Shown here: piece by piece, positions 1 to 64,000 of the stretch | How the letters are laid out: every line of letters starts with the position of its first letter | How positions within the stretch are numbered: position 1 is the first letter of the stretch | Origin: Ryuthela nishihirai | Taxonomy: Eukaryota > Arthropoda > Arachnida > Araneae > Heptathelidae | Assembly: GCA_038380435.1 (NCBI GenBank) | Contig: JAWZYU010000001.1 | Location: 18,394,001 to 18,458,000, forward strand | DNA: 64,000 bases | Direction of reading: 5' to 3' | The notes under the pieces: model-generated | What the model saw: the letters and a program-made list of their open reading frames with translations, nothing else | The model's database searches: none | Told to the model about the DNA's origin: nothing | Position numbers and translations under genes: made by a program

Positions 1-563
1 TAATCTCTACATAATGGCGAAAACAAACACAGCATTGCAACCATACACTGAGAACCAAAACGGCATTGCAACATTAAGGCAAAAACAAAAATACTGTTGC
101 CATATAAGCTGGGTGGCAACACTTCCAGAACTAAAACCACTTTGGACTGCCTACCACAGAAACTTTGGTGGTTACGATTACACCAAAAATATTTTTTTTC
201 AGCATCAAAATATATATTCAGTAAGAGAAAAAAATATAAGAAAAACATAGAAAAAAATTTAAAGCAGGGAGAAGTAAAATGAAATTCAAAAGTAAAAGTA
301 CATGCTTGCTAAATGCTTTGAAGTTGCTCTGAAAAAAAAATATTTTGTTGTTAATTTTCGGCAGTTTTTCCAAACTTTTAAGGAAAAAAGTAACTGGCAA
401 CACTTCAGATCATAATTGTAACCACAAATTTAACAGCAGGAAAGTTATGTTTCGTCCATAAGTCAGAGTGCAGTGATACCATAATTTGTGCTGTCTAAAT
501 GGCTATTGGAAGTGTGGAAGGGATATTTTATGCCACTTTAGAATAAAATTCATCCTAAATTAG
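1..563. other. AT-rich sequence, nothing recognised
   Basis: Two short overlapping open frames lie at the left edge, without splice signals, domain motifs or biased composition. I see no gene, RNA or mobile element here. Confidence 0.5.
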
Positions 564-576
564 AAAGGCATTTTAA

Positions 577-786
577 ATAAAATAAAAATAAATACCCCCT
601 CAAGCAGCTGCTTGCCACAGAGGTCTGACAGGAGCCTGTCAGTTTATATGCCATAGTAGAAGGTTTGAGAGGTTGGCAGGACCTCAGCAGAGAAACGACA
701 CAAACAGCCATGCCTTACCCGGGGCTCGAACCCAGATCCCTTAGATCAGTAGCCAAGCGCACTAACCACTCTGCCATGGGACGGCT
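577..786 (-). mobile_element. SINE-A copy 1, full length with target duplication
   Basis: SINE-A is a short tRNA-derived retroposon. Read on the minus strand it starts with a tRNA-like head carrying a Pol III A box (TGGCAGAGTGGTTAG type) and B box (GGTTCGAGCCCC). A body of about 120 bases follows, with a CTGACAGG...CCTGTCAG inverted pair, and it ends in a TATTTATT-type tail. The 13-bp direct repeat AAAGGCATTTTAA (564-576 and 787-799) flanks the copy exactly and sets its ends. It would depend on a LINE for movement. The head is not a working tRNA gene: it is fused to the body and has no proper acceptor stem. Confidence 0.85.
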
Positions 787-799
787 AAAGGCATTTTAA

Positions 800-1845
800 T
801 ACCCCTAAAATATAAGTTTTCCAAGTATATATATATTAAAATTCGATATTTCTATTTTTTTTTTTAACTTTTGTGTGTTGTACTAAAAACGGATGTATGT
901 CCTTGGCCTCTCATTTCAGATTCTGTGAATGTATACCTACACCGTCGATACTAAATGGGTTAAACCAGCAAGAAGGTTAATCACTAGTGGCTACTATTGA
1001 TCTTGAATGAAAGAATACAATTCAGGTTTACAGAAATGAGTTCTCTGCATTTCAACAAGGAAAGAAGAGTAAAGATTAAAATGAAATTGAAATTTGTAAA
1101 GAGATGAACCAAGAAATATATTTTTTTCAATTATAGGACATAGTTTTCTCTGATTAAAAAAATGTTTCAAAATGAAATATTTGGCATATTTCATATTTAT
1201 ATCCCATATGGGAATCTCATTTTCAAAGAAATTAAGTTTTTCATTTACCTACTTTTGCACTCCTTAAAAGTTTTAATTCGCACTAATGGATGATGAAGAA
1301 AATGAAAATCTAATAGTACTTAATTTTTTTTTCTGTTTTTTTTTTTCTATTAGTACTTATACAACATAAAATTTTTTTTTTCTATTAGTACTTATACAAC
1401 ATAAAAAGTATTTGCCTAATATCATTTGAAATTAAAAGGTTACTTTTGTCACACTCCTCCAATAAAATGGGATGAATCGCACAGTCAATGCAATATCTTT
1501 CGATACTCATATTTTAAATTTCTATCCTGAACAGATCACTTGCATTATTCGTTAAAAAACATTGCTCTTTCCATATTTAGTGAGCTCTAATGATGTAATT
1601 CAAACTACCAAAGGATTTGAAAAATCCCATTAATAATGTTTCATTAGTAACAATCCAACTAAAAAGAAATTTCGAATTCTCTCTTAAAACAAAAAAAGGT
1701 GCTTTTTCCCACCTGCCTTGGGATAACAGCTGAACTCATAGTTCCCAATGCAAACCTTGTGACCTTCACATTCCATCTTCAAATTTTAAATTTCTAGTAA
1801 GCATATTTGTTTACAATATCCATTCAAAATTTTGCAATTTCCAAA
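800..1845. other. AT-rich intergenic sequence
   Basis: No coding region or recognised element. A 30-40 base stretch around 1318-1400 (poly-T followed by CTATTAGTACTTATACAACATAAA) occurs twice in tandem. Nothing else stands out. Confidence 0.5.
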
Positions 1846-1956
1846 TTTTTCTGCTGAGGCCCTGCCATTTTCTCAGATCCTTCTACTATGGCATATAAAC
1901 TGACAGGCTCCTGTCAGACCTCTGTGGCAAGCAGCTGCTTGAGGGGGTATTTATTA
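1846..1956 (+). mobile_element. SINE-A copy 2, 5'-truncated
   Basis: Only the body and TATTTATT tail are present, from CTGCTGAGG onward; the tRNA-like head is missing. It lies tail-to-tail with copy 3, separated by about 60 bp of A/T-only microsatellite that probably grew from the two tails. Confidence 0.8.
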
Positions 1957-2011
1957 AATTAAAAATGATTATATTATTATTATAAATTATTAATAAAAAA
2001 TTATTATTAAA
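1957..2011. repeat. A/T microsatellite between two SINE tails
   Basis: A nearly pure A/T stretch rich in ATT and TTA triplets joins the 3' tails of two oppositely oriented SINE-A copies. Expansion of the tails is the simplest explanation. Confidence 0.6.
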
Positions 2012-2214
2012 ATAAATAAATACCCCCTCAAGCAGCTGCTTGCCACAGAGGTCTGACAGGAGCCTGATCAGTTTAATACACCATAGTAGAAGGTCTGTGA
2101 GGATGGCGAGACTTCAGCAGAAAAACAGCACACCCATCCATGCATTACCCGGGCTCGAATCCAGGTCCCTTAGATCAGTAGCCAAGCGTGCTAACCACTC
2201 GGCCACGGAACGGC
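2012..2214 (-). mobile_element. SINE-A copy 3
   Basis: Near-complete copy: head with the B box as GGATTCGAGCCC and an A-box region with GGCCGAGTGGTTAG. The tail runs into the A/T microsatellite on its left. It forms an inverted pair with copy 2. Confidence 0.8.
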
Positions 2215-2264
2215 ATTCCACCATTAGAGGGTGCAATTTAACCTTTTGGAGATTCAGAAGGTGC

Positions 2265-2648
2265 TTGGGTTGTTTACCTCTGACCAGCACTTTTTTTTGC
2301 ACACCATGGTCTAAATGGCCAGGTCACATGAACCCCAAAGGCTCAGAGAAGGTTGGAGGAGGGTACCCACTGGAACAGCTGTTGGGAGACAGATGGTAGC
2401 CTCCCGTCAAGGCCATCCAGTGTGTTCTTTAACATGCACAGGGTATGGTCTCTCGCACACGGGGCCACAGCTTATCATCCCATCCAACAGACTGCGACCT
2501 TTCCAAGCCCATTAGTGTCCCCTACTGACAGTAGGCAGGGCGGGGAATTTTGCGGAGATAAATCTCAATGCTGACCTAGCTGGGACTCGAACCTGGGAAC
2601 TACAGATTATGAGCCTGGTGCGCTACCGACTGAGCCACCCCCGCCCAT
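2265..2648 (-). mobile_element. SINE-B copy 1, full length with target duplication
   Basis: SINE-B is the second tRNA-derived family. Read on the minus strand the head has an A box (GGTGGCTCAGTCGGTAG) and B box (AGGTTCGAGTCCCAG). A body of about 300 bp follows, containing the conserved block GTCGGATGGGACGTTAA, and the element ends near AGGTAAAACAACCCAA. The 12-bp direct repeat TTCAGAAGGTGC (2253-2264 and 2649-2660) flanks it, with the head end abutting the right-hand repeat. The conserved central block resembles the shared-domain design of SINE superfamilies; which superfamily cannot be decided here. Confidence 0.85.
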
Positions 2649-2821
2649 TTCAGAAGGTGCAAACCATAATATTTCATAATACTCATCTGACCCAAAATTA
2701 TTTTTTTTTATCTCTTCAAATACTTTACTACATGCACAAAAGAATGGAAAGCAATAGAAAGATTGGTAACAGGCTAGTCAAAGCAAATTAATTGGCAGTG
2801 TTTGTGATAAGGGTTATTCTC

Positions 2822-2885
2822 AAACCATAAGTTTACTTACTTGTAGGAGACATTGCCATTTGCAGCTACCAACACCAAAGGAACC
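2822..2885 (-). mobile_element. RTE-like LINE fragment (endonuclease region)
   Basis: On the minus strand this matches the LINE at 4917-4980 (TTGGTRTTGGTAGCTGCAA and the following CTCCTACARGTAAGTAAAC). It is a short decayed piece of the endonuclease coding region. The Tc1 remnant beginning at 2888 interrupts it at a TA dinucleotide. Confidence 0.7.
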
Positions 2886-2887
2886 TA

Positions 2888-3710
2888 CACTATCTGATCA
2901 AAAGTATCTGGACAACTCTTCTGAGTAGTGGATTTGCCCATATATGCCACAGCCATGGCACAAACACATATAAAAGGAAGCATGTGGCCTGGCAAACCTC
3001 ATAGACACACATGAACAGAATAGGCAGTACAGCAGAGTTCACTGACATTCAACATGGCACAGTCATTGGATGCCATCTTAACAAGTCATTTTGCGACATT
3101 TCAGTCCTGCTGCAGCTGCCCCAATCAACTGTAAGTGATGTTATTGTGAAGTGGAAATGCCTAGGGACAACATCCATGCAATCAAAACCCAGTAGACCAT
3201 GTAAAATGATAGAGTGGAAATACTGAGTGCTAAAGCAGGTGGTGCAACAAAATCGCCAATCCTCAGTTGCAACACTTACCACCAAGTTCCAAAATTCATC
3301 TAGAAGCAAATCCAGCACCATAACAGTTCGCTGCAAGCTGCAGAAAATGGGTTTCCATGGCCAAGCAGCCTAACATCAAAAAGATCAATGCCAAACATCA
3401 GTTGGAGTGGTATAGGATGTCCGAATCTGTCAGGTGAATGCTACCTGCTTGACAGTGTTGTGCCAACTGTGAAGTTTAGTGGAGGAGGAATTATACTCTG
3501 GGGCTGTTTTTCATGATTTGGGCTAGGCCCCTAGCCTCTGAAGGCCACAGCCTATAATGACATTCTTGACAATTTTGTGCTCCCAACATTATGGATGTTG
3601 AAGAACTGATCAGCCTGCATAAAACCCTGATCTCAACCCCATGGAACACCTTTGGGATAAATTGGAATGCTGACTGCAAGTCAGGCCGAACCTGTCAGGA
3701 TTCTGTCACG
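2888..3710 (+). pseudogene. Tc1-like transposon remnant
   Basis: The left end (CACTATCTGATCAAAAGTAT at a TA) is a typical Tc1-family terminal repeat. An open piece at 3011-3226 reads as the N-terminal paired-like helix-turn-helix of a Tc1 transposase (SVLLQLPQSTVSDVIVKWK), with more decayed transposase to about 3700, including GGGIILWGCFS. Stops, frameshifts and a deletion of the DDE core make it non-functional. No right terminal repeat was found; homology gives way to LINE sequence near 3711. Confidence 0.75.
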
Positions 3711-3850
3711 GCTAAGAGAGCTGAGCATTTTAGTGATGTTCTAAACAATGCGAGTATTCTACTGCCATGTTTGTAATGACAGATGCATTACTGGCTTTAA
3801 TGTTGGCACCCTCTTCAACAGAGATACATTGCTGGCTTTAATGTTTTTAA
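3711..3850 (+). mobile_element. RTE-like LINE fragment
   Basis: This resembles 5709-5810 of the adjacent LINE (GCTGAGCATTT...GTGATGTTCTAAACAATG) and partly repeats itself (TGCTGGCTTTAATGTT twice). It sits just upstream of the 5' end of the nearly full-length element in the same orientation. Confidence 0.6.
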
Positions 3851-4306
3851 TTATTGACAGGCTATCCCGCCTTCTCGTGGTGCAGATCGTTAGTACCTTT
3901 CAAAAGAGATACTCTCTTGTGGAAGTGAACGGAAGGGCTGCCAGATTAGTGTGGCCTACTGATCTGGACAACTATGGCTACTTTTCTTTTTTTTCTACCC
4001 TGCTGAGGAGTGGTCAACCACACAGGGTCCTGGTGCTGACCATATAAACCCACTGGACTGGACAGATATATAGCTCTGAGCTTGATTATGGATCCTGATT
4101 TTGCTGCACTGGTGGGCTTCTGTGGAGGGAAAATCTTCCGCTGTGTTTTCTGTTTGTTTGTGGGTTGACAGCCCCAAGTGAACAGATTCACAGGATATGT
4201 TTATCAGCTGGTGGATAATCTTGAGCAGAGGTCATCGCAGGCACCTGAACTCTTTGCTTCTATTGGCATCGTCAAATTCTACATTGGAGGAAGTCTTCCA
4301 GTGTAG

Positions 4307-5707
4307 ATGGCTTCAGCCTTTAGTGGTGGGGGAACGGGTCTTTGCCCCATGTCTGCGATTAGGAGGCTGTTTGATATTGTCGGCATTCCCTCTCTCAATA
4401 AATATAGTTTCTTTAAACATCCCACTAAACATTTTCTCTCCATAGGCAGTTGGAATGTGAGGACTCTGCACAGAGCTTTTTCTCTTGATGTCCTCACACA
4501 AGAATTCCATCATTATAATTTAGATATTCTCGGCTTGCAAGAGACCAGATGGACAGATAAAGGTCAGATTCTTAAAAATAATCTTAAATTTCTCTTTTCA
4601 GGGAGGGACGACAATAAGCATTACCAAGGCGTGGGTCTGCTTCTCAGCAGACACGCTAGTGATGCTCTTCTAGGATATGAGTGCATTAATGAAAGATTTC
4701 TTACAGCAAAATTTCAGACAAGCATTAAAGACCTGAATGTTATCTGCTGTTATGCCCCCACTGAGGATGCCGATGAGGATGAGAAGGATAGGTTTTATGA
4801 ACAACTTCAGGATATTTTGAATACTGTCAAGAAAGGAGATATTACCCTTGTTCTAGATGACTTCAATGCCAAAGTTGGTACTGACTCTGACCTTTGGGGA
4901 GGGGTGATAGGCCCTTTTGGTATTGGTAGCTGCAATGGCAATGGACAACATCTCCTACAGGTAAGTAAACTCAATGGTTTCAGAATAACTAACACATATT
5001 ACAAACACCACGACATACATAAATACACATGGGTTTCACCTGATGGGCTGCATAAGAATACGATTGATTACATATTAATTAACAGCAAATGGGCTAGTTC
5101 TGTTAGGAATACCAGGATATATAGGGGAACTGAAATTGGATCTGACCATTACCTTTTTAAAAGTGTCTTGCAACTTAAACTTAAAAAGTGTTGTGCTAAG
5201 GTTAAAAAATTTACCTTTTCTTCCGAAGCCCTGAAAGACCCAGTTATAGCTAAAGTTTACCATGATAGGTTAATTAGTCATTATGACAGTCATGGTTTGC
5301 TTACTACTGAAGTTGAGGAAGAATGGGGCCATTTTAAACAGGCTTTTTTGGAAACTAACAGTACTCTTTTAGGAAAAAAGGAGCAGAGGAGGCAGAATTA
5401 TTTATGTGATAAGGCACTTGAGCTTATTTCAGAAAGAAGGAACTGCAGGAATGTCCTTAATCAGTACCCTACTAGTCCTAATAGAAAGGATTACAGAGAG
5501 CTTACTAAACGTGTAAAGGATCAGTTAGCTACTGATAAGAATCTTTGGCTTGATGGCTTGGCTAACAAAGATGAGGAAGCAGTTAGACAGCACAACAGCA
5601 GAAAGCTGTACCAGATAGTTAATGTTTTGTGTGGTAGAAAACGGACAGGTATACAGGGATTGAAGGATAAACAAGGTTATAGAAGGGGAGGATTCTGTGA
5701 TGACTAG
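4307..5707 (+). CDS. LINE apurinic-like endonuclease region (ORF of RTE-like element)
   Basis: A 466-residue frame encoding the N-terminal endonuclease/exonuclease/phosphatase domain of the LINE, which would nick the target DNA during retrotransposition. From about residue 45 it shows the family motifs in order: SWNVRTLH, DILGLQETRW (catalytic Glu), a GVGLLLS strand, NVICCYAPTED, LVLDDFNAKVG (usual GDFN changed to DDFN), a YTW strand, TIDYILIN and GSDHYLF (catalytic Asp-His). Residues from about 270 form the charged linker to the reverse transcriptase. The frame ends near an A/T expansion that separates it from RT. The ATG at 4307 opens the frame; the true start may differ. It belongs to a mobile element, not to the host. 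Confidence 0.8.
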   Translation: MASAFSGGGTGLCPMSAIRRLFDIVGIPSLNKYSFFKHPTKHFLSIGSWNVRTLHRAFSLDVLTQEFHHYNLDILGLQETRWTDKGQILKNNLKFLFSGRDDNKHYQGVGLLLSRHASDALLGYECINERFLTAKFQTSIKDLNVICCYAPTEDADEDEKDRFYEQLQDILNTVKKGDITLVLDDFNAKVGTDSDLWGGVIGPFGIGSCNGNGQHLLQVSKLNGFRITNTYYKHHDIHKYTWVSPDGLHKNTIDYILINSKWASSVRNTRIYRGTEIGSDHYLFKSVLQLKLKKCCAKVKKFTFSSEALKDPVIAKVYHDRLISHYDSHGLLTTEVEEEWGHFKQAFLETNSTLLGKKEQRRQNYLCDKALELISERRNCRNVLNQYPTSPNRKDYRELTKRVKDQLATDKNLWLDGLANKDEEAVRQHNSRKLYQIVNVLCGRKRTGIQGLKDKQGYRRGGFCDD

Positions 5708-5849
5708 GTGGGCTGAGCATTTCAGTGATGTTCTAAACAATGTGGTCAATTCTACTCCCATTATTTGTAATGATGATAGATGCATTGGTGGCTTTAATGT
5801 TGGCCCTGTAACACAATCTGAAGTTATTTTGACTATTTCTAAACTTAAA

Positions 5850-5965
5850 ATATAACTTAATAAAAAACTTAATTAAATTAATAAATATAATAATATAATA
5901 ATTAAATTAATAATATAACTTAATAAAAAACTTAACTAAATTAATAAACTTAAATATAACTTAAA
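5850..5965. repeat. A/T-rich repeat expansion inside LINE coding sequence
   Basis: Repeated units of AACTTAATAAAAAACTTAA and ATAATATAATAATTAAATTAA interrupt the LINE between the linker and RT. The second LINE copy has only a short AACTTTAACTATATAAATCC at this point, so the expansion is specific to this copy. Confidence 0.7.
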
Positions 5966-7422
5966 TAAATCGCCAGGGGTAGATGAAATTACTACAGAAA
6001 TGCTTAGAGCTGGGAATGTTTCAGTTACCACTTGGATGACTGAAATTTTGAATATCTTTTATGAAAAAGGCATGGTTCCTAAGGATTTTACCAGAGCTAT
6101 TATCCCTATTTTCAAAAAAGGTGATCACAGTTCTTATGATAACTATAGGGGTATCAGCCTACTCTCTGTTCCAGGTAAAGTTCTTTCCATGATTGTGCTT
6201 AATAGAATTAAGAAAATCTGGTTGACAATCAATTACGTGATGAGCAATGTGGATTCAGAAGTGGTAGGGGATGTGTGGATCAGATATTTTCACTTTGGCA
6301 GATTCTTGAGAAATGTTTAGAGTTTCAGAAACTTTTGGGTGCTAGCTTTGTGGATTTCAAAAAGGCTTTCGACTCTGTTTATCGTCATAATTTGTGGTTG
6401 ATTGTGAGATCATATGGTATACCTGAAAGTTAGTTAACATAATGAAAGCTCTCTATAATAACACTGAGTCGTGTGTGAGAGTTGGTAAGACTTGTAGTAA
6501 TTGGTTTAGCATTGCTTCTGGTGTTCGACAAGGGTGCATTTTGTCTCCTTTGCTCCTTAGTTTGGTTATTGATTAGGTTATGCGAAATTCACTGCAAAGG
6601 AAAGATTTTGGCCTTAAATGGTCTGGAGATACTAAATTTTTTTATTTAGATTATGCTGATGATTTAACCCATTTGGCAAATGATGTTGATGAGATGAACT
6701 CTTTCATTCGAGCTGTTGATGAGACTGGTAGTAGAGTAGGTTTGGTTATAAACAGAGAGAAAACTAAAGTGATGAAAATTGGTCAGGCAAGCTGTGATTC
6801 AGTTAATCTGAATGGTTGCACCCTTGAGCAGGTGTCACAGTTTAATTATCTTGGGAGCTACATAACAGATACTGGTGATGTGCGGCATGAGATTAACAGA
6901 CGAATAAGGATTGCTGACGGGACTTTTAAGAATCTATGGAGAGTGTGGAGAAATAGGTGTATACACCTAAAGACTAAAATTAGACTGTATAATAGTTTGG
7001 TTCTTTCTAGGGTTAGTTATGGCAGTGAAACTTGGACACTTTGTAAACAAGATAACAGGAAACTATATGCTTTTGATTCCAGATGCTTACGCAGTATCTT
7101 GGGCATTAGGTGGTTCAACTTTGTAACTAATGATGAGGTTAGGCAAAGGAGTTTGCAACCTCCTTTAAGCAGCATATTGTGCAGAGAGAGACTCCGTTGG
7201 TTTGGCCATGTTGCCCATATGAATAATTATAGATTGGCAAATAGGGTTATGAACAGTGTGCCTAAAGGCCTCAGAAAGAAGGGGAGACCTAGGATGCGGT
7301 GGGCAGACAATGTCAAACACGACCTTGTTAGAATTGGTGTGCAGTGGCCAGATGCAGTAGATGTAGCTCAGGATAGACTTGCTTGGAGAACTAAATTGCA
7401 CAGTCTGGTTGGACCTCCATAG
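5966..7422 (+). pseudogene. LINE reverse transcriptase and C-terminal domain, frame-disrupted
   Basis: RT motifs are readable across three frames: FKKGDHSSYDNYRGISLLSV (about 6110-6165), FRSGRGCVDQIF (shifted frame), FVDFKKAFDS with the motif A Asp, GVRQGCILSP, and YADD at about 6651-6662 (motif C). The last 280 residues (6580-7422) are uninterrupted and end in the LINE tail RLRWFGHVAHM...KGRPRMRWADNV. One frameshift and at least two stops lie between motifs, so no active enzyme can be made. Confidence 0.85.
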
Positions 7423-7463
7423 CCCATGGCTGCTTGAGGATGATGATGATGATGATTGTGTGA

Positions 7464-9028
7464 TGACACAGTCTGAAGTTATTTTGGCTATTTCTAAACT
7501 TTAACTATATAAATCCCCAGGTGAAATGAAATGCATAGAGCTGGGAATGTTTCAGTTATCACATGGCTGACTGAAATTTTAGAATATCTTTTATGATAAA
7601 AACTTTGTTCCTAAGGATACCACAGCTATCATTATCCCTATTTTTAAAAAAAGGTAATGGCAGTTCTTCTGATAACTATAGCATTATCAGCCTATTTTCT
7701 GTCCCAGATAAAGTTATTTGCATTATTGTGCGTATTGGAATTAAGAATCTGGTTGATGGGCAATTTTATGATGAGCAGTGTGGATTTAGAAGTGGTAAGG
7801 GATGTGAAGATCAGATTTTTTCACTTTAGGCAGATTCTTGAGAAACGTTTAGAGTTTCAGAAACCTTTTTTGGTTACTAGTTTTCTTGTTTCAAAAAGAC
7901 TTTTGACTCTGTTGATCACCATAATTTGTGGTTGATTGTGAATAATATTCACAAGTTAGTTAACATAATGGAAGCTCTCTATAATATTACTAAGTTGTGT
8001 ATAAGAGTTGGTATGTCTTGTAGCAATTGTTTAACATTGCTTCTGGTGTCCAACAAGGGTGCATCATGTCTTCTTTTCTCTTTAGTTTGGTCATTGATTA
8101 TGTTACACAAAATTCACTGCAAGGGAGAGGTTTTGGCCTTAAATGGTAAGGAAATCTGAAAATTTCGGATTTAGACTATGCTGATGATTTAGTACTTTTG
8201 GCAAATGATGTTGAGATGAACTCTTTCATTACAGCTGTTGATGAGACTGATAGTAGAGCAGATTTGGTGATAAACAGAGAGAAAGCTAAAGTGATGAAAA
8301 TTGGTCTGGCAGGCTGTGATTCAGTTAATCTGAATGGTTGCAATCTTGACCAGGTGTCACAGTATGATTATCTTGGGTGCCATGTAACAGAAACTGGTGA
8401 TGTGCAGCATGAGATTAAAAGAAGAATAGGGATTGCTGCTAGGACATTTAGAATCTATGGAGAGTGGAGAAATAGGTGTATACACCTAAAGACTAAAATT
8501 GAACTGTATAACAGTTTGGTTCTTTCTAGGGTTAGTTATGGTAGTGAAACTTTGATGCTTTGTAAACAAGGTGGTAGGAAACTTGCTGCTTTTGATGCTT
8601 GTGCAGTATCTTGGGCATTAGGTGGTTCAACTTTGTAAGTAATGATGAAGTTAGGTAAAGGAGTCAACAACCACCTTTGAGCAGCATATTATGCAGAGAT
8701 TCTGTTGGTATCTTGGGCATTAGGTGTTTCAACTTTCTAAGTAATGATGAAGTTAGACAAAGGAGTCAGCAACCTCCTTTGAGCATTATATTGTTCAGAG
8801 AGAGACCGTTGGTTTGGTCATGTTGCCCATATGGATAATTATAATTAATGATTAGGGTTATGAACAGTGTGTCTAAAGGCCTCAGAAAGAGGGGGAGACC
8901 TGGAATGTGGTGGGCACACAATGTAAAACAGAACCTTGTTAGAGTTGGTGTGCAGTGACCAGATACAGCAGATGTAGCTCTGGACAGATATGCTTGGATC
9001 TACGTAGCCCATAACTGCTTGAGGATGA
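7464..9028 (+). mobile_element. RTE-like LINE, 5'-truncated decayed copy
   Basis: It begins at a point equivalent to 5811 of the first element (CACAGTCTGAAGTTATTTTG) and runs to the 3' end (AGCCCATAACTGCTTGAGGATGAT). RT motifs survive in pieces, e.g. the 8198-8638 frame with the post-YADD region. A tandem duplication of about 100 bp (8607-8705 and 8710-8800) repeats TCTTGGGCATTAGGTGGTTC. It lies head-to-tail right after the first copy's (GAT)n tail. Confidence 0.8.
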
Positions 9029-9040
9029 TTCTAGAAGAAC

Positions 9041-9860
9041 ATCACTAACATGTCTGCTGAGAAGCAAACCTATGCCTTGAGTTTTTATCTTCCCTTCCTG
9101 AAAAGAGAATTAGAGGCTTTTTATCTTCCCTTCCTGAAAAGAGAATTTTAAAATTATTTTTAATTATCTGACCATTATATGTCCATCTGGTCTCTTGCAA
9201 GTTGAGAATATCCATATTATAATGGTGGAATTCTTGTATGAGGACATCAAGAGAATGATCTCTGTGCAGAATCCTCATATTCCAACTACCTATGGAGAGA
9301 AAATGGTAGTGGATGTTTAAGGAAACTATGTTCATTGAGAGGGGGAATGCCGACAATATCAAACAGCCCTCTAATTGCAGGCATGGGATAAAGACTGTTC
9401 CCCCACTACTAAAGGCTGAAGACATCTAACCTAGACTTCTTCCAATGTAGGATTTGACAATGCCCGTAGAAGAAAAGAGTTCAGGTACCTGTGATGGCCT
9501 CAGATCAGGATTATTCGCCAGCTGATAAAACATATCCTGTTTAACTTGGGAATCTATTCAACTTGGGGCTGCCAAGCCACAAACAGAAAACACTGCGAAA
9601 GATTTTCCCACCACAGAAGCTCATCAGTGCAAATTTGGGATCTGTAATCCAGCTCAGAGCCATTATTCAATTCCAATTGGTATATATAGTCAGCAGCAGG
9701 ACTCTGTGGTTGGCTACTCCTCAGCAGGGTAGAAAAAAAAAGTAGCCATAGTAGTCTAGATCAGTAGTCCACATTGATCTGGCAGATCCCCCATTCCATA
9801 AGAGTATCTCTTTTAAAAGGTACTAATAGTCTGCACCATGAAAGGCAGAGTTGGACTTTA
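9041..9860 (-). mobile_element. RTE-like LINE 5' fragment, inverted
   Basis: On the minus strand this matches 3866-4672 of the first element: leader, start region and the first endonuclease motifs (GSWNMRILHR, LNLQETRW). It stops where the plus-strand copy ends (about 9028-9041). A 37-bp tandem duplication (CTTCCCTTCCTGAAAAGAG twice, 9088-9145) disturbs the frame. A LINE fragment keeping 5' but not 3' sequence is unusual, because target-primed insertion normally loses the 5' end. Confidence 0.8.
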
Positions 9861-9962
9861 GGCACTAGGCCTGGCTGGTTTTGTGCATTATCACATGGGA
9901 TCGGTCCATAGCCCTCCTTCCAGTGACTGCCTAGTTACCATTTACAGACTGGCACAAACATA

Positions 9963-10170
9963 AAATAAATAATAAATAAATAAATACCCCCTCAAGCAGC
10001 TGCTTGCCACAGAGGTCTGACAGGAGCCTGTCAGTTTATATGCCACAGTAGAAGATCTGAGAGGATGGCAGGACCTCAGCAGAAAAATGACACATACATC
10101 CATGCCTTACCCGGGACTCGAACCCAGGTCCCGTAGATCATTAGCCAAGCGTGCTAACCACTCGGCCACG
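9963..10170 (-). mobile_element. SINE-A copy 4
   Basis: Near-complete with tail AATAAATAAATA. A short direct repeat, AACATA (9957-9962 and 10171-10176), flanks it. Copy 5 follows within about 12 bp in the same orientation. Confidence 0.8.
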
Positions 10171-10182
10171 AACATAGCTAAT

Positions 10183-10384
10183 AAAAATAAATATCCCCTC
10201 AAACAACTGCTTGCCACAGAGTTCTGACAGGAGCCTGTCAGTGTTATGCCAAAGTAGAAGGTCTGTGAGGATGACAGGACTTCAGCAGAATAACAACACG
10301 AACGTCCATGCCTTACCCGGGGCTCGAACCCAGGTCCCTTAGATCACTAACCAAGTGTACTAACCACTCGGCCATGGGATGGCT
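10183..10384 (-). mobile_element. SINE-A copy 5
   Basis: Complete but more diverged than copy 4 (CAAACAACTGCTTGCC for CAAGCAGCTGCTTGCC). The B box is intact as GGCTCGAACCC on the plus strand. Confidence 0.8.
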
Positions 10385-13332
10385 TCATCATACTAAACCT
10401 GTTTTAAAACTATAAAAACTAATTACAGTTTAAAAAATAAAAATTTTCAGGAGGGAGAACGGTCCTCAACATAACCACAGAGATGTTTGGGGAAGGGGGA
10501 AGTTATCCTTGAAAAAAAATCACTCTTCTAACTGTAAGAATAATTTCATGCCAAGGCTTTTTGCTTCCATATTCCAAGAACTCATTCATATAATGCCAAA
10601 TACAAATATATATATATACCACTTTTTCACTGATATTAGCAAAGAAATTCAAATCTTGCATGCATCATATTGTTCTTATGAAATTTAAATATAATATCTT
10701 ATTGCTAAGTATCTACTTAAATTACAGTACAGCTTCACAATGCAATAATTAAAATCTTTAGTACTCTAGGACACTGTTAAATGTTTTAAGGATTTCAACA
10801 AAAATTCTATCACCCAGTATCAAAAGTACTAAGTGAAATTTTAGATACATTAGTGGTAAGAAGTGAGAGGAACTTCACAGATGAAAATTGATAGCAAGTC
10901 ATAAGTTCATTTTATAAAGTCCTTGCTGGCAAGAGATGAGTCACAGAAGGTTTGAAGTGGAGAAGTGATAAGGTATACCGAGGAGATGGTTGCTTATCGT
11001 GAAATTTTCTTTCGAAATTTTGTGACTGCAGTAGTGTCAATAATAACTAAAGATACTTATGTTAGCATTGAGTGCCTATAAATGTTAAAATCCACAATAC
11101 ATGAGTCGCACCCTTGCTGTGTTTGCATTGTCAGGTGGCAAGTGAGCAGCTTAAAGCATTGGGCTAGGAACAGTTTTTTGTTGCAACAAATTACAATGCC
11201 AGTAGATCAGATCTAAATTTCAGAATGGCAGGTAAATGTGTGGGTATATTTCTCCTTTCTGATAGGGGGGGGGGGGGGGCGCTAACAGAGACAAATGTCA
11301 ACATTGCTGTGAGACTCAAACCGTGGAACTGCAGATTGTGAGACTGGTTAAATACTGACAGACAATTCCTGTACTGTCCCACAGATGTTCCAAATGTTTG
11401 TAAATGTGTCCCATAGAAATCTATATGGTACTATATGCAGAACTCATATGGATGTACCAAAGAACACCATGGATCAGTAAGAAAGGAGTGTCAATGCTGA
11501 ATAGTTGTGCAAAATACCAGGATCATACTTCATGTGCATGCATGTTTAGGTCCCTATACATGTTTACAAAAGCATATACGAATATTTTTTATTTTATTTT
11601 TTTTTTCTTCTTAATAAAGAAATATATTTAAAAATTGAAAATATTTTTTCAGAAAACATACTTTTTAGTGCTTTTTTTTTGCATTCCATTTGTCACTGGA
11701 TTTGTCAAAACAGATGTTATGCTCAGCTTCCTAACCTATGAATTGATCATAACAGGTTCCTGCATCAAATGAAAGTTTGTGAGCTCATATCAAATTTCCC
11801 ACATTTTCACCCATCTACCCCATCAAAATAATTGGAAAATTTTTAATGCTTTTACTTCATATGCAGCTGCCAATCATAATTAGTTTTGTGTCTAATGAAA
11901 TCTTACGTTTTGGGTACTACCACAGGATATAAACCATCATTATCCTGTCTTCTCCCTCTTCTTTTTCCTCAGTGTACATAGTATAGAAGTAAATCCACCA
12001 CTGCTTCCACCAGAGCTCACATATCTTGACAATTTATTCCAAAACAAGTGAAAGGAACACTGTAGATTAAGGTTCAGAATAAATGCATGGATAGATAGAC
12101 CTCTATTTAAAAGAACTTAACAGGACAATCAAGGTACTGAATATATCAGTCAAATCATTACATAGTAGAAGGCCCTACCAATTTATTAGGGAATTTCAAA
12201 TGTTGTCATTGTGAATTACAGTCACTATTTATTTCAATGTTATATCAATGGAATAATTTAGAACTTCTAAAATATTGTTACAACAGATGAATGTGTTACA
12301 ATGAACCTGTGATGTCTTGATGTTCACATGTATTACAGTGTGAGAATTGTCACCAACCACTTTAAATGAACTTAACTTAAAAACAAAGAATAAGCAAGGT
12401 GTAGGAAAAAAAAATGTAGGAATTAGAGTGTGAAGGAAAATGTAGCTTGTCTGTGCACTAAAGTATAAAAGAAAATTATTTTGTGTGTTCTCAGGAGGTT
12501 AAATAAGTTTATTAGTGTTGATCCTGTTAGCGAACTGGTAAGAAAAAGAAGAATGTTTAGGACACTTAAAGATGTGGCTGAGGAGGTTATATGTTAATCG
12601 ATCAAGCAGACCTGATCTCAGCTTTCCTGTAGGAAGAGTTCACGAATTGATGCATAGTTATACTTAGTTTGTTTGGGAATTGGTAAGGTTATTCTTTATA
12701 ATAAAAAGGTGCTTTGTTCTTCTGAAGGTTTATTTTTATGCTGATGAAGATGTGTGTTGGTCAACTTTAGTTTATATAAATGTTTTTATTCATACTTTTG
12801 TAATAAATTGCATTATTTTAGAATTATAATTGTTAAATACTATTTTTTGGAACTCATGCTAAGTTTCCATCTGTTTAATTCATAACAATATGCTTTGTAT
12901 CGAAAATTGTTGCTGAAGATAAAGTGTATTTTAGAAGTTATAGAGATTCAAAATTGGTTTCTTTTTGACAAAACATGGAAATTCCTTAATAAACTGGCAT
13001 GGCTCTGTATTTGCAGAAGCAAAAATTTGTGATTCTTAGGTAAAAAGCAAAAAATGTTGTCCTGTGTATGAATAAAATACATATTGCTGTAATATTTCTT
13101 TATGCAATTAATTAACATCAAAATCATAACTAATAATAATGAATTTACAATATTTTTTGGCTTATTGTATGTGAAATTTTTTTAACTTGATTATTGAAAG
13201 AACTTACAATACATAGAAACACTGTACATATAAAACACTGAACAATGGTAGAAAGTAGTTGCACAGTAATCTAAATATGCTTTCAAAAAAATAGTCTTCC
13301 AAATTTTTTTAATCTTCCTAGCATTTTTATCC
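10385..13332. other. Long AT-rich intergenic stretch
   Basis: No supported gene in about 2.9 kb. It holds a 16-18 base poly-G run near 11267, a degenerate SINE-B head (listed separately), and frequent poly-T/poly-A tracts. Open frames are short and lack motifs. Confidence 0.5.
11265..11360 (-). mobile_element. SINE-B degenerate head fragment
   Basis: The order of blocks (AGAGACAAATGTCAACATTG, GTGAGACTCAAACCGTGGAA, CAGATTGTGAGACTGGTTAA) parallels the SINE-B head and adjoining body. It is clearly decayed. The adjacent G run probably grew from the GGCGGGG of the body. Confidence 0.5.
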
Positions 13333-13341
13333 CTTACCTAT

Positions 13342-13880
13342 GGTTGGGTTGTTTTACCTCTGAGTGGCACTTTTCTGCATACAATGGGCTAAATGACCAG
13401 GTCACAAGGACCCCGAAGGCTCAGAGAAGGTTGGGGGAGAAGACCCACTGGAACAGCTGTTAGGAGACAGATGGTAGTCTCTCGTCAAGGCCATCCAGCG
13501 TGTTCTTTAACGTGAACAGGGTATGGCTCTCCCACACAGGGGGCCACGGCTTAACGTCCCATCCGACGGACGGTGGTCTTTCCAGGCCCATCGGTGTCCC
13601 CTACTGACTGTGGGCAGGGCAGGGAGTTTTGCGCAGATAGGGTTCGAGCCCCGGGTAAGGCATAGATGTATGTATCATTTTTCTGCTGAGGTCCTGCCAT
13701 CCTCTCAGATCTTCTATTATGGCATATAAACTGACAGGCTCCTGTCAGAACTCTGTGGCAAGCAGCTGCTTGAGGGGGGTATTTATTTAGTTTAAATCTC
13801 AACGCTGACGCAGTTGGGACTCGAACCTGGGAACTTCAGATTACAAGCCTGGCGCATCACCGACTGAGCCACCCCTGCCC
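13342..13880 (-). mobile_element. SINE-B copy 2 interrupted by a SINE-A insertion
   Basis: A complete SINE-B from GGTTGGGTTGTTTTACCTC to the head GAGCCACCCCTGCCC. It is split at GCGCAGATA | AATCTCAACG by a SINE-A copy at 13640-13792. The flanks TTACCTATG and TTATCTATG look like a decayed target duplication. This orders the two insertions: SINE-A arrived later here. Confidence 0.8.
13640..13792 (+). mobile_element. SINE-A copy 6, nested in SINE-B
   Basis: 5'-truncated at the B box (starts GGGTTCGAGCCCCGGG) and opposite in orientation to its host SINE-B. Tail TATTTATTTAG. Confidence 0.8.
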
Positions 13881-15094
13881 TTATCTATGCCAGGTCTGAA
13901 AAACTGAATTGTACCATGTTGCCAGACTTTTTTTTAAACTGTGTCAGACAAAAAAAAGTTAACTTTTTATCGAATAACTAATGAAAGGAAGTATGGCATA
14001 TTGCATGCCAAATTATTCAGCATTTAATTCCGTATTTCCTAAAAAATAAAAAAATTTACAAAAAATGATGACGTTATTAAAAAGTAATTTACAAATGCTA
14101 AAATAGATTTTTAATCACAAAATATACTAAAATGATCCAGAAACATATACAGCTGTAATTTTATGCAAATCACTGAAAACCACCAATAAAAAAAATGTTC
14201 CCACAGCATCCAACTTTATTTTATTGAGAACACAGATTGTCAGATATTTACAAAATAATTTGCTGGAGCTCTCAGCCAGCTAGTGGGGGACCATTCTAAA
14301 TAAAGAATAGCAACTAGGGCTTTGCCATTATCTGGGTTGTGTAATAGCAGTTTGAGCAAGAGAAAGGGCTTTTTATTTTCTGAGATATCAAGTTCAGGAT
14401 TTTTTTTAAATCTTTTATATATATTTTAAATTTATTTATTTTTTGGGGAGTACTAAAAACAGAGTTTATGATGGTTCATGGCCATATATGCATGCTTCAA
14501 GAATAGCAGTATAATCAGGTCATAGCAGTATAATATTTAAAGATGCATTAAATGCATTTTCACTGAAAAAGAAAAAAAAACTGCAGTTGAACTTGTTGCT
14601 AAATTATTGTTTTTGCTTGTATTGCACGCAACCGACTTCAATGATATATTTTTTGTTTTAAGTTTAACCATGAGATTAAATAGATTATTTCCTTTGATAT
14701 TATCACTTTACTTATGGTATAGCAGATAGTGGGAAATATGACAATTTTGTTTCAAGTTCTATTTCATTACACAGCTTCTATAACAGACAGCAATCTTTTA
14801 TTTTAAACCATTTCAGTGGCCAAGATGCATTAGGCTACAATCAAATGGGTTTGAAAAGGTAAGGACATTTGTCTTCTGGCTTGGTTTTCTGCCGAGGTCT
14901 TGCCTTTCTCCAGTGAACAATTTTATAACACAAATGGAAACAAAAATTGGTTTTAAAAGTGTTTGGCATATAGCACTTTTCCCCACATAAATTACAGTTG
15001 TATGTATATTTACATCTATCATATCTTTTAGAATATTTTGCTCTTTTCATTGTCTCTCATTTATATTCATAAATATTTCACAGCAATTGTATAA
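13881..15094. other. AT-rich intergenic sequence
   Basis: Nothing recognised. A minus-strand open frame at 14841-15050 has several Cys and His residues (e.g. CNLCGEKC) but no standard zinc-finger spacing. It is too short to call. Confidence 0.4.
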
Positions 15095-15288
15095 CTGTCC
15101 CACTGCCAAGTTGTTAGCACACTTGGCGACTCATCAAAGGGACCTTGTTTAAAGCCCTGTGTAAGGCATGGATGCTTCTGTTGCACTGTCAGTCAAGGTC
15201 TTTTCTTCCTCACAAGCCTCCTTTATAGCACATAAATTGATAGGATTCTGTCAAACCTCTGTGAAAGCAACTTAAGGACTTTACATAA
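15095..15288 (+). mobile_element. SINE-A copy 7, strongly diverged
   Basis: Homologous blocks in SINE-A order: TGTCCCACTGCCAAGTTGTT (head), AAGGGACCTTG, GTGTAAGGCATGGATG, AAATTGATAGGATTCTGTCA and CTCTGTGAAAGCAACTTAAG. The A and B boxes have decayed. This is the oldest-looking member of the family in the window. Confidence 0.6.
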
Positions 15289-15497
15289 ATTGCTTTCTTT
15301 GAAAAGATTCAAATACACAAAAATAGTTACACTAATGGTGACATCTCTTAGACTTACAATAATTCATACTGTAGTTGTGAATCCATTTAGATCAGCTTTT
15401 TCCAGACCAATGGCATCTGTGAGCATTTTCACAGTTCTTTTTAATATTTCTATCATTTTACTGCAAGAAATAAACTGCTCTTTAATTTCAAACATAG

Positions 15498-15795
15498 GGT
15501 TGGGTTGTTTTACCTCTGAGCGGCACTTTTTTGCACAACATGCGCTAAATGGCCAGGTCACATGGACCCCGAAGGCTCAGAGAAGGTTGGGGGAGGGGAC
15601 CCACTGGAACAGCTGTTGAGAGACAGATGGTAGTCTCCTGTCAAGGCCATCCAGCGTGTTCTTTAACGTGCACAGGGTATGGCTCTCCCGCACACGGGGC
15701 CACGGCTTAACGTCCCATCCGACGGACGGCGGTCTTTCAAAGCCCATCGGTGTCCCCTACTGACCGTGGGCAGGGCGGGGAATTTTGCGGAAAAA
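15498..15795 (-). mobile_element. SINE-B copy 3, head-truncated, with target duplication
   Basis: The body is well conserved but stops at GCGGA before the tRNA-like head. A 12-bp direct repeat with one mismatch, TTTCAAACATAG (15486-15497) and TTTCATACATAG (15796-15807), flanks the truncated copy, so 5' truncation happened during insertion. Confidence 0.8.
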
Positions 15796-15807
15796 TTTCA
15801 TACATAG

Positions 15808-16684
15808 TATAGAACCTATGTTTCCTAGTAGCCTCAGTTAAGGTTCTAAAGTGTTTGTTTTGCTGAACTGATTTTAAATAAAGGTTTGGGATTTGCTATA
15901 TTCTTTTTTCTCTTGGCTTGGGAAGGTTGATAAGTTCCTAACTAAAAAACTGACACATATATCTGGTGGATGGTTTTCCAAAATATATAAGGTAACTAAA
16001 ATACAATTGTTTTGACAAAATATTTTACATGATCACATCCCTTAAAAGTTTGCATCACATGCCACTGCAATATATTGAAAATTTCCCTAGTAATGAGAAA
16101 ATAATTGTCATTTGTTAGTATTTATTACCTGGAATGCTACAACAGAACGCAAAGTAGAATCTACTGTATAATATTATATTCATAGCTCAACTTGCACCTT
16201 AAAATAAACGATAATTGAAGAGTGTGAAAATTTAAACACTATAACTTTACTGATTCATCAATAATGGTCCATTAAAAATAAACGTCCATTCTCATCGAAA
16301 ATAATTATTAATATCTCAATTTAATTATCTACACTTTGAATTACTTTCAAAAATTGAAAATACGAAAATCTTTACATGGTGTTCCTTGACATTACCATAA
16401 CTTTCAACTACTACATATATTATTTCCAATATTTATTTCGTTAAATCAAACTCACAGCAAAAATGAAATATGTTAAATAATACTCATTTACCTTAAACGA
16501 TCATCTTTATCATACACACATTCAACCCGCCAGCAGTCACATACCTCACTCACGCTACAAGTGCACTACTAATGTTGCCAATTCATATGATAAATGATAA
16601 ACGCAACGAAGAAGTAATAGTAAAAATCGTGTGGCAACAAACCAACTCCTACCCATTGAGGCAATATTACTAGAGACAGGACTG
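15808..16684. other. AT-rich sequence upstream of a possible THAP gene start
   Basis: No element recognised up to about 16640. The last 50-80 bases (CATTGAGGCAATATTACTAG, GACAGGACT) recur in inverted orientation at about 18228-18310. Confidence 0.4.
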
Positions 16685-16721
16685 GCAACGGACGCCATGA
16701 ACACGTCATGGCGTCCGTTGC
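16685..16721. repeat. Perfect 16-bp inverted repeat (hairpin)
   Basis: Arms GCAACGGACGCCATGA and its exact complement are separated by the 5-base loop ACACG. This stable GC-rich hairpin lies about 60 bp upstream of the SINE-B insertion and the candidate THAP start codon, so it would fall in the promoter or 5' leader if that gene is real. Confidence 0.75.
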
Positions 16722-16769
16722 TAGTCGATAGTGAGGAGGAAGTTGGGTGTTTTTAATAAGTCAACAGGG

Positions 16770-17145
16770 TTGGTTTGTTTTACCTCTGAGAGGCACTTTT
16801 TTGCACACCATGGGCTAAATGGCCAGGTCACATGGACCCCGAAGGCTCAGAGAAAGTTGGGACACACTGGAACAGCTGTTGGGAGACAGTTGGTAGCCTC
16901 CCGTCAAGGCCATCCAGCGTGTTCTTTAACGTGCACAGGATATGTCTTTCCCGCACACGGGCCACGGCTTAACGTCCCATCCGACGGACGGCGGCCTTTC
17001 CAAGCCCATTGGTGTCCCCTACTGACCGTGGGCAGGGCGGGGAATTTTGCGGAGATAAAGCTCAACGCTGACCCAGCTGGGACTCGAACCTGGGAACTAC
17101 AGATTACGAGCCTGGCGCGCTACCGACTGAGCCACCCCCGTCCCC
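16770..17145 (-). mobile_element. SINE-B copy 4, full length with target duplication
   Basis: A complete copy flanked by the 13-bp direct repeat TAAGTCAACAGGG (16757-16769 and 17146-17158). The head end lies at the right, only about 15 bases before the ATG at 17161. It lacks about 20 bp of the usual body near 16860. Confidence 0.85.
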
Positions 17146-17160
17146 TAAGTCAACAGGGAA

Positions 17161-17231
17161 ATGCCTACTTCATGCTATGCGTACGGATGCAAAAATAAAT
17201 GCTGCAAAGGAAGTAATTTGACATTTCATAG
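17161..17231 (+). CDS. Candidate first exon with the start of a THAP zinc-finger domain
   Basis: ATG followed by MPTSCYAYGCKNKCCKGSN and LTFHR. This matches the N-terminal half of the C2CH THAP domain: M-P-x-x-C-x4-C, then a G-S-x-x-TFHR strand. The exon would end at CATAG with donor GTTAGT in phase 2, right after FHR. THAP domains bind DNA in host regulators and in P-element-type transposases. The remaining ligands (C-x2-H) must lie in a later exon, which I could not find in the next kilobase. The flanks contain imperfect inverted repeats (16640-16720 against 18228-18310), so a decayed transposon is as likely as a host gene. Confidence 0.4.
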
Positions 17232-17469
17232 GTTAGTACTTTACGAAAATTGCGAGATGTGTTCTTTGTAATAAATTAAAAATTGAAATTGTTAAATTAA
17301 GGGATTTAAACATAAAGGGTTATCAACTTTTCAGTGTACCTTTCTGTCTAAGTCGAATGTTGTTCACGAATTTTTTAATATATGAAACTAATAATATTTG
17401 CATGAAATTGCATTGATTTAAAGCCTGAATTAACATGAAATTAAAAGAATGTTTTCGTACATTTTATTA

Positions 17470-17502
17470 GAAGTAGCTGCTTGAGGGGGTATTTATTATT
17501 TT
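17470..17502 (+). mobile_element. SINE-A 3' end fragment
   Basis: Only AGCTGCTTGAGGGGGTATTT and the following A/T tail remain. It is a severely truncated insertion or a remnant. Confidence 0.6.
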
Positions 17503-18227
17503 TATTACAATCAGAAATATTAAGCATATGGCATTAAATTTATGAGGCGTCTGCTTTGCATTTTTTATTTTGCCAAAGTGTATTATATATTGTGCAAGCT
17601 TATAATATATGGGTTGAAATTAAATTCTGTCATTCATTGGGAGGAAATTTGATTTCCTGCCTCAGCTGAATAAAAAAAAGTTTACATTCTCTGATTATTT
17701 CTTTGAATTTTTAATAAAAATTTATATTTTTTAATGAAAGAAAAAAATAAATGTGACTTTTCATACTTTTTTAAATGAGGTGCGGATTTGCACTATTAAG
17801 GTCTATAAATTTTGAGGACTTTCGCTTAAGCTGAAAAATTTGATCATGTGTTAGATTTTAAAATATGTTTACCATTGTTCTTGTTTTAACGGGTTCAATT
17901 AAAGTCTGCCAAATTTGCAATCAATTTAGTTCAGCTTTAATCACATATTAAGAGCATATCGAATTTTTTTTTAATTTTCGTACAAAACCTCGATTTGAAA
18001 GAGAAGCAGTTTCTAGCCTCTTCGTTTTTCATCCGATAAAAATCAGTAAGTGCGTATTAATTAAATCTATTTTGCTTTAATTACTACACTGGAATAGCCT
18101 CATTGAAATATAAAACAATCTGCCTCATTTAAATCATTTGTTAAGCATTTTTAAATAGCTTTCATCGTTGTTTGCAGCCAAATCGCAAGGCATCATGGGT
18201 ATTCTTGCCTCATTAAACAGTCGGCAG
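17503..18227. other. AT-rich sequence, nothing recognised
   Basis: No second THAP exon, other coding motif or mobile element could be read here. Confidence 0.4.
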
Positions 18228-18310
18228 ACACACCCGTCTGTGCTCATGGCCATCCAGGAGTCCTGTCTTTAGTAATTACTACCTCAATGCTTCTACCCAT
18301 TGAGGTGCTC
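18228..18310 (-). repeat. Inverted partner of 16640-16720
   Basis: Read on the minus strand it contains CATTGAGGTAGTAATTACTA, AAGACAGGACT and GCCATGAGCAC, in the same order as the plus-strand sequence upstream of the candidate THAP exon. It also holds its own hairpin, ACCTCAATG...CATTGAGGT. The pair could be decayed terminal inverted repeats about 1.6 kb apart. Confidence 0.45.
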
Positions 18311-18354
18311 TACTATCCATGATTATAGAAAACAGAAGATAGCCGTAACAACAG

Positions 18355-18785
18355 GTGAAGCATAAGACGGCCATATGTTTGTGCCCATAAACACAGTGTG
18401 AATTAGTTGTAACATATTAAGTTAGTTTATTTTTTTTACATGATGAAAAAATACTCTAGTTGAAATATTAACTGATTATGATAATGGTCAAATTACATTA
18501 TACGTAAAAAATATTATAGATATATAACATACATTTAAAAAGCATAAAATATTACATTTAAAAAAAACGAAACTTTTAAAAGTTAGAGACCAAAAGGATT
18601 TAAAAAATTCTACAGCATAAAATGCAAGATAAATTGATTGCAAAAGAACCAATTTAACAAAGTTATTTTCTTATATAATTCACGTTATTTTAGAATGACC
18701 CAATGCTTATTGCTTGGCCAGATATGAAATATTCCGTAGCCTTTAGTTATGCTGCTGCTACCCTCTATTCCGGATAAGTCCAAAG
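18355..18785 (+). repeat. Dispersed repeat X, copy 1 (first part)
   Basis: Matches the reverse complement of about 50640-51240 in patches: GTTTGTGCCCATAAACACAG, ATTCACGTTATTTTAGAATG, GCCAGATATGAAATATTCCG and GTAGCCTTTAGTTATGCTGC. No coding potential is visible. A further block at 19903-19965 matches the next part of the other copy, so about 1.1 kb (18790-19900) is extra here. Confidence 0.5.
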
Positions 18786-19433
18786 GAAATTGTTTATGAA
18801 GCTGGATTAAGTTCGGGAGAGTAAATGTAGAAAAGGAAATTCCATTGGTGGGTACTGAAATGTTAAATGTAAAAGGAATTTAAAACAAGGAGCAATTAAA
18901 AAAAATGAGGTAAATGAAAGGAAGTGTCGAAAATAAAGACAATTTAGAGAGAATTTGCAAAAAAAAATAAGGGAGAAGTAGAAAAAAATTTTACAAGAGA
19001 AAAAAAAATTTTCAAGAGAAAAATCAAGAGAAAAATAAATTGATGCAGATTCTAAGTCAATGACAAACTTTCAGCAAACAAATTCAAAAATCAGCGCCAA
19101 AACCCAGGAGAGCCAAGCAAAAAAAAATACATACAAAGAAGTGAGCGAAGCTGGCGAGAAGTCATATTCTATTTCAAATGCGTAATTTCCCAGCACAGTC
19201 TATGATTAATAGAGATGATGTCTGCCTGAGAAGTTCTTTCGGTTTTTTCATTTTGTAGAGCTATCTTATATTTATGTTTTATATTGTTTCTTCTGTGAAG
19301 CATTATTCCAAGTGGGAAATATTTTATTTAGTTGTCCAGTTGCCATTTAGAGGCTTTGAAGGATCTTTGGCCAGAAAGTAAAAATGTCTGCCAGTTGTGC
19401 ATCAAGGATTCTATTTTTTGAAATTATTGTGGT
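18786..19433. other. A-rich non-coding stretch
   Basis: Rich in poly-A and GAAAAA motifs (18890-19130), with no open frame or element recognised. It lies inside the interval that separates the two parts of repeat X copy 1. Confidence 0.4.
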
Positions 19434-19830
19434 TCAACTTTCACTGTCGGCATTTTTGCTCGTTGAGACATCCTTGTCCAAACCATTTAGAATTATATTA
19501 TTTTGGTCATCGAGGTCAAAATTTGCAACTTTGATATTTTCTTCAACCCCTTCGATATTATTTGATGAGCTTTCAGGTTCAAAGGTGTTAAAGCTTGTTG
19601 TGCCTTGTATGGAATCATTATTTTCTTGCAATTCTTTTCTTTTTTTGAAATTTTTCCAATATTTTTATTTTTTCGTTTTGTGCTTTTTTACTTCTTCTTC
19701 TTGTATTGCTTCCGTTTTGACATTTGCGAAACTACTAAGAGCTGGTTTTTTTGCATTTCCCTTTCATTTAATGCGCACTTTAAAGGAAAATGTCCTGATT
19801 TTTTACATATGCAGCACAACTTGATAACTC
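19434..19830 (-). pseudogene. Decayed fragment with a CCHC zinc knuckle and acidic tail
   Basis: On the minus strand, 19775-19816 encodes CCICKKSGHFPLKC, a perfect C-x2-C-x4-H-x4-C zinc knuckle of the kind found in Gag and other nucleic-acid-binding proteins. A Lys-rich stretch and a stop follow. After frame changes an open acidic segment (QENNDSIQGTTSF to NADSES, ending at 19434) continues. A retroelement Gag or a host zinc-knuckle protein are both possible. No intact start or full frame remains. Confidence 0.4.
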
Positions 19831-19902
19831 TGTTTTATTTTATGGTAGCACTGCAAATTTTATCCTAATTAAATTAGGTATATTATGCATAATATCATCT
19901 TG

Positions 19903-19965
19903 GCTAGGAGTTGAACAGGAACCAAGATCGGCCTCCCCGCGCCCAGAGTGCATATTACACTGGAA
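19903..19965 (+). repeat. Dispersed repeat X, copy 1 (second part)
   Basis: GATCGGCCTCCCCGCGCCCA followed by TGCATATTACAC resembles the reverse complement of 50560-50605. It marks the far side of the extra sequence in copy 1. Confidence 0.4.
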
Positions 19966-20004
19966 CATTTTTAAATGTAAAAATAAGATGACTGTTTAAG
20001 AGTT

Positions 20005-20122
20005 TGATTATTTCTAGGGTTAGTTACAGCAGTGAAACTTGAATGCTTTGTAAACAGGATAGCATATTGTGCGGAGAGACTCCTTTGGTTTGGTCATGTT
20101 GCTCGTATGGATAATTATCCTA
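20005..20122 (+). mobile_element. RTE-like LINE fragment (C-terminal region)
   Basis: Matches 6991-7060 and then 7170-7228 of the main LINE (TTAGTTACAGCAGTGAAACT; GTTTGGTCATGTTGCTCGTA), with the part between deleted. The Tc1 element at 20129 lies at its right end. Confidence 0.75.
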
Positions 20123-20128
20123 CATATA

Positions 20129-21465
20129 CATTGAAGTGCCATTGAATTAGGGATATCAACCTAGTAACGTGCTGGACCCCCTCTGGCCCTTATAACAGTC
20201 ACCACACGATGAGGCGAGGACTCGACAAGCTTACGTAAATGTTCCACAGGTATTGCGATTGTCCACAATTCTCTCAAGGTCGTCACTGATGGGACACAGG
20301 CCCAAACACTCTGCTCGATAGTGCATGATGGCTATAAATGGGTGTAAACGGTCAGCCATGAGTTCTACGTACCGGATGCATTGAGAGTCAACAATACACA
20401 TACCAACGTCCCACAGATATCCAACTGAAGACACCCCAGGCCATCACTGAGCTACCACCAGCTTGTATTGTTCTGACCTGACATGCAAGATTCATGGGGT
20501 TGGCGCCATAACCTCAGTCCCCCATCGGCGTGGTGAAGTTTAAATCAGGATTCATCACTCCAGGATATCTGTTGTCAATTTTCAATGGTCCAGTTTCGAT
20601 GTTCTTTAGCCCAGGCAAGGCACTGAGCCCAGTGTTGTGCCATCGGCAGCTCGGAAAGCTGAGACAATGAAGTGAGCGTTGCACGGTTTGTGCACTGACT
20701 TCCCTGCTGGAGCCCACGTTCAGATGGGAGGTGAGTTCAGATGTCTGGCCCCTATCTGTCCATACGATGCAGGTCAGATGGCGAAGCCCACGATCATTCA
20801 AGGCTGGTTGTGCTTTACAGTTTGACCGGGTGCTTGTTTTTTAGTCAGAATTTTTATATTCCCGGAACACCCCTGAAACTGTTGTACAAGAAAATCCAAG
20901 TTCGTTGACAATTTCGGAAATCGAATGTCCCATCCGTCGGGTACCTACGATCTGCCTTCTGTCAAATGCATCGAAATCCCACGTCTTTCCCATTATGTTT
21001 CTCATGACGAATACTTGGGTATAAATATATTTAGATAGAATACATTTTGATAGGTAATTTCCGATAATGTCTGGCCTCTATCTGGCCATATGGTGCAGGT
21101 CAGACGATAAAGTCCATGATCATTCAAGACTTGTTGTCCTTTGCAGTTTGTCCAGGTGGTTGCTTTTTTGCAGGAATTTTCATATTTCCAGAACACTCTT
21201 GAAACTGTCGTACCAGAAAGTCCAAGTTCGTTGATAATTTCGGAGATCAAGTGTCCCATCCGTCGGGTATCTGCAATCTGCCCTCTGTCAAATGCATCTA
21301 AATCCCACACCTTTTCCATTATGCTTCTCATGATGAATACTTGGAGAAGTCAAAGATGACAGCTCTATATGACCAGAGTTTCAGCCATGCATGCGTGCAA
21401 ATACGGGACTTGCGATACTGAATTTGGAAATCGTCTCCTATCCCTAATTCAATGGCACTTCAGTG
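20129..21465 (-). mobile_element. Tc1-like transposon with both ends, transposase decayed
   Basis: The ends CATTGAAGTGCCATTGAATT and the complementary AATTCAATGGCACTTCAGTG form terminal inverted repeats of about 27 bp with one mismatch. They are bounded by TA at 20127-20128 and 21466-21467. The 1.34-kb length suits a Tc1 element. Minus-strand transposase pieces are readable: FDRGQIADTRRMGHLISEII (N-terminal HTH) and further segments to about 20231, but frames are broken. A block of about 280 bp of N-terminal coding sequence is present twice. Confidence 0.85.
20735..21345. repeat. Tandem duplication of transposase N-terminal sequence
   Basis: Roughly 20735-21015 and 21065-21345 are diverged direct repeats. 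Both contain TCCAAGTTCGTTGA, GTGTCCCATCCGTCGGGTA-like and TCTGTCAAATGCATC blocks, ending in CTCATGAYGAATACTTGG. The duplication lies within the Tc1 element. Confidence 0.75.
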
Positions 21466-21467
21466 TA

Positions 21468-22837
21468 ATAAATGGGAACTAGATAGTGCATTAGCAAAAA
21501 AACGTGACCAATGTATACCTAGCTGGAGACCGCCATTTTGTTGGCAAAAAGCTCACTACTGCGGGTAATTCACATTATATTTGAACTAGTTTAAAATAAC
21601 CGAATTGTGTTTTCATTGTATAAAGCGTGTTTAAAATTATTCATTTGCATTTAGAATATCCCAGGCCACTCTGATTTGGATGATTCTAAAATAAACATTT
21701 TTTTTGTTGTTGTTGTTGTTGTTGTTGTTGTTCTTTTACTGCCTTATGTTTAAACTTTGGCAGTGGCAGACACGATTTGTCAAAACAGCTGCTCCATGTT
21801 TATGTCAAAAGCAAACTTTTGATTCATTGTAACAGATCGCAGCTTGAAATATTAACAAATTGTTAATCAAACGAAAACTAGAGTCCTAATGGATGAAAAA
21901 ATCTACAAATCTTCCATTATAAAAAAAGAAAACGGATAAATTATATATCTTGTATAGCTTATTTCAGAACTGTAGCGGACTGTCGGAAGAAATTATATGT
22001 GAACAGGCCCGGATCTAGGGGGAACACAACGCACAGGGAAAATGTAAATGGGGAGGGGAAAGCAGATTTACAATGCAGTATAACATTTCTCTTCCTTTTT
22101 TCAGCTCCTAGATCGAGCCCTGAATGCGAATTGAAAGCTTCTGACTTATGATATTGCAAATATGAAGTTAATAAAATTATTTACCCCCCACATACAAAAA
22201 TAAAAATGGTGCCTGGGTTTTTCACTTATTTAAAATTGTGGTAGGCCTGGTAAAATCCTTACAACTAAAATAAAATTTTAAAATTAAGTGAGATTAAGCA
22301 CTACGTTTTCTCAAATTAACTTTTCTCTATTCATTACAATGGAAATCTAATTTATTAAGATGTTCCTATATGTATTAAAGATTGTGAATAGCAGAGATTT
22401 AATTGAAATGCTTTTATTTTTGACAAAAAGATTTACGTGAAGGAAACTTTATGGTAACTAACATATAAATCAATTTTTTTAACCTTTGCTAAAAAAAATC
22501 TGATACATAGGAGTTAGTATTAAACTATTTTCACAAAAAGATTCCAAAATTGCTGTTTACTAATACTGTGAATGCATACTGCACATGTACTTCAGAGGAT
22601 GTTGTTTCTTTTAGGCTGCAATTACTAATAAATTTCTCATTAGTGTTTTTCCATTTTTCACCCATGAGGGACACACCAGAGATCATTACAGAAACTTATT
22701 TCTATGCAAAATTAAAATTATTTATTGTTTCATAATGCTTTATGCAAATTTGAGCTTGTCATTTTGTTTTACATGAGGTGTTGATAGTTCTTGCTTTTTT
22801 CACTTCGGTTGGTGTATGATTTTAAGGCCAGTGGAGC
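21468..22837. other. AT-rich intergenic sequence with a GTT microsatellite
   Basis: A (GTT)n run of eight or nine units lies at 21706-21732. A 20-base match, AATGCAGTATAACATTTC with flanking similarity at 22070-22090, recurs at about 62768-62786 and hints at a shared repeat. No gene recognised. Confidence 0.45.
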
Positions 22838-22978
22838 TACCTTTTTTTGTCTGAGCAGCACTTTTTTGCAAACAATGAGCTAAAGGATCAGGTCACAAGG
22901 ATTCTGAATTTCAGGAAAGGTTGGGGGAGACCCAACTGCTTGGCAGAGACAGATAGAAGCTTGCCATGTAATGTAAGG
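22838..22978 (-). mobile_element. SINE-B decayed 3' fragment
   Basis: CTGAGCAGCACTTTTTTGCA, a GAGCTAAAGGATCAGGTCAC-like block and GGTTGGGGGAGACCCA match the non-head end of SINE-B with many substitutions. Homology fades near 22980. Confidence 0.6.
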
Positions 22979-23019
22979 TGACCATTTTTTTCTTGGAGTT
23001 TCCTGGGACACCGGACCGT

Positions 23020-23235
23020 TTTTTAAAGGGGCCCATCCCCTACTCCTAGTAGAGGATGAGTACTTTGATGGGCTATAAACGTCCTCGGCGGGATCTTAGC
23101 CATTATGCCACCGATCAGCACTGACTGCCTTAGAACGGTCACCCCTCAAACTACTGACCATACCCAACAGTGCTTAACCCCAGTAATCAGAGAGGTACAC
23201 TCTAATATGAGCAGCCATCGCAGAGCCTGATGTGG
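23020..23235 (-). mobile_element. 5S-rRNA-derived sequence (SINE3-like or 5S pseudogene)
   Basis: On the minus strand the internal promoter of a 5S rRNA gene is recognisable: A-box GGGTTAAGCACTGTTGG (near 23163-23178), intermediate element GGTCAGTAG, then TTTGAGGGGTGACCG (C box, about 23136-23150). Spacing is as in 5S genes. The first 60 bases of 5S are only weakly similar. Past the 5S 3' end a further 80-100 bp (CAGTGCTGATCGGTGGCATA, CCGCCGAGGACGTTTATAG) do not belong to 5S. That makes a 5S-headed SINE more likely than a plain pseudogene. One copy seen here. Confidence 0.6.
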
Positions 23236-23312
23236 GACCTTAAATAATACTCATTCTATAGTAATAATAATTTAAATAATAATCATTTTATTTGAACATT
23301 TGAAAACTCGTT

Positions 23313-23800
23313 TTACATAAATGTTTGCGTTTTACTAATTAATTGCTGTATATTTGCCCGAAGAATGATTTTTTTTCCCAATATAGAAGGGTTTGCTGAT
23401 ATTTTCTCACTAAAGGCCTCACACGATAAACTAATGTTTATTTTAACAGCTATGAGAGCTTGAATTGTTTTCACTTTCAACTGTGATTTTTCATCATTCC
23501 AAATGTAATTCATGCAAGAAAACACTCAACTAAAGCTTTGCTTCCAGGGAGGCACATCACAAGACTAACAACTTTCTTCATGTTAGCATGCGGCACATTA
23601 TTTTCTTTCATATGAAGAAGAGCTTCGCACCATTTCTTAGCAAGGGCGTAGAATTGAACCATTCGTTGCCTTTTCCTGATAAATATGTTCGCAAGTAAGT
23701 AAATTCATCAAAAAGCTCATCAAGATTGACATTTAGCATTTGACACTCTGACGACAATAGATCAATTGCCATATCAAAATTTTCTCTCAGAAGAACCTGA
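23313..23800 (-). pseudogene. hAT-type transposase C-terminal fragment
   Basis: Minus-strand residues HANMKKVVSLVMCLPGSKAL followed, after a stop and frame change, by MNYIWNDEKSQLKVKTIQAL and KINISLSCEAF. These match the hAT dimerisation region (usual pattern ERxFSxMNxIWTDExNxL...VKAxLxVKxNxxxSCxEF). The DDE core and both termini are absent, so this is a remnant. Confidence 0.6.
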
Positions 23801-23963
23801 TTCAGAAGAAAGCAGCTTAAATCTGATAAATCTGCATTGTTTTTGTTCCAAGCTTTTAAATAAAATAAAGCTTATTTTGATGTTTCAAAAGTTGTAAATT
23901 CGTAATACTCTTTTTGAGTATGACACTAATGAAAATATTTCAGTATATGATAACACGAACGCT

Positions 23964-24275
23964 TTGAGATTTATCACCGCAAAATTCCCCTTCCTGCCCA
24001 CGGTCAGTAGGGGACACCGATGGGCTTGGAAAGGCCGCCGTCCGTCGGATGAGACGTTAATCAGTGGGCCCGTGTGCGAGAGAGACATACCCTGTGCTCG
24101 ATAAAGATCACACTGAATGGAGATGAACGGGAGGTTACCATCTGTCTCCTAACAGCTGTTCCAGTGGGTCCCCTCCCCCAACCTTCTCTGAGCCTTGGGG
24201 GGTCCATGTGACTTGGCCATTTAGCCCATGGTGTGCAAAATAGTGCGGCTCAGAGTTAAAACAACCCAACCCAAA
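23964..24275 (+). mobile_element. SINE-B copy 6, head-truncated, with target duplication
   Basis: This copy is on the plus strand, unlike most of the others. It starts at GAGATTTATCACCGCAAAAT and lacks the tRNA-like head. The direct repeat ACGAACGCT (23955-23963 and 24276-24284) flanks it. Some substitution in the middle (GATCACACTGAATGG). Confidence 0.8.
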
Positions 24276-24284
24276 ACGAACGCT

Positions 24285-24892
24285 ATTAAACATAAATCTG
24301 ACACGTCAGTCTCTCAATGAACGAAATTTGTCAGATTCTCACATACTGAACGGTGAACTCTTTTTAAAAACTGTGGAGCAAATGATAACATTTCGTAAGT
24401 GAAGCTGAAATGTACGTGGAAGCAAACAAATGAATTATAATTGGCGGAAATATTACAGAACTACCCGATTAACTTTCTACTTCCATGTAGTGTTAATCTG
24501 CAGTATTCAATTCCAACTAATATTGCTCAATGTCAACATATTTTATATTTATGCTTTACGATTAAAATACAATTAATAAAAATTTGTCAATAGAAAATTA
24601 AAAACAATTTGTCAATAGTTTTTTTTATTAAGCGGAGCTTCAGTTTCTGAACATCATACTGAATCAGTGGTTCGAGGAAAAATATCAGAATAATAAAAAA
24701 ACGCGAAATATTTAAAGAAATTTCTCTATTTTTTATTGCCTTTCAGCAAGAAATAATTTTTCTTCTTGCATTATCTGAAGAACAAATGCGGAAATAGATT
24801 CAAAGTGGAATAGGACTTGACACTAGATCTTTTTTTCAGTGGTACCTGACTTTAAAGCTATAACACTGAAATTCTACTCACTATATAGTACC
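24285..24892. other. AT-rich intergenic sequence
   Basis: Nothing recognised apart from a short local repeat of AATTTGTCAATAG (24583-24621). Confidence 0.45.
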
Positions 24893-25252
24893 TTTGAGCG
24901 GCACTTTTTTTGCACACCAAGGGGCTAAATGGCCAGGTCTCAGGGATCCTGAAGGCTCACAGAAGGTTGGGGGAGGGGACACACTGAAACAGCTGTTGGA
25001 AGACAGATGGTAGCCTCCCGTCAAGGCCATCCAGCGTGTTCTTTAACGTTCACAGCGTATGGCTCTCCCGCACACGGTCCCACGGCTTAACGTCCCATCC
25101 GACGGACGGCGGCCTTTCCAAGCCCATCGGTGTCAGCTACTGACCTTGGACAAGGCGGGGAATTTTGCGGAGATAAATCTCAACGCTGACCCAGCTGGGA
25201 CTCGAACCTGGGAACTACAGATTACGAGCCAGGCGCGCTACCGACTGAGCCA
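24893..25252 (-). mobile_element. SINE-B copy 7
   Basis: Near-complete, from CCTTTGAGCGGCAC to the head ACCGACTGAGCC. The extreme GC-rich end CCCCCGCCCC is lost. Both Pol III boxes are intact. Confidence 0.8.
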
Positions 25253-25645
25253 ATGATTTTGGACTTGAATTAGATTAACGGGCATTGCATTTACTATCGG
25301 TATAAACTGTTTAAACGTATTTAAAGTTATTCGAGTAGTGATTTAAAGAGTGTCAGTTGTTTGCTACAGTATCTGAATAAAATATTCAATGTGGTCTGTG
25401 AAGTCCATAAGAAAAAAGGAAATTAAATTTTGGCAAAGTGATGCTCGAGATAAGAGTTGGTATTTTATTGCACCTATTGAACAACTATTACCATCAAAGA
25501 TTGCGGGAGGCTGGGAGTAATAATTGTATTATTCGCATTATTAGTAGCCAAACGAACAGTGGGTTTTCCTACTTGATGAATAAGGCTGATTTTATCCTAA
25601 GGCGAGGGAATGAAATTCTAGCGTGGCATCGCCCGTCAAATGGAC
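25253..25645. other. Unassigned sequence
   Basis: Open frames in both strands are short and have no domain motifs. Part of the right side may belong to the SINE-C body. Confidence 0.35.
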
Positions 25646-25649
25646 TCGC

Positions 25650-25938
25650 GCGGCGGCTTTAGTTTCAATTTGACCTCTACTTTTACTGTTTTCAAAGTAA
25701 ACGTAAGAGGTCATATACTGATCAGAAATTGCAAATGGCTTTATTGGAGTTCGTAGTACCTGGAAATCATTTCCTAAATCATAGCACACGAAAATGGCAT
25801 AATCACTGATAAGTATGAAGGAAGTTACCACTCTGAATTTAACGTCGTTCAGTTTTAGAGCCAAAACTGTCTTGAGCCGAGTGGGATGCGAACCCACGAC
25901 CTCCTGACCTTTGGACCACTGAGCTACCGGCCGCAGAT
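25650..25938 (-). mobile_element. SINE-C: third tRNA-derived SINE
   Basis: Minus strand, from about 25935: CGGCCGGTAGCTCAGTGGTC (A-box region), then GGTCGTGGGTTCGCATCCCA (B-box region) and CTCGGCTC. This tRNA-like head differs from those of SINE-A and SINE-B. A body with GAGTGGTAACTTCCTTCATA follows. Only one copy occurs here, so its 3' limit is a guess. E1 inserted about 25 bp from its 5' end. Confidence 0.6.
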
Positions 25939-25963
25939 TAAGATCTCCTCTAATTGATGATAT

Positions 25964-26581
25964 TGTTACGACAGAAGAATCTGGCAACCGAAAGCAAAGT
26001 TTCAGCCAACGAATTGAACTTTGGGAGAATTTGGAGAAGAAGAGTGGAGCGTTAACGGTCGTTGTGTTGTAACGGTCGGAGAGTTCGAAAATGGACGGTG
26101 AGCTGTTCTGAGACAGTGCGCGTAAGTATCAAGAAGTAACTTGATGTGTTGTGTATACACGGAAGGATAAAAGTGGGATCTTTTATCGTTAAGTATCAAG
26201 AAGTAACTTGATGTGTTGTGTATACGCGGAAGTATAAAAGTGGGAACTTTTATGGCTAACTTCGAATGTCTACACGGACTGTCTTTTTGTTCGGCTAGTG
26301 TGTGAAAAGTTATTAGCAAAGGACGAGAATTGGTTTGCGAGTGAAGATCTTCGGGTGACCTGGTAAATCAAGTAAAAGGTAGTATTTAGTAAAATACACA
26401 GAGCTGATGTTGTGTGCTCACGCAGGAAGATTGATGACTTGTGCATGTTAATAGTTGATTTGTTAATAAGATACTTCATCCATATTTCCTTTGTAACAAT
26501 TTACCTTGTATTGAATTTGGTTTTGAAATATAGCTTTTAATACTCACGCTCAGCGGCTATCCATTTTTGTAATCCGCAACA
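25964..26581 (+). repeat. E1 5' LTR
   Basis: Starts TGTTACGACAG and ends AATCCGCAACA, with short inverted ends TGTTACG/CGCAACA. It contains a 67-bp tandem duplication (26123-26255) and a TATA box in the second unit. Confidence 0.95.
26123..26255 (+). promoter_or_regulatory. Duplicated U3 promoter unit with TATA box
   Basis: Two 67-bp units each start TAAGTATCAAGAAGTAACTT and end in a TAAAAGTGGGA-type motif. The second carries a good TATA box, TATAAAAG (26233-26240); the first has GATAAAAG. Transcription of the element likely starts about 25-30 bp downstream of the TATA box. The 3' LTR and both E2 LTRs have the same arrangement. Confidence 0.65.
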
Positions 26582-26583
26582 TT

Positions 26584-26602
26584 TGGTGTCAGGAGTGGGA
26601 TT
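26584..26602 (+). promoter_or_regulatory. E1 primer-binding site, tRNA-Leu type
   Basis: TGGTGTCAGGAGTGGGATT lies two bases after the LTR. It is complementary to the 3' end of animal tRNA-Leu (…CCCACTCCTGACA plus CCA). E2 differs by one base, with AGAAG for AGGAG. Confidence 0.85.
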
Positions 26603-26612
26603 AATTAATTGA

Positions 26613-29507
26613 ATGCCGTTAACTAGAAGTATGGATGAATTAGTAAAGTTGATAAATAGCTTCAAAGCCGATATGACTACGCTGATGACTGATATGAAAG
26701 CCGATATGACTACGCTGATGACTGATATGAAAGCCGATATGGCTAACAAAATAGGTGACCTGGCCGCACAAAATACTGAGATTAAAGGTGATATAGCTGC
26801 CCAAAGCGATAAAATAGGTGACTTGAAAACCGAAATGGCCGCACATAATACTGAGATGAGAGCTGAAGTGGCTTCTCGAGTTGGTAAGATTATTGATCAC
26901 TTCAAGGATCATAAAACCGAACTCAATAGACAATGCAATAGTTTAAATGTTGAATCTGTCAGTGAAAAAGATGATCTTGATAGTGTTAAGTTAGATTGTA
27001 AACATGGAAAAGAAAAAGAGAAAGGCAACGCATATAAAAATGTGGATCTGCTACTGGAAATCAAGAATTGTAGAGATAGCGCAGATGATGCCTTTGACCA
27101 CGCAACTACTGGTAATGCATGGCAGAGTGTCTATGTCGCTGGTGACATGTCTAGGAACTGTGAAGAACAATCACACAGATCAGAGAGCTGTGAGACTATA
27201 CAGTACGCTTTGCACTTCAAAATACCTAGGTATACAAGTCTGGCACGATCTGAAGAGAGATCCACACGAAAGGTATTCTATTCCTTGCCGTCAGCAAAAT
27301 GCCTCATGGACAATTATCGCAGAGTAACGAGTGGTAATGAGGGGGAACGAAACAGAGTTTACGTTTCGCAGAGTGGTCCGAGTAAAGAAGAGGCGTCCAT
27401 TCATCATGGATACAAAGTGCCATTCGACGTTACCGGGGAAGTCGGAGAGATTTTACCGAAGCATATAGCCACACTCGAATCGTTTATAGAAAGTGGGGAT
27501 TTAAGAAAGAAGAAATCCGAAGATTGGCTTAGAAGCGTAACAGGTGATGCTGGTAAAGGAGCTTCAGGCAGAGACAGTACTTCAAAGACTGACTTAGATA
27601 TTCCTTTTTCTATGAGTAATAAATTGTGCTCGGATAACAGTAACTTTCTGGATGAAACTAAGCCTCAGAGTTACGATCAGAGAGAAGTGAAGCCCTCAGA
27701 TAATCTCAACGTAGCCATGCTGAATTTCTTTTCTGAACAGTCAATGCGCAGATTTGGACATTATAACCATTTAGATTATAAGGATATAGAGAAGTTTTAT
27801 CACGACAACAAGAGCTCTAAAGTGGACAATATCATGTTACAAAACTCGTCGCTGATCTCCAGAATGAACAATTTGGCAATCATGACTGATATTTCCCTGG
27901 CTAATTACAATGAGAGCTCCAAGAAAGTGAATTCGGAAGAAACAGCAAATATGACCTCCTCGGGTCATGTGTTTTGCTGGAGACCTGAGTGGCGCCATCG
28001 GATGGTGGATAAACACAGCACAAGAGGTGTCAGCGACAAAGTGAGTCTTGTCTTGGCTCCTGCACTTGCTGCTTTAGGTCTCAAGGTCCCTATGATCTCC
28101 GGTCGTGCTCTCCAATTGACGGGAGATACTCTGGACAAATTGGAATCCATCCTTGGCTTCACAGTCGACTGCACTAAAGATAAAATCGAGCAGATGATGG
28201 AAGACGTCGAATGCTGCATCGTAGGACAGACAGAGGAGCTGGTGCCAACAGATAAGGAGATTTACCGCTGCAAGGATCTGATGGCTACCATAGATAGCGT
28301 TCCTCTAATGATATGCTCAATTGTGTCCAAAAAGCTGGCTGAAGGAGTGTGTGCTTTGGTTTATGATGTTGAATTCGGAAAAGGAGCTATTGATCTCATC
28401 AGTACAGAAGATGTTGCTGTTGATTTAGTTAAGAAAATGGTTGCAGCATCACAAGCTCGTGGAATGAAGAGTTTGAGTTGTTCAGCTGTTATCAGCAACA
28501 TGGATTCACCTCTTGAAAACTCTGTTGACAACTCTCTGGAAGTGATGGAAGCTGTTCAGTGTTTCCTTGGTAACGGATCCTTGGAACTGCAAGAGCTCGT
28601 CGAAGAGTTAGGAGGAGAACTTCTGCGTTTGGTGAACATTGTGGATAATAGGGTAGATGAAGCATCACGTGTCTGCAAGGTTCTGCATAACGGCAATGCT
28701 TTGAACAAGTTTCGTAACATGTTAATAGAACAAGGAGTATCTGAAGATGTTGCAAGCTGGCTATGTGAAGGTAAAACAGAAAAAATATTGCTAGCAGCCC
28801 GACACATCACTGATTTCACTTATACAGGAGAAACAGGTAAGGTTGTCGGATTAGAAGCTGCAGTCCTAGCAAGAGTATGGAAGGAGGAGATGGACCGAAG
28901 CGCTAAAAAGAATTATGGAGCTGATGTTATATTTGTGAAGCACCTTGGGGATCAAATGGAATCAGGTGAAATATGGCTGAAGGTTCATCACGACAGCTCT
29001 GAATTAAGTGAAAGTCAACTGACAAAATGGTCAGATTGCAGGATGAAAATTCTCCCTAGATTTTATGTCACTAATGACTTTCATTCCTTGTTACTGTTGA
29101 TAGAAGTAAAAATCCAAAGAAGAAAACTTTCGACAAAGAAGAAAACTTTTTACAGGTTTTGCACAAAAACTCTTAGTCGATTCTTCTCCCTGCAGAGACA
29201 TAAACGTGTTCACAAGGGCTATAGGCCTTACACGTATTATGTTTGTGGACGAGGCTTCAGTCAGAAAAGAAATCTACGTCATAATGAGATTCGCTTTCAT
29301 TTTGACACAGACGTGGTATATCGCATTCGTCGATGTCCAGCTGCAAAGTGCAAGGTGGTTCACGTGGATCGTTTGGCCCCGTTTCATCGAAGAACTGAAG
29401 AAGCTTTGGAATCCAGAATTGTTCGGGACGAACAAGACCTAGGAAGGGGGCAGTGTTACGACAGAAGAATCTGGCAACCGAAAGCAAAGTTTCAGCCAAC
29501 GAATTGA
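26613..29507 (+). CDS. E1 polyprotein: Gag-like coiled coil + thymidine phosphorylase + zinc fingers + Pol tail
   Basis: 964 residues, starting at the first ATG after the primer site (MPLTRSMDELV). Order: 1-110 heptad-rich coiled coil with repeats of MKADMTTLMTD; 110-440 hydrophilic, unrecognised; about 443-800 thymidine phosphorylase-like; 840-900 degenerate C2H2 fingers (FFSLQRHKRVHKGYRPYT, CGRGFSQKRNL); 905-945 the end of a Gypsy Pol protein (KVVHVDRLAPFHR, RDEQDLGRGQ). The frame then reads into the 3' LTR. Thymidine phosphorylase normally splits thymidine to thymine and deoxyribose-1-phosphate. Here the VDKHST loop is kept (467-470) but the next glycines are changed (STRGVSDK), the signature SGRxxxxTGGTLDKLE has GG changed to GD (494-511), and the phosphate-site Arg is Lys554. 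The family is usually 440-480 residues, so the first 60-80 are missing or unrecognisable. Activity is doubtful. Confidence 0.9.
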   Translation: MPLTRSMDELVKLINSFKADMTTLMTDMKADMTTLMTDMKADMANKIGDLAAQNTEIKGDIAAQSDKIGDLKTEMAAHNTEMRAEVASRVGKIIDHFKDHKTELNRQCNSLNVESVSEKDDLDSVKLDCKHGKEKEKGNAYKNVDLLLEIKNCRDSADDAFDHATTGNAWQSVYVAGDMSRNCEEQSHRSESCETIQYALHFKIPRYTSLARSEERSTRKVFYSLPSAKCLMDNYRRVTSGNEGERNRVYVSQSGPSKEEASIHHGYKVPFDVTGEVGEILPKHIATLESFIESGDLRKKKSEDWLRSVTGDAGKGASGRDSTSKTDLDIPFSMSNKLCSDNSNFLDETKPQSYDQREVKPSDNLNVAMLNFFSEQSMRRFGHYNHLDYKDIEKFYHDNKSSKVDNIMLQNSSLISRMNNLAIMTDISLANYNESSKKVNSEETANMTSSGHVFCWRPEWRHRMVDKHSTRGVSDKVSLVLAPALAALGLKVPMISGRALQLTGDTLDKLESILGFTVDCTKDKIEQMMEDVECCIVGQTEELVPTDKEIYRCKDLMATIDSVPLMICSIVSKKLAEGVCALVYDVEFGKGAIDLISTEDVAVDLVKKMVAASQARGMKSLSCSAVISNMDSPLENSVDNSLEVMEAVQCFLGNGSLELQELVEELGGELLRLVNIVDNRVDEASRVCKVLHNGNALNKFRNMLIEQGVSEDVASWLCEGKTEKILLAARHITDFTYTGETGKVVGLEAAVLARVWKEEMDRSAKKNYGADVIFVKHLGDQMESGEIWLKVHHDSSELSESQLTKWSDCRMKILPRFYVTNDFHSLLLLIEVKIQRRKLSTKKKTFYRFCTKTLSRFFSLQRHKRVHKGYRPYTYYVCGRGFSQKRNLRHNEIRFHFDTDVVYRIRRCPAAKCKVVHVDRLAPFHRRTEEALESRIVRDEQDLGRGQCYDRRIWQPKAKFQPTN
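29441..29453 (+). promoter_or_regulatory. E1 polypurine tract
   Basis: AGGAAGGGGGCAG directly precedes the 3' LTR, as expected for the plus-strand primer. It lies inside the open reading frame. E2 has the same tract at 60714-60726. Confidence 0.85.
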
Positions 29508-30071
29508 ACTTTGGGAGAATTTGGAGAAGAAGAGTGGAGCGTTAACGGTCGTTGTGTTGTAACGGTCGGAGAGTTCGAAAATGGACGGTGAGCTGTTCTG
29601 AGACAGTGCGCGTAAGTATCAAGAAGTAACTTGATGTGTTGTGTATACACGGAAGGATAAAAGTGGGATCTTTTATCGTTAAGTATCAAGAAGTAACTTG
29701 ATGTGTTGTGTATACGCGGAAGTATAAAAGTGGGAACTTTTATGGCTAACTTCGAATGTCTACACGGACTGTCTTTTTGTTCGGCTAGTGTGTGAAAAGT
29801 TATTAGCAAAGGACGAGAATTGGTTTGCGAGTGAAGATCTTCGGGTGACCTGGTAAATCAAGTAAAAGGTAGTATTTAGTAAAATACACAGAGCTGATGT
29901 TGTGTGCTCACGCAGGAAGATTGATGACTTGTGCATGTTAATAGTTGATTTGTTAATAAGATACTTCATCCATATTTCCTTTGTAACAATTTACCTTGTA
30001 TTGAATTTGGTTTTGAAATATAGCTTTTAATACTCACGCTCAGCGGCTATCCATTTTTGTAATCCGCAACA
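29454..30071 (+). repeat. E1 3' LTR
   Basis: 618 bp, no difference from the 5' LTR noticed by eye. The first 54 bases are coding in E1 (the frame stops at 29507). Confidence 0.95.
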
Positions 30072-30075
30072 ATAT

Positions 30076-30738
30076 GAACATTTTCTACCTACAGTACATA
30101 TTCCATTATGTCACATGTAGGAGTTGTAACGGAATACGGAATCAATTTCGGAGTTTTTCATTCTAATATTAGGAATAAGATGCGTTCACTTTTATATAAA
30201 TACATCTCTAAGAAAGTACGAAAGACCAAAAATATGATGCAAACGTTTTGTAATTAAAATCTTTTTTTTTTCACAATTCAGAAATTTTTGATGTGTCATG
30301 TGCAGTGAAATGTTGCGCAGGGGTAGATCTGGGAAAAGTCTTAGTTCAGTGACAGCCTTATATATGGGAAGGAGTATGGTAAAGATAATTTTTTTTTTTG
30401 GAGGAGAAGGGAGGAAAATGATATAGCTACGTTATATGAGTTGGAAATCAAATTTATGTGTTCAGTGTGTGGTGGTCAGTGTTTATTTTTGTAGAGCCAG
30501 TGGAAGGTCAGCCATGAGCTTGGGGTGTGTGGCAGGAGTGCAGTTTAAGGTTCCCATCAAAGGGTAGGGGGAGATGTGGTGAGATTCCATATGCATATTA
30601 GGTATGATAATGTATATAGAGATGTTATGTTCTGGGAGAGATTCCATAGAAGTTATTGGGTTAAAGAGAAATATAAAAGTTTCCAATATAGAAATAAAGT
30701 TTTCCTTTATGTGACTTTATTTTTGATAGTTATATTGA
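30076..30738. other. AT-rich sequence, nothing recognised
   Basis: Between E1 and the LINE remnant. Poly-T runs at 30246 and 30390; no coding or repeat signal identified. Confidence 0.45.
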
Positions 30739-30739
30739 T

Positions 30740-31900
30740 TTTTTTTTTTTGATGATTTTATACTATATATTTATTTTTATTTTGAGTTAGTTTCAATCGA
30801 ATAAGTTGTCCAAAATGCGTCTTTTGATGTCCTATGGGGATCTTTTATTGGCATCTGGATCTTTTAGTGTCCCAAGGATCTTTTAAAAGTGAGGTAGAGG
30901 CCTTTGGAGAGGCAGAGAGGCTTTAGGGGAATCTCCCAGTGCTGTTGATATATAGGGCCAAGGCCCTATAGTGGCTTTTTATATTATTATGAGTAGGACC
31001 AAGAATTGTTTGGGCTGAGAAATAAGTGGTTCCCAGTGTGGTGAGTGTCTGGAAGAGGGTAATTCTATGTATTGTGTATTTGGTGCAGTGTAGAAGGTAG
31101 TGTGGAATGTCTTCTATCACATGGCATGTAGTGCAAAGAGCAGATGGTACCTTTTGTATCATGAAAAGGTCCTTGTTGAGATTTGTTGTGCCAGTGCGTA
31201 ATTGATGAATTGTTGTTTGGGTTCTTCTTGATAGGTAGTTGAGATGAAGTGTGTGTGGGATGGCAGCAATGGTGGCTCTGAATGTATTTTTAATTGTGGC
31301 CTGTTGGATCCAGTTTTGTGTCCATGTGGAGTGGAAGAATTTGTTGATTTCAATTAGGTGATGATTATATGTCTCAGGGGTGTGATAATTAGGTGTAGGG
31401 ATATTGTGTCCTTGTTTAGCAAGGTGGTCAGCAGTGTCATTATGGGTTATGTTACAATGAAAGGGTATCCAGTGGAATGTTAGTGTTTTGTGAGTGGCAA
31501 TTATATTGTGTGAAATTCTGTGAATATGGAAAAGAGAGTAATTTTGTGAAAGGTTGTATGTATGTTTGTTGATGCTGTGTAAGGCAGATTTTGAGTCAGT
31601 GATAATATGTATGCTGTGTGTATTTTGTGTGGAGGACCATTCCAAAGTCATGTATTGCAGCTAGCTCTGTAGCAGTACTGTTTTCTGCATGGTTCATTTT
31701 GATTATATGTGAGAAAATTGGTTGGGTAGAGTGGAAGGCAGCAGAGCCATTTGTTGTGTATGGGATGTGGGAGCCATCTGTAAATATAATGAGGTCTGTG
31801 GTAGAAATGTTTGTGATAATTGACTGTAATTGGTTAATTGAGTCACGAGTTTATGGACGCCATGTTTTGCCCTACAGTAAGACGAAAGCATGTTGAGTTA
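30740..31900 (-). pseudogene. Non-LTR retrotransposon remnant with RNase H domain
   Basis: A 242-residue minus-strand frame (30923-31651) contains IITDSKSALHSI, HWIPFHCNITHNDTADHLAK and, near the end, CTTCHVIEDIPHYLLHC. These are the later RNase H motifs and the Cys/His tail of I/Jockey-type LINEs. The start of RNase H (…PSTLPNQFSHIIKMNHAENS, TATELAAI) lies upstream in another frame near 31640-31760, so a frameshift broke the gene. The 3' UTR repeats GGATCTTTTA-type motifs, and a poly-T on the plus strand (30739-30750) may be the poly(A) tail. RT and endonuclease are lost. Confidence 0.75.
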
Positions 31901-32188
31901 GTGTGTATACCTAGATAAAGTTTCTCAGTTGATGAAATTTGATTTCTGCCGCTCTTTTGCGCATAAAAGCTTCCATATTTTATCAATGCCTAACTGCGCT
32001 TCATTTGGGTTTAAAAATTCCATTTTTTCCAAAAAACTTCGTCAGAACAGAGGTGCAAAAGGAAACGAGAACTGGAAACCAACAAATAATTTCTTTTTCG
32101 TTCATTTGGAAAACGATATAATGTTTTCACTTTGTCGTCTGCTTATGAAATGTTGTTTCTTCTGTCTGTTTGTCAGTCTAGACGGAGA
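31901..32188. other. Unassigned sequence
   Basis: Short open frames without motifs. Nothing else recognised. Confidence 0.4.
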
Positions 32189-32234
32189 ACAGATAGACGG
32201 AGAACAGTCTATTAACTGTTCTCCGTCTATCTGT
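32189..32234. repeat. Perfect 20-bp inverted repeat (hairpin)
   Basis: ACAGATAGACGGAGAACAGT and its exact complement are separated by CTATTA. A second GACGGAGAACAG lies just upstream (32181-32190 region), so the arm itself is partly duplicated. There is no U-tract beyond it and no known role. Confidence 0.7.
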
Positions 32235-32364
32235 CTTTCTACCTGTATGTCTGTCTTTCTACCTGACATATATAGACAATCAATTTTTTTGCTTTTAGAG
32301 ATAAATGCAAAATTCTTGTACTTTGTATAGGTGTTGATAAAATATTATGATTAACAATTTTTAA

Positions 32365-32725
32365 ATCTTTTAATAGCGCCCTCTAGCGGTGGAAAATGGA
32401 AAATGTTACAATTTCAAACGAATATTGCAAGCAAGCTATTTACACTGGAAATCTGAAATTTTGGTAATAGAGTGTTATAGTTAGAAGGTTTACAATGGCA
32501 ACAAGTCTTTGTACTCTTATGCCCAAGAGGGTGGGAAAATGAAACTTTCCTGTTTTAAGACATAAAGGAAAAAATCTTTTTTTATTCTAAAGGTGCCAGC
32601 AAAATAAGATTTAAATTTTTCGAATCATTCATGAGTCGGAATTTCCATTGTTAGAGAGGGATAGAGGTAAAAACTCAGAACGCGTCCTCTAGCGGCGGAA
32701 AAAGCTGGAAAATATCAAATATTTA
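32365..32725. repeat. Repeat R: two diverged units with a CCTCTAGCGG motif
   Basis: GCGCCCTCTAGCGGTGGAAA at about 32377 and GCGTCCTCTAGCGGCGGAAA at about 32687 head similar stretches about 312 bp apart. A related unit is at 53500-53730 (GCGTCATCTAGTGGCGAAAA). The stretch between contains a conserved ACGAATATTGCAA. Nature unknown. Confidence 0.5.
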
Positions 32726-32753
32726 AACGAAGAGTTTATATGGTCTAGTGTAA

Positions 32754-33527
32754 GGGTTCTCAACGTAAGGTATGCGTACCCCTTGGGGGTACATGATAAA
32801 ATGTTTTGAGGTACGCCGTGAGAGCTCAAAAGTCGCTAGATCTGATTACCCAGTAATATGTTTATAATTTTATTAGATTAGTTAAATTGTTTGTCATTTT
32901 TTTGTGTTTATTGATATATGTAATTTATGAATACAAAATTTAATGTGTGTATATACAAGGTGAATCTGAAAAAGTGGCCAAAACTTTACGGGGTGGTAGG
33001 ATACAGCTATACGAGCAATATTCGTCATAGAATGTATGGTCGGAACGCAAGCGGTGAGAAGTTAAAAGGTAGTTTTCCACTGTCACATTTAAAGAATGAA
33101 CACAAGAAGAAGAGGAGATACTTAAGAAAACATTTTATTAACAGGAATGTAATTGAGATACCCGCACCGCACACAAAGTCCATATCCGCCATTTCGTGGT
33201 TAGTATAACCAGCCGTCCTCTCGGCAATCCACGGTAGAAATGCCGTTGGGTGCGAGGACCGACCCTTTTATACCATTTCCAACCCCACCTAGCGGCTCGC
33301 CGTTTGCGTTCCGACCATACATTCTATGACGAATATTGCTCGTATAGCTGCGTTCTACCACCCCGTAAAGTTTTGCCCACATTTTCAGATTCACCCTGTA
33401 TATATGTTTTATTTAATTCCCATTGTTATACTATAACTATAGTTTTATATATCTATACAAGGGGTACGCCAGTTACAAACACATTTCCAGGGGGTACGTG
33501 AAGCATAAAAGGTTGAGAACCACTGAT
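32754..33527. mobile_element. hAT-like non-autonomous element containing a foldback insertion
   Basis: The ends AGGGTTCTCAACG and GGTTGAGAACCACTG are inverted copies of the common hAT end CAGTGGTTCTCAACC, followed on both sides by GTACCCC-type motifs. There is no transposase. The interior is split by the foldback at 32956-33398. The 8-bp target duplication could not be defined. Confidence 0.6.
32956..33398. mobile_element. Foldback element with about 97-bp inverted repeats
   Basis: Left arm 32956-33053 (CAAGGTGAATCTGAAAAAGT...) and right arm 33303-33398 (...TTTCAGATTCACCCTG) are inverted and about 90% alike, both containing CATAGAATGTATGGTCGGAA in one orientation. The flanks are TATA/TATA. 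The interior of about 250 bp has no transposase. It sits inside the hAT-like element, so it is younger. Confidence 0.75.
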
Positions 33528-33537
33528 ATATATGTTT

Positions 33538-33716
33538 TACAAAATTCAGAAAAAATATCTGTAACGATTTTTTTATAAATTAGTGATCTGGCAACCTTCG
33601 TGTCACGTGACACGAAGGTTGCCAGATCACTAATTTCTAAAAAAAATTGTTGGCAGATATTTTTTCTGAATTCTGTAATCAACCATAGTGTTCGGATACT
33701 TTTTTGAGCGACTGTA
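33538..33716. mobile_element. Palindromic Tc1-type MITE, left end truncated
   Basis: Related to the complete MITE at 36295-36561; its right end is GTTCGGATACTTTTTTGAGC then GACTG at a TA (33715-33716). The centre is a 60-bp perfect palindrome (33577-33636). Confidence 0.8.
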
Positions 33717-34292
33717 CACTGCTCAAGTGAAAATCGCAACACCAAGAAGGAATGGATGTAGAGATGTGTAAATCGCAAGGAGGCCATCGGTCATCGGAGA
33801 TATTGAAATGATCAAAGTTCCGCAGAGAATGGACACGTGACAACACAGCCGAGCCGTAGATAAACACCAGGCACCCACGAGCTCACAGAACGAGCGACAG
33901 TGAGGTTGGAGTGCTTCACTGTCGCTCCAATTACAGTGAGGACACTTGGAGACGGCGGCAGACCCTTTATGTGCAATTGACACCCGAGAGAGAGCGAATC
34001 GCCGATATGCAAAGGGTGAGATTCAGCCTTCGAGCGATCACCACATTTTTGGGTTGGGTTGTTTTACCTCTGAGTGGCACTTTTTTGCACACCATGGGCT
34101 AAATGCCCAGGTCTCAGGGATCCTGAAGGCTCACAGAAGGTTGGGGGAGGGGACCCACTGAAACAGCTGTTGGAAGACAGATGGTAGCCTCCCGTCAAGG
34201 CCATCCAGCGTGTTCTTTAACGTGCAGAGGGGATGGCTCTCCCGCACACGGGACCACGGCTTAATGTCCCATCCGACGGGCGGCGGCCTTTA

Positions 34293-34932
34293 CAGTACTG
34301 TGCGAATTAGTTGGGACAAGCAAAGGAACGCTAAGTCCCTTCCGCTGCAGAATCTAAACTGCTGCAAGTCTAAACTTGTTCGTAACCTTCTGCTGGAAGT
34401 CTAAACTTGCGCGTGCAGCTTCTGGGCCACCGACGCTTCATCCCATTGAAGGAATGATGGACAGCAAAAAGTACATAGGCGTTCTGGAGGCGAAAATGGT
34501 CCCAACACTGCAGAAGCTGTTTCCTAACGGCGATGGGGTATTTCAACAGGATCTGGCTCGATGCCACAATTCTAAGCTTGCTAAGAACTTCTTTACCCAG
34601 CAACATTTGAAGGTATTGGAATGGCCAGGAAATTCACCAGATCTAAACCCCATTGAAAATTTGTGGGCCATTATTAAAGCGCGCATATCTAAGATGGATT
34701 GCACGACGAAAACCAAAATGATACAAAGTGTCATGAAAGTGTGGTATCCCGACCCTGAAGTGAAGGAGATGTGTGGAAAGCTAGTGGCATCAATGGTTGA
34801 GAGGGTGAAAGAAGTAATTAAAGCTAAGGGGGGTCACATTCACTATTAACTACACTATTAAACAAATAAATATTTTAGTTGTGTCTTTGTTACTGCATTT
34901 TCCTATTGTCCCAACTAATTTGCACAGTACTG
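34293..34932 (+). mobile_element. Tc1-B: short Tc1/mariner element with transposase C-terminus
   Basis: A 640-bp element with terminal inverted repeats of about 28 bp (CAGTACTGTGCGAATTAGTT and its near complement) and clean TA duplications at 34291-34292 and 34933-34934. Internal deletion leaves only the C-terminal part of the transposase. The insertion restores a normal SINE-B sequence when removed. Confidence 0.9.
34376..34849 (+). pseudogene. Tc1-B transposase, N-terminally deleted
   Basis: Open for 157 codons. From about residue 20 it reads as the C-terminal half of a Tc1/mariner DDE transposase: GVFQQDLARCHNSKLAKNFF (second Asp) and LEWPGNSPDLNPIENLW (third acidic residue region), ending in KAKGGHIHY, a typical Tc1 C-terminus. 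The DNA-binding domain and the first catalytic Asp are deleted, so it cannot transpose itself, though the remaining frame is unbroken. Confidence 0.8.
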
Positions 34933-35900
34933 TACAAGCCCATCGGTGTCCCCTACTGACTGTGGGCAGGGAGGGGAATTTTGCGGAAATAAATCTCAAC
35001 GCTTACCGAGCTGGAAACTCGAACCTGGGAATTACTGATGACGAGCATGGTGCGCTACCAACCCCAGCCCCTGATCACCACACGCATGGGGTACAATGTG
35101 AGCACACTCACGCAACATCGTGGATCATCAAATGGCATGAAGGACAGGTACAGGACCAGCACAACACCACAGGACGTGAAGATTGCTTGCTTCGTAGAAG
35201 GGCTGTTCACGACACTTTCGCCAAAGCGACTGTGCTGAAATGTGATTTGCGGACTGCTACAGGTGCCATGGTCTCCCCATAAACCATTAGACAACGTTTG
35301 CCTGATGCAGAAATGAGGATGAGGCGTCTAGTCAGGCATCTATGGAAGGGAGGAGAGAGTTGTTCACAGACGAGTACCAATTCTGTTTTGGCATGCTAGG
35401 CGGCCGTTTGTCTGCATGGCATTGGTGTCGTCAACAACATGAGGAAGCCTATTCCATTAGCCACCATGTGGCTCCTCACCACACTACGTTGGTATGGGGT
35501 GGCATCACATATGGCACCTCTCCATGTTTCATGTTTCTAACATGCTAACAGCGAGACATCCCATCGATGGCATTGTTAATCCCGTGACACGACCCTTCCT
35601 TACCACCATGCCTGGATTACTTCTGAAGCAGGACAGCGCAATCCCAACACTGCACGTGCAACGATGGATAGTCTCCAAGGTGTGGACATTCTGCCATGGC
35701 CTCCATACTCCCCTAGCACCCATTGAGCATGTGTCCGACCTTATGGTTCGCCAATTCTCTCCGACGACCAACCTGGTACAATTGCATGCTGTTTGGAACA
35801 CCATACCTGAAGACGCCATTAACCATCTGGCTAAGGTAATGTCGAGACGTCTACAGGCTTATATGACCGCCCAAGGTGGGCCTAATATGCACTGATGAAT

Positions 35901-36294
35901 CTGCAATAAGCGAAATCTTTGATCCTTCGCACATCTGATCCTCATACCTTCCGGTCTATCAGTTTCGGGTTTATTCATCACTTCATTCGCGACGTTTCCA
36001 CTTCGTGCAGTGGATTAATCCAGGGAGAAGCTGCAAGTGGAGATCCAGAAACTTCAAAGATGGAGGTTAAAATTTTTCAACAGTGTTTCATAAGTTTGCT
36101 CCATACGTTTTTACCTGCATTACTAACAACGTAACTATGGAAACAACCAATCGGAATGTCCGGAACTTACCTAAAAATAACATATTTTTTAACGGAAATA
36201 CGTCGCTCGCCTAGCGCTGAGTCACTTAGTACTCTGTTTTGCTGAATCAATTAGAAATTAGACGCAAAAGGGCAGTTTAATCAAGGGATTGCTG
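35901..36294. other. Unassigned sequence between transposons
   Basis: No motif recognised. It may include the eroded right end of Tc1-A. Confidence 0.4.
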
Positions 36295-36561
36295 TACAGT
36301 CGCTAAAAAAAGTATCCGAACACTATGGTTGATTACAGAATTCGGAAAAAATATCTGGCAACGATTTGTTTAGAAAAATGTTTTAGTTTAAATTTTTTTT
36401 AAATTTGTTAAAAAATTTTTAGAAATAAGTGATCTGACAGCCTTTGTGTCACGTGGCACGGAGGTTGCCAGATCACTCATTTCTAAAAAAATCGCTGCCA
36501 GATAATTTTTCTAAATTCTGTAATCAGCCATAGTGTTCGGATATTTTTTCGAGCGACTGTA
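36295..36561. mobile_element. Complete palindromic Tc1-type MITE
   Basis: 267 bp including TA at both ends. CAGTCGCTAAAAAAAGTATC...GATATTTTTTCGAGCGACTG are inverted ends, and the whole element folds back on itself about a centre at TGTGTCACGTGGCACG. It has no coding capacity and is related to the truncated copy at 33538-33716. Confidence 0.85.
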
Positions 36562-37344
36562 CCACTAAAACGGAGGGGAAAATGTTATACTGCAATTAAA
36601 AATCAAGAGTATCCCGCTCCCCCTCCCTTTGTGTTTTTCCTTTCGATTGAGTTTTGCTGCCGACCACCCGCCCTTTATTTATTTTCTGTAGATTTGAACC
36701 TGCCCAGGAATATTATACAGTTTAAATTTTTTTATTAATTAAAAAAATTCCAAAAGTATTAAAGGTTCATCAAATATTTTTCTAATACTTCTTACATTAC
36801 AATATTGAAATAAAAAATACGATTCATTCATTTTCTACATATTTCTTGAATATTTAATAGCAATGATATTCATATAAATGGTAACTTTTAAAACTTAAGT
36901 GTGATTTAAAAATAAACCGCAGAAACTGCTTCACATAATATCAAAAAAATGTTTTTATGATCAACATTTCTCCGGAAAGTTTAACTTCTTATTTATATTT
37001 ATTTACAAAACTAATTCTAATAATGTGATTTTATGTTCCTTTTTTCCGAAATACGCAAATAAGCGGTTTAGAATAATATGGCTGTACATTCCTTCAGTTA
37101 GTAACAATGCCGTAATATCGTAACAAATTAGTTTTCTTGTCAACAAAGTTTCGCTTAACAATGGTCGCCAGGGATACCATTGCTGCTCACAGATGGTCTC
37201 CGATTCAATCGATTTCGATTTTCTGACAAGATAAGAAGTATGTGCATGATTAGTATGTGATATGAGATATATTTGTAAAGGCAAAGTGAATTAAAGTGTT
37301 ATAAAGTGCATAAGATATATATGCTTTAGAGAGGGGACATAGTA
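36562..37344. other. Upstream region of the kinase locus
   Basis: AT-rich, no repeat recognised. It should contain the promoter and 5' leader of the kinase gene. No clear TATA or initiator could be chosen. Confidence 0.4.
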
Positions 37345-37722
37345 ATGACATTCCGCAGATTGAGGGACTGGTTGAGGTCCCGTTTCTCTCGCAAAAAGAG
37401 AGCGAAAGGCGGCATTTCATCGTTGTTTTGCTGCATGACATTTACAAAGGAAGATGATGGTAGTGAAGTAATAGAAGATGCTGGACAGCCAATTCATGAT
37501 CGTGGTGATTTTGTGCCTAGCAATTCTCGACCCGATGGTGCTAAACAGCATGCCAAGTGGTGTTGGTCTAAATGCTTCCTGAAAGAGCTAGCTTTATTTG
37601 AGAGGATTGAATGCATTTGTCCTTGTCCAATAGAGGAAATTGATGAAACCAAACTGAAACAGTTGCCTGATTATCCAAAAAGAATGAGAAAGATTAGTAG
37701 CAGATGTGTTGATGCTAAATAA
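37345..37722 (+). CDS. N-terminal part of kinase locus, ends at an in-frame TAA
   Basis: 125 codons from the ATG at 37345. It opens with a basic amphipathic stretch (MTFRRLRDWLRSRFSRKKRA), then Cys-rich and mixed sequence (SSLFCCMTF, CIC PCP) and KMRKI-like basic residues before the stop. It matches no domain I know. It is in the same frame as the kinase domain that begins 12 bases later; the two are separated by a single TAA (37720-37722). Reading through would give …RCVDAK-x-IETKMVSLSQLG, a natural lead-in to the glycine loop. I therefore read this as the N-terminal extension of one gene broken by a nonsense mutation, an assembly error or readthrough. Confidence 0.6.
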   Translation: MTFRRLRDWLRSRFSRKKRAKGGISSLFCCMTFTKEDDGSEVIEDAGQPIHDRGDFVPSNSRPDGAKQHAKWCWSKCFLKELALFERIECICPCPIEEIDETKLKQLPDYPKRMRKISSRCVDAK

Positions 37723-37734
37723 ATCGAAACAAAA

Positions 37735-38565
37735 ATGGTATCGCTGTCTCAATTAGGAGCAGGAGGCTTTGGATGCGTTTACTTAGTTCGAGATTTAGAA
37801 CGGGGAATCGATCTGGCAGCAAAAGTAATTTCAGTGAAAACTAGCAGTGATGAGATGGTAAAAAACGAACTTAAAATCCTGCGAAGTGTAAAAGAGAATC
37901 CTCTTTGTGTCCAGTATGATAATTATGTGAAATACAAAATTTCTCCAGATGTGCAGAAGCACTTTCTCTTCTTTGAGCATTTCAAAAGCGTCACCTTAAG
38001 ACAATTTCCTGCTCTGTATCGTATCACTACAGATGTTATTCGTCTGATTCTGGGACAGATGGGAATGGCACTGAAGTACCTTCACGGTAAAAATATTATT
38101 CACAGAGACATCAAAGGCGCTAACGTCTTAATTAATGATCTATGCAAGATAAAAGTAATAGATTTTGGATTGTCTGCCATTGGCACTTCATTTAAAGGTT
38201 ATTGTGGCACACCATACTACGTGGCTCCTGAAGTGCAGATTCATTGTGTGGAAAAGAATGCAAAGCCATACTCATTTGCTGCCGATTACTATTCTTTAGG
38301 CATAACTGCGTATCAGTTAATATATGGAATTTCCCCCTGTAAATACCAATTGAAACTCCTCGGTCTTAAGGATAACGTCAGTGCCTGCAGGAAGCTTGCG
38401 TTTAGAGAAATAGCAGCAGGGCGCACTGACTTTCCACTCGATTTAGATGCAAGTAGACAACAAGATCTTGTAAGAAAGCTCCTGTTAAAAGATCCCGAGC
38501 AACGACTCGGAGATAAAACCTATTTATCGCATTCTTTCTTTGAAGGAAAAGATCTGAAAAAACTG
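37735..38565 (+). CDS. AGC-like protein serine/threonine kinase domain
   Basis: Numbered from the ATG at 37735, the catalytic motifs are complete: glycine loop GAGGFG (8-13), Lys30 in the AAKVI strand, Glu in KNELKIL (helix C), HRDIKGAN (123-130), DFG (143-145), the activation segment CGTPYYVAPE ending at Glu166, and Arg in DPEQRLGD. The CGTPxY sequence and the QRLGD box are typical of AGC kinases (PKA/PRKX-like). All residues needed for phosphotransfer are present. The exon is intronless over the catalytic core and ends at AAACTG with a strong donor GTGAGT at 38566, in phase 0. Without splicing the frame runs on to 38607. Host gene; exact orthologue not identified. Confidence 0.8.
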
Positions 38566-38571
38566 GTGAGT
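38566..38571 (+). promoter_or_regulatory. Splice donor of kinase gene
   Basis: CTG|GTGAGT fits the donor consensus and lies right after the last kinase-like residues (GKDLKKL). The intron-encoded extension SSLIMVLLLVIL looks unlike a kinase tail. Confidence 0.65.
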
Positions 38572-38930
38572 TCATTGATAATGGTTTTGCTTCTCGTGAT
38601 TCTTTAAGAGTTCTTTTCGCTATAGTACTGTTGTAATGCTGTTCATTTATTATTTATTGGCCAGAGTTGGCAACATTAGATATAATTCAATCTCTTCCTC
38701 TTTAAGATCGATGTCTTTTCAAACATCACGTGTTAAAAATTAAAACTTGTTTCAGTGTCCGTACAGATATCCGAAAGCAGCTAAACTTGTTTAAGTAAGA
38801 ATTGTAATTAATGTGAAAATGTTTTCCTTGTATGCGTATGAATATGCAATGAAAGGAAAATGGTAAAAGAGTATACATTATTAATTAGTATATATATTAT
38901 ATATAATGAAGAAGCAATTAAAAATTTATA

Positions 38931-39121
38931 AAAAAATAAAGATCCCGTCAAATGGCTGCTTGCCACGTTGGTTTGACAGGATACTGCCAATTTATACACC
39001 ATAGTAGAAGGTCTGCGAGGATGGCGGGCACAACACAAACATCCATTCCTCACCCGGGGCTCGAACCCAGAGCCCTTTGATCAGTAGCCAAGCATGCTAG
39101 CCACTCAGTTACGGGACGGCT
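38931..39121 (-). mobile_element. SINE-A copy 9, diverged, inside the kinase intron
   Basis: All blocks are present but with many differences (ATCCCGTCAAATGGCTGC for ACCCCCTCAAGCAGCTGC). The B box is kept as GGCTCGAACCC. Confidence 0.75.
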
Positions 39122-39532
39122 AGAATTGTTCAAAACACAAATAAAATTTCTCTAGTTGTTTGTTCTTCAAAGAAAAGATCTCCTTTAGATAAGGATTTCA
39201 TTTCTCTTACGGAAAAACGACTTCATTAAGTGTTTAATGTTGTCTTGCTTAATAAAATATCCGATGGAATGGATATTTAAAATGTATTTTGTAATGATTT
39301 AATTCGAATGGCAAATATAAAGAATGTAGAATCGATATATAGATTATCTTAATCGCATGTGATTTTTGTCTTGAACGGCTGGTTTAGTGTAGATCTGACA
39401 AATCTGATGTTTGCTATACACTCAGTGTTCGTTGAATTATGGCCATTCCTCTCCATGTTATGGCAATGCAAAAGTTTCGATTCACCATAACTTCTAAAAT
39501 AAGCTTTTTATGGTAAAATTAAACATAAGTAA

Positions 39533-39665
39533 AAATTCCTCAAGCAGACGTGAAGAATGAAGTCTGCGAGGAAAGCGACACCTCGGCAGAGAAACATCCA
39601 TGCCTTACCCAGGACTCGAACCCAGATCCCTCCGATCAGTAGCCAAACCCTCTCTAACCATCACT
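39533..39665 (-). mobile_element. SINE-A copy 10, deleted and diverged
   Basis: TTCCTCAAGCAG, a shortened body, then CATGCCTTACCCAGGACTCG and GATCAGTAGCCAA of the head. About 60 bp of body is missing. Confidence 0.65.
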
Positions 39666-40096
39666 GATGATAAACTGCAGGTCTTAACTACGTCTATCTA
39701 AACCTCAATTTTCGCAATTATTCATTCAGTATATAAGTTATGATAGTGTGAATAATTAACATCAATAATGCAATCGTAAGGAACTTATACAAAATTGAAG
39801 AAAGATTGAAAATATTACATAAACTTTTATAATGTTCACTTTTCTTATTAAAGGATTTAAAATAATGTTTATTTAAAAAAAAATTTTTTTTAGGTAAATT
39901 ATTGTCTCGCGTTGCTGTTGTTCAATGTTTAAACTTTCGTAACTATTTAAATAATGAATGCATAATTTTGGAAATCGAGATTTAGCTAAATGTAGTTTTT
40001 AAATGCTGCAATTTACCACGAGGGATATTTTACCATTAAAAGCTTATTTTAGAAGTTATAAAGCATCCAAATTAGATTTCCGTTCCCTTATCATGA
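39666..40096. other. AT-rich intron-like sequence
   Basis: No element or exon recognised. It lies between the kinase donor and the candidate last exon. Confidence 0.4.
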
Positions 40097-40845
40097 AGTT
40101 GGGTTGGGCTGTTTCACCTCTGAGCGGTACTTTTTTTGCAACAATGGGCTAAACGGCCAGGTCACAAGATCCCCGAAGAATAAGAGAAGGTTGGGGGAGG
40201 GGACCCACTGAATTGCTATTAGGATAGATTCCCGTCAAGGCCATCTAGCGTGGTCTTTAACATGCACAGGGTTGGGTTGTTTTACCTCTGAGCGGCACTT
40301 TTTTGCACACCATGGGCTAAATGGCCAGGTCACATGGACCCCGAAGGCTCAGAGAAAGTTGGGGGAGGGGACCCACTGGAACAGCTGTTGGGAGACAGAT
40401 GGTAGCCCCCCGTCAAGGCCATCCAGCGTGTTCTTTAACGTACACAGGGTATGGCTCTCCCGCACACGGGTCCACGGCTTAACGTCCCATCCGACGGACG
40501 GCGGCCTTTCCAAGCCCATCGGTGTCCCCTACTGACCGTGGGCAGGGCGGGGAGTTTTGCGGAGATAAATCTCAACGCTGACCCAGCTGGGACTCGAATT
40601 TGGGAACTACAGATTACGAGCCTGGCGCGCTACCGATTGAGCCACCCCCGCCCCTAACATGCACAGAGTATGGCTCTCCAGCACACGGAGCCACGGCTTA
40701 ACGTCCCACCAGACGGACGGCGGCCCTTACAAGCCCATCGGTGTCCCCTACTGACCGTGGGCAGTGCGGGGGGGGGGGGAGTTGCGGAGATAAATCTCAA
40801 CCCTGGCTCAGCTGGGACACGAACATGGAAACTGCAGATTACGAA
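40097..40845 (-). mobile_element. SINE-B copy split by a second SINE-B
   Basis: Outer copy: 40097-40257 and 40667-40845 are the two halves of one older, more diverged SINE-B. They meet at TAACATGCACAG, where the inner copy landed. Its head end is truncated near 40845, and the body has expanded to a ten-base G run at about 40769. Confidence 0.85.
40270..40654 (-). mobile_element. SINE-B inner copy, full length with target duplication
   Basis: Complete from TTGGGTTGTTTTACC to the head end CCACCCCCGCCCC. It is flanked by the 12-bp repeat TAACATGCACAG (40258-40269 and 40655-40666), which lies inside the older SINE-B. Close to the window consensus, so younger. Confidence 0.9.
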
Positions 40846-41073
40846 CCTTAACATGAAGTGCAGTGATCATAATTTAATGAACACTGAGTGTACGTTTCGA
40901 TTATCTATATTGAGATTTAATATTAGAATTTCTCTTTTTTTTTTTTAGATTTTACAGTTCAAGAAGCAAGCGTTCAATTCTTTTTACCTTATGCATCAGA
41001 ATTTTGCAGACTATTTTTATGCCATGATACTCTTTTTTTTTCTGCTATGATTCAACACTTTGATCTTTTACAG

Positions 41074-41145
41074 TTAGAATGTGGATTGAAAGTGAAGAAA
41101 AAGTATCCGCTGATAGATCTTGGGAAAAAAACATCCCAATTGTAG
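41074..41145 (+). CDS. Candidate last coding exon of the kinase gene
   Basis: A pyrimidine-rich tract and acceptor (GATCTTTTACAG) precede a phase-0 frame of 23 codons (LECGLKVKKKYPLIDLGKKT then SQL and a stop at 41143). Joined to the kinase exon it gives a short, charged C-terminal tail. A second acceptor at about 40949 (poly-T then AG) gives a hydrophobic tail instead and seems less likely. RNA evidence is needed. Confidence 0.4.
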   Translation, partial: LECGLKVKKKYPLIDLGKKTSQL

Positions 41146-42290
41146 AGGATAAAGACAAGCTTCCTAATGCCGTCCCCTCTCTTGCCAACGAAAGGTTGAT
41201 CTAAAGAAAGGTAATGATTCGGAAACTTTGATTTCTTGCTGAAAAACAGATTATTTGATTTTAGCATTTGCTAAGGTGGTTTCATATTTTCCTAATTTGC
41301 ATTATTAATGTCAATAGGCAGAGATGATTAACGTATTTGGCTGGAAGGCATAAAATCATTGGTAAAAATTGTATTTAAATTGAATAAGAGAATATTGTAA
41401 AGAGCTTTTGTATCCTCAAATCAAGAAATTGTCTTAAAAAACTGATAACCAGACAGATGCCCTATAAAGAACCTCAAGAGGTAAATTGTTGCATGGTCTT
41501 CAACGAGAGAATGGGGAAATTGTTATTCTGGATGTTGTAATTCAACAAAAATATTTCACATTGAAAGCATTTGATTAATTTAGAATTTCGCCTGTCTGTA
41601 TGTACCGCACTGGCAATTCATTTCATTAGTTTTAATGAAAGAATTTATTTCGGCATTTTGTTTCAAATGAACCATTTTTTAATCAATATTTTTATTATTA
41701 AACATAATGGAAACGACTTTTTTTAAACTATTCTTCAAATAAGCTTTCAGATCCAGCATAATGACTAACAAAAATTCCGTTTTTTAAATATTTTCACTGG
41801 AATAACTCTCCAAAATATTTCAAAGGCTAGCTATAAATTGATATATTTCCTTTAACGTATCTAAAAATAAGAACAATTAATCCAGGTTCTGTGAAAAATT
41901 CTTTCAGTTGGGAACACTGATTGAATTGCCCTAATACTAAAGAGTCAGTTTATGTAGAGTGTTGAAAATTTGGTATTTAGTTTACTTTATCGAAACATTT
42001 AAAGTGATCGAATTTCAGCAAAAGTGTTGAATTCTCTTGTGATATCTTTATCAGAGTATGATTTGAAAAGTCACCGTAGTAGGAACAGAGCGCTAAACAA
42101 AATATTAATAACCCTCCCTGACCTGTGGACAAAATTCCTGACTTTTCTCAATTAAAGAATGTCAAAAAATTTAAATGAATCGAAATATTTTATAAGCTCG
42201 CCAAGTGGTCATAATAGTTCAAATAGATAGATTTCGTAATTTTGCGATGAAAATCAAGTGTTTACAATTTGAGGCTGAGGAAAGAGCTCA
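41146..42290. other. AT-rich intergenic sequence
   Basis: A 45-codon open piece follows a possible acceptor near 42018 (KVLNSLVISLSEYDLKSHRS and on) but ends in a stop before any donor. A coiled-coil-like piece at 42247-42310 (FEAEERAQQLQKVF) also stops. These may be decayed or missed exons of the membrane protein at 42.4 kb. Confidence 0.35.
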
Positions 42291-42359
42291 ACAACTTCAA
42301 AAAGTTTTTTAAAGACCATCAGGATAGTATCCTTTCGCAGTGCTCAGGATAGTACCAGT

Positions 42360-42716
42360 GATAATTCCATCTATCGCATTGGAACTTCAGAAATAAGAAA
42401 AATTGTCGAGGGGGTGTCTAAGATTTTACGACAGAACCCATTGTTAGTGTTTTTCCTAACTTTGGTTTTGTCTCTCCTTTTTCTATTTTTTATTGCTTTA
42501 TTAGATAAGGATTTCATGCACAATGCATTTAATAACAAGTTATATCCAAGCTTTATATTTCGCTCTACTTTTTGCCTAGTTACAAGTTTATGTTTTGTAA
42601 GTTTAGCAATATATTATCCTTATACGAATAAGCAAAACGTCCTTCCTATGTTCTAACGGACTCTTCTCTCTGTCTTTCAGGTTCTATGCGTCGCAAAAAC
42701 CAACAGACGGGCATAG
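42360..42716 (+). CDS. Possible exon pair of a small membrane protein
   Basis: A frame without an ATG runs through DNSIYRIGTSEIRKIVEGVS then a long hydrophobic segment (NPLLVFFLTLVLSLLFLFFI), a charged loop and a second hydrophobic segment (FRSTFCLVTSLCF). At 42597 there is a donor GTAAGT and at 42680 an acceptor (CTCTCTGTCTTTCAG). Splicing out 84 bp continues the frame in phase 0 as VLCVAKTNRRA and a stop (42714). Two membrane spans with a short basic tail result. I cannot name the family. The upstream frame is closed at about 42278, so earlier exons would be required. Confidence 0.35.
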
Positions 42717-43192
42717 AGTGGTGGGTGGTGGGGCCTCTCAAAATCCAACCTCAACTTCCACGCAGTGAGAGGCGGGCAACATCAAGGGCTGATAATTTCT
42801 CCTTCTTACTTAAAGTATCGAAACTACGACCTTATTTCTTTTATTCTTATGTTCCCTCCAACAGAGCTAAAATCACTTAATCATCAATCGGGAAATTGTC
42901 AGCTCTTGATGGCTAATGAGGCTCTGGTGAAAATACACTTAAATCCAAATCACACCACTAATTAGAAAGTACAATTACACAACAAATCATAGCACTTTCT
43001 GTAAAATACAGTTAAACAAGAAAAAACGACACTTTTTGTAAAATATAACTACCCAACAAAATTAGAACATGCATTTGAAAAAAAAAAGACGTATGCCAAA
43101 CAAAACTCACAAGAATTACTGGAAAATACAACTAAGTAGCTGAATTGCAAAACTGAATGGAAAACACCATTATACCCTGCCCAGCTGGGCCA
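42717..43192. other. Unassigned sequence
   Basis: Local imperfect repetition of AAAATACAACTAA / ACTTTCTGTAAAATACA (42970-43135), otherwise nothing recognised. Confidence 0.4.
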
Positions 43193-43425
43193 GAGGTGAG
43201 ATTTAGGTCCACCCTCCGCCACCACCACCATCACCACCGTGCCGTCGGCCAGTGGAGGACAACCATGGGTATGGAAAGGCCGCCATCCGTCGGATGTGAC
43301 GTAAACCCGTAGCCCCATGTGTGGGAGAGCCATCCCTGTGCATTTTAATGAACAATCTAACTGGCTTTGACGGTAGGCTTCTAACAGCTGTGATGGTATG
43401 TCTACTGACAGCTGTCAACCGTTCC
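43193..43425 (+). mobile_element. SINE-B diverged fragment with CACC expansion
   Basis: Plus-orientation remnant: GCTGGGCCAGAGGTGAGATTT, a CCACCACCACCATCACCACC run, GGAAAGGCCGCCATCCGTCG, GTGGGAGAGCCATCCCTGTG and CTAACAGCTGT in SINE-B order. The head is lost and the triplet run replaces part of the body. Confidence 0.65.
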
Positions 43426-45305
43426 ACAACAAATTCATAACACTGTTTTCGAAATTACCTATTACAACCTATTTACAACACTTGTTTCAAAAAAAGGGCT
43501 AGAGTCGATTCGTGCAAAGAGATCTTGGCAATGTTTGAACCGAGTGGCCCCAAAAGTTTAACATTGTCACAGTTGATGAGGCGTGCTTTTAATTTTCAAT
43601 TAGCTACTGCACCCGACCTCCAACGAACACTTTCTTCCTCCCTTTCCTTTGGTGACGTGAGTTACGAGACTTTTTCGTCAACAATCAGATACTAGGCGAC
43701 AGGGATGGGCACTGTTCAGAGACACACCTCCTCGGGCTGTTACATTCGCGCTTATTTTCACGTTTACGACTTAAACAACGCAACCCTTACTGCAGGAACC
43801 CCGAAGGACATTGACACCCTCCCTATTATTAGGCTTACCTAAACTAAGTAGCAGGTAACGCATCGACTATAATTATCTTGTCAACAGAGCCACCCTCGAA
43901 GCAATTCGTCCATAGCGACTATTCAGAGACACACTTCCTTCAAGAGCATTGTCGTAGGGAGCTGTTACGTTTCCTAAGTACAGTGCTGTTTCCCAATGCT
44001 TCTCAAAGCACCTCGCTCTTGAATGAGGGGCCACCCAGAATAGGAATGACACTCAAGAAAAAATAAGAGCGATAGAATCTGGACCGTAAACCTACCTTTA
44101 AACACTGACATTTTCGCTGATGCTATCTCGTTTAGAGACCACCTGTGGGAACACCATCTCTCCAGCGACAGTGAGGGGGGAAAAAACCAATAAATTTCAT
44201 AGTGCCCAACCTAGGACGTCGAACTCTTCATCGACCCAACTTAGGACGTCACTGGAGGGCAACCTAGCAACAGCTAGCGTCACTGGAGGTAAACACGGCA
44301 AAGAGTAGTTGTCACTACTCACAACGTTCATTTACATGCCATGTTCAGTGACTACATACCTATTACAATATTTTTGATAACATTATATCGACATTTTGAA
44401 TTAGTTTTTATACTGCAGTATTCCCTTTAAATAGCAAGGCAGTGCATAAGAAAAACATGACTATAAATAGATTTTGATCCGTGAAAGAAATTCATTTATT
44501 ATATCTTATTAATATAAAAGTGACTAACAAATATCATTGCGGATGTTGAATCTCTTATAATACCGATAGAGTATAATAATACCGGAAATCTCATTTATGC
44601 TACTACTATAACAGTAAATCTGAAGTAGAAAAAAGTGATACAAATGTAAGCAAAAACAATTAATTACCCTGAAGATTACTTTCCTCTGGTTGCGAATTAT
44701 GCGGAAAAAAAGAAATTCACAGCAGTAAACTGTCAAGATTTGATATCCTTGTGACCAATGCATTGTAAACGCTGAACCATAATGGAAACATCGGATTACC
44801 AACCCTCTTCCCTATATGAGTAATTTGGTTTTGCTTACATTTACATAAGGATGGTCCCACCTGCTTAGAAGCTCACGAGTCACTAGCATGTAGAGTATTT
44901 TTAGAGATAACTTTGAAGTTAATAAACAGGGAAATTTAAAATTCCGATTCTGAGGAATTTCTAATCTGAACACTGTGAAACTTCTGCAATCATCAGTGAC
45001 GTATTTTGAACTTTTAAGAATACTCACACACCAAACACTCGCAAAAGATAAATGTGTTGCATTTTCTATCCATCTAGCATTTTTTCCCTACATTTCTCAA
45101 ATCGGAATTTTCTCTAGTAATTTCCATAGTTTCAAAATACCCCCACTCTTGGCTTTTTCCACAAAAATAGATTGGTGTACAAATGTGACAAATGATTAAA
45201 AAGACTTAAATATCTTACAAAAGACTGAAATTCTAAACATCATATTTTGCGTCTGTTGAACAGAATATGAGCAGAATATATTATATATGTAGAATGCTTA
45301 AAGGT
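43426..45305. other. Unassigned sequence, locally GC-richer
   Basis: 43600-44300 is less AT-rich than its surroundings and contains related short blocks (TTCAGAGACACACYTCCT at 43716 and 43924; TAGGACGTC at 44213 and 44241; CGTCACTGGAGG twice). No convincing exon. The rest is AT-rich and empty. Confidence 0.4.
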
Positions 45306-46240
45306 GTCTTATGTAGGGATATTATTTTTATCTCATTCATTACAAATCAGGTTTTTTAGGAAATTACTTATATTTTTTACTAAACAGCGGAAATTATTAA
45401 TTACATGGGTGAATTTTGCTAATTTTCATTTCATTCCGTTTAATGTAGGAGAGCTTGTGTTATTTGTGTTGTTTTACCTCTGAGCGGCACTTTTTTGCAA
45501 ACCATGGGCTAAATGGCCAGGTCACATGGACCCTGTAGGCTCAAAGAAGGTTGGGGAGGGGGACCCACGGGAACGGCTGTTGGGAGAAAGATGGTAACCT
45601 CCCGTCAAGGCCATCCAGCGTGTTCTTTAACGTGCACAGGGTATGGCTCTCTCCCGCACACGGGTCCACGGCTTAACGTCCCATCCGACGGACGGCGGCC
45701 TTTCCAAGCCCATCGGTGTCCCCTGCTGACCGTGGGCAGGGTGGGGAATTTTGCGAGATAAATCTCAACGCTGACCCAGCTGGGACTCGAACCTGGGAAC
45801 TACAGATTACGAGCCTGGCGCGCTACCGACTGAGCCACCCCCGCCCCTGTAGGAGAGCATATTATTTTTTATCTCAATTATTAAAAATCAGATTTTTTAG
45901 GGAATTATCTGCATTTTTACTTAACACTTGAAATAAGTGGTAAAATCGCTTAATTTCATTGCATTTAGGGAAAAAACATTATTTTGAACTCTGCAATTAA
46001 AAAATCTCTTCTTTTAGGGAATTAAATGTATTTTTTACTAAACAGTTGAAATAAGTGGTGAAATCGCTTAATTTTCGTTTCAATGCATTTAATGATTTAA
46101 AACGTTATTTTCACCCCTGTAATTAAAAAAATCTCGTATTTTAGGGAATTTTCTCTTTTTTATTTAAATCACTTATATTATATGGTGAAATTCTCTTAAT
46201 TTTAAATGGATTTAGGAAAAAACATTATTTTTAATTAAAT
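45306..46240. repeat. Diverged tandem array, unit about 120-140 bp
   Basis: Four units share the order ATTATTTT..TC, AAAAATC, TTTTAGGGAATT, TTTTTTACTAAACAGTTGAA, AATAAGTGGTGAAATCGCTT and AATTTTCRTTTCAWTGCATT. Anchors are near 45358, 45899, 46015 and 46143. A SINE-B (45455-45847) is inserted between units 1 and 2. Old satellite-like repeat. Confidence 0.7.
45455..45847 (-). mobile_element. SINE-B, full length with target duplication, inside tandem array
   Basis: Flanked by the 11-bp repeat TGTAGGAGAGC (45444-45454 and 45848-45858). The head end CCGCCCC abuts the right repeat; the other end carries a short TTGTGTTATTTGTG stretch. Both Pol III boxes are intact. Confidence 0.9.
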
Positions 46241-48717
46241 CATCATTGTTTTTTGTCGTGGAAATATTCCAAAGTAAAACAATTATTAACTGAGCAATTC
46301 GAATAACGGTATGAAAATCCAATTTTCTTTACTTACTCATAGGAAATATAAAATTCACCTATACTCCTATGTATTATATAACGTAGAGAAATTATCCTTT
46401 TCTCCATATGTCATTACTGAAAAGTATTAATAATCAGTAAAATCTGCTTTAAAACATTTGATAATAAATTCCTTCATTGCCAAATGGCTGATGCAATAAT
46501 TTCGATTATTTCTCTGTAAAAATCTATGTAGTGAAAGATTCCGTCTCTGCAAAGTAAAAATTAGAATTTCATCCCGTACTGATAAATTTCTTATAAACAT
46601 AGCACTCAGCGCATTTATTGAAGTGCTGGTGCTTTTGAGAGGCGATTGCTTTAAAAAAAAAACGTTGATTTCGAGGAGGCTCGATCCGGTAACAAGCAAG
46701 CAAGCGAGTTACGATAACTTCGAAAGGAAATCGTGTGTTTTCATCACTTCTTAATACTTGAGAACGTCTCTACATCGCGAAATTAAAGTAATGTTTGATA
46801 AACCATGAAAATTAAGAGAATTACCGACCTTTTATTATAAGTGTAATCCCAGAAATGCATGTTTTTTAGGCTTTTCTCCCAGTGAGCGAGCAGATTCCCC
46901 AAGCACGTTGCAGCCTGTGGATATAATCACAATGGGGGAAAAAAACGTAATTCTGGATTTCAAACTGGGTAGTCCGAAACTTTCCAGTGGCAAAGCCATG
47001 TAGCAGTGGCAATAAGAAAAAGATATAAGAAATTTAAAAAACATACTTTAGAGGCAAAAATTACATCTTCCCCCATAAAACTACTGTAAGCATTTATATC
47101 TTTTATTGTCAGATTTATTAACAGGGTTTCCATGCCACCCAAGAGGTACCTGTTTCAGCTCGTTACCCAAATGGGTTCACATGGAACAATATTCCACCAT
47201 GGAACATTAATCTGGTACAATATTTTTCCACGTCCTATAATACAGGGCCAGTTAAGAAGTAGAAGGTAACATATGTAAAGCAAGACCACAAAATTTTAAA
47301 AATGCTATCATTTCTTCACTTTTACAAATATGTTAATCAGAAATTAAAGAAATATTCCTTTTTTATTATAATGATTGGGTACAATCTAGCATTTATATCA
47401 CAAGTTGTGGTCATATATGACTTCTCACATTCATGCACTTAAAACCCTACACCTAGAAAATATTATGTGAAACCAAAATTAAATTTGAAATGCACACTTT
47501 AGAGAAATAAGCAAAATTAACGTTTTAAAATTATGTTTACATTGTAAGGAAAATTCCAAAATACAATTTTTCTAGTTCTTAACATTCACTGCAAATTTTA
47601 TTAGTGTTAACACAAACGGTTTAACATTTATAACAAATGAAATGCTGACTGTCATTTCTATACAAGTAGAAATTATATATGTACATGAATAAATTTTTAG
47701 AAAACTCCGGATCATATACAAACCAACCTACCCTGGGCACAGATTAGTACAGAATTGTAATTATGGAAACTGCAATTAAAGAATCTTCTCACCAAATGTA
47801 TTATAGTAATATTTACAGTAATATTAGGCAGATGCATTAAAGTTTATATTAGGTGAAAGTCTCACCTTGTTGATGATCTAGGACTACTATGATATATGCA
47901 GAATCAGCATAATATTAAGGCTCTTATCATACATTCTTATATATATTTTTGGCAGAATTCAATATAAGGACATATTATGAATTATATGTATTATACAAAT
48001 AATATAAGTACAGCTCTCCTTCTCCTCCCTGATATATAAAAAATTTAAATAATGGCCTACCAAGATTAACTTTCAATAATTTAATTTTCACTAATAATCA
48101 TTGCGTGCAATGGAGAAACTGCTACTTTTGTATAATTGCCATTCAAAAAAGCAGTTAATATCACCTGCCTGTCATAGAAATCCTGATGATTTATGAAAAG
48201 CAAACTTCATTAAAAAGGAAATTAGATATATTGCACTTTTTATATTTGTAAATAATAAAAGAAAACAAAAACATTGTTACGCTGAATGCTTTGACTGCAA
48301 AATATGAAAAATTATTGACATATAATATGATTCTTTTTATTAGTATATCAGTCTCACACTTGCAATGGATTCCAAAGGAAATCATTGAGATGATGATACT
48401 TGCTCAATGTGTTTTAATGTAGATATTATTCCGATTAAAAAAAAGAGTTCTTATGAATTTTCTCAGTATTTCTATGGGTATGAAATATAAATTACATGTT
48501 CAATAGGTGTAGACAATGGTTAGTGCAGATCAAGTTACAGCTGAGACAAAATTACAAATGTTTACTACATAGATAATTAAATGAAACTTAATAAACAAAT
48601 ACCAATACTATAAAGGTGTCAGGGCCAGACTTATGCATAAGCTATGCTACAGCTTAGGGTCTCACAATTATAAGAGGTCTCGAAATATTGCGTTTGAAGC
48701 TCCTAAAAAAAAGAATT
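46241..48717. other. Long AT-rich intergenic stretch
   Basis: About 2.5 kb with no mobile element recognised. Minus-strand open frames at 46427-46699 and 46835-47142 have no motif I can name. Confidence 0.45.
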
Positions 48718-48985
48718 GTGACCCTACCGAGTGGTTAGCGCGCTTGGCTACGGATCTAAGGGACCTGGGTTCGAGCCCCGGGTAAGGCATGGATGTATGT
48801 GTTGTTTTTCTGCTGAGGTCCTGCCATCCTCTCAGATCTTTTACTTTGGCATATAAACTGACAGGCATTCCTGTCAGACCCCTGTGGCGTGTTACTTTGG
48901 CATATATATATACTGACTGACTGCATTTCCTGTCAGACCTCTGTGGCAAGCAGCTACTTGAGCGGATATTTATTTATTTTATTTA
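48718..48985 (+). mobile_element. SINE-A copy 11 with internal duplication
   Basis: A complete head (CCGAGTGGTTAGCGCGCTTG, then GGTTCGAGCCCCGGG). The TTACTTTGGCATATA...CCTGTCAGACC part of the body occurs twice (about 48840-48890 and 48891-48945). Tail TATTTATTTATT. Confidence 0.8.
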
Positions 48986-49202
48986 TTCCAATTAATCTAT
49001 TGTGCCAACACTGTTCGTATCATTACAGTGTCATCATAATATACCAATGCTACTATAATGTTGTCACCACATCATTTTTCTTTTTTTGTTTTTTTAATGT
49101 TCTCTTTAATCAGTCTCTTAATGTTCTCTTTAATCATTAATAAATATATATTTCGACTTTTGAGCCTCTTAAACTTACTATAGTTTAGATCCTCTTAATG
49201 CA

Positions 49203-49415
49203 GCCGTCCCGTGGCCGAGTGGTTAGCATGCTTGGCTACTGATCTAAGGGACCTGGGTTCGAGCCCCGGAATTAGGCATGGATGGATGTGTGTGTCGTTT
49301 TTCTGCTGAGGTCCTGCCATCCTCTCAGATCTCTTACTGTGGCATATAAACTGACAGGCTCCTGTCAGACCTCTGTGGCAAGCAGCTGCTTGAGGGGGTA
49401 TTTATTATTTTAATT
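49203..49415 (+). mobile_element. SINE-A copy 12, near full length
   Basis: Starts GCCGTCCCGTGGCCGAGTGG and ends GAGGGGGTATTTATT. It is one of the copies closest to the window consensus, with a 2-base insertion after the B box (CCCCGGAATTAGG). About 220 bp downstream of copy 11 in the same orientation. Confidence 0.85.
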
Positions 49416-50529
49416 TTAACATAGCTTAGGGCCTCAGAACAAAGTCTAACCCTGATATGCATACAAATACAACACAAATCTTAATTTTTAATTTTTATAC
49501 TTTTTATATATATATATAGAGTGATCACAGATGTACAAATGCAGTACAGATATAAGTGACCTAGCTTTGAAGTGCCTCACTCTTATGGGACATCTTGACT
49601 GTGTAGACTGCCACTCAGTATTGACCTATTGTTTTCCAAAGTGTGCCTTTCGGTGTGAAATTGGACAACTGTAGCTCAGGCTTCACGTGAAGATTTAGTC
49701 GGTTTTTACCTCCATTAGCCTATTGTTACCTGGTTATATACGTATGCATGGACTGTTTCTTTATGTTACAATTATGTAATGATCAGTGCAATTGTGAGCA
49801 AATTTGGCAAATATCATAACTACGATAATTACACGGTGAATATTTATCATTAGTTAAACAAGTTCCTGCTAATGTTTTATAGATATACTGCCTAAAATTG
49901 TTTGGATTAATAATTTGAAGTGGGATATTATTTACTTTAATTTAAGATTTTTGATTTATTACATATAGTATATTATTACTATTTGAAACGGATTTTTTTT
50001 ACTTATCCATAATAACAGATGAATGTACCACAATTCGTTGCATCATTTTGCAATGGATGCAAAGGGGAAAGGATTTTCCATTTTGTTGACGTACCTAAAT
50101 AATGCCGTAAAACAAAAACCACCGCAACATCAGATTTTTGTATCTTTCACTGCAGTGTTTATTAAAGGGGTCATAAAATTTAATTGTCATACTTTTTAAA
50201 TGTGCAATGAGAAGTACTCAATGGTCACTAAGGTTCGCTGGAATTAAAAGCATCTCTAAGAAATTAATATTTTGTGAGAATTGGATTTCATTCCCAAGCA
50301 GACTGAAAGCATGGGACAGCAAGATACTTTTCATGTCCAGAAAGAATTTCAGAACAGAAAGCATCAATAACTGTCTCATAGAGCCACCCCTTTCGGAAAT
50401 CTCTGGATGCAGAAAAACTTTTTTCTGAATGATTTCAGTCGGAACTCCTTTAAAATTTTTAGTAAAAAGCATGTAAAATACCACAAAAACTACATCTAAC
50501 GATGATAGAGTATAATAGGAGATATCCGA
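49416..50529. other. AT-rich sequence
   Basis: An open frame of about 88 codons exists on the minus strand (50218-50484) with an overlapping plus-strand frame. Neither shows a known motif. It may belong to the same dispersed unit as repeat X. Confidence 0.4.
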
Positions 50530-51240
50530 TACACGTGGAACATATTAAAACCAACTCAAATCTAATATGCAATGTGGGCACGGGGAAGCCGATTTTGATT
50601 TCTGTTAACTCGTCACCCATACTCCTTTACACCGGTTCTAAAAGAATGCACTATTCGGCACCTTAAGTTATTCTAAGGCAGCATAACTGAAGTCTACGGG
50701 CTCTTTCATATCTGGACAAGCATAGGATCATTCTAAAATGACGTGAATTAAATAACTTTACCAAGTTCTTTCCGATCTATATATCCAACATTTTATGTTT
50801 TAGATTTTTTTAAAATATTTTCTTGTATAGCTTTCAAAAGCTTCGTCCTTCTCTGCAATGAGATATTGATGCTTTCTGAATACACATTATATTTATGTAC
50901 ATCATTTTTTGCGCATTATTTAATTCGACTATTATCATAATTAGTTAATATTTCAACAAAGTGTTTTTAAAATTACAAAAAAGATGCACCAGGCCTGGGA
51001 AAAGGGGGTACCCCCCAGATGATCCTTTAAATGAGTTTTCCCAAAGTCGAGACCTAGCTAAATCGCTTTCTCGCACCCGAAAACGGTAGATTCACCCCAT
51101 TTCATCAATATCCTTAGGCCCGTTTTCAAGATAAAAGTTACATACATACATATATACAAAAATTGCTCACTTTAGAGTACAGGATAAATAAACTTGATAT
51201 CTAACTCATATTGGCACAGTGTTTTATGGGCACAAACGTA
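50530..51240 (-). repeat. Dispersed repeat X, copy 2
   Basis: Reverse complement of the copy at 18355-18785 plus 19903-19965. Matching blocks are GGGCACAAACGTATGGTCAT, TTCATATCTGGACAAGCA, TCATTCTAAAATGACGTGAA and GTGGGCACGGGGAAGCCGAT. It is continuous where copy 1 has an extra 1.1 kb. Confidence 0.5.
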
Positions 51241-51704
51241 TGGTCATCGTATGCTCGGATTACTAATTTCCCTTTGCCAAGGAAATTGCTTGGCTACAAT
51301 CAATTCAGCATTCGATTAATCGTAATCGAATGAATAGCTGTTTTCGGGCCAGGACAAACCTCGTGCGAAGTAATAGTATTTCTCATCTAAATACCAAAAC
51401 AGATCGTCGTAGTCCTTCACTGAAATCAACATTTGTTTTTTTTTAACAAGTCCTCGTTAAAAACCAATACAGTTGGTTCCATAATTTCTGCTTCTAGGTG
51501 AAAAAGCGATAATGAATTTAAATTGAAATACATAAAAGTCATAGATTCGTTCCATGTGCTTGTACATAAACTACACATAAACTGGTCTACTTCGGATTTT
51601 TTCTGATTCACTATAAGTTTGGCATCATAAATGACTAAGTATATTTTACAGTTAGTGAAATTTTTATTATTAAAGTAAATATATAACATTAATAATAGAC
51701 AGAA

Positions 51705-51737
51705 CTGCAATATAGGGTCCTCAGCCGCCATCTTGTT
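51705..51737 (-). CDS. Possible first exon (minus), inverted twin of 52348
   Basis: Minus strand CAAGATGGCGGCTGAGGACC then CTATATTGCAG encodes MAAEDPILQ. AAGATGGCGGC at a start codon is a common arrangement in housekeeping genes, where it doubles as a YY1 site. The frame continues to 51426 but loses similarity to its twin after CTGCAG. Either a duplicated start or a decayed copy. Confidence 0.3.
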
Positions 51738-51864
51738 TTATTTCGCCGCGGTGAAAAAAAAAGTCTGAATGGTAAAAGTAGTCCTTTCTGCATCTACCTT
51801 GAGAACGTATTGAGGATATATATATATATAAAAGAAATATGCAACGCTACATAGAAAAAAAATC

Positions 51865-52280
51865 ATGTTTCTGCACTTAAAAAAATTACTGAGAATAATT
51901 TCATCAAAACAAATTTTATTAACAACGCTTATCGTTACAAAATGAACCTTCGTTCTGCACTTAAAAAGCCCCAAAAATTAATATTCTCCTCAAAACTAGA
52001 TTTCATTAACGGCTCTTATCTCTAAACAATAACTCCTTGTTCCTTAGTGAAAAAAAAAAGCTCCAAAAATAAATAATCTCATCAAAAGATTTCATTAACA
52101 ACGCTTATCGCTAAACAGCGAAAACTCGTTTCGCACTTAAAAAAAAGCCCCTGAAATAAATATCAAAAGTAAATTTCCTTAAAAACACTCATCGCTAAAG
52201 AATCAACTTAAGAAAAGCCTCGAAAACAAATAATCTCATTAGAGAGAACTATTTTAAACAGCATATATCAGTCATAAACA
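51865..52280. repeat. Tandem array, unit about 85 bp, five diverged copies
   Basis: Anchor TTTCATTAACAACGCTTATC with variants near 51909, 51999, 52086, 52170 and 52249. Each unit also holds CACTTAAAAAAAGCCCC-like and AATAATCTCATCAAAA blocks. It lies between the two inverted ATGGCGGCTGAGGACC sequences. Confidence 0.7.
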
Positions 52281-52347
52281 TTGGAACATGCGGATGGATA
52301 TCATATTGCAACTCAACGTTACAGGTTTTCCTGGAGAAAAGTACAAC

Positions 52348-52391
52348 ATGGCGGCTGAGGACCCTATACTGCAGCGCAGCAGGAAATTACG
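52348..52391 (+). CDS. Candidate first coding exon MAAEDPILQRSRKLR
   Basis: ATGGCGGCTGAGGACCCTAT starts a 44-base exon (14 codons plus two bases) that ends TTACG before a donor-like GTATGG at 52392. The peptide is MAAEDPILQRSRKL. The local rise in GC and the ATGGCGGC start resemble a gene beginning. No second exon could be recognised downstream. Confidence 0.3.
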
Positions 52392-53496
52392 GTATGGCTT
52401 AATTCTGGAAAATCCGATGAACAAAAATATATTGCGTATCAATGGGAAGAAAATTTCTGGATAATGTGAGAAAAAATATACCTGAAAGAGGAATTATTTA
52501 TTTTATTAATTATTATTATCTTTGTGATAAAAGTACCTACACGTTAGGTGACTAAGACTAAAAAGAGTATACTCAGTATCCTCAGAATAGCTTAACTAAT
52601 ACTCTTAAAGGTGGAGAAAGTTCAAGTTTTCACCATCCAGTGCAAACTTATGAACTAATAATATCTGTAAGTAAAATTTTGCCAAGTGGAAAAAAATTAT
52701 ACCTTTTCACTGCTGAATGAGGTTTCCCCCTTAAAAAAAGAATCTGCCCCATCTTTCCCTCCCCTCCCCTTCCATATCTAACCATGGTTGATTTCTGAGG
52801 AAGGAAATCCTTTCATGGCTTAGTATCCAAAACTTCATTCATTCCCAGGAAATTATAAAAGATCAAGTGTTTTAATTGGAAAACTAAGAAATAATAGAAA
52901 AATCGAGAAATAAATTGATTAAAAATTTTTGCAGCAATAATTTGTAACCAACCTTTATGACCTGTAGAAAGAAGTTCTTCACAGCCCTAATCTCACTACA
53001 TATGTACTTTTACTTCACTGAAGACGGAGTGCTGTCCTTGCTACAAAAAGGTTTTGAGTTTGCTCCTGAAAACATTTTAATATGCAAATTACTTGAAGGA
53101 TAAACTTTAAAATTTTATTGCTCAACAATAGAGAACTTTCAGTTATTTTAATTATTTTAAGACTTTCTCATCAGGAAAACCGATAAATCTAAAAGATTAA
53201 TAATGATAAATACTAGATCAGAAGATCAGTTTACAAGATGTACATTTTTTGATTGTTTTATCATAATCCCTAATAATGAAATGCAGGATAATTATGTTGC
53301 AATCCCACTGCTTTTAGACATAGTCTCTCCAAAGATTGAAATAACTGAAATTTCTTATTCCTAGTTCGTAGAATCTATTTTTCACTCTTTTTCTCAGAGA
53401 CATTTTAGAAAACTATATCCTTTTCACTTTTAGAGATAAATATTAATAAGTTTTGGGCTCACAGGTTTTGATGAAATTCACATTTTCCGAATCTTC
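52392..53496. other. AT-rich sequence, nothing recognised
   Basis: No exon, element or RNA could be assigned. It would be intron if the start at 52348 is real. Confidence 0.4.
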
Positions 53497-53730
53497 CAAA
53501 AGCTTTAACAGCGTCATCTAGTGGCGAAAAAGGCTGAAAAATGCAAGGATTTTAAGCGAATATTGCAAACGATCTGTGCTCGAAAATTGAGATTTTGGTG
53601 CTTGGGTATGATGATCGAAAGTTTCGTATTAATGATTTCTACCCTTTCTCCCAGGCAGATGGGTGTGAGACGCAACTTTTTTGTTTTCGGAGATAAATGA
53701 AAAATTCTCTTTGTGTTCTGTAGTTATTCA
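53497..53730. repeat. Repeat R, single unit
   Basis: Related to 32365-32725: CATCTAGTGGCGAAAAAGGC, AGCGAATATTGCAAACGATC, then GAGATTTTGGT and a GGAGATAAATGAAAAATTCT end. A Tc1-like remnant begins at its right border. Confidence 0.45.
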
Positions 53731-54530
53731 AAGTAATCTTCCATTACTTCGAAATCGAGATCGTGCTGGACATGGCAATACTTGAACATGTTGCAAACAT
53801 TGTCTGGATACCCTAGTAGTGTGTACATTGGCGTTGTCATGCTGGAAAATGGGCTGCTGCATGCCGCCCAGAAACAGTGACAAAACGGGCTGCAGAACCG
53901 CGCTAATGTATTGTGCAGCTGTCAGTGGTCCCGTGATGCAGAAAAAAGGTGACCTACTGTCATATCCAATAGCACCCCATACCATTATGGCTGGCTGATG
54001 GGTGGTGTGCTGGTCGCGAACAAAAGCTTGATCTGTCCTCTTTCCAGGCTGTCACCTTACACGAACCTGTCGATCGTCAGCATCCAGACAGAAACAGAAT
54101 TCATCACTAAACACAGTGCCCCAGTTTGCATGATTTCGGCACCAAGTCAGATGAGTGCTGCGATGGCAGGCAATGGCAGTCGACGTAACGGTTGCCTAGA
54201 GCACAGGTGTGCCTCATGCAACCTTTGGTTTACCATTCGGGTCATTATGGGGACGTCCATGGCTGCTGATACAGCCAGTTGAATATGGCCTACAGTGCTC
54301 TGTGGTGATGAACGAGCATGTCTAACAATGTGCCTATCAAGCCGTGCTGACGTCTGTGGAATGGGACCATTCCCTCTGCGATGCACGCTAGAACCGTCAT
54401 TTCCCCACCGCTGCCAACAGCGTCCAACAGTTCATGCATCCTGATGAACATGGGCAGCAACACGACATGTAGTCCATCCAGCTTCACATAGGCCTTTAAT
54501 TCTTCCTTATCAAAAGCATCCAAATGGCGA
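53731..54530 (-). pseudogene. Tc1-like transposase remnant
   Basis: Minus-strand pieces in order: a helix-turn-helix part (ARLDRHIVRHARSSPQSTVG), NQRLHEAHLCSRQPLRRLPL, a FSDE-type region decayed, MVWGAIGYDSRSPFFCITGP, GMQQPIFQHDNANVHTTRVS (second catalytic Asp) and LPCPARSRF where the third motif should be. Several frame changes. Terminal repeats not found. Confidence 0.75.
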
Positions 54531-55118
54531 TAAATTTACTGACTGAGTGTAGCGGGCATTTTCGGTCTTCGTTGAACAACCTAATCTCAGTCAAGCTGAA
54601 CCACCTAATCTCAACCGTTCGCATGACTTCCACCTGCATAAACACTATTCCATCCCTGTTCTTTCTTGCACCTTTTATTTCTTGAGCCACACATGTCATT
54701 GGCTCTGGATTATCATCATTTGCATATCTCAACTACGCACACCCACCCTACCATTTGCATGTTTGTACGACATGTCTTGGGTGTAGCATTTTCAATGTCG
54801 AGCAGGATATGTACAAAGTGCAAAATGTTTAACGAATGCTGCAATTGATAAAAATATTTATGCTAAAAATTTATGCTGAAAATTGGGAATTTTACTTTTA
54901 GGGTAAGATTGTAAAGATCTTTACTTTGACATTAATGATTTTCTTCACTTAAAAAAACTTTTCAACTTTAAAAGAAATTGGGGAACCAACATTTTAAAAC
55001 AAAAATATGAATAAAGGGTTCTTTTACTCTTTTATAGAATTAGTAAAATATTTTTATTTGCCTTTTCCCAATATCGATTAGTTCCAATTTCCACTTCTCA
55101 GAGAGTGCTAATTGTGGG
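54531..55118. other. AT-rich sequence
   Basis: CTAATCTCARYCAAGCTGAA-like short repeat at 54580-54615. Otherwise nothing recognised. Confidence 0.4.
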
Positions 55119-55272
55119 AAACGAAAAGCTCCATTCTCTTTGAAAACAAAAAGCTCCATTCTCTTTGAAAACAAAAAGCTCCATTCCCTTTGAAACCGAA
55201 AAGCTCCATTCTCTTTGAAAACGAAAAGCTCCATTCTCTTTGAAAACGAAAAGCTCCATTCTCTTTGAAAAG
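55119..55272. repeat. 25-bp minisatellite, six units
   Basis: The unit GAAAACGAAAAGCTCCATTC then TCTTT repeats at exactly 25-bp spacing (the GCTCC of each unit starts at 55128, 55153, 55178, 55203, 55228 and 55253). A period not divisible by three produces pseudo-repeats in all three minus-strand frames; this is not a coding repeat. Confidence 0.9.
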
Positions 55273-55759
55273 GAGCGTTTCAAACTCGCGAGCGGCTTAG
55301 ATGTAATTTTTAGTTATTGTTTTGCATTCCAATCTCTCTGGAATAAATGCCTGCATCTTGTGCTAAAGAAATTGTTGAACCTCCATTCATTGGGACTTCG
55401 TTCTTAACAAAAGCAAACCAAGTCATTACAACTCAGTTGAATCTCCATCCCTAGTGAAATGAATCTCAGATCCCATTTCCTTTGACACGAAATGTGACAA
55501 GAACGAGAAGTGGTAATAACGTCTGCTGCCTGGGGATGTACCGACTCTCCAGGATCAAGGCCATTCCTTTGTGGCTCGACCCTCCCTCTTAGTGGGGAAC
55601 TACTGTCTACTATGAGATATCTTGCTCTTTGTCCAAAGGAAGTTTATCCTTAAAATGTTCAATGAAGGGAATATTTTGTGTTGAGTTGATATCAAGTACA
55701 TCATAAAAGTAGGCTGTAGAAAGATCATTTGAAAAATGTCCCGAATTTTTCGGTCTCCA
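55273..55759. other. Unassigned sequence
   Basis: A slightly GC-richer block at 55500-55600 has no recognisable RNA or coding signal. Confidence 0.35.
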
Positions 55760-56112
55760 AGGTTGGGTTGTTTTACCTCTGAGCGGCACTTTTTAGTACA
55801 CAATGGGCTAAATTACCCGGTCACAAGACTCCGAGAAAGTTGGGGCGAGGTGACTCACTGAAGAGTTGTTAGGAGACTCCTCGTCAAGGCTACCCAGTGT
55901 TTTCTTTAACGTGCACAGTGTATGGTATTCCTGTACATGGAGCACTGCTTTACCTTCCATCCGCTGGGCAGCGTTGTTTCCAAGGCCAACGATATTCCCT
56001 ACTGACAGAGGGCAGGGCGGTAAGTTTTGCGAAGATAAATCTCAACGCTGTCACAGGTGGGACTCGAACCTGGGAGTTACAGATTACGAGTCTGGAGCGC
56101 TACCGATTGACA
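55760..56112 (-). mobile_element. SINE-B diverged copy
   Basis: Contains all SINE-B blocks with about one difference in six, a shortened GC-rich part and a decayed head end (GCTACCGATTGACAC). B box kept as GGACTCGAACCTGGG. Confidence 0.75.
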
Positions 56113-57224
56113 CATTATGTCTCCACGGTGGCAATCCTGTTGCATCCTGTATTTTTGAACTATTATACGAATGATAATCATTTTAACCTGAGCTCAGACA
56201 TTCTCTTTGTGATACTGAATTTTTTTTTGCTTTAACTGGTTAGACTTTTGTCACATAACGCATAAGTTTGTGATGAGTCACCAAGTTTCGATCACTAAGA
56301 AAGATGAGTGGTCAAGTTTTGCCTATATACGACGATGACATGAAGAAGCATTACTTATGGGTTAGGTAAGGAAAGAAGCAGCCACACACTTATGATCTTA
56401 CTATTGGCGAAATAATAGGAAAATTTCCGTAGGGATAGAAGAGGTTTGGCTTAACTCGTCGCTTCCCATCAGAATATCTTATTTTGAGGAATTACAATGG
56501 AAATGAATGCATTTACATGATAAAACGTCAACTAATGTTGCTTTTGCGTTGTTTGGAAATGCCTCGCTCTATCTCAGGGTCTTATGCAAAAAAAAACTTA
56601 ATATTGCTACAGATTCTGATGCAGAAAAAACTTGGAGAGAGGGGGGGGGGGGCGGTGAAAGAAGTGATTGTGTGAGTGACGAAAAGGACAGATTGAGTCG
56701 GAATGAAGCGGAACGCCGTTTCGGTATGAACTTAATATCTACGTTTTAGTGGTTTTTAATAAATTTCTCGAAAACTCGGGAAATACTGCATATGGGTAAT
56801 ATTTATTTTTGGCCTCCGTTCCAATTACTACCATTTTCGAAGAGGGGAGAGAGACATTACCCCTTCCCTCACACCATCACCACCAAGATCTGGCTCCCTC
56901 TATTGAAGTACAGAGCAATTAATTTTCATGTAATCAGGAAACATAATCGTTACTTTGAAAGAAGAAGAGCTGCTCTTCCACCAACGTTAATACTATAAGA
57001 CTATGACTTCTTCAAAATTTTCAAATCCATAAGAATTTAAAATAAAAAGATATAGATGAAAAATCCACCGCAACATCCACCCTCTATTTTTCATCTATTT
57101 CTTTTTGTGTATGTGTTCTTTCTTTTAGAATTATGATATTTGCATAATCAGTAGCATTAATTAATGTTTCTGCATCATCAACATCAAATGTTAAGACTTC
57201 ACATTATTTCTTCATGACTTCATC
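56113..57224. other. AT-rich sequence with a G run
   Basis: A nine-base G run lies at about 56641. A short open start at 56304 (MSGQVLPIYDDDMKKHYLWV) before a GTAAGG donor-like site is noted but unsupported. Around 57054, AATCCACCGCAACATCCACC recurs near 63536 with one or two changes. Confidence 0.4.
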
Positions 57225-57228
57225 ATAT

Positions 57229-57871
57229 TGTTACGACAGAAGGAATCTGGCAACCGAAAGCAAAAAGTTTCAGCCAACGAATAAGAACGTTGGGAGAATT
57301 TGGAGAAGAAGAGTGGAGCGTTAACGGTCGTTTTGTATTGTAACGGTCGTTGCATTGTAACGGTCGAGGAGTTCGAAAATGGCCGGTGGGCTGTTCTGAG
57401 ACAGTGCGCGTTAAGTATCAAGAAGTAACTTGATGTGTTGTGTATACGCGGAAGGATAAAAGTGGGATCTTTTATCGTTAAGTATCAAGAAGTAACTTGA
57501 TGTGTTGTGTATACGCGGAAGTATAAAAGTGGGAACTTTTATGGCTAACTTCGAATGTCTACACGGACTGTCTTTTTGTTCGGCTAGTGTGTGAAAAGTT
57601 ATTAGCACAGGACGAGAATTGGTTTACGAGTGAAGATCTTCGGGTGACCTGGTAAATCAAGTAAAAGGTAGTATTTAGTAAAATACACAGAGCTGATGTT
57701 GTGTGCTCTACGTGAAGATTGATGACTTGTGCATGTTAATAGTTGATTTGTTAATAAGTTACTTCATCCATATTTCCTTTGTAACAATTTACCTTGTATT
57801 GAATTTGGTTTTGAAATATAGCTTTTAATACTCACGCTCAGTGGCTATCCATTTTTTTGAAATCCGCAACA
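57229..57871 (+). repeat. E2 5' LTR
   Basis: TGTTACGACAG...AATCCGCAACA. It has the duplicated promoter unit with TATAAAAG and an additional AACGGTCGTT repeat absent from E1. It ends TTTTTTTGAAATCC where the 3' LTR has TTTTTGTAATCC. Confidence 0.95.
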
Positions 57872-57873
57872 TT

Positions 57874-57891
57874 TGGTGTCAGAAGTGGGAT
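57874..57891 (+). promoter_or_regulatory. E2 primer-binding site, tRNA-Leu type
   Basis: TGGTGTCAGAAGTGGGAT, two bases after the LTR. One base different from E1; this version pairs with a tRNA-Leu isoacceptor ending CTTCTGACA. Confidence 0.85.
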
Positions 57892-57901
57892 AATTTATTG
57901 A

Positions 57902-60715
57902 ATGCCGTTAACTAGAAGTATGGATGAATTGGTAAAGTTGTTGAATGACATTAAAAGTCAAAATAATGATATGAAAGCCGAAATAGCGACACAAAATAGT
58001 ACATTGGATGAAATGATAGCCGCAATGGCCGCACAAAATAATGAGTTGAGGACTGAGATAGTTTCTCAAAAAGATGACTTGAAAGCCGAAATGGCCGCAC
58101 AAAATAATGAGTTGAGAACGGAGATAGTTTCTCAAAAAGATGATTTGAAAGCCGAAATAGCCGCACAAAATACTGAGATGAGAGCTGAAGTGGCTTCTCG
58201 AGTTGGTAAGATTATTGATCACTTCAAGGATCATAAAACCGAACTCAATAGACAATGCAATAGTTTAAATGTTGAATTTGTCAGTGAAAAAGATGATCTT
58301 GATAGTGTTAAGTTAGATTGTAAACATGGAAAAGAAAAAGAGAAAGGCAACGCATATAAAAATGTGGATCTGCTACTGGAAATCAAGAATTGTAGAGATA
58401 GCGCAGATGATGCCTTTGACCACGCAACTACTGGTAATGCATGGCAGAGTGTCTATGTCGCTGGTGACATGTCTAGGAACTGTGAAGAACAATCACACAG
58501 ATCAGAGAGCTGTGAGACTATACAGTACGCTTTGCACTTCAAAATACCTAGGTATACAAGTCTGGCACGATCTGAAGAGAGATCCACACGAAAGGTATTC
58601 TATTCCTCGCTCTCAGCAAAATGCGTCATGGACAATTATCGCAAAGGCAGAGTAACGAGTGGTAATGAAGGGGAACGAAACAGAGTTTACGTTTCGCAGA
58701 GTGGTCCGAGTAAAGAAGAGGCGTCCATTCATCATAGATACAAAGTGCCCTTCGTCATTACCGGGGAAGTCGGAGGGATTTTTCCGAAGCATATAGCCAC
58801 ACTTGAATCGTTTATAGAAAGTGGGGATTTAAGGAAGAGGAATTCCGAAGAATGGCTTAGAAGCATAACAGGTGATGCTAGTAAAAGAGCTTCAGGCAGA
58901 GACGGTACTTCAAAGACTAACTTTCTGGATGAAACTAAGCCTCAGAGTTACGATCAGAGAGAAGTGAATCCCTCAGATAATTTCAACGTAGCCACGCTGA
59001 ATTTCTTTTCTGAACAGTCAATGTGCAGATTTGGACATTATAACCATTTAGATTATAAGGATATAGAAAAGTTTTATCATGACTACAAGAGCTCTAAAGT
59101 GGACAATATCATGTTACAAAACTCGTCGCTGATCTCCAGAATGAACAATTTGGCAATCATGACTGATGTTTCCCTGGCTAATTACAATGAGAGCTCCAAG
59201 AAAGTGAATTCCGAAGAAACAGCAACTATGACCTCCTCTGGTCATGTGTTTTGCTGGAGACCCGAGTGGCGCCATCGGATGGTAGATAAATACGGTACAG
59301 GAGGTGTCGGCGACAAAGTGAGTCTTGTCTTGGCTCCTGCACTTGCTGCTTTAGGTCTCAAGGTCCCTATGATCTCCGGTCGTGCTCTCCAATTGACGGG
59401 AGATACTCTGTACAAATTGGAATCCATCCCTGGCTTCACAGTCGACTGCACTAAAGATAAAATCGAGCAGATGATGGAAGACGTCGGATGCTGCATCGTA
59501 GGACAGACAGAGGAGCTGGTGCCAACAGATAAGGAGATTTACCGCTGCAAGGATCTGATGGCTACCATAGATAGCGTTCCTCTAATTATATGCTCAATTG
59601 TGTCCAAAAAGCTGGCTGAAGGAGTGTGCGCTTTGGTTTATGATGTTGAATTCGGAAAAGGAGCTATTGATCTCGTCAGTACAGAAGATGTTGCTGTTGA
59701 TTTAGTTAAGAAAGTGGTTGCAGCATCACAAGCTCGTGGAATGAAGAGTTTGAGTTGTTCAGCTGTTATCAGCAACATGGATTCACCTCTTGAAAACTCT
59801 GTTGACAACTCTCTGGAAGTGATGGAAGCTGTTCAGTGTTTCCTTGGTAACGGATCCTTGGAACTGCAAGAGCTCGTCGAAGAGTTAGGAGGAGAACTTC
59901 TGCGTTTGGTGAACATTGTGGATAATAGGGTAGATGAAGCATCACGTGTCCGCAAGGTTCTGCATAACGGCAATGCTTTGAACAAGTTTCGTAACATGTT
60001 AATAGAACAAGGAGTATCTGAAGATGTTGCAAGCTGGCTATGTGAAGATAAAACAGAAAAAATATTGCTAGCAGCCCGACACATCACTGATTTCACTTAT
60101 ACAGGAGAAACAGGTAAGGTTGTCGGATTAGAAGCTGCAGTTCTAGCAAGAGTATGGAAGGTGGAGATGGACCGAAGCGCTAAAAAGAATTATGGAGCTG
60201 ATATTATATTTGTGAAGCACCTTGGGGATCAAATTGAATCAGGTGAAATATGGCTGAAGGTTCATCACGACAGTTCTGAATTAAGTGAAAGTCAACTGAC
60301 AAAAGGGTCAGATTGCAGGATGAAAATTCTCCCTAGATTTTATGTCACTAATGACTTTCATTCCTTGTTACTGTTGATAGAAGTAAAAATCCAAAGAAGA
60401 AAACTTTCGACAAAGAAGAAAACTTTTTACAGGTTTTGCACGAAAACTCTTAGTCGATTCTTCTCCCTGCAGAGACATAAACGTGTTCACAAGGGCTATA
60501 GGCCTTTTACAATGTTTGTGGACGAGGCTTCAGTCAGAAAAGAAATCTACGTCATAATGAGATTCGCTTTCATTTTGACACAGACGTGGTATATCGCATT
60601 CGTCGATGTCCAGCTACAAAGTGCAAGGTGGTTCACGTGGATCGTTTGGCCCCGTTTCATCGAAGAACTGAAGAAACTTTGGAATCCAGAATTGTTCGGG
60701 ACGAACAAGACCTAG
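57902..60715 (+). CDS. E2 polyprotein with thymidine phosphorylase-like region
   Basis: 937 residues, same start as E1 (MPLTRSMDELVKL). The coiled coil (10-95) is very different from E1's, with repeats of AQNNELRTEIVSQKDDLKAE; from about residue 95 on the two are nearly identical. It lacks 17 residues found in E1 near position 325 (DLDIPFSMSNKLCSDNS) and has KG near 250. In the phosphorylase part, the active-site loop reads VDKYGTGGVGDK (His to Tyr, Ser to Gly, but both glycines kept), with the same TGDT signature and Lys for Arg as E1. A 4-base deletion near 60505 shifts the frame, so the last 70 residues are unrelated to E1. The zinc-finger and Pol-tail sequence continues in another frame (60586-60822). 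Confidence 0.88.
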   Translation: MPLTRSMDELVKLLNDIKSQNNDMKAEIATQNSTLDEMIAAMAAQNNELRTEIVSQKDDLKAEMAAQNNELRTEIVSQKDDLKAEIAAQNTEMRAEVASRVGKIIDHFKDHKTELNRQCNSLNVEFVSEKDDLDSVKLDCKHGKEKEKGNAYKNVDLLLEIKNCRDSADDAFDHATTGNAWQSVYVAGDMSRNCEEQSHRSESCETIQYALHFKIPRYTSLARSEERSTRKVFYSSLSAKCVMDNYRKGRVTSGNEGERNRVYVSQSGPSKEEASIHHRYKVPFVITGEVGGIFPKHIATLESFIESGDLRKRNSEEWLRSITGDASKRASGRDGTSKTNFLDETKPQSYDQREVNPSDNFNVATLNFFSEQSMCRFGHYNHLDYKDIEKFYHDYKSSKVDNIMLQNSSLISRMNNLAIMTDVSLANYNESSKKVNSEETATMTSSGHVFCWRPEWRHRMVDKYGTGGVGDKVSLVLAPALAALGLKVPMISGRALQLTGDTLYKLESIPGFTVDCTKDKIEQMMEDVGCCIVGQTEELVPTDKEIYRCKDLMATIDSVPLIICSIVSKKLAEGVCALVYDVEFGKGAIDLVSTEDVAVDLVKKVVAASQARGMKSLSCSAVISNMDSPLENSVDNSLEVMEAVQCFLGNGSLELQELVEELGGELLRLVNIVDNRVDEASRVRKVLHNGNALNKFRNMLIEQGVSEDVASWLCEDKTEKILLAARHITDFTYTGETGKVVGLEAAVLARVWKVEMDRSAKKNYGADIIFVKHLGDQIESGEIWLKVHHDSSELSESQLTKGSDCRMKILPRFYVTNDFHSLLLLIEVKIQRRKLSTKKKTFYRFCTKTLSRFFSLQRHKRVHKGYRPFTMFVDEASVRKEIYVIMRFAFILTQTWYIAFVDVQLQSARWFTWIVWPRFIEELKKLWNPELFGTNKT

Positions 60716-60726
60716 GAAGGGGGCAG
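60714..60726 (+). promoter_or_regulatory. E2 polypurine tract
   Basis: AGGAAGGGGGCAG, identical to E1, immediately before the 3' LTR. Confidence 0.85.
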
Positions 60727-61367
60727 TGTTACGACAGAAGGAATCTGGCAACCGAAAGCAAAAAGTTTCAGCCAACGAATAAGAACGTTGGGAGAATTTG
60801 GAGAAGAAGAGTGGAGCGTTAACGGTCGTTTTGTATTGTAACGGTCGTTGCATTGTAACGGTCGAGGAGTTCGAAAATGGCCGGTGGGCTGTTCTGAGAC
60901 AGTGCGCGTTAAGTATCAAGAAGTAACTTGATGTGTTGTGTATACGCGGAAGGATAAAAGTGGGATCTTTTATCGTTAAGTATCAAGAAGTAACTTGATG
61001 TGTTGTGTATACGCGGAAGTATAAAAGTGGGAACTTTTATGGCTAACTTCGAATGTCTACACGGACTGTCTTTTTGTTCGGCTAGTGTGTGAAAAGTTAT
61101 TAGCACAGGACGAGAATTGGTTTACGAGTGAAGATCTTCGGGTGACCTGGTAAATCAAGTAAAAGGTAGTATTTAGTAAAATACACAGAGCTGATGTTGT
61201 GTGCTCTACGTGAAGATTGATGACTTGTGCATGTTAATAGTTGATTTGTTAATAAGTTACTTCATCCATATTTCCTTTGTAACAATTTACCTTGTATTGA
61301 ATTTGGTTTTGAAATATAGCTTTTAATACTCACGCTCAGTGGCTATCCATTTTTGTAATCCGCAACA
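60727..61367 (+). repeat. E2 3' LTR
   Basis: 641 bp, two bases shorter than the 5' LTR. Its 3' end (TTTTTGTAATCCGCAACA) matches E1's LTRs, so the 5' LTR carries the derived change. Confidence 0.95.
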
Positions 61368-61371
61368 ATAT

Positions 61372-61837
61372 ATTCACAAAATCTGACCACTCATCTCTCT
61401 TGATGCTCTACGCACTGACATATTGTTCCCAAGTCCGGTGTCTCTCAAACTGCCTGATATGGGGGACTGGATATATCTGCGCATACTTTTAATAACTAGA
61501 ATTTAGTTTCAAGGGGGTTTGAGAATATAGTTTCTGAGGGGATCCGAGAATTTAGCCTCGGGAGAGGCGGTATGATAATAAGACTTGAAGGTTTTCCAAT
61601 TACTAAAATATTCCACCGGACAGGAAAGATTAAGATGATATTTCATATGGAATAAAACATTACAGTTGTTTCTTAAATCTGTTTGTAATGTCGGCTATAT
61701 ACTCTGAGGCTAAAAGAAAATTATTCAAATACAACTGTTTGGCTCTCAAAGCAGATAGACAACTTTGAGAATTCGCATAAGGTGATCGGATTTTTTTTTA
61801 TTTTATTTATTTATTTATTTTTTTTGGGGGGGGGGGT
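61372..61837. other. Unassigned sequence with a T/G homopolymer stretch
   Basis: Ends in TTTATTTATTTATTTTTTTT followed by an 11-base G run (61827-61837). Nothing else recognised. Confidence 0.4.
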
Positions 61838-62045
61838 CCCCTTGGATACGTTCTGTGTTCAACGGTGTTAGTCGAGCAGTATGGGATCTGGCGTTGTCAT
61901 GCAGAAATCAACCATTTTCCTCCAAAGGCCTCTTCACTTCGACTTTATTGCCTCCCTTCAAATGTCCAAAGTTTGACAATATCGTTGCGAGTTGACTGTG
62001 CCACTAGAGTACAAAAACTCAATCAACATCGAATCCTGATAGCGT
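61838..62045 (-). pseudogene. mariner-type transposase fragment
   Basis: On the minus strand 61842-61895 reads LHDNARSHTARLTPLNTERI, the second catalytic Asp region of a mariner transposase. Upstream, in shifted frames, is IKSKRRGLWRKMVDF, matching the preceding alpha-helical part. About 70 codons remain with at least one stop and frameshift. No terminal repeats. Confidence 0.65.
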
Positions 62046-63187
62046 GGGCGCCGGAAGAAATTTTTCCAGGGGAGAGCAAATTTGTTTCAGGGAGGGAAAA
62101 ATATTTCCATTGAGGTCGGGGATCAATGTTTCATGATAGAAATTTTTATGTTGAGCTGTAGATTAATGAACAAAGTTTCAAATAAGGAATCGTGCATATA
62201 TTATGCCATAATTCAACTAACGATGCCCGAAAAGTAAATGAAAAAAAAGGAGAAACTTATTATTTATTGTAAATAAACGTAAAAGGTTTTTTTCATAATA
62301 TTAGATAAAAATGCAAGAAATAGCTTCCGACAACAAAAGAAAGCAGTCCTTTTTGGTAATCCTATTTAATTTTTCCATCAAATTTTCCAGGAGGGTGAAC
62401 TGCCCTCCCCTTGCCGGCGCCATGCCAAATAATCAAAGCGTAGCATACCAAATAATGTTCAATTTTAGGATGCTTCCGCGTGGAAGGTTTGCCTGAAATC
62501 CACACAACGTCTTATCACGTTGAAGCCGATATTTGCCACTGATTCTGCTGCTCATCAGTTCCTTCCATGTAGGCACGTTTCCCTATTTGAGGACAACAAA
62601 CATCACCCACTCCATTACTCAGATTTAGAGGTTGTCTACCTTTCAAAATTACCTTTACATTTTTGATCAGAACAATTCTTTTGACTTTTTCTATCAATTA
62701 CTCTTTCAACGAAACCCAGATCTAACAATCGGGAGTGGGGGGGGGGGGGGCAGAGACTGGATTTCTAATGCAGTATAACATTTCCCGTTGTCTACTATAG
62801 GTCTAAAAAAAATCTTGAAAAATGCATGAAATAGAAATAAGTTTAGTAATTTTTTTGCCTTTATAACCCATACTAACATTCTGAAAGGGTGGTGATGGCG
62901 TGCCCCTCTCCCCCCCCCTCAGAGCTGGACTGGTTTCATCTATTGAATTATAAAATATATTTTAATCCAATGTCCATGTTTTAACGTCATATTTATTTGT
63001 TTTCATTTTACGGTGTCCAAGCCCCTTAGAACATTCAAACACCTTTTATCTGATCATTCCTTTTTTTAATCTCTATATTTCATTTACTAAGTTTTACTCT
63101 CTATTTCACTCGGATTTCGTTTTTCATTACTTATTGTTCTTGTTGTTTATCTGGTGTTTTTTTCTAACTTGTGGATTTTACACTTTA
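62046..63187. other. AT-rich sequence with G runs and inverted GGCGCCGG motifs
   Basis: GTGGGCGCCGGAAG at 62043 and the inverted GCCGGCGCCATG at 62413 bracket about 370 bp and may mark a decayed DNA element. A 14-base G run lies at 62737. No gene recognised. Confidence 0.35.
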
Positions 63188-63188
63188 T

Positions 63189-63290
63189 CATCCTCTCAGA
63201 TCTTCTACTGTGGCATATAAACTGACATGCTCCTGTCAGACCTCTGTGGCAAGCAGCTGCGTGAAGGGGTATTTATTTATATATATATTT
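63189..63290 (+). mobile_element. SINE-A copy 13, 5'-truncated
   Basis: Body and tail only, from CATCCTCTCAGATCTTCTAC to a TATTTATTTATATATATATT tail. Confidence 0.8.
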
Positions 63291-64000
63291 GCTTTTTAAT
63301 CTGTTGATTTATGTGTCAGTTGTGTTTGTTTTGATTGTGGATTATGTGATGAACTTACCTCCCCTCCCTACAGCCTCATTTCCTCTTGCACCATAAAACC
63401 CCAACCAACCAACCAGGTGGTTGTTTGGGCCTTGCTACATCACACAAATATGAAAAGAGAGAAAAACGAATGTTTTGGACTTGTTATCTAGTTCATTTTG
63501 TGTTATAGAGGGAGAAAACAACTACATATGAAAAAATCCACCGCACCATCCACCCGCTACTTTTCTTCTATTTTTCTATTTTCTTAGTTATATTTGCACT
63601 TTTTATTTATTTTTCTCTTGCTGGATTCGTGCTTTTCTAAAGGATAGAAATCTTTTGACCTCTTGTCCCTTGTACTTTGCGCCTTAGTGTCCGATTAAGA
63701 CCTATTGAGCCCTACATAGGTTCCAAGATTTTGGGGACTTTTCCTTTTTGTTTTGAATGGCATAAAACAACAATTAATGTATCACATTAAAAAAAACGTT
63801 TATTTAGTACGACATTTATAAACATGAAAAAAAAATTGAGTTTCTTTTTAAATAACGCGGTAATAAAAGTTTCATACTCAATGGCGCAATAGACGAGTTG
63901 TGTATGGACCAAATAAATTGACACAAGTTTGCATCAGTTGTCCAAAACCACATATTATTTATCATCCCCACGAAACATCTCAACGTATGCAAAATTTCTT
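63291..64000. other. AT-rich sequence at the right edge
   Basis: Contains the short repeat near 63536 shared with 57054. No gene or full element seen. Confidence 0.4.

What the first reader, a model, noticed from the sequence alone, without database searches (positions are those of the whole stretch)
26613..29507. An LTR retrotransposon has replaced its replication genes with a thymidine phosphorylase
Seen: between LTRs with a primer site and purine tract, one 964-codon frame contains about 360 residues that follow the thymidine phosphorylase family from the EETxxMTxSG helix, through VDKHST, KVSLVLAPALAALGLKVPMI, the SGR...LDKLE signature and VPLMICSIVSKKLAEG, to the C-terminal domain (LKVHHD near 790). 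No RT, protease or integrase core is present. Known: pyrimidine nucleoside phosphorylases are metabolic enzymes, not retroelement proteins. Inference: a Gypsy-type element transduced a host mRNA and now carries it as cargo. I am not aware of a described LTR element with this cargo.
Basis: partly seen in the sequence, partly recalled or inferred. Interest (0 to 1): 0.95.

Follow-up and report, generated by a model that had tools for sequence, protein, structure and literature searches.

The report
Retrotransposon family carrying dead metabolic enzyme
A jumping gene, likely present in close to 2,000 copies in this (probably arachnid) genome, carries a piece of the enzyme thymidine phosphorylase where most of its replication genes should be; the piece likely came from a host messenger RNA, is predicted to be inactive as an enzyme, and would be copied around the genome by a complete sister element found in the same genome.

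Summary
Window 25964-30071 is an LTR element: identical 618-bp LTRs, primer site, purine tract, ATAT duplication. Its 964-codon frame holds ~360 residues of thymidine phosphorylase (TYMP; NCBIfam 3.4e-80) and, by Pfam, no protease, RT or integrase core. It is a family: an internal 38-bp junction occurs 1,959 times in the 3.11-Gb genome. Of 48 copies read, 47 gave LTR pairs (0-3 substitutions) and all 47 have matching 4-bp duplications. The genome also holds an autonomous Ty3/Gypsy element with a 98.5% identical LTR, the same gag start and integrase tail, and a Ty3-like RT. The cargo element is thus partner LTR + ~135 gag codons + ~300 unidentified residues + TYMP + zinc-finger fragment + integrase tail, in one frame. 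The TYMP is predicted dead: the catalytic Arg is Lys in 48 of 48 copies and KHS is decaying. Missense change is near neutral, yet most sampled frames stay open. No host TYMP gene was identified (one motif match could not be read), so capture from a host mRNA is inferred. Precedent: maize Bs1. New here: high copy number, a metabolic-enzyme cargo, an identified helper, an apparently animal host.

The parts
25960..25963 (.). target-site duplication ATAT (5')
25964..26581 (+). 5' LTR, 618 bp, TGTT...AACA
26584..26601 (+). primer binding site TGGTGTCAGGAGTGGGAT (tRNA-Leu-like 3' end by recall)
   Evidence: read directly
26613..29507 (+). 964-codon chimeric ORF; its stop lies inside the 3' LTR
26613..27015 (+). 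gag N-terminal coiled-coil segment shared with the autonomous partner (to about codon 134)
27016..27920 (+). ~300 residues in frame, of unknown origin; no similarity found to the 481 partner residues read
27936..29018 (+). thymidine phosphorylase-derived segment, residues 442-802 (N-terminal alpha domain upstream not securely recognisable)
29133..29291 (+). degenerate C2H2 zinc-finger fragment, residues ~841-893
29310..29453 (+). end of pol: integrase p58 C-terminal tail, in its native frame
29441..29453 (+). polypurine tract
   Evidence: read directly
29454..30071 (+). 3' LTR, identical to the 5' LTR
30072..30075 (.). target-site duplication ATAT (3')
57229..61367 (+). second copy of the family (92.5% identical), ORF 57902-60715, frameshifted near window-copy residue ~873

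Best explanation
This is a non-autonomous Ty3/Gypsy-type LTR retrotransposon family in which most of gag and pol is missing and an in-frame thymidine phosphorylase-derived segment, with a zinc-finger fragment, sits in their place; the segment likely arose by template switching onto host mRNAs, and the family is predicted to be moved in trans by an autonomous partner with matching LTRs. Shown: the LTR anatomy; the partner's LTR, gag start, RT and integrase tail; 1,959 junction copies; recent insertions with 4-bp duplications; and one copy (L056) that joins the TYMP segment to a longer piece of partner-type integrase. Inferred: partner particles package the cargo RNA using the shared leader and gag start, prime it with the same tRNA, and integrate it at ATAT-like sites. 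Predicted: the TYMP part is a dead enzyme. What seems to be kept is one long open frame from the gag start to the 3' LTR; a likely reason, untested, is that the genomic RNA stays translatable to its end and escapes nonsense-mediated decay; a Gag-coil fusion that still joins partner particles is a second possibility.
For: LTRs, TSD, PBS, PPT. TYMP homology. 47 scored copies plus the second window copy were read (48): 47 gave LTR pairs, 43 substitutions in all, 20 pairs with none (some with length differences), and 47 of 47 have matching 4-bp TSDs, 36 of them ATAT. Junction pattern 970+989 places, reversed-pattern control 0. Partner: LTR 98.5% identical over 527 bp, same gag start, CCHC knuckle over its cut-off; RT piece matches Ty3-type RT at 1.3e-29; open frames of 1,600 codons or more in 61 of 149 tallied rows (150 listed); gag pattern 557+541 places, control 0. 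Recombinant L056. Frames of 900 codons or more in 106 of 149 and 87 of 150 rows picked by short TYMP-side stretches, not by frame. Enzyme decay.
Against: No host TYMP donor gene was identified, so mRNA origin, intron loss and junction microhomology were not tested. Movement by the partner is not observed. The 48 copies read in full are (but one) the best-scoring ones, which favours intact frames. N/S differences between shared and singleton variants are not significant (p 0.09 and 0.17), and 43 of 149 and 63 of 150 rows have frames under 900 codons. One motif match (C23:42967975) that could be a host gene could not be read.
Confidence: 0.8

Rival explanations
1. The TYMP cargo is a working enzyme that serves the element or host, for example by changing thymidine pools during reverse transcription.
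For: The fold is predicted intact; 63 of 79 positions invariant in 15 TYMPs are kept in the window copy; Ser and Lys of the SIVSKK helix are among the invariant columns it keeps.
Against: The catalytic Arg is Lys in 48 of 48 copies, Lys of DVKFG is Glu in 48 of 48, His of KHS is replaced in 31 of 48; missense near neutral; N-terminal alpha domain not securely recognisable.
Confidence: 0.05
2. Pure passenger: the cargo has no role, and open frames only reflect very recent amplification from a few intact masters.
For: Young insertions; N/S of TYMP singletons 2.83 against 2.73 expected; 43 of 149 rows have frames under 900 codons.
Against: Copies differ by a median of 2.1% in residues 116-889, yet none of the 48 ORFs is ended by a stop there (one is frameshifted near residue 873), while about 15 stop variants were expected; three segments and both ends share one frame in 47 of 48. 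Sampling of best-scoring copies weakens this.
Confidence: 0.35
3. The segment was captured in another species and the element reached this genome by horizontal transfer; the host has no such donor.
For: No host TYMP exon identified by six queries, though one match is unread; long cargo branch, 1.21 against 0.29-0.40.
Against: The cargo groups with the five spider-type TYMPs (100/98); the partner is abundant in this genome; the searches miss genes split into short exons.
Confidence: 0.12
4. Assembly or annotation artefact (mis-joined host gene and LTR).
For: None found.
Against: 1,959 junction places; matching TSDs in 47 of 47 pairs.
Confidence: 0.005

Closest known systems
Bs1 retrotransposon of maize (passages read in the review PMC13317346; also PMC5408686 passages)
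   Same: LTR element with pieces of several host genes fused into one hybrid frame
   Different: Other cargo and a plant host; here about 2,000 junction copies, a gypsy partner identified, cargo predicted to be a dead metabolic enzyme
LTR-mediated retroposition in metazoans (Tan et al. 2016; known only through PMC5408686 passages; the paper itself is not held)
   Same: Template switching between an LTR element RNA and a cellular mRNA
   Different: Described there as a route to gene retrocopies; here the chimera kept both LTRs and became a high-copy family
Replication-defective, acutely transforming retroviruses with Gag fusions (recalled; one search gave only a listing)
   Same: Host sequence fused behind a gag start, helper-dependent
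   Different: Retroviral and infectious; here a germline LTR element, no oncogene
Non-autonomous LTR groups such as LARD, TRIM, BARE-2 (recalled; TRIM and BARE-2 also mentioned in PMC13317346 passages)
   Same: Would depend on partner proteins, keep LTR, PBS, PPT
   Different: Here a long open frame with a recognisable host-type enzyme

Membership tests
LTR retrotransposon | paired LTRs with TG..CA, TSD, PBS, PPT | tested here: met
Ty3/Gypsy | own RT and integrase of Gypsy type | tested here: not met
   no RT or integrase core in the cargo element; only the integrase p58 tail
Ty3/Gypsy | LTR, gag start and integrase tail shared with a Ty3-type autonomous element (derivative of a Gypsy) | tested here: met
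Non-autonomous, trans-mobilised element | lacks replication genes yet recently inserted, partner present | tested here: met
Non-autonomous, trans-mobilised element | partner proteins actually move it | not testable with these tools
   only recombinant L056 hints at co-packaging
Gene-transducing LTR element (Bs1-like) | cellular gene sequence between LTRs in an intronless frame | tested here: met
Gene-transducing LTR element (Bs1-like) | donor gene with introns in the host | tested here: inconclusive
   donor not identified; one match unread; short exons would be missed
Thymidine phosphorylase (active enzyme) | fold of the a/b and C-terminal domains | tested here: met
   predicted model only
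Thymidine phosphorylase (active enzyme) | catalytic residues (KHS, Arg, Ser, Lys; roles recalled) | tested here: not met
   Arg to Lys 48/48, His replaced 31/48
Thymidine phosphorylase (active enzyme) | N-terminal alpha domain PF02885 | tested here: inconclusive
   no match; weak similarity at residues 387-441
TRIM | very short, no coding capacity (definition recalled) | tested here: not met
   964-codon ORF

The most novel reading that the evidence does not exclude
A Gypsy retrotransposon lineage has domesticated a host enzyme in reverse: the Gag-coil-TYMP fusion is a translated pseudoenzyme that the element itself uses, for instance as a particle subunit that parasitises the autonomous partner's capsids, which is why about 2,000 cargo junctions outnumber the partner's roughly 1,100 gag matches and the frame stays open while the active site decays.
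Probability: 0.15. Interest if true: 0.85.

Novelty: new variant of a known kind. Interest (0 to 1): 0.62.

Why it matters
Host-gene capture by LTR elements is known, best in plants; the animal cases in the passages I read are gene retrocopies. Here a captured metabolic-enzyme segment is part of a recently inserted family of about 2,000 copies, with its presumed helper in the same genome and a cargo-helper recombinant caught in sequence. It makes two questions testable: what keeps a useless frame open in a non-autonomous element, and how cargo RNAs compete with the helper.

Tried and rejected
Active enzyme: rejected on residues. Middle piece (query residues 116-438): 779 candidates in the 5.8-billion-protein search, none at E 10; none in the PDB at E 1; no similarity to the 481 partner residues read. 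Chimeric relatives elsewhere: the whole-ORF search, which scored 7,995 candidates within its length limits, gave three proteins, two TYMPs and one zinc-finger protein, no chimera; viral contigs: 6 pattern stretches, none confirmed. Host TYMP: PF02885 hit only a bacterial TrpD-like stretch on C16, probably contamination; motif HTGGTLDKLE 0 matches; the N-terminal query gave 149 rows at E 0.12 or worse, which look like cargo copies; the C-block query gave 150 rows of 48-50% identity that look like cargo copies (both lists capped); motif IGNSLEV matched one place, inside the top row, a 958-codon frame; the Arg motif matched C23:42967975 once, unread; its 27 bases differ from the window copy's at 3. 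First partner guess from the integrase pattern turned out, for the C28 place read, to be a cargo-partner recombinant. Strong purifying selection on the TYMP protein: not supported. Papers: only asked for TYMP together with LTR retrotransposons; it listed one unrelated fungal paper. Searches asked about captured genes, template switching, decay and helper viruses; listings only, apart from passages of two reviews.

Full report
Observation. The frame 26613-29507 has 964 codons. It lies between two 618-bp LTRs without a single difference, with TGTT...AACA ends and ATAT on both flanks. The primer site follows the 5' LTR and a purine tract precedes the 3' LTR (read directly). The frame fills nearly all of the 2,872-bp interior and stops inside the 3' LTR.

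What the frame contains. Residues 442-802 are thymidine phosphorylase: TIGR02644 3.4e-80, though below that model's strict cut-off, human TYMP 2.6e-74, PF00591 5.3e-30. The five best homologues are spider-type TYMPs, of which two are named (Stegodyphus, Parasteatoda) and three are unnamed; on a 16-row tree the cargo joins these five with support 100/98 on a branch of 1.21 changes per column, against 0.29-0.40 for theirs. A model of the segment, built with 26 TYMPs in its alignment (pLDDT 84), matches human TYMP best (TM 0.87). The N-terminal alpha domain is not recognised by Pfam, though residues 387-441 show weak similarity. Residues ~841-893 are a degenerate C2H2 zinc-finger stretch (the one zinc-finger protein among three whole-ORF matches is from Parasteatoda). 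Residues 900-923 are the integrase p58 tail. Residues ~135-436 have no homologue found. No protease, RT or integrase core is found.

A family. One search scored 47 places in this 3.11-Gb assembly (of 9,687 first-look candidates). I read all 47 (46 in 45 loci fetched, one being the window copy) plus the second window copy, 48 in all. LTR pairs were resolved in 47 (L031 not). They differ by 0-3 substitutions, 43 in total, 20 pairs with none; some also differ in length. All 47 have matching 4-bp duplications, 36 of them ATAT. In 47 of 48 the TYMP, zinc-finger and integrase-tail pieces are in one frame; the exception is the second window copy, frameshifted near residue 873. One of the 47 (C540) has a stop near the end of the frame. 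A 38-bp pattern across the zinc-finger/integrase junction, up to 3 mismatches, occurs 1,959 times, reversed control 0.

The partner. A 56-residue integrase-tail query found many frames of about 1,650-1,714 codons: 61 of 149 rows tallied (150 listed, capped) are 1,600 or longer. One copy was read in two pieces. L057 has an LTR 98.5% identical to the window's over 527 bp and an ORF starting MPLSRSMDELVK; nucleotide similarity to the cargo element ends near window 27015, codon 134; beyond it are a stretch weakly like the PNMA capsid family (E 0.008, below cut-off) and a CCHC knuckle. L058, in step with the same frame though 399 bases between the pieces were not read, is RT, closest in the PDB to Ty3-type RT (1.3e-29). 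A gag pattern outside the cargo element occurs 1,098 times, reversed control 0; copy numbers from two patterns are only roughly comparable. L056 is a cargo copy in which TYMP, cut near residue 684, is joined to about 83 residues of integrase lying just upstream of the shared tail (SH3_Tf2-1 and Integrase_p58_C). Such a join is easiest to explain if cargo and partner RNAs shared a particle (inference).

The enzyme. Of 79 positions invariant in 15 TYMPs, the window copy keeps 63. The Arg that in human TYMP is R202 (numbering of the chain) is Lys in 48 of 48 copies; Lys of DVKFG is Glu in 48 of 48; His of KHS is His in 17, Asn in 26, Tyr in 5. Roles of these residues are recalled. Of 23 replacement states present in 5 or more copies at invariant sites, 14 can be explained by one G:C to A:T transition. 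I conclude the enzyme is very likely dead.

Selection. pN/pS is 0.73 for TYMP, 0.60 for the middle piece, 0.47 for residues 804-895, 0.78 for the coil, 0.93 for the integrase tail. Against an expectation from singleton mutations, N/S is 2.83 for TYMP singletons and 2.73 expected; for middle, TYMP and post-TYMP together, shared variants have a lower ratio than singletons but not significantly (p 0.09 for those in 5 or more copies, 0.17 for all shared). Stops behave differently: about 15.6 of 319 variants in residues 116-889 should be stops, and one search scored one, against the majority codon; none of the 48 ORFs (937-1,035 codons) is ended by a stop there (Poisson p 2.7e-6 for one scored, treating variants as independent). 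The coil, whose repeats align poorly, scored four and was left out of that sum. The 48 are, but one, best-scoring copies, which favours intact frames. Rows picked by a ~70-residue or 48-residue stretch, taken to be cargo copies, show frames of 900 codons or more in 106 of 149 and 87 of 150. So the frame seems to be kept while the protein drifts. In the partner too a single frame appears to run from the gag start to the pol end, so a cargo frame open to the LTR would keep the RNA's translation pattern; protection from nonsense-mediated decay is my preferred, untested reason.

Donor. I could not identify a host TYMP gene: profile PF02885, an N-terminal query, two motifs and a 48-residue block gave nothing but apparent cargo copies and a bacterial-looking stretch; one further motif match is unread. 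Short exons would be missed. Capture from a host mRNA is therefore inferred from the intronless frame and from the known template-switching route (PMC5408686 passages).

Known relatives. Maize Bs1 carries pieces of three host genes in a hybrid frame (PMC13317346 passages), and animal retrocopies with LTR signatures are known (PMC5408686 passages). One paper search paired TYMP with LTR retrotransposons and listed a single unrelated fungal genome paper; seven others on captured genes, template switching, decay and helper viruses showed no such element in their listings; they cover open-licence papers only. I file this as a new variant of a known kind: a transducing, helper-dependent Gypsy derivative, remarkable for copy number, recent insertion, enzyme cargo and an identified helper.

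Noticed in passing
window 4307-5707 and 6580-7422 (+): Endonuclease/exonuclease/phosphatase-domain ORF followed by an RT-domain ORF: probably a non-LTR retrotransposon.
   Followed up: no
window 37735-38607 (+): Intronless 290-residue protein kinase ORF (PF00069 2e-44; PDB matches to STE20-type and CHK2 kinases); could be a retrogene or a viral-type kinase.
   Followed up: partly
window 34376-34849 (+): DDE_3 transposase fragment, mariner/Tc-like.
   Followed up: no
window 30923-31651 (-): RNase H-like ORF just downstream of the element (PF00075 1e-4, slightly below its cut-off).
   Followed up: no
L054 (C16:11096433-11099534): Bacterial-looking overlapping frames including a TrpD-like one inside a 75-Mb contig: probable contamination or an insertion.
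   Followed up: partly
G000 C1:30088109, 30091536, 30094963 and C1:39962318, 39965823: Cargo rows at regular 3.4-3.5 kb spacing with equal or similar frames, as expected for tandem elements sharing LTRs.
   Followed up: no
G000, ten rows with frames of 542-550 codons: A group of rows with nearly the same shortened frame, perhaps an amplified broken sublineage.
   Followed up: no
G000 C1:129191582 and C1:129192602 (-): Long integrase tail and TYMP-side match about 1 kb apart, both in 853-codon frames: possibly a second cargo-partner recombinant like L056.
   Followed up: no
ORF residues 1-115 in 48 copies: The gag coiled coil varies in repeat number and is the most divergent segment (pS 0.117).
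   Followed up: no
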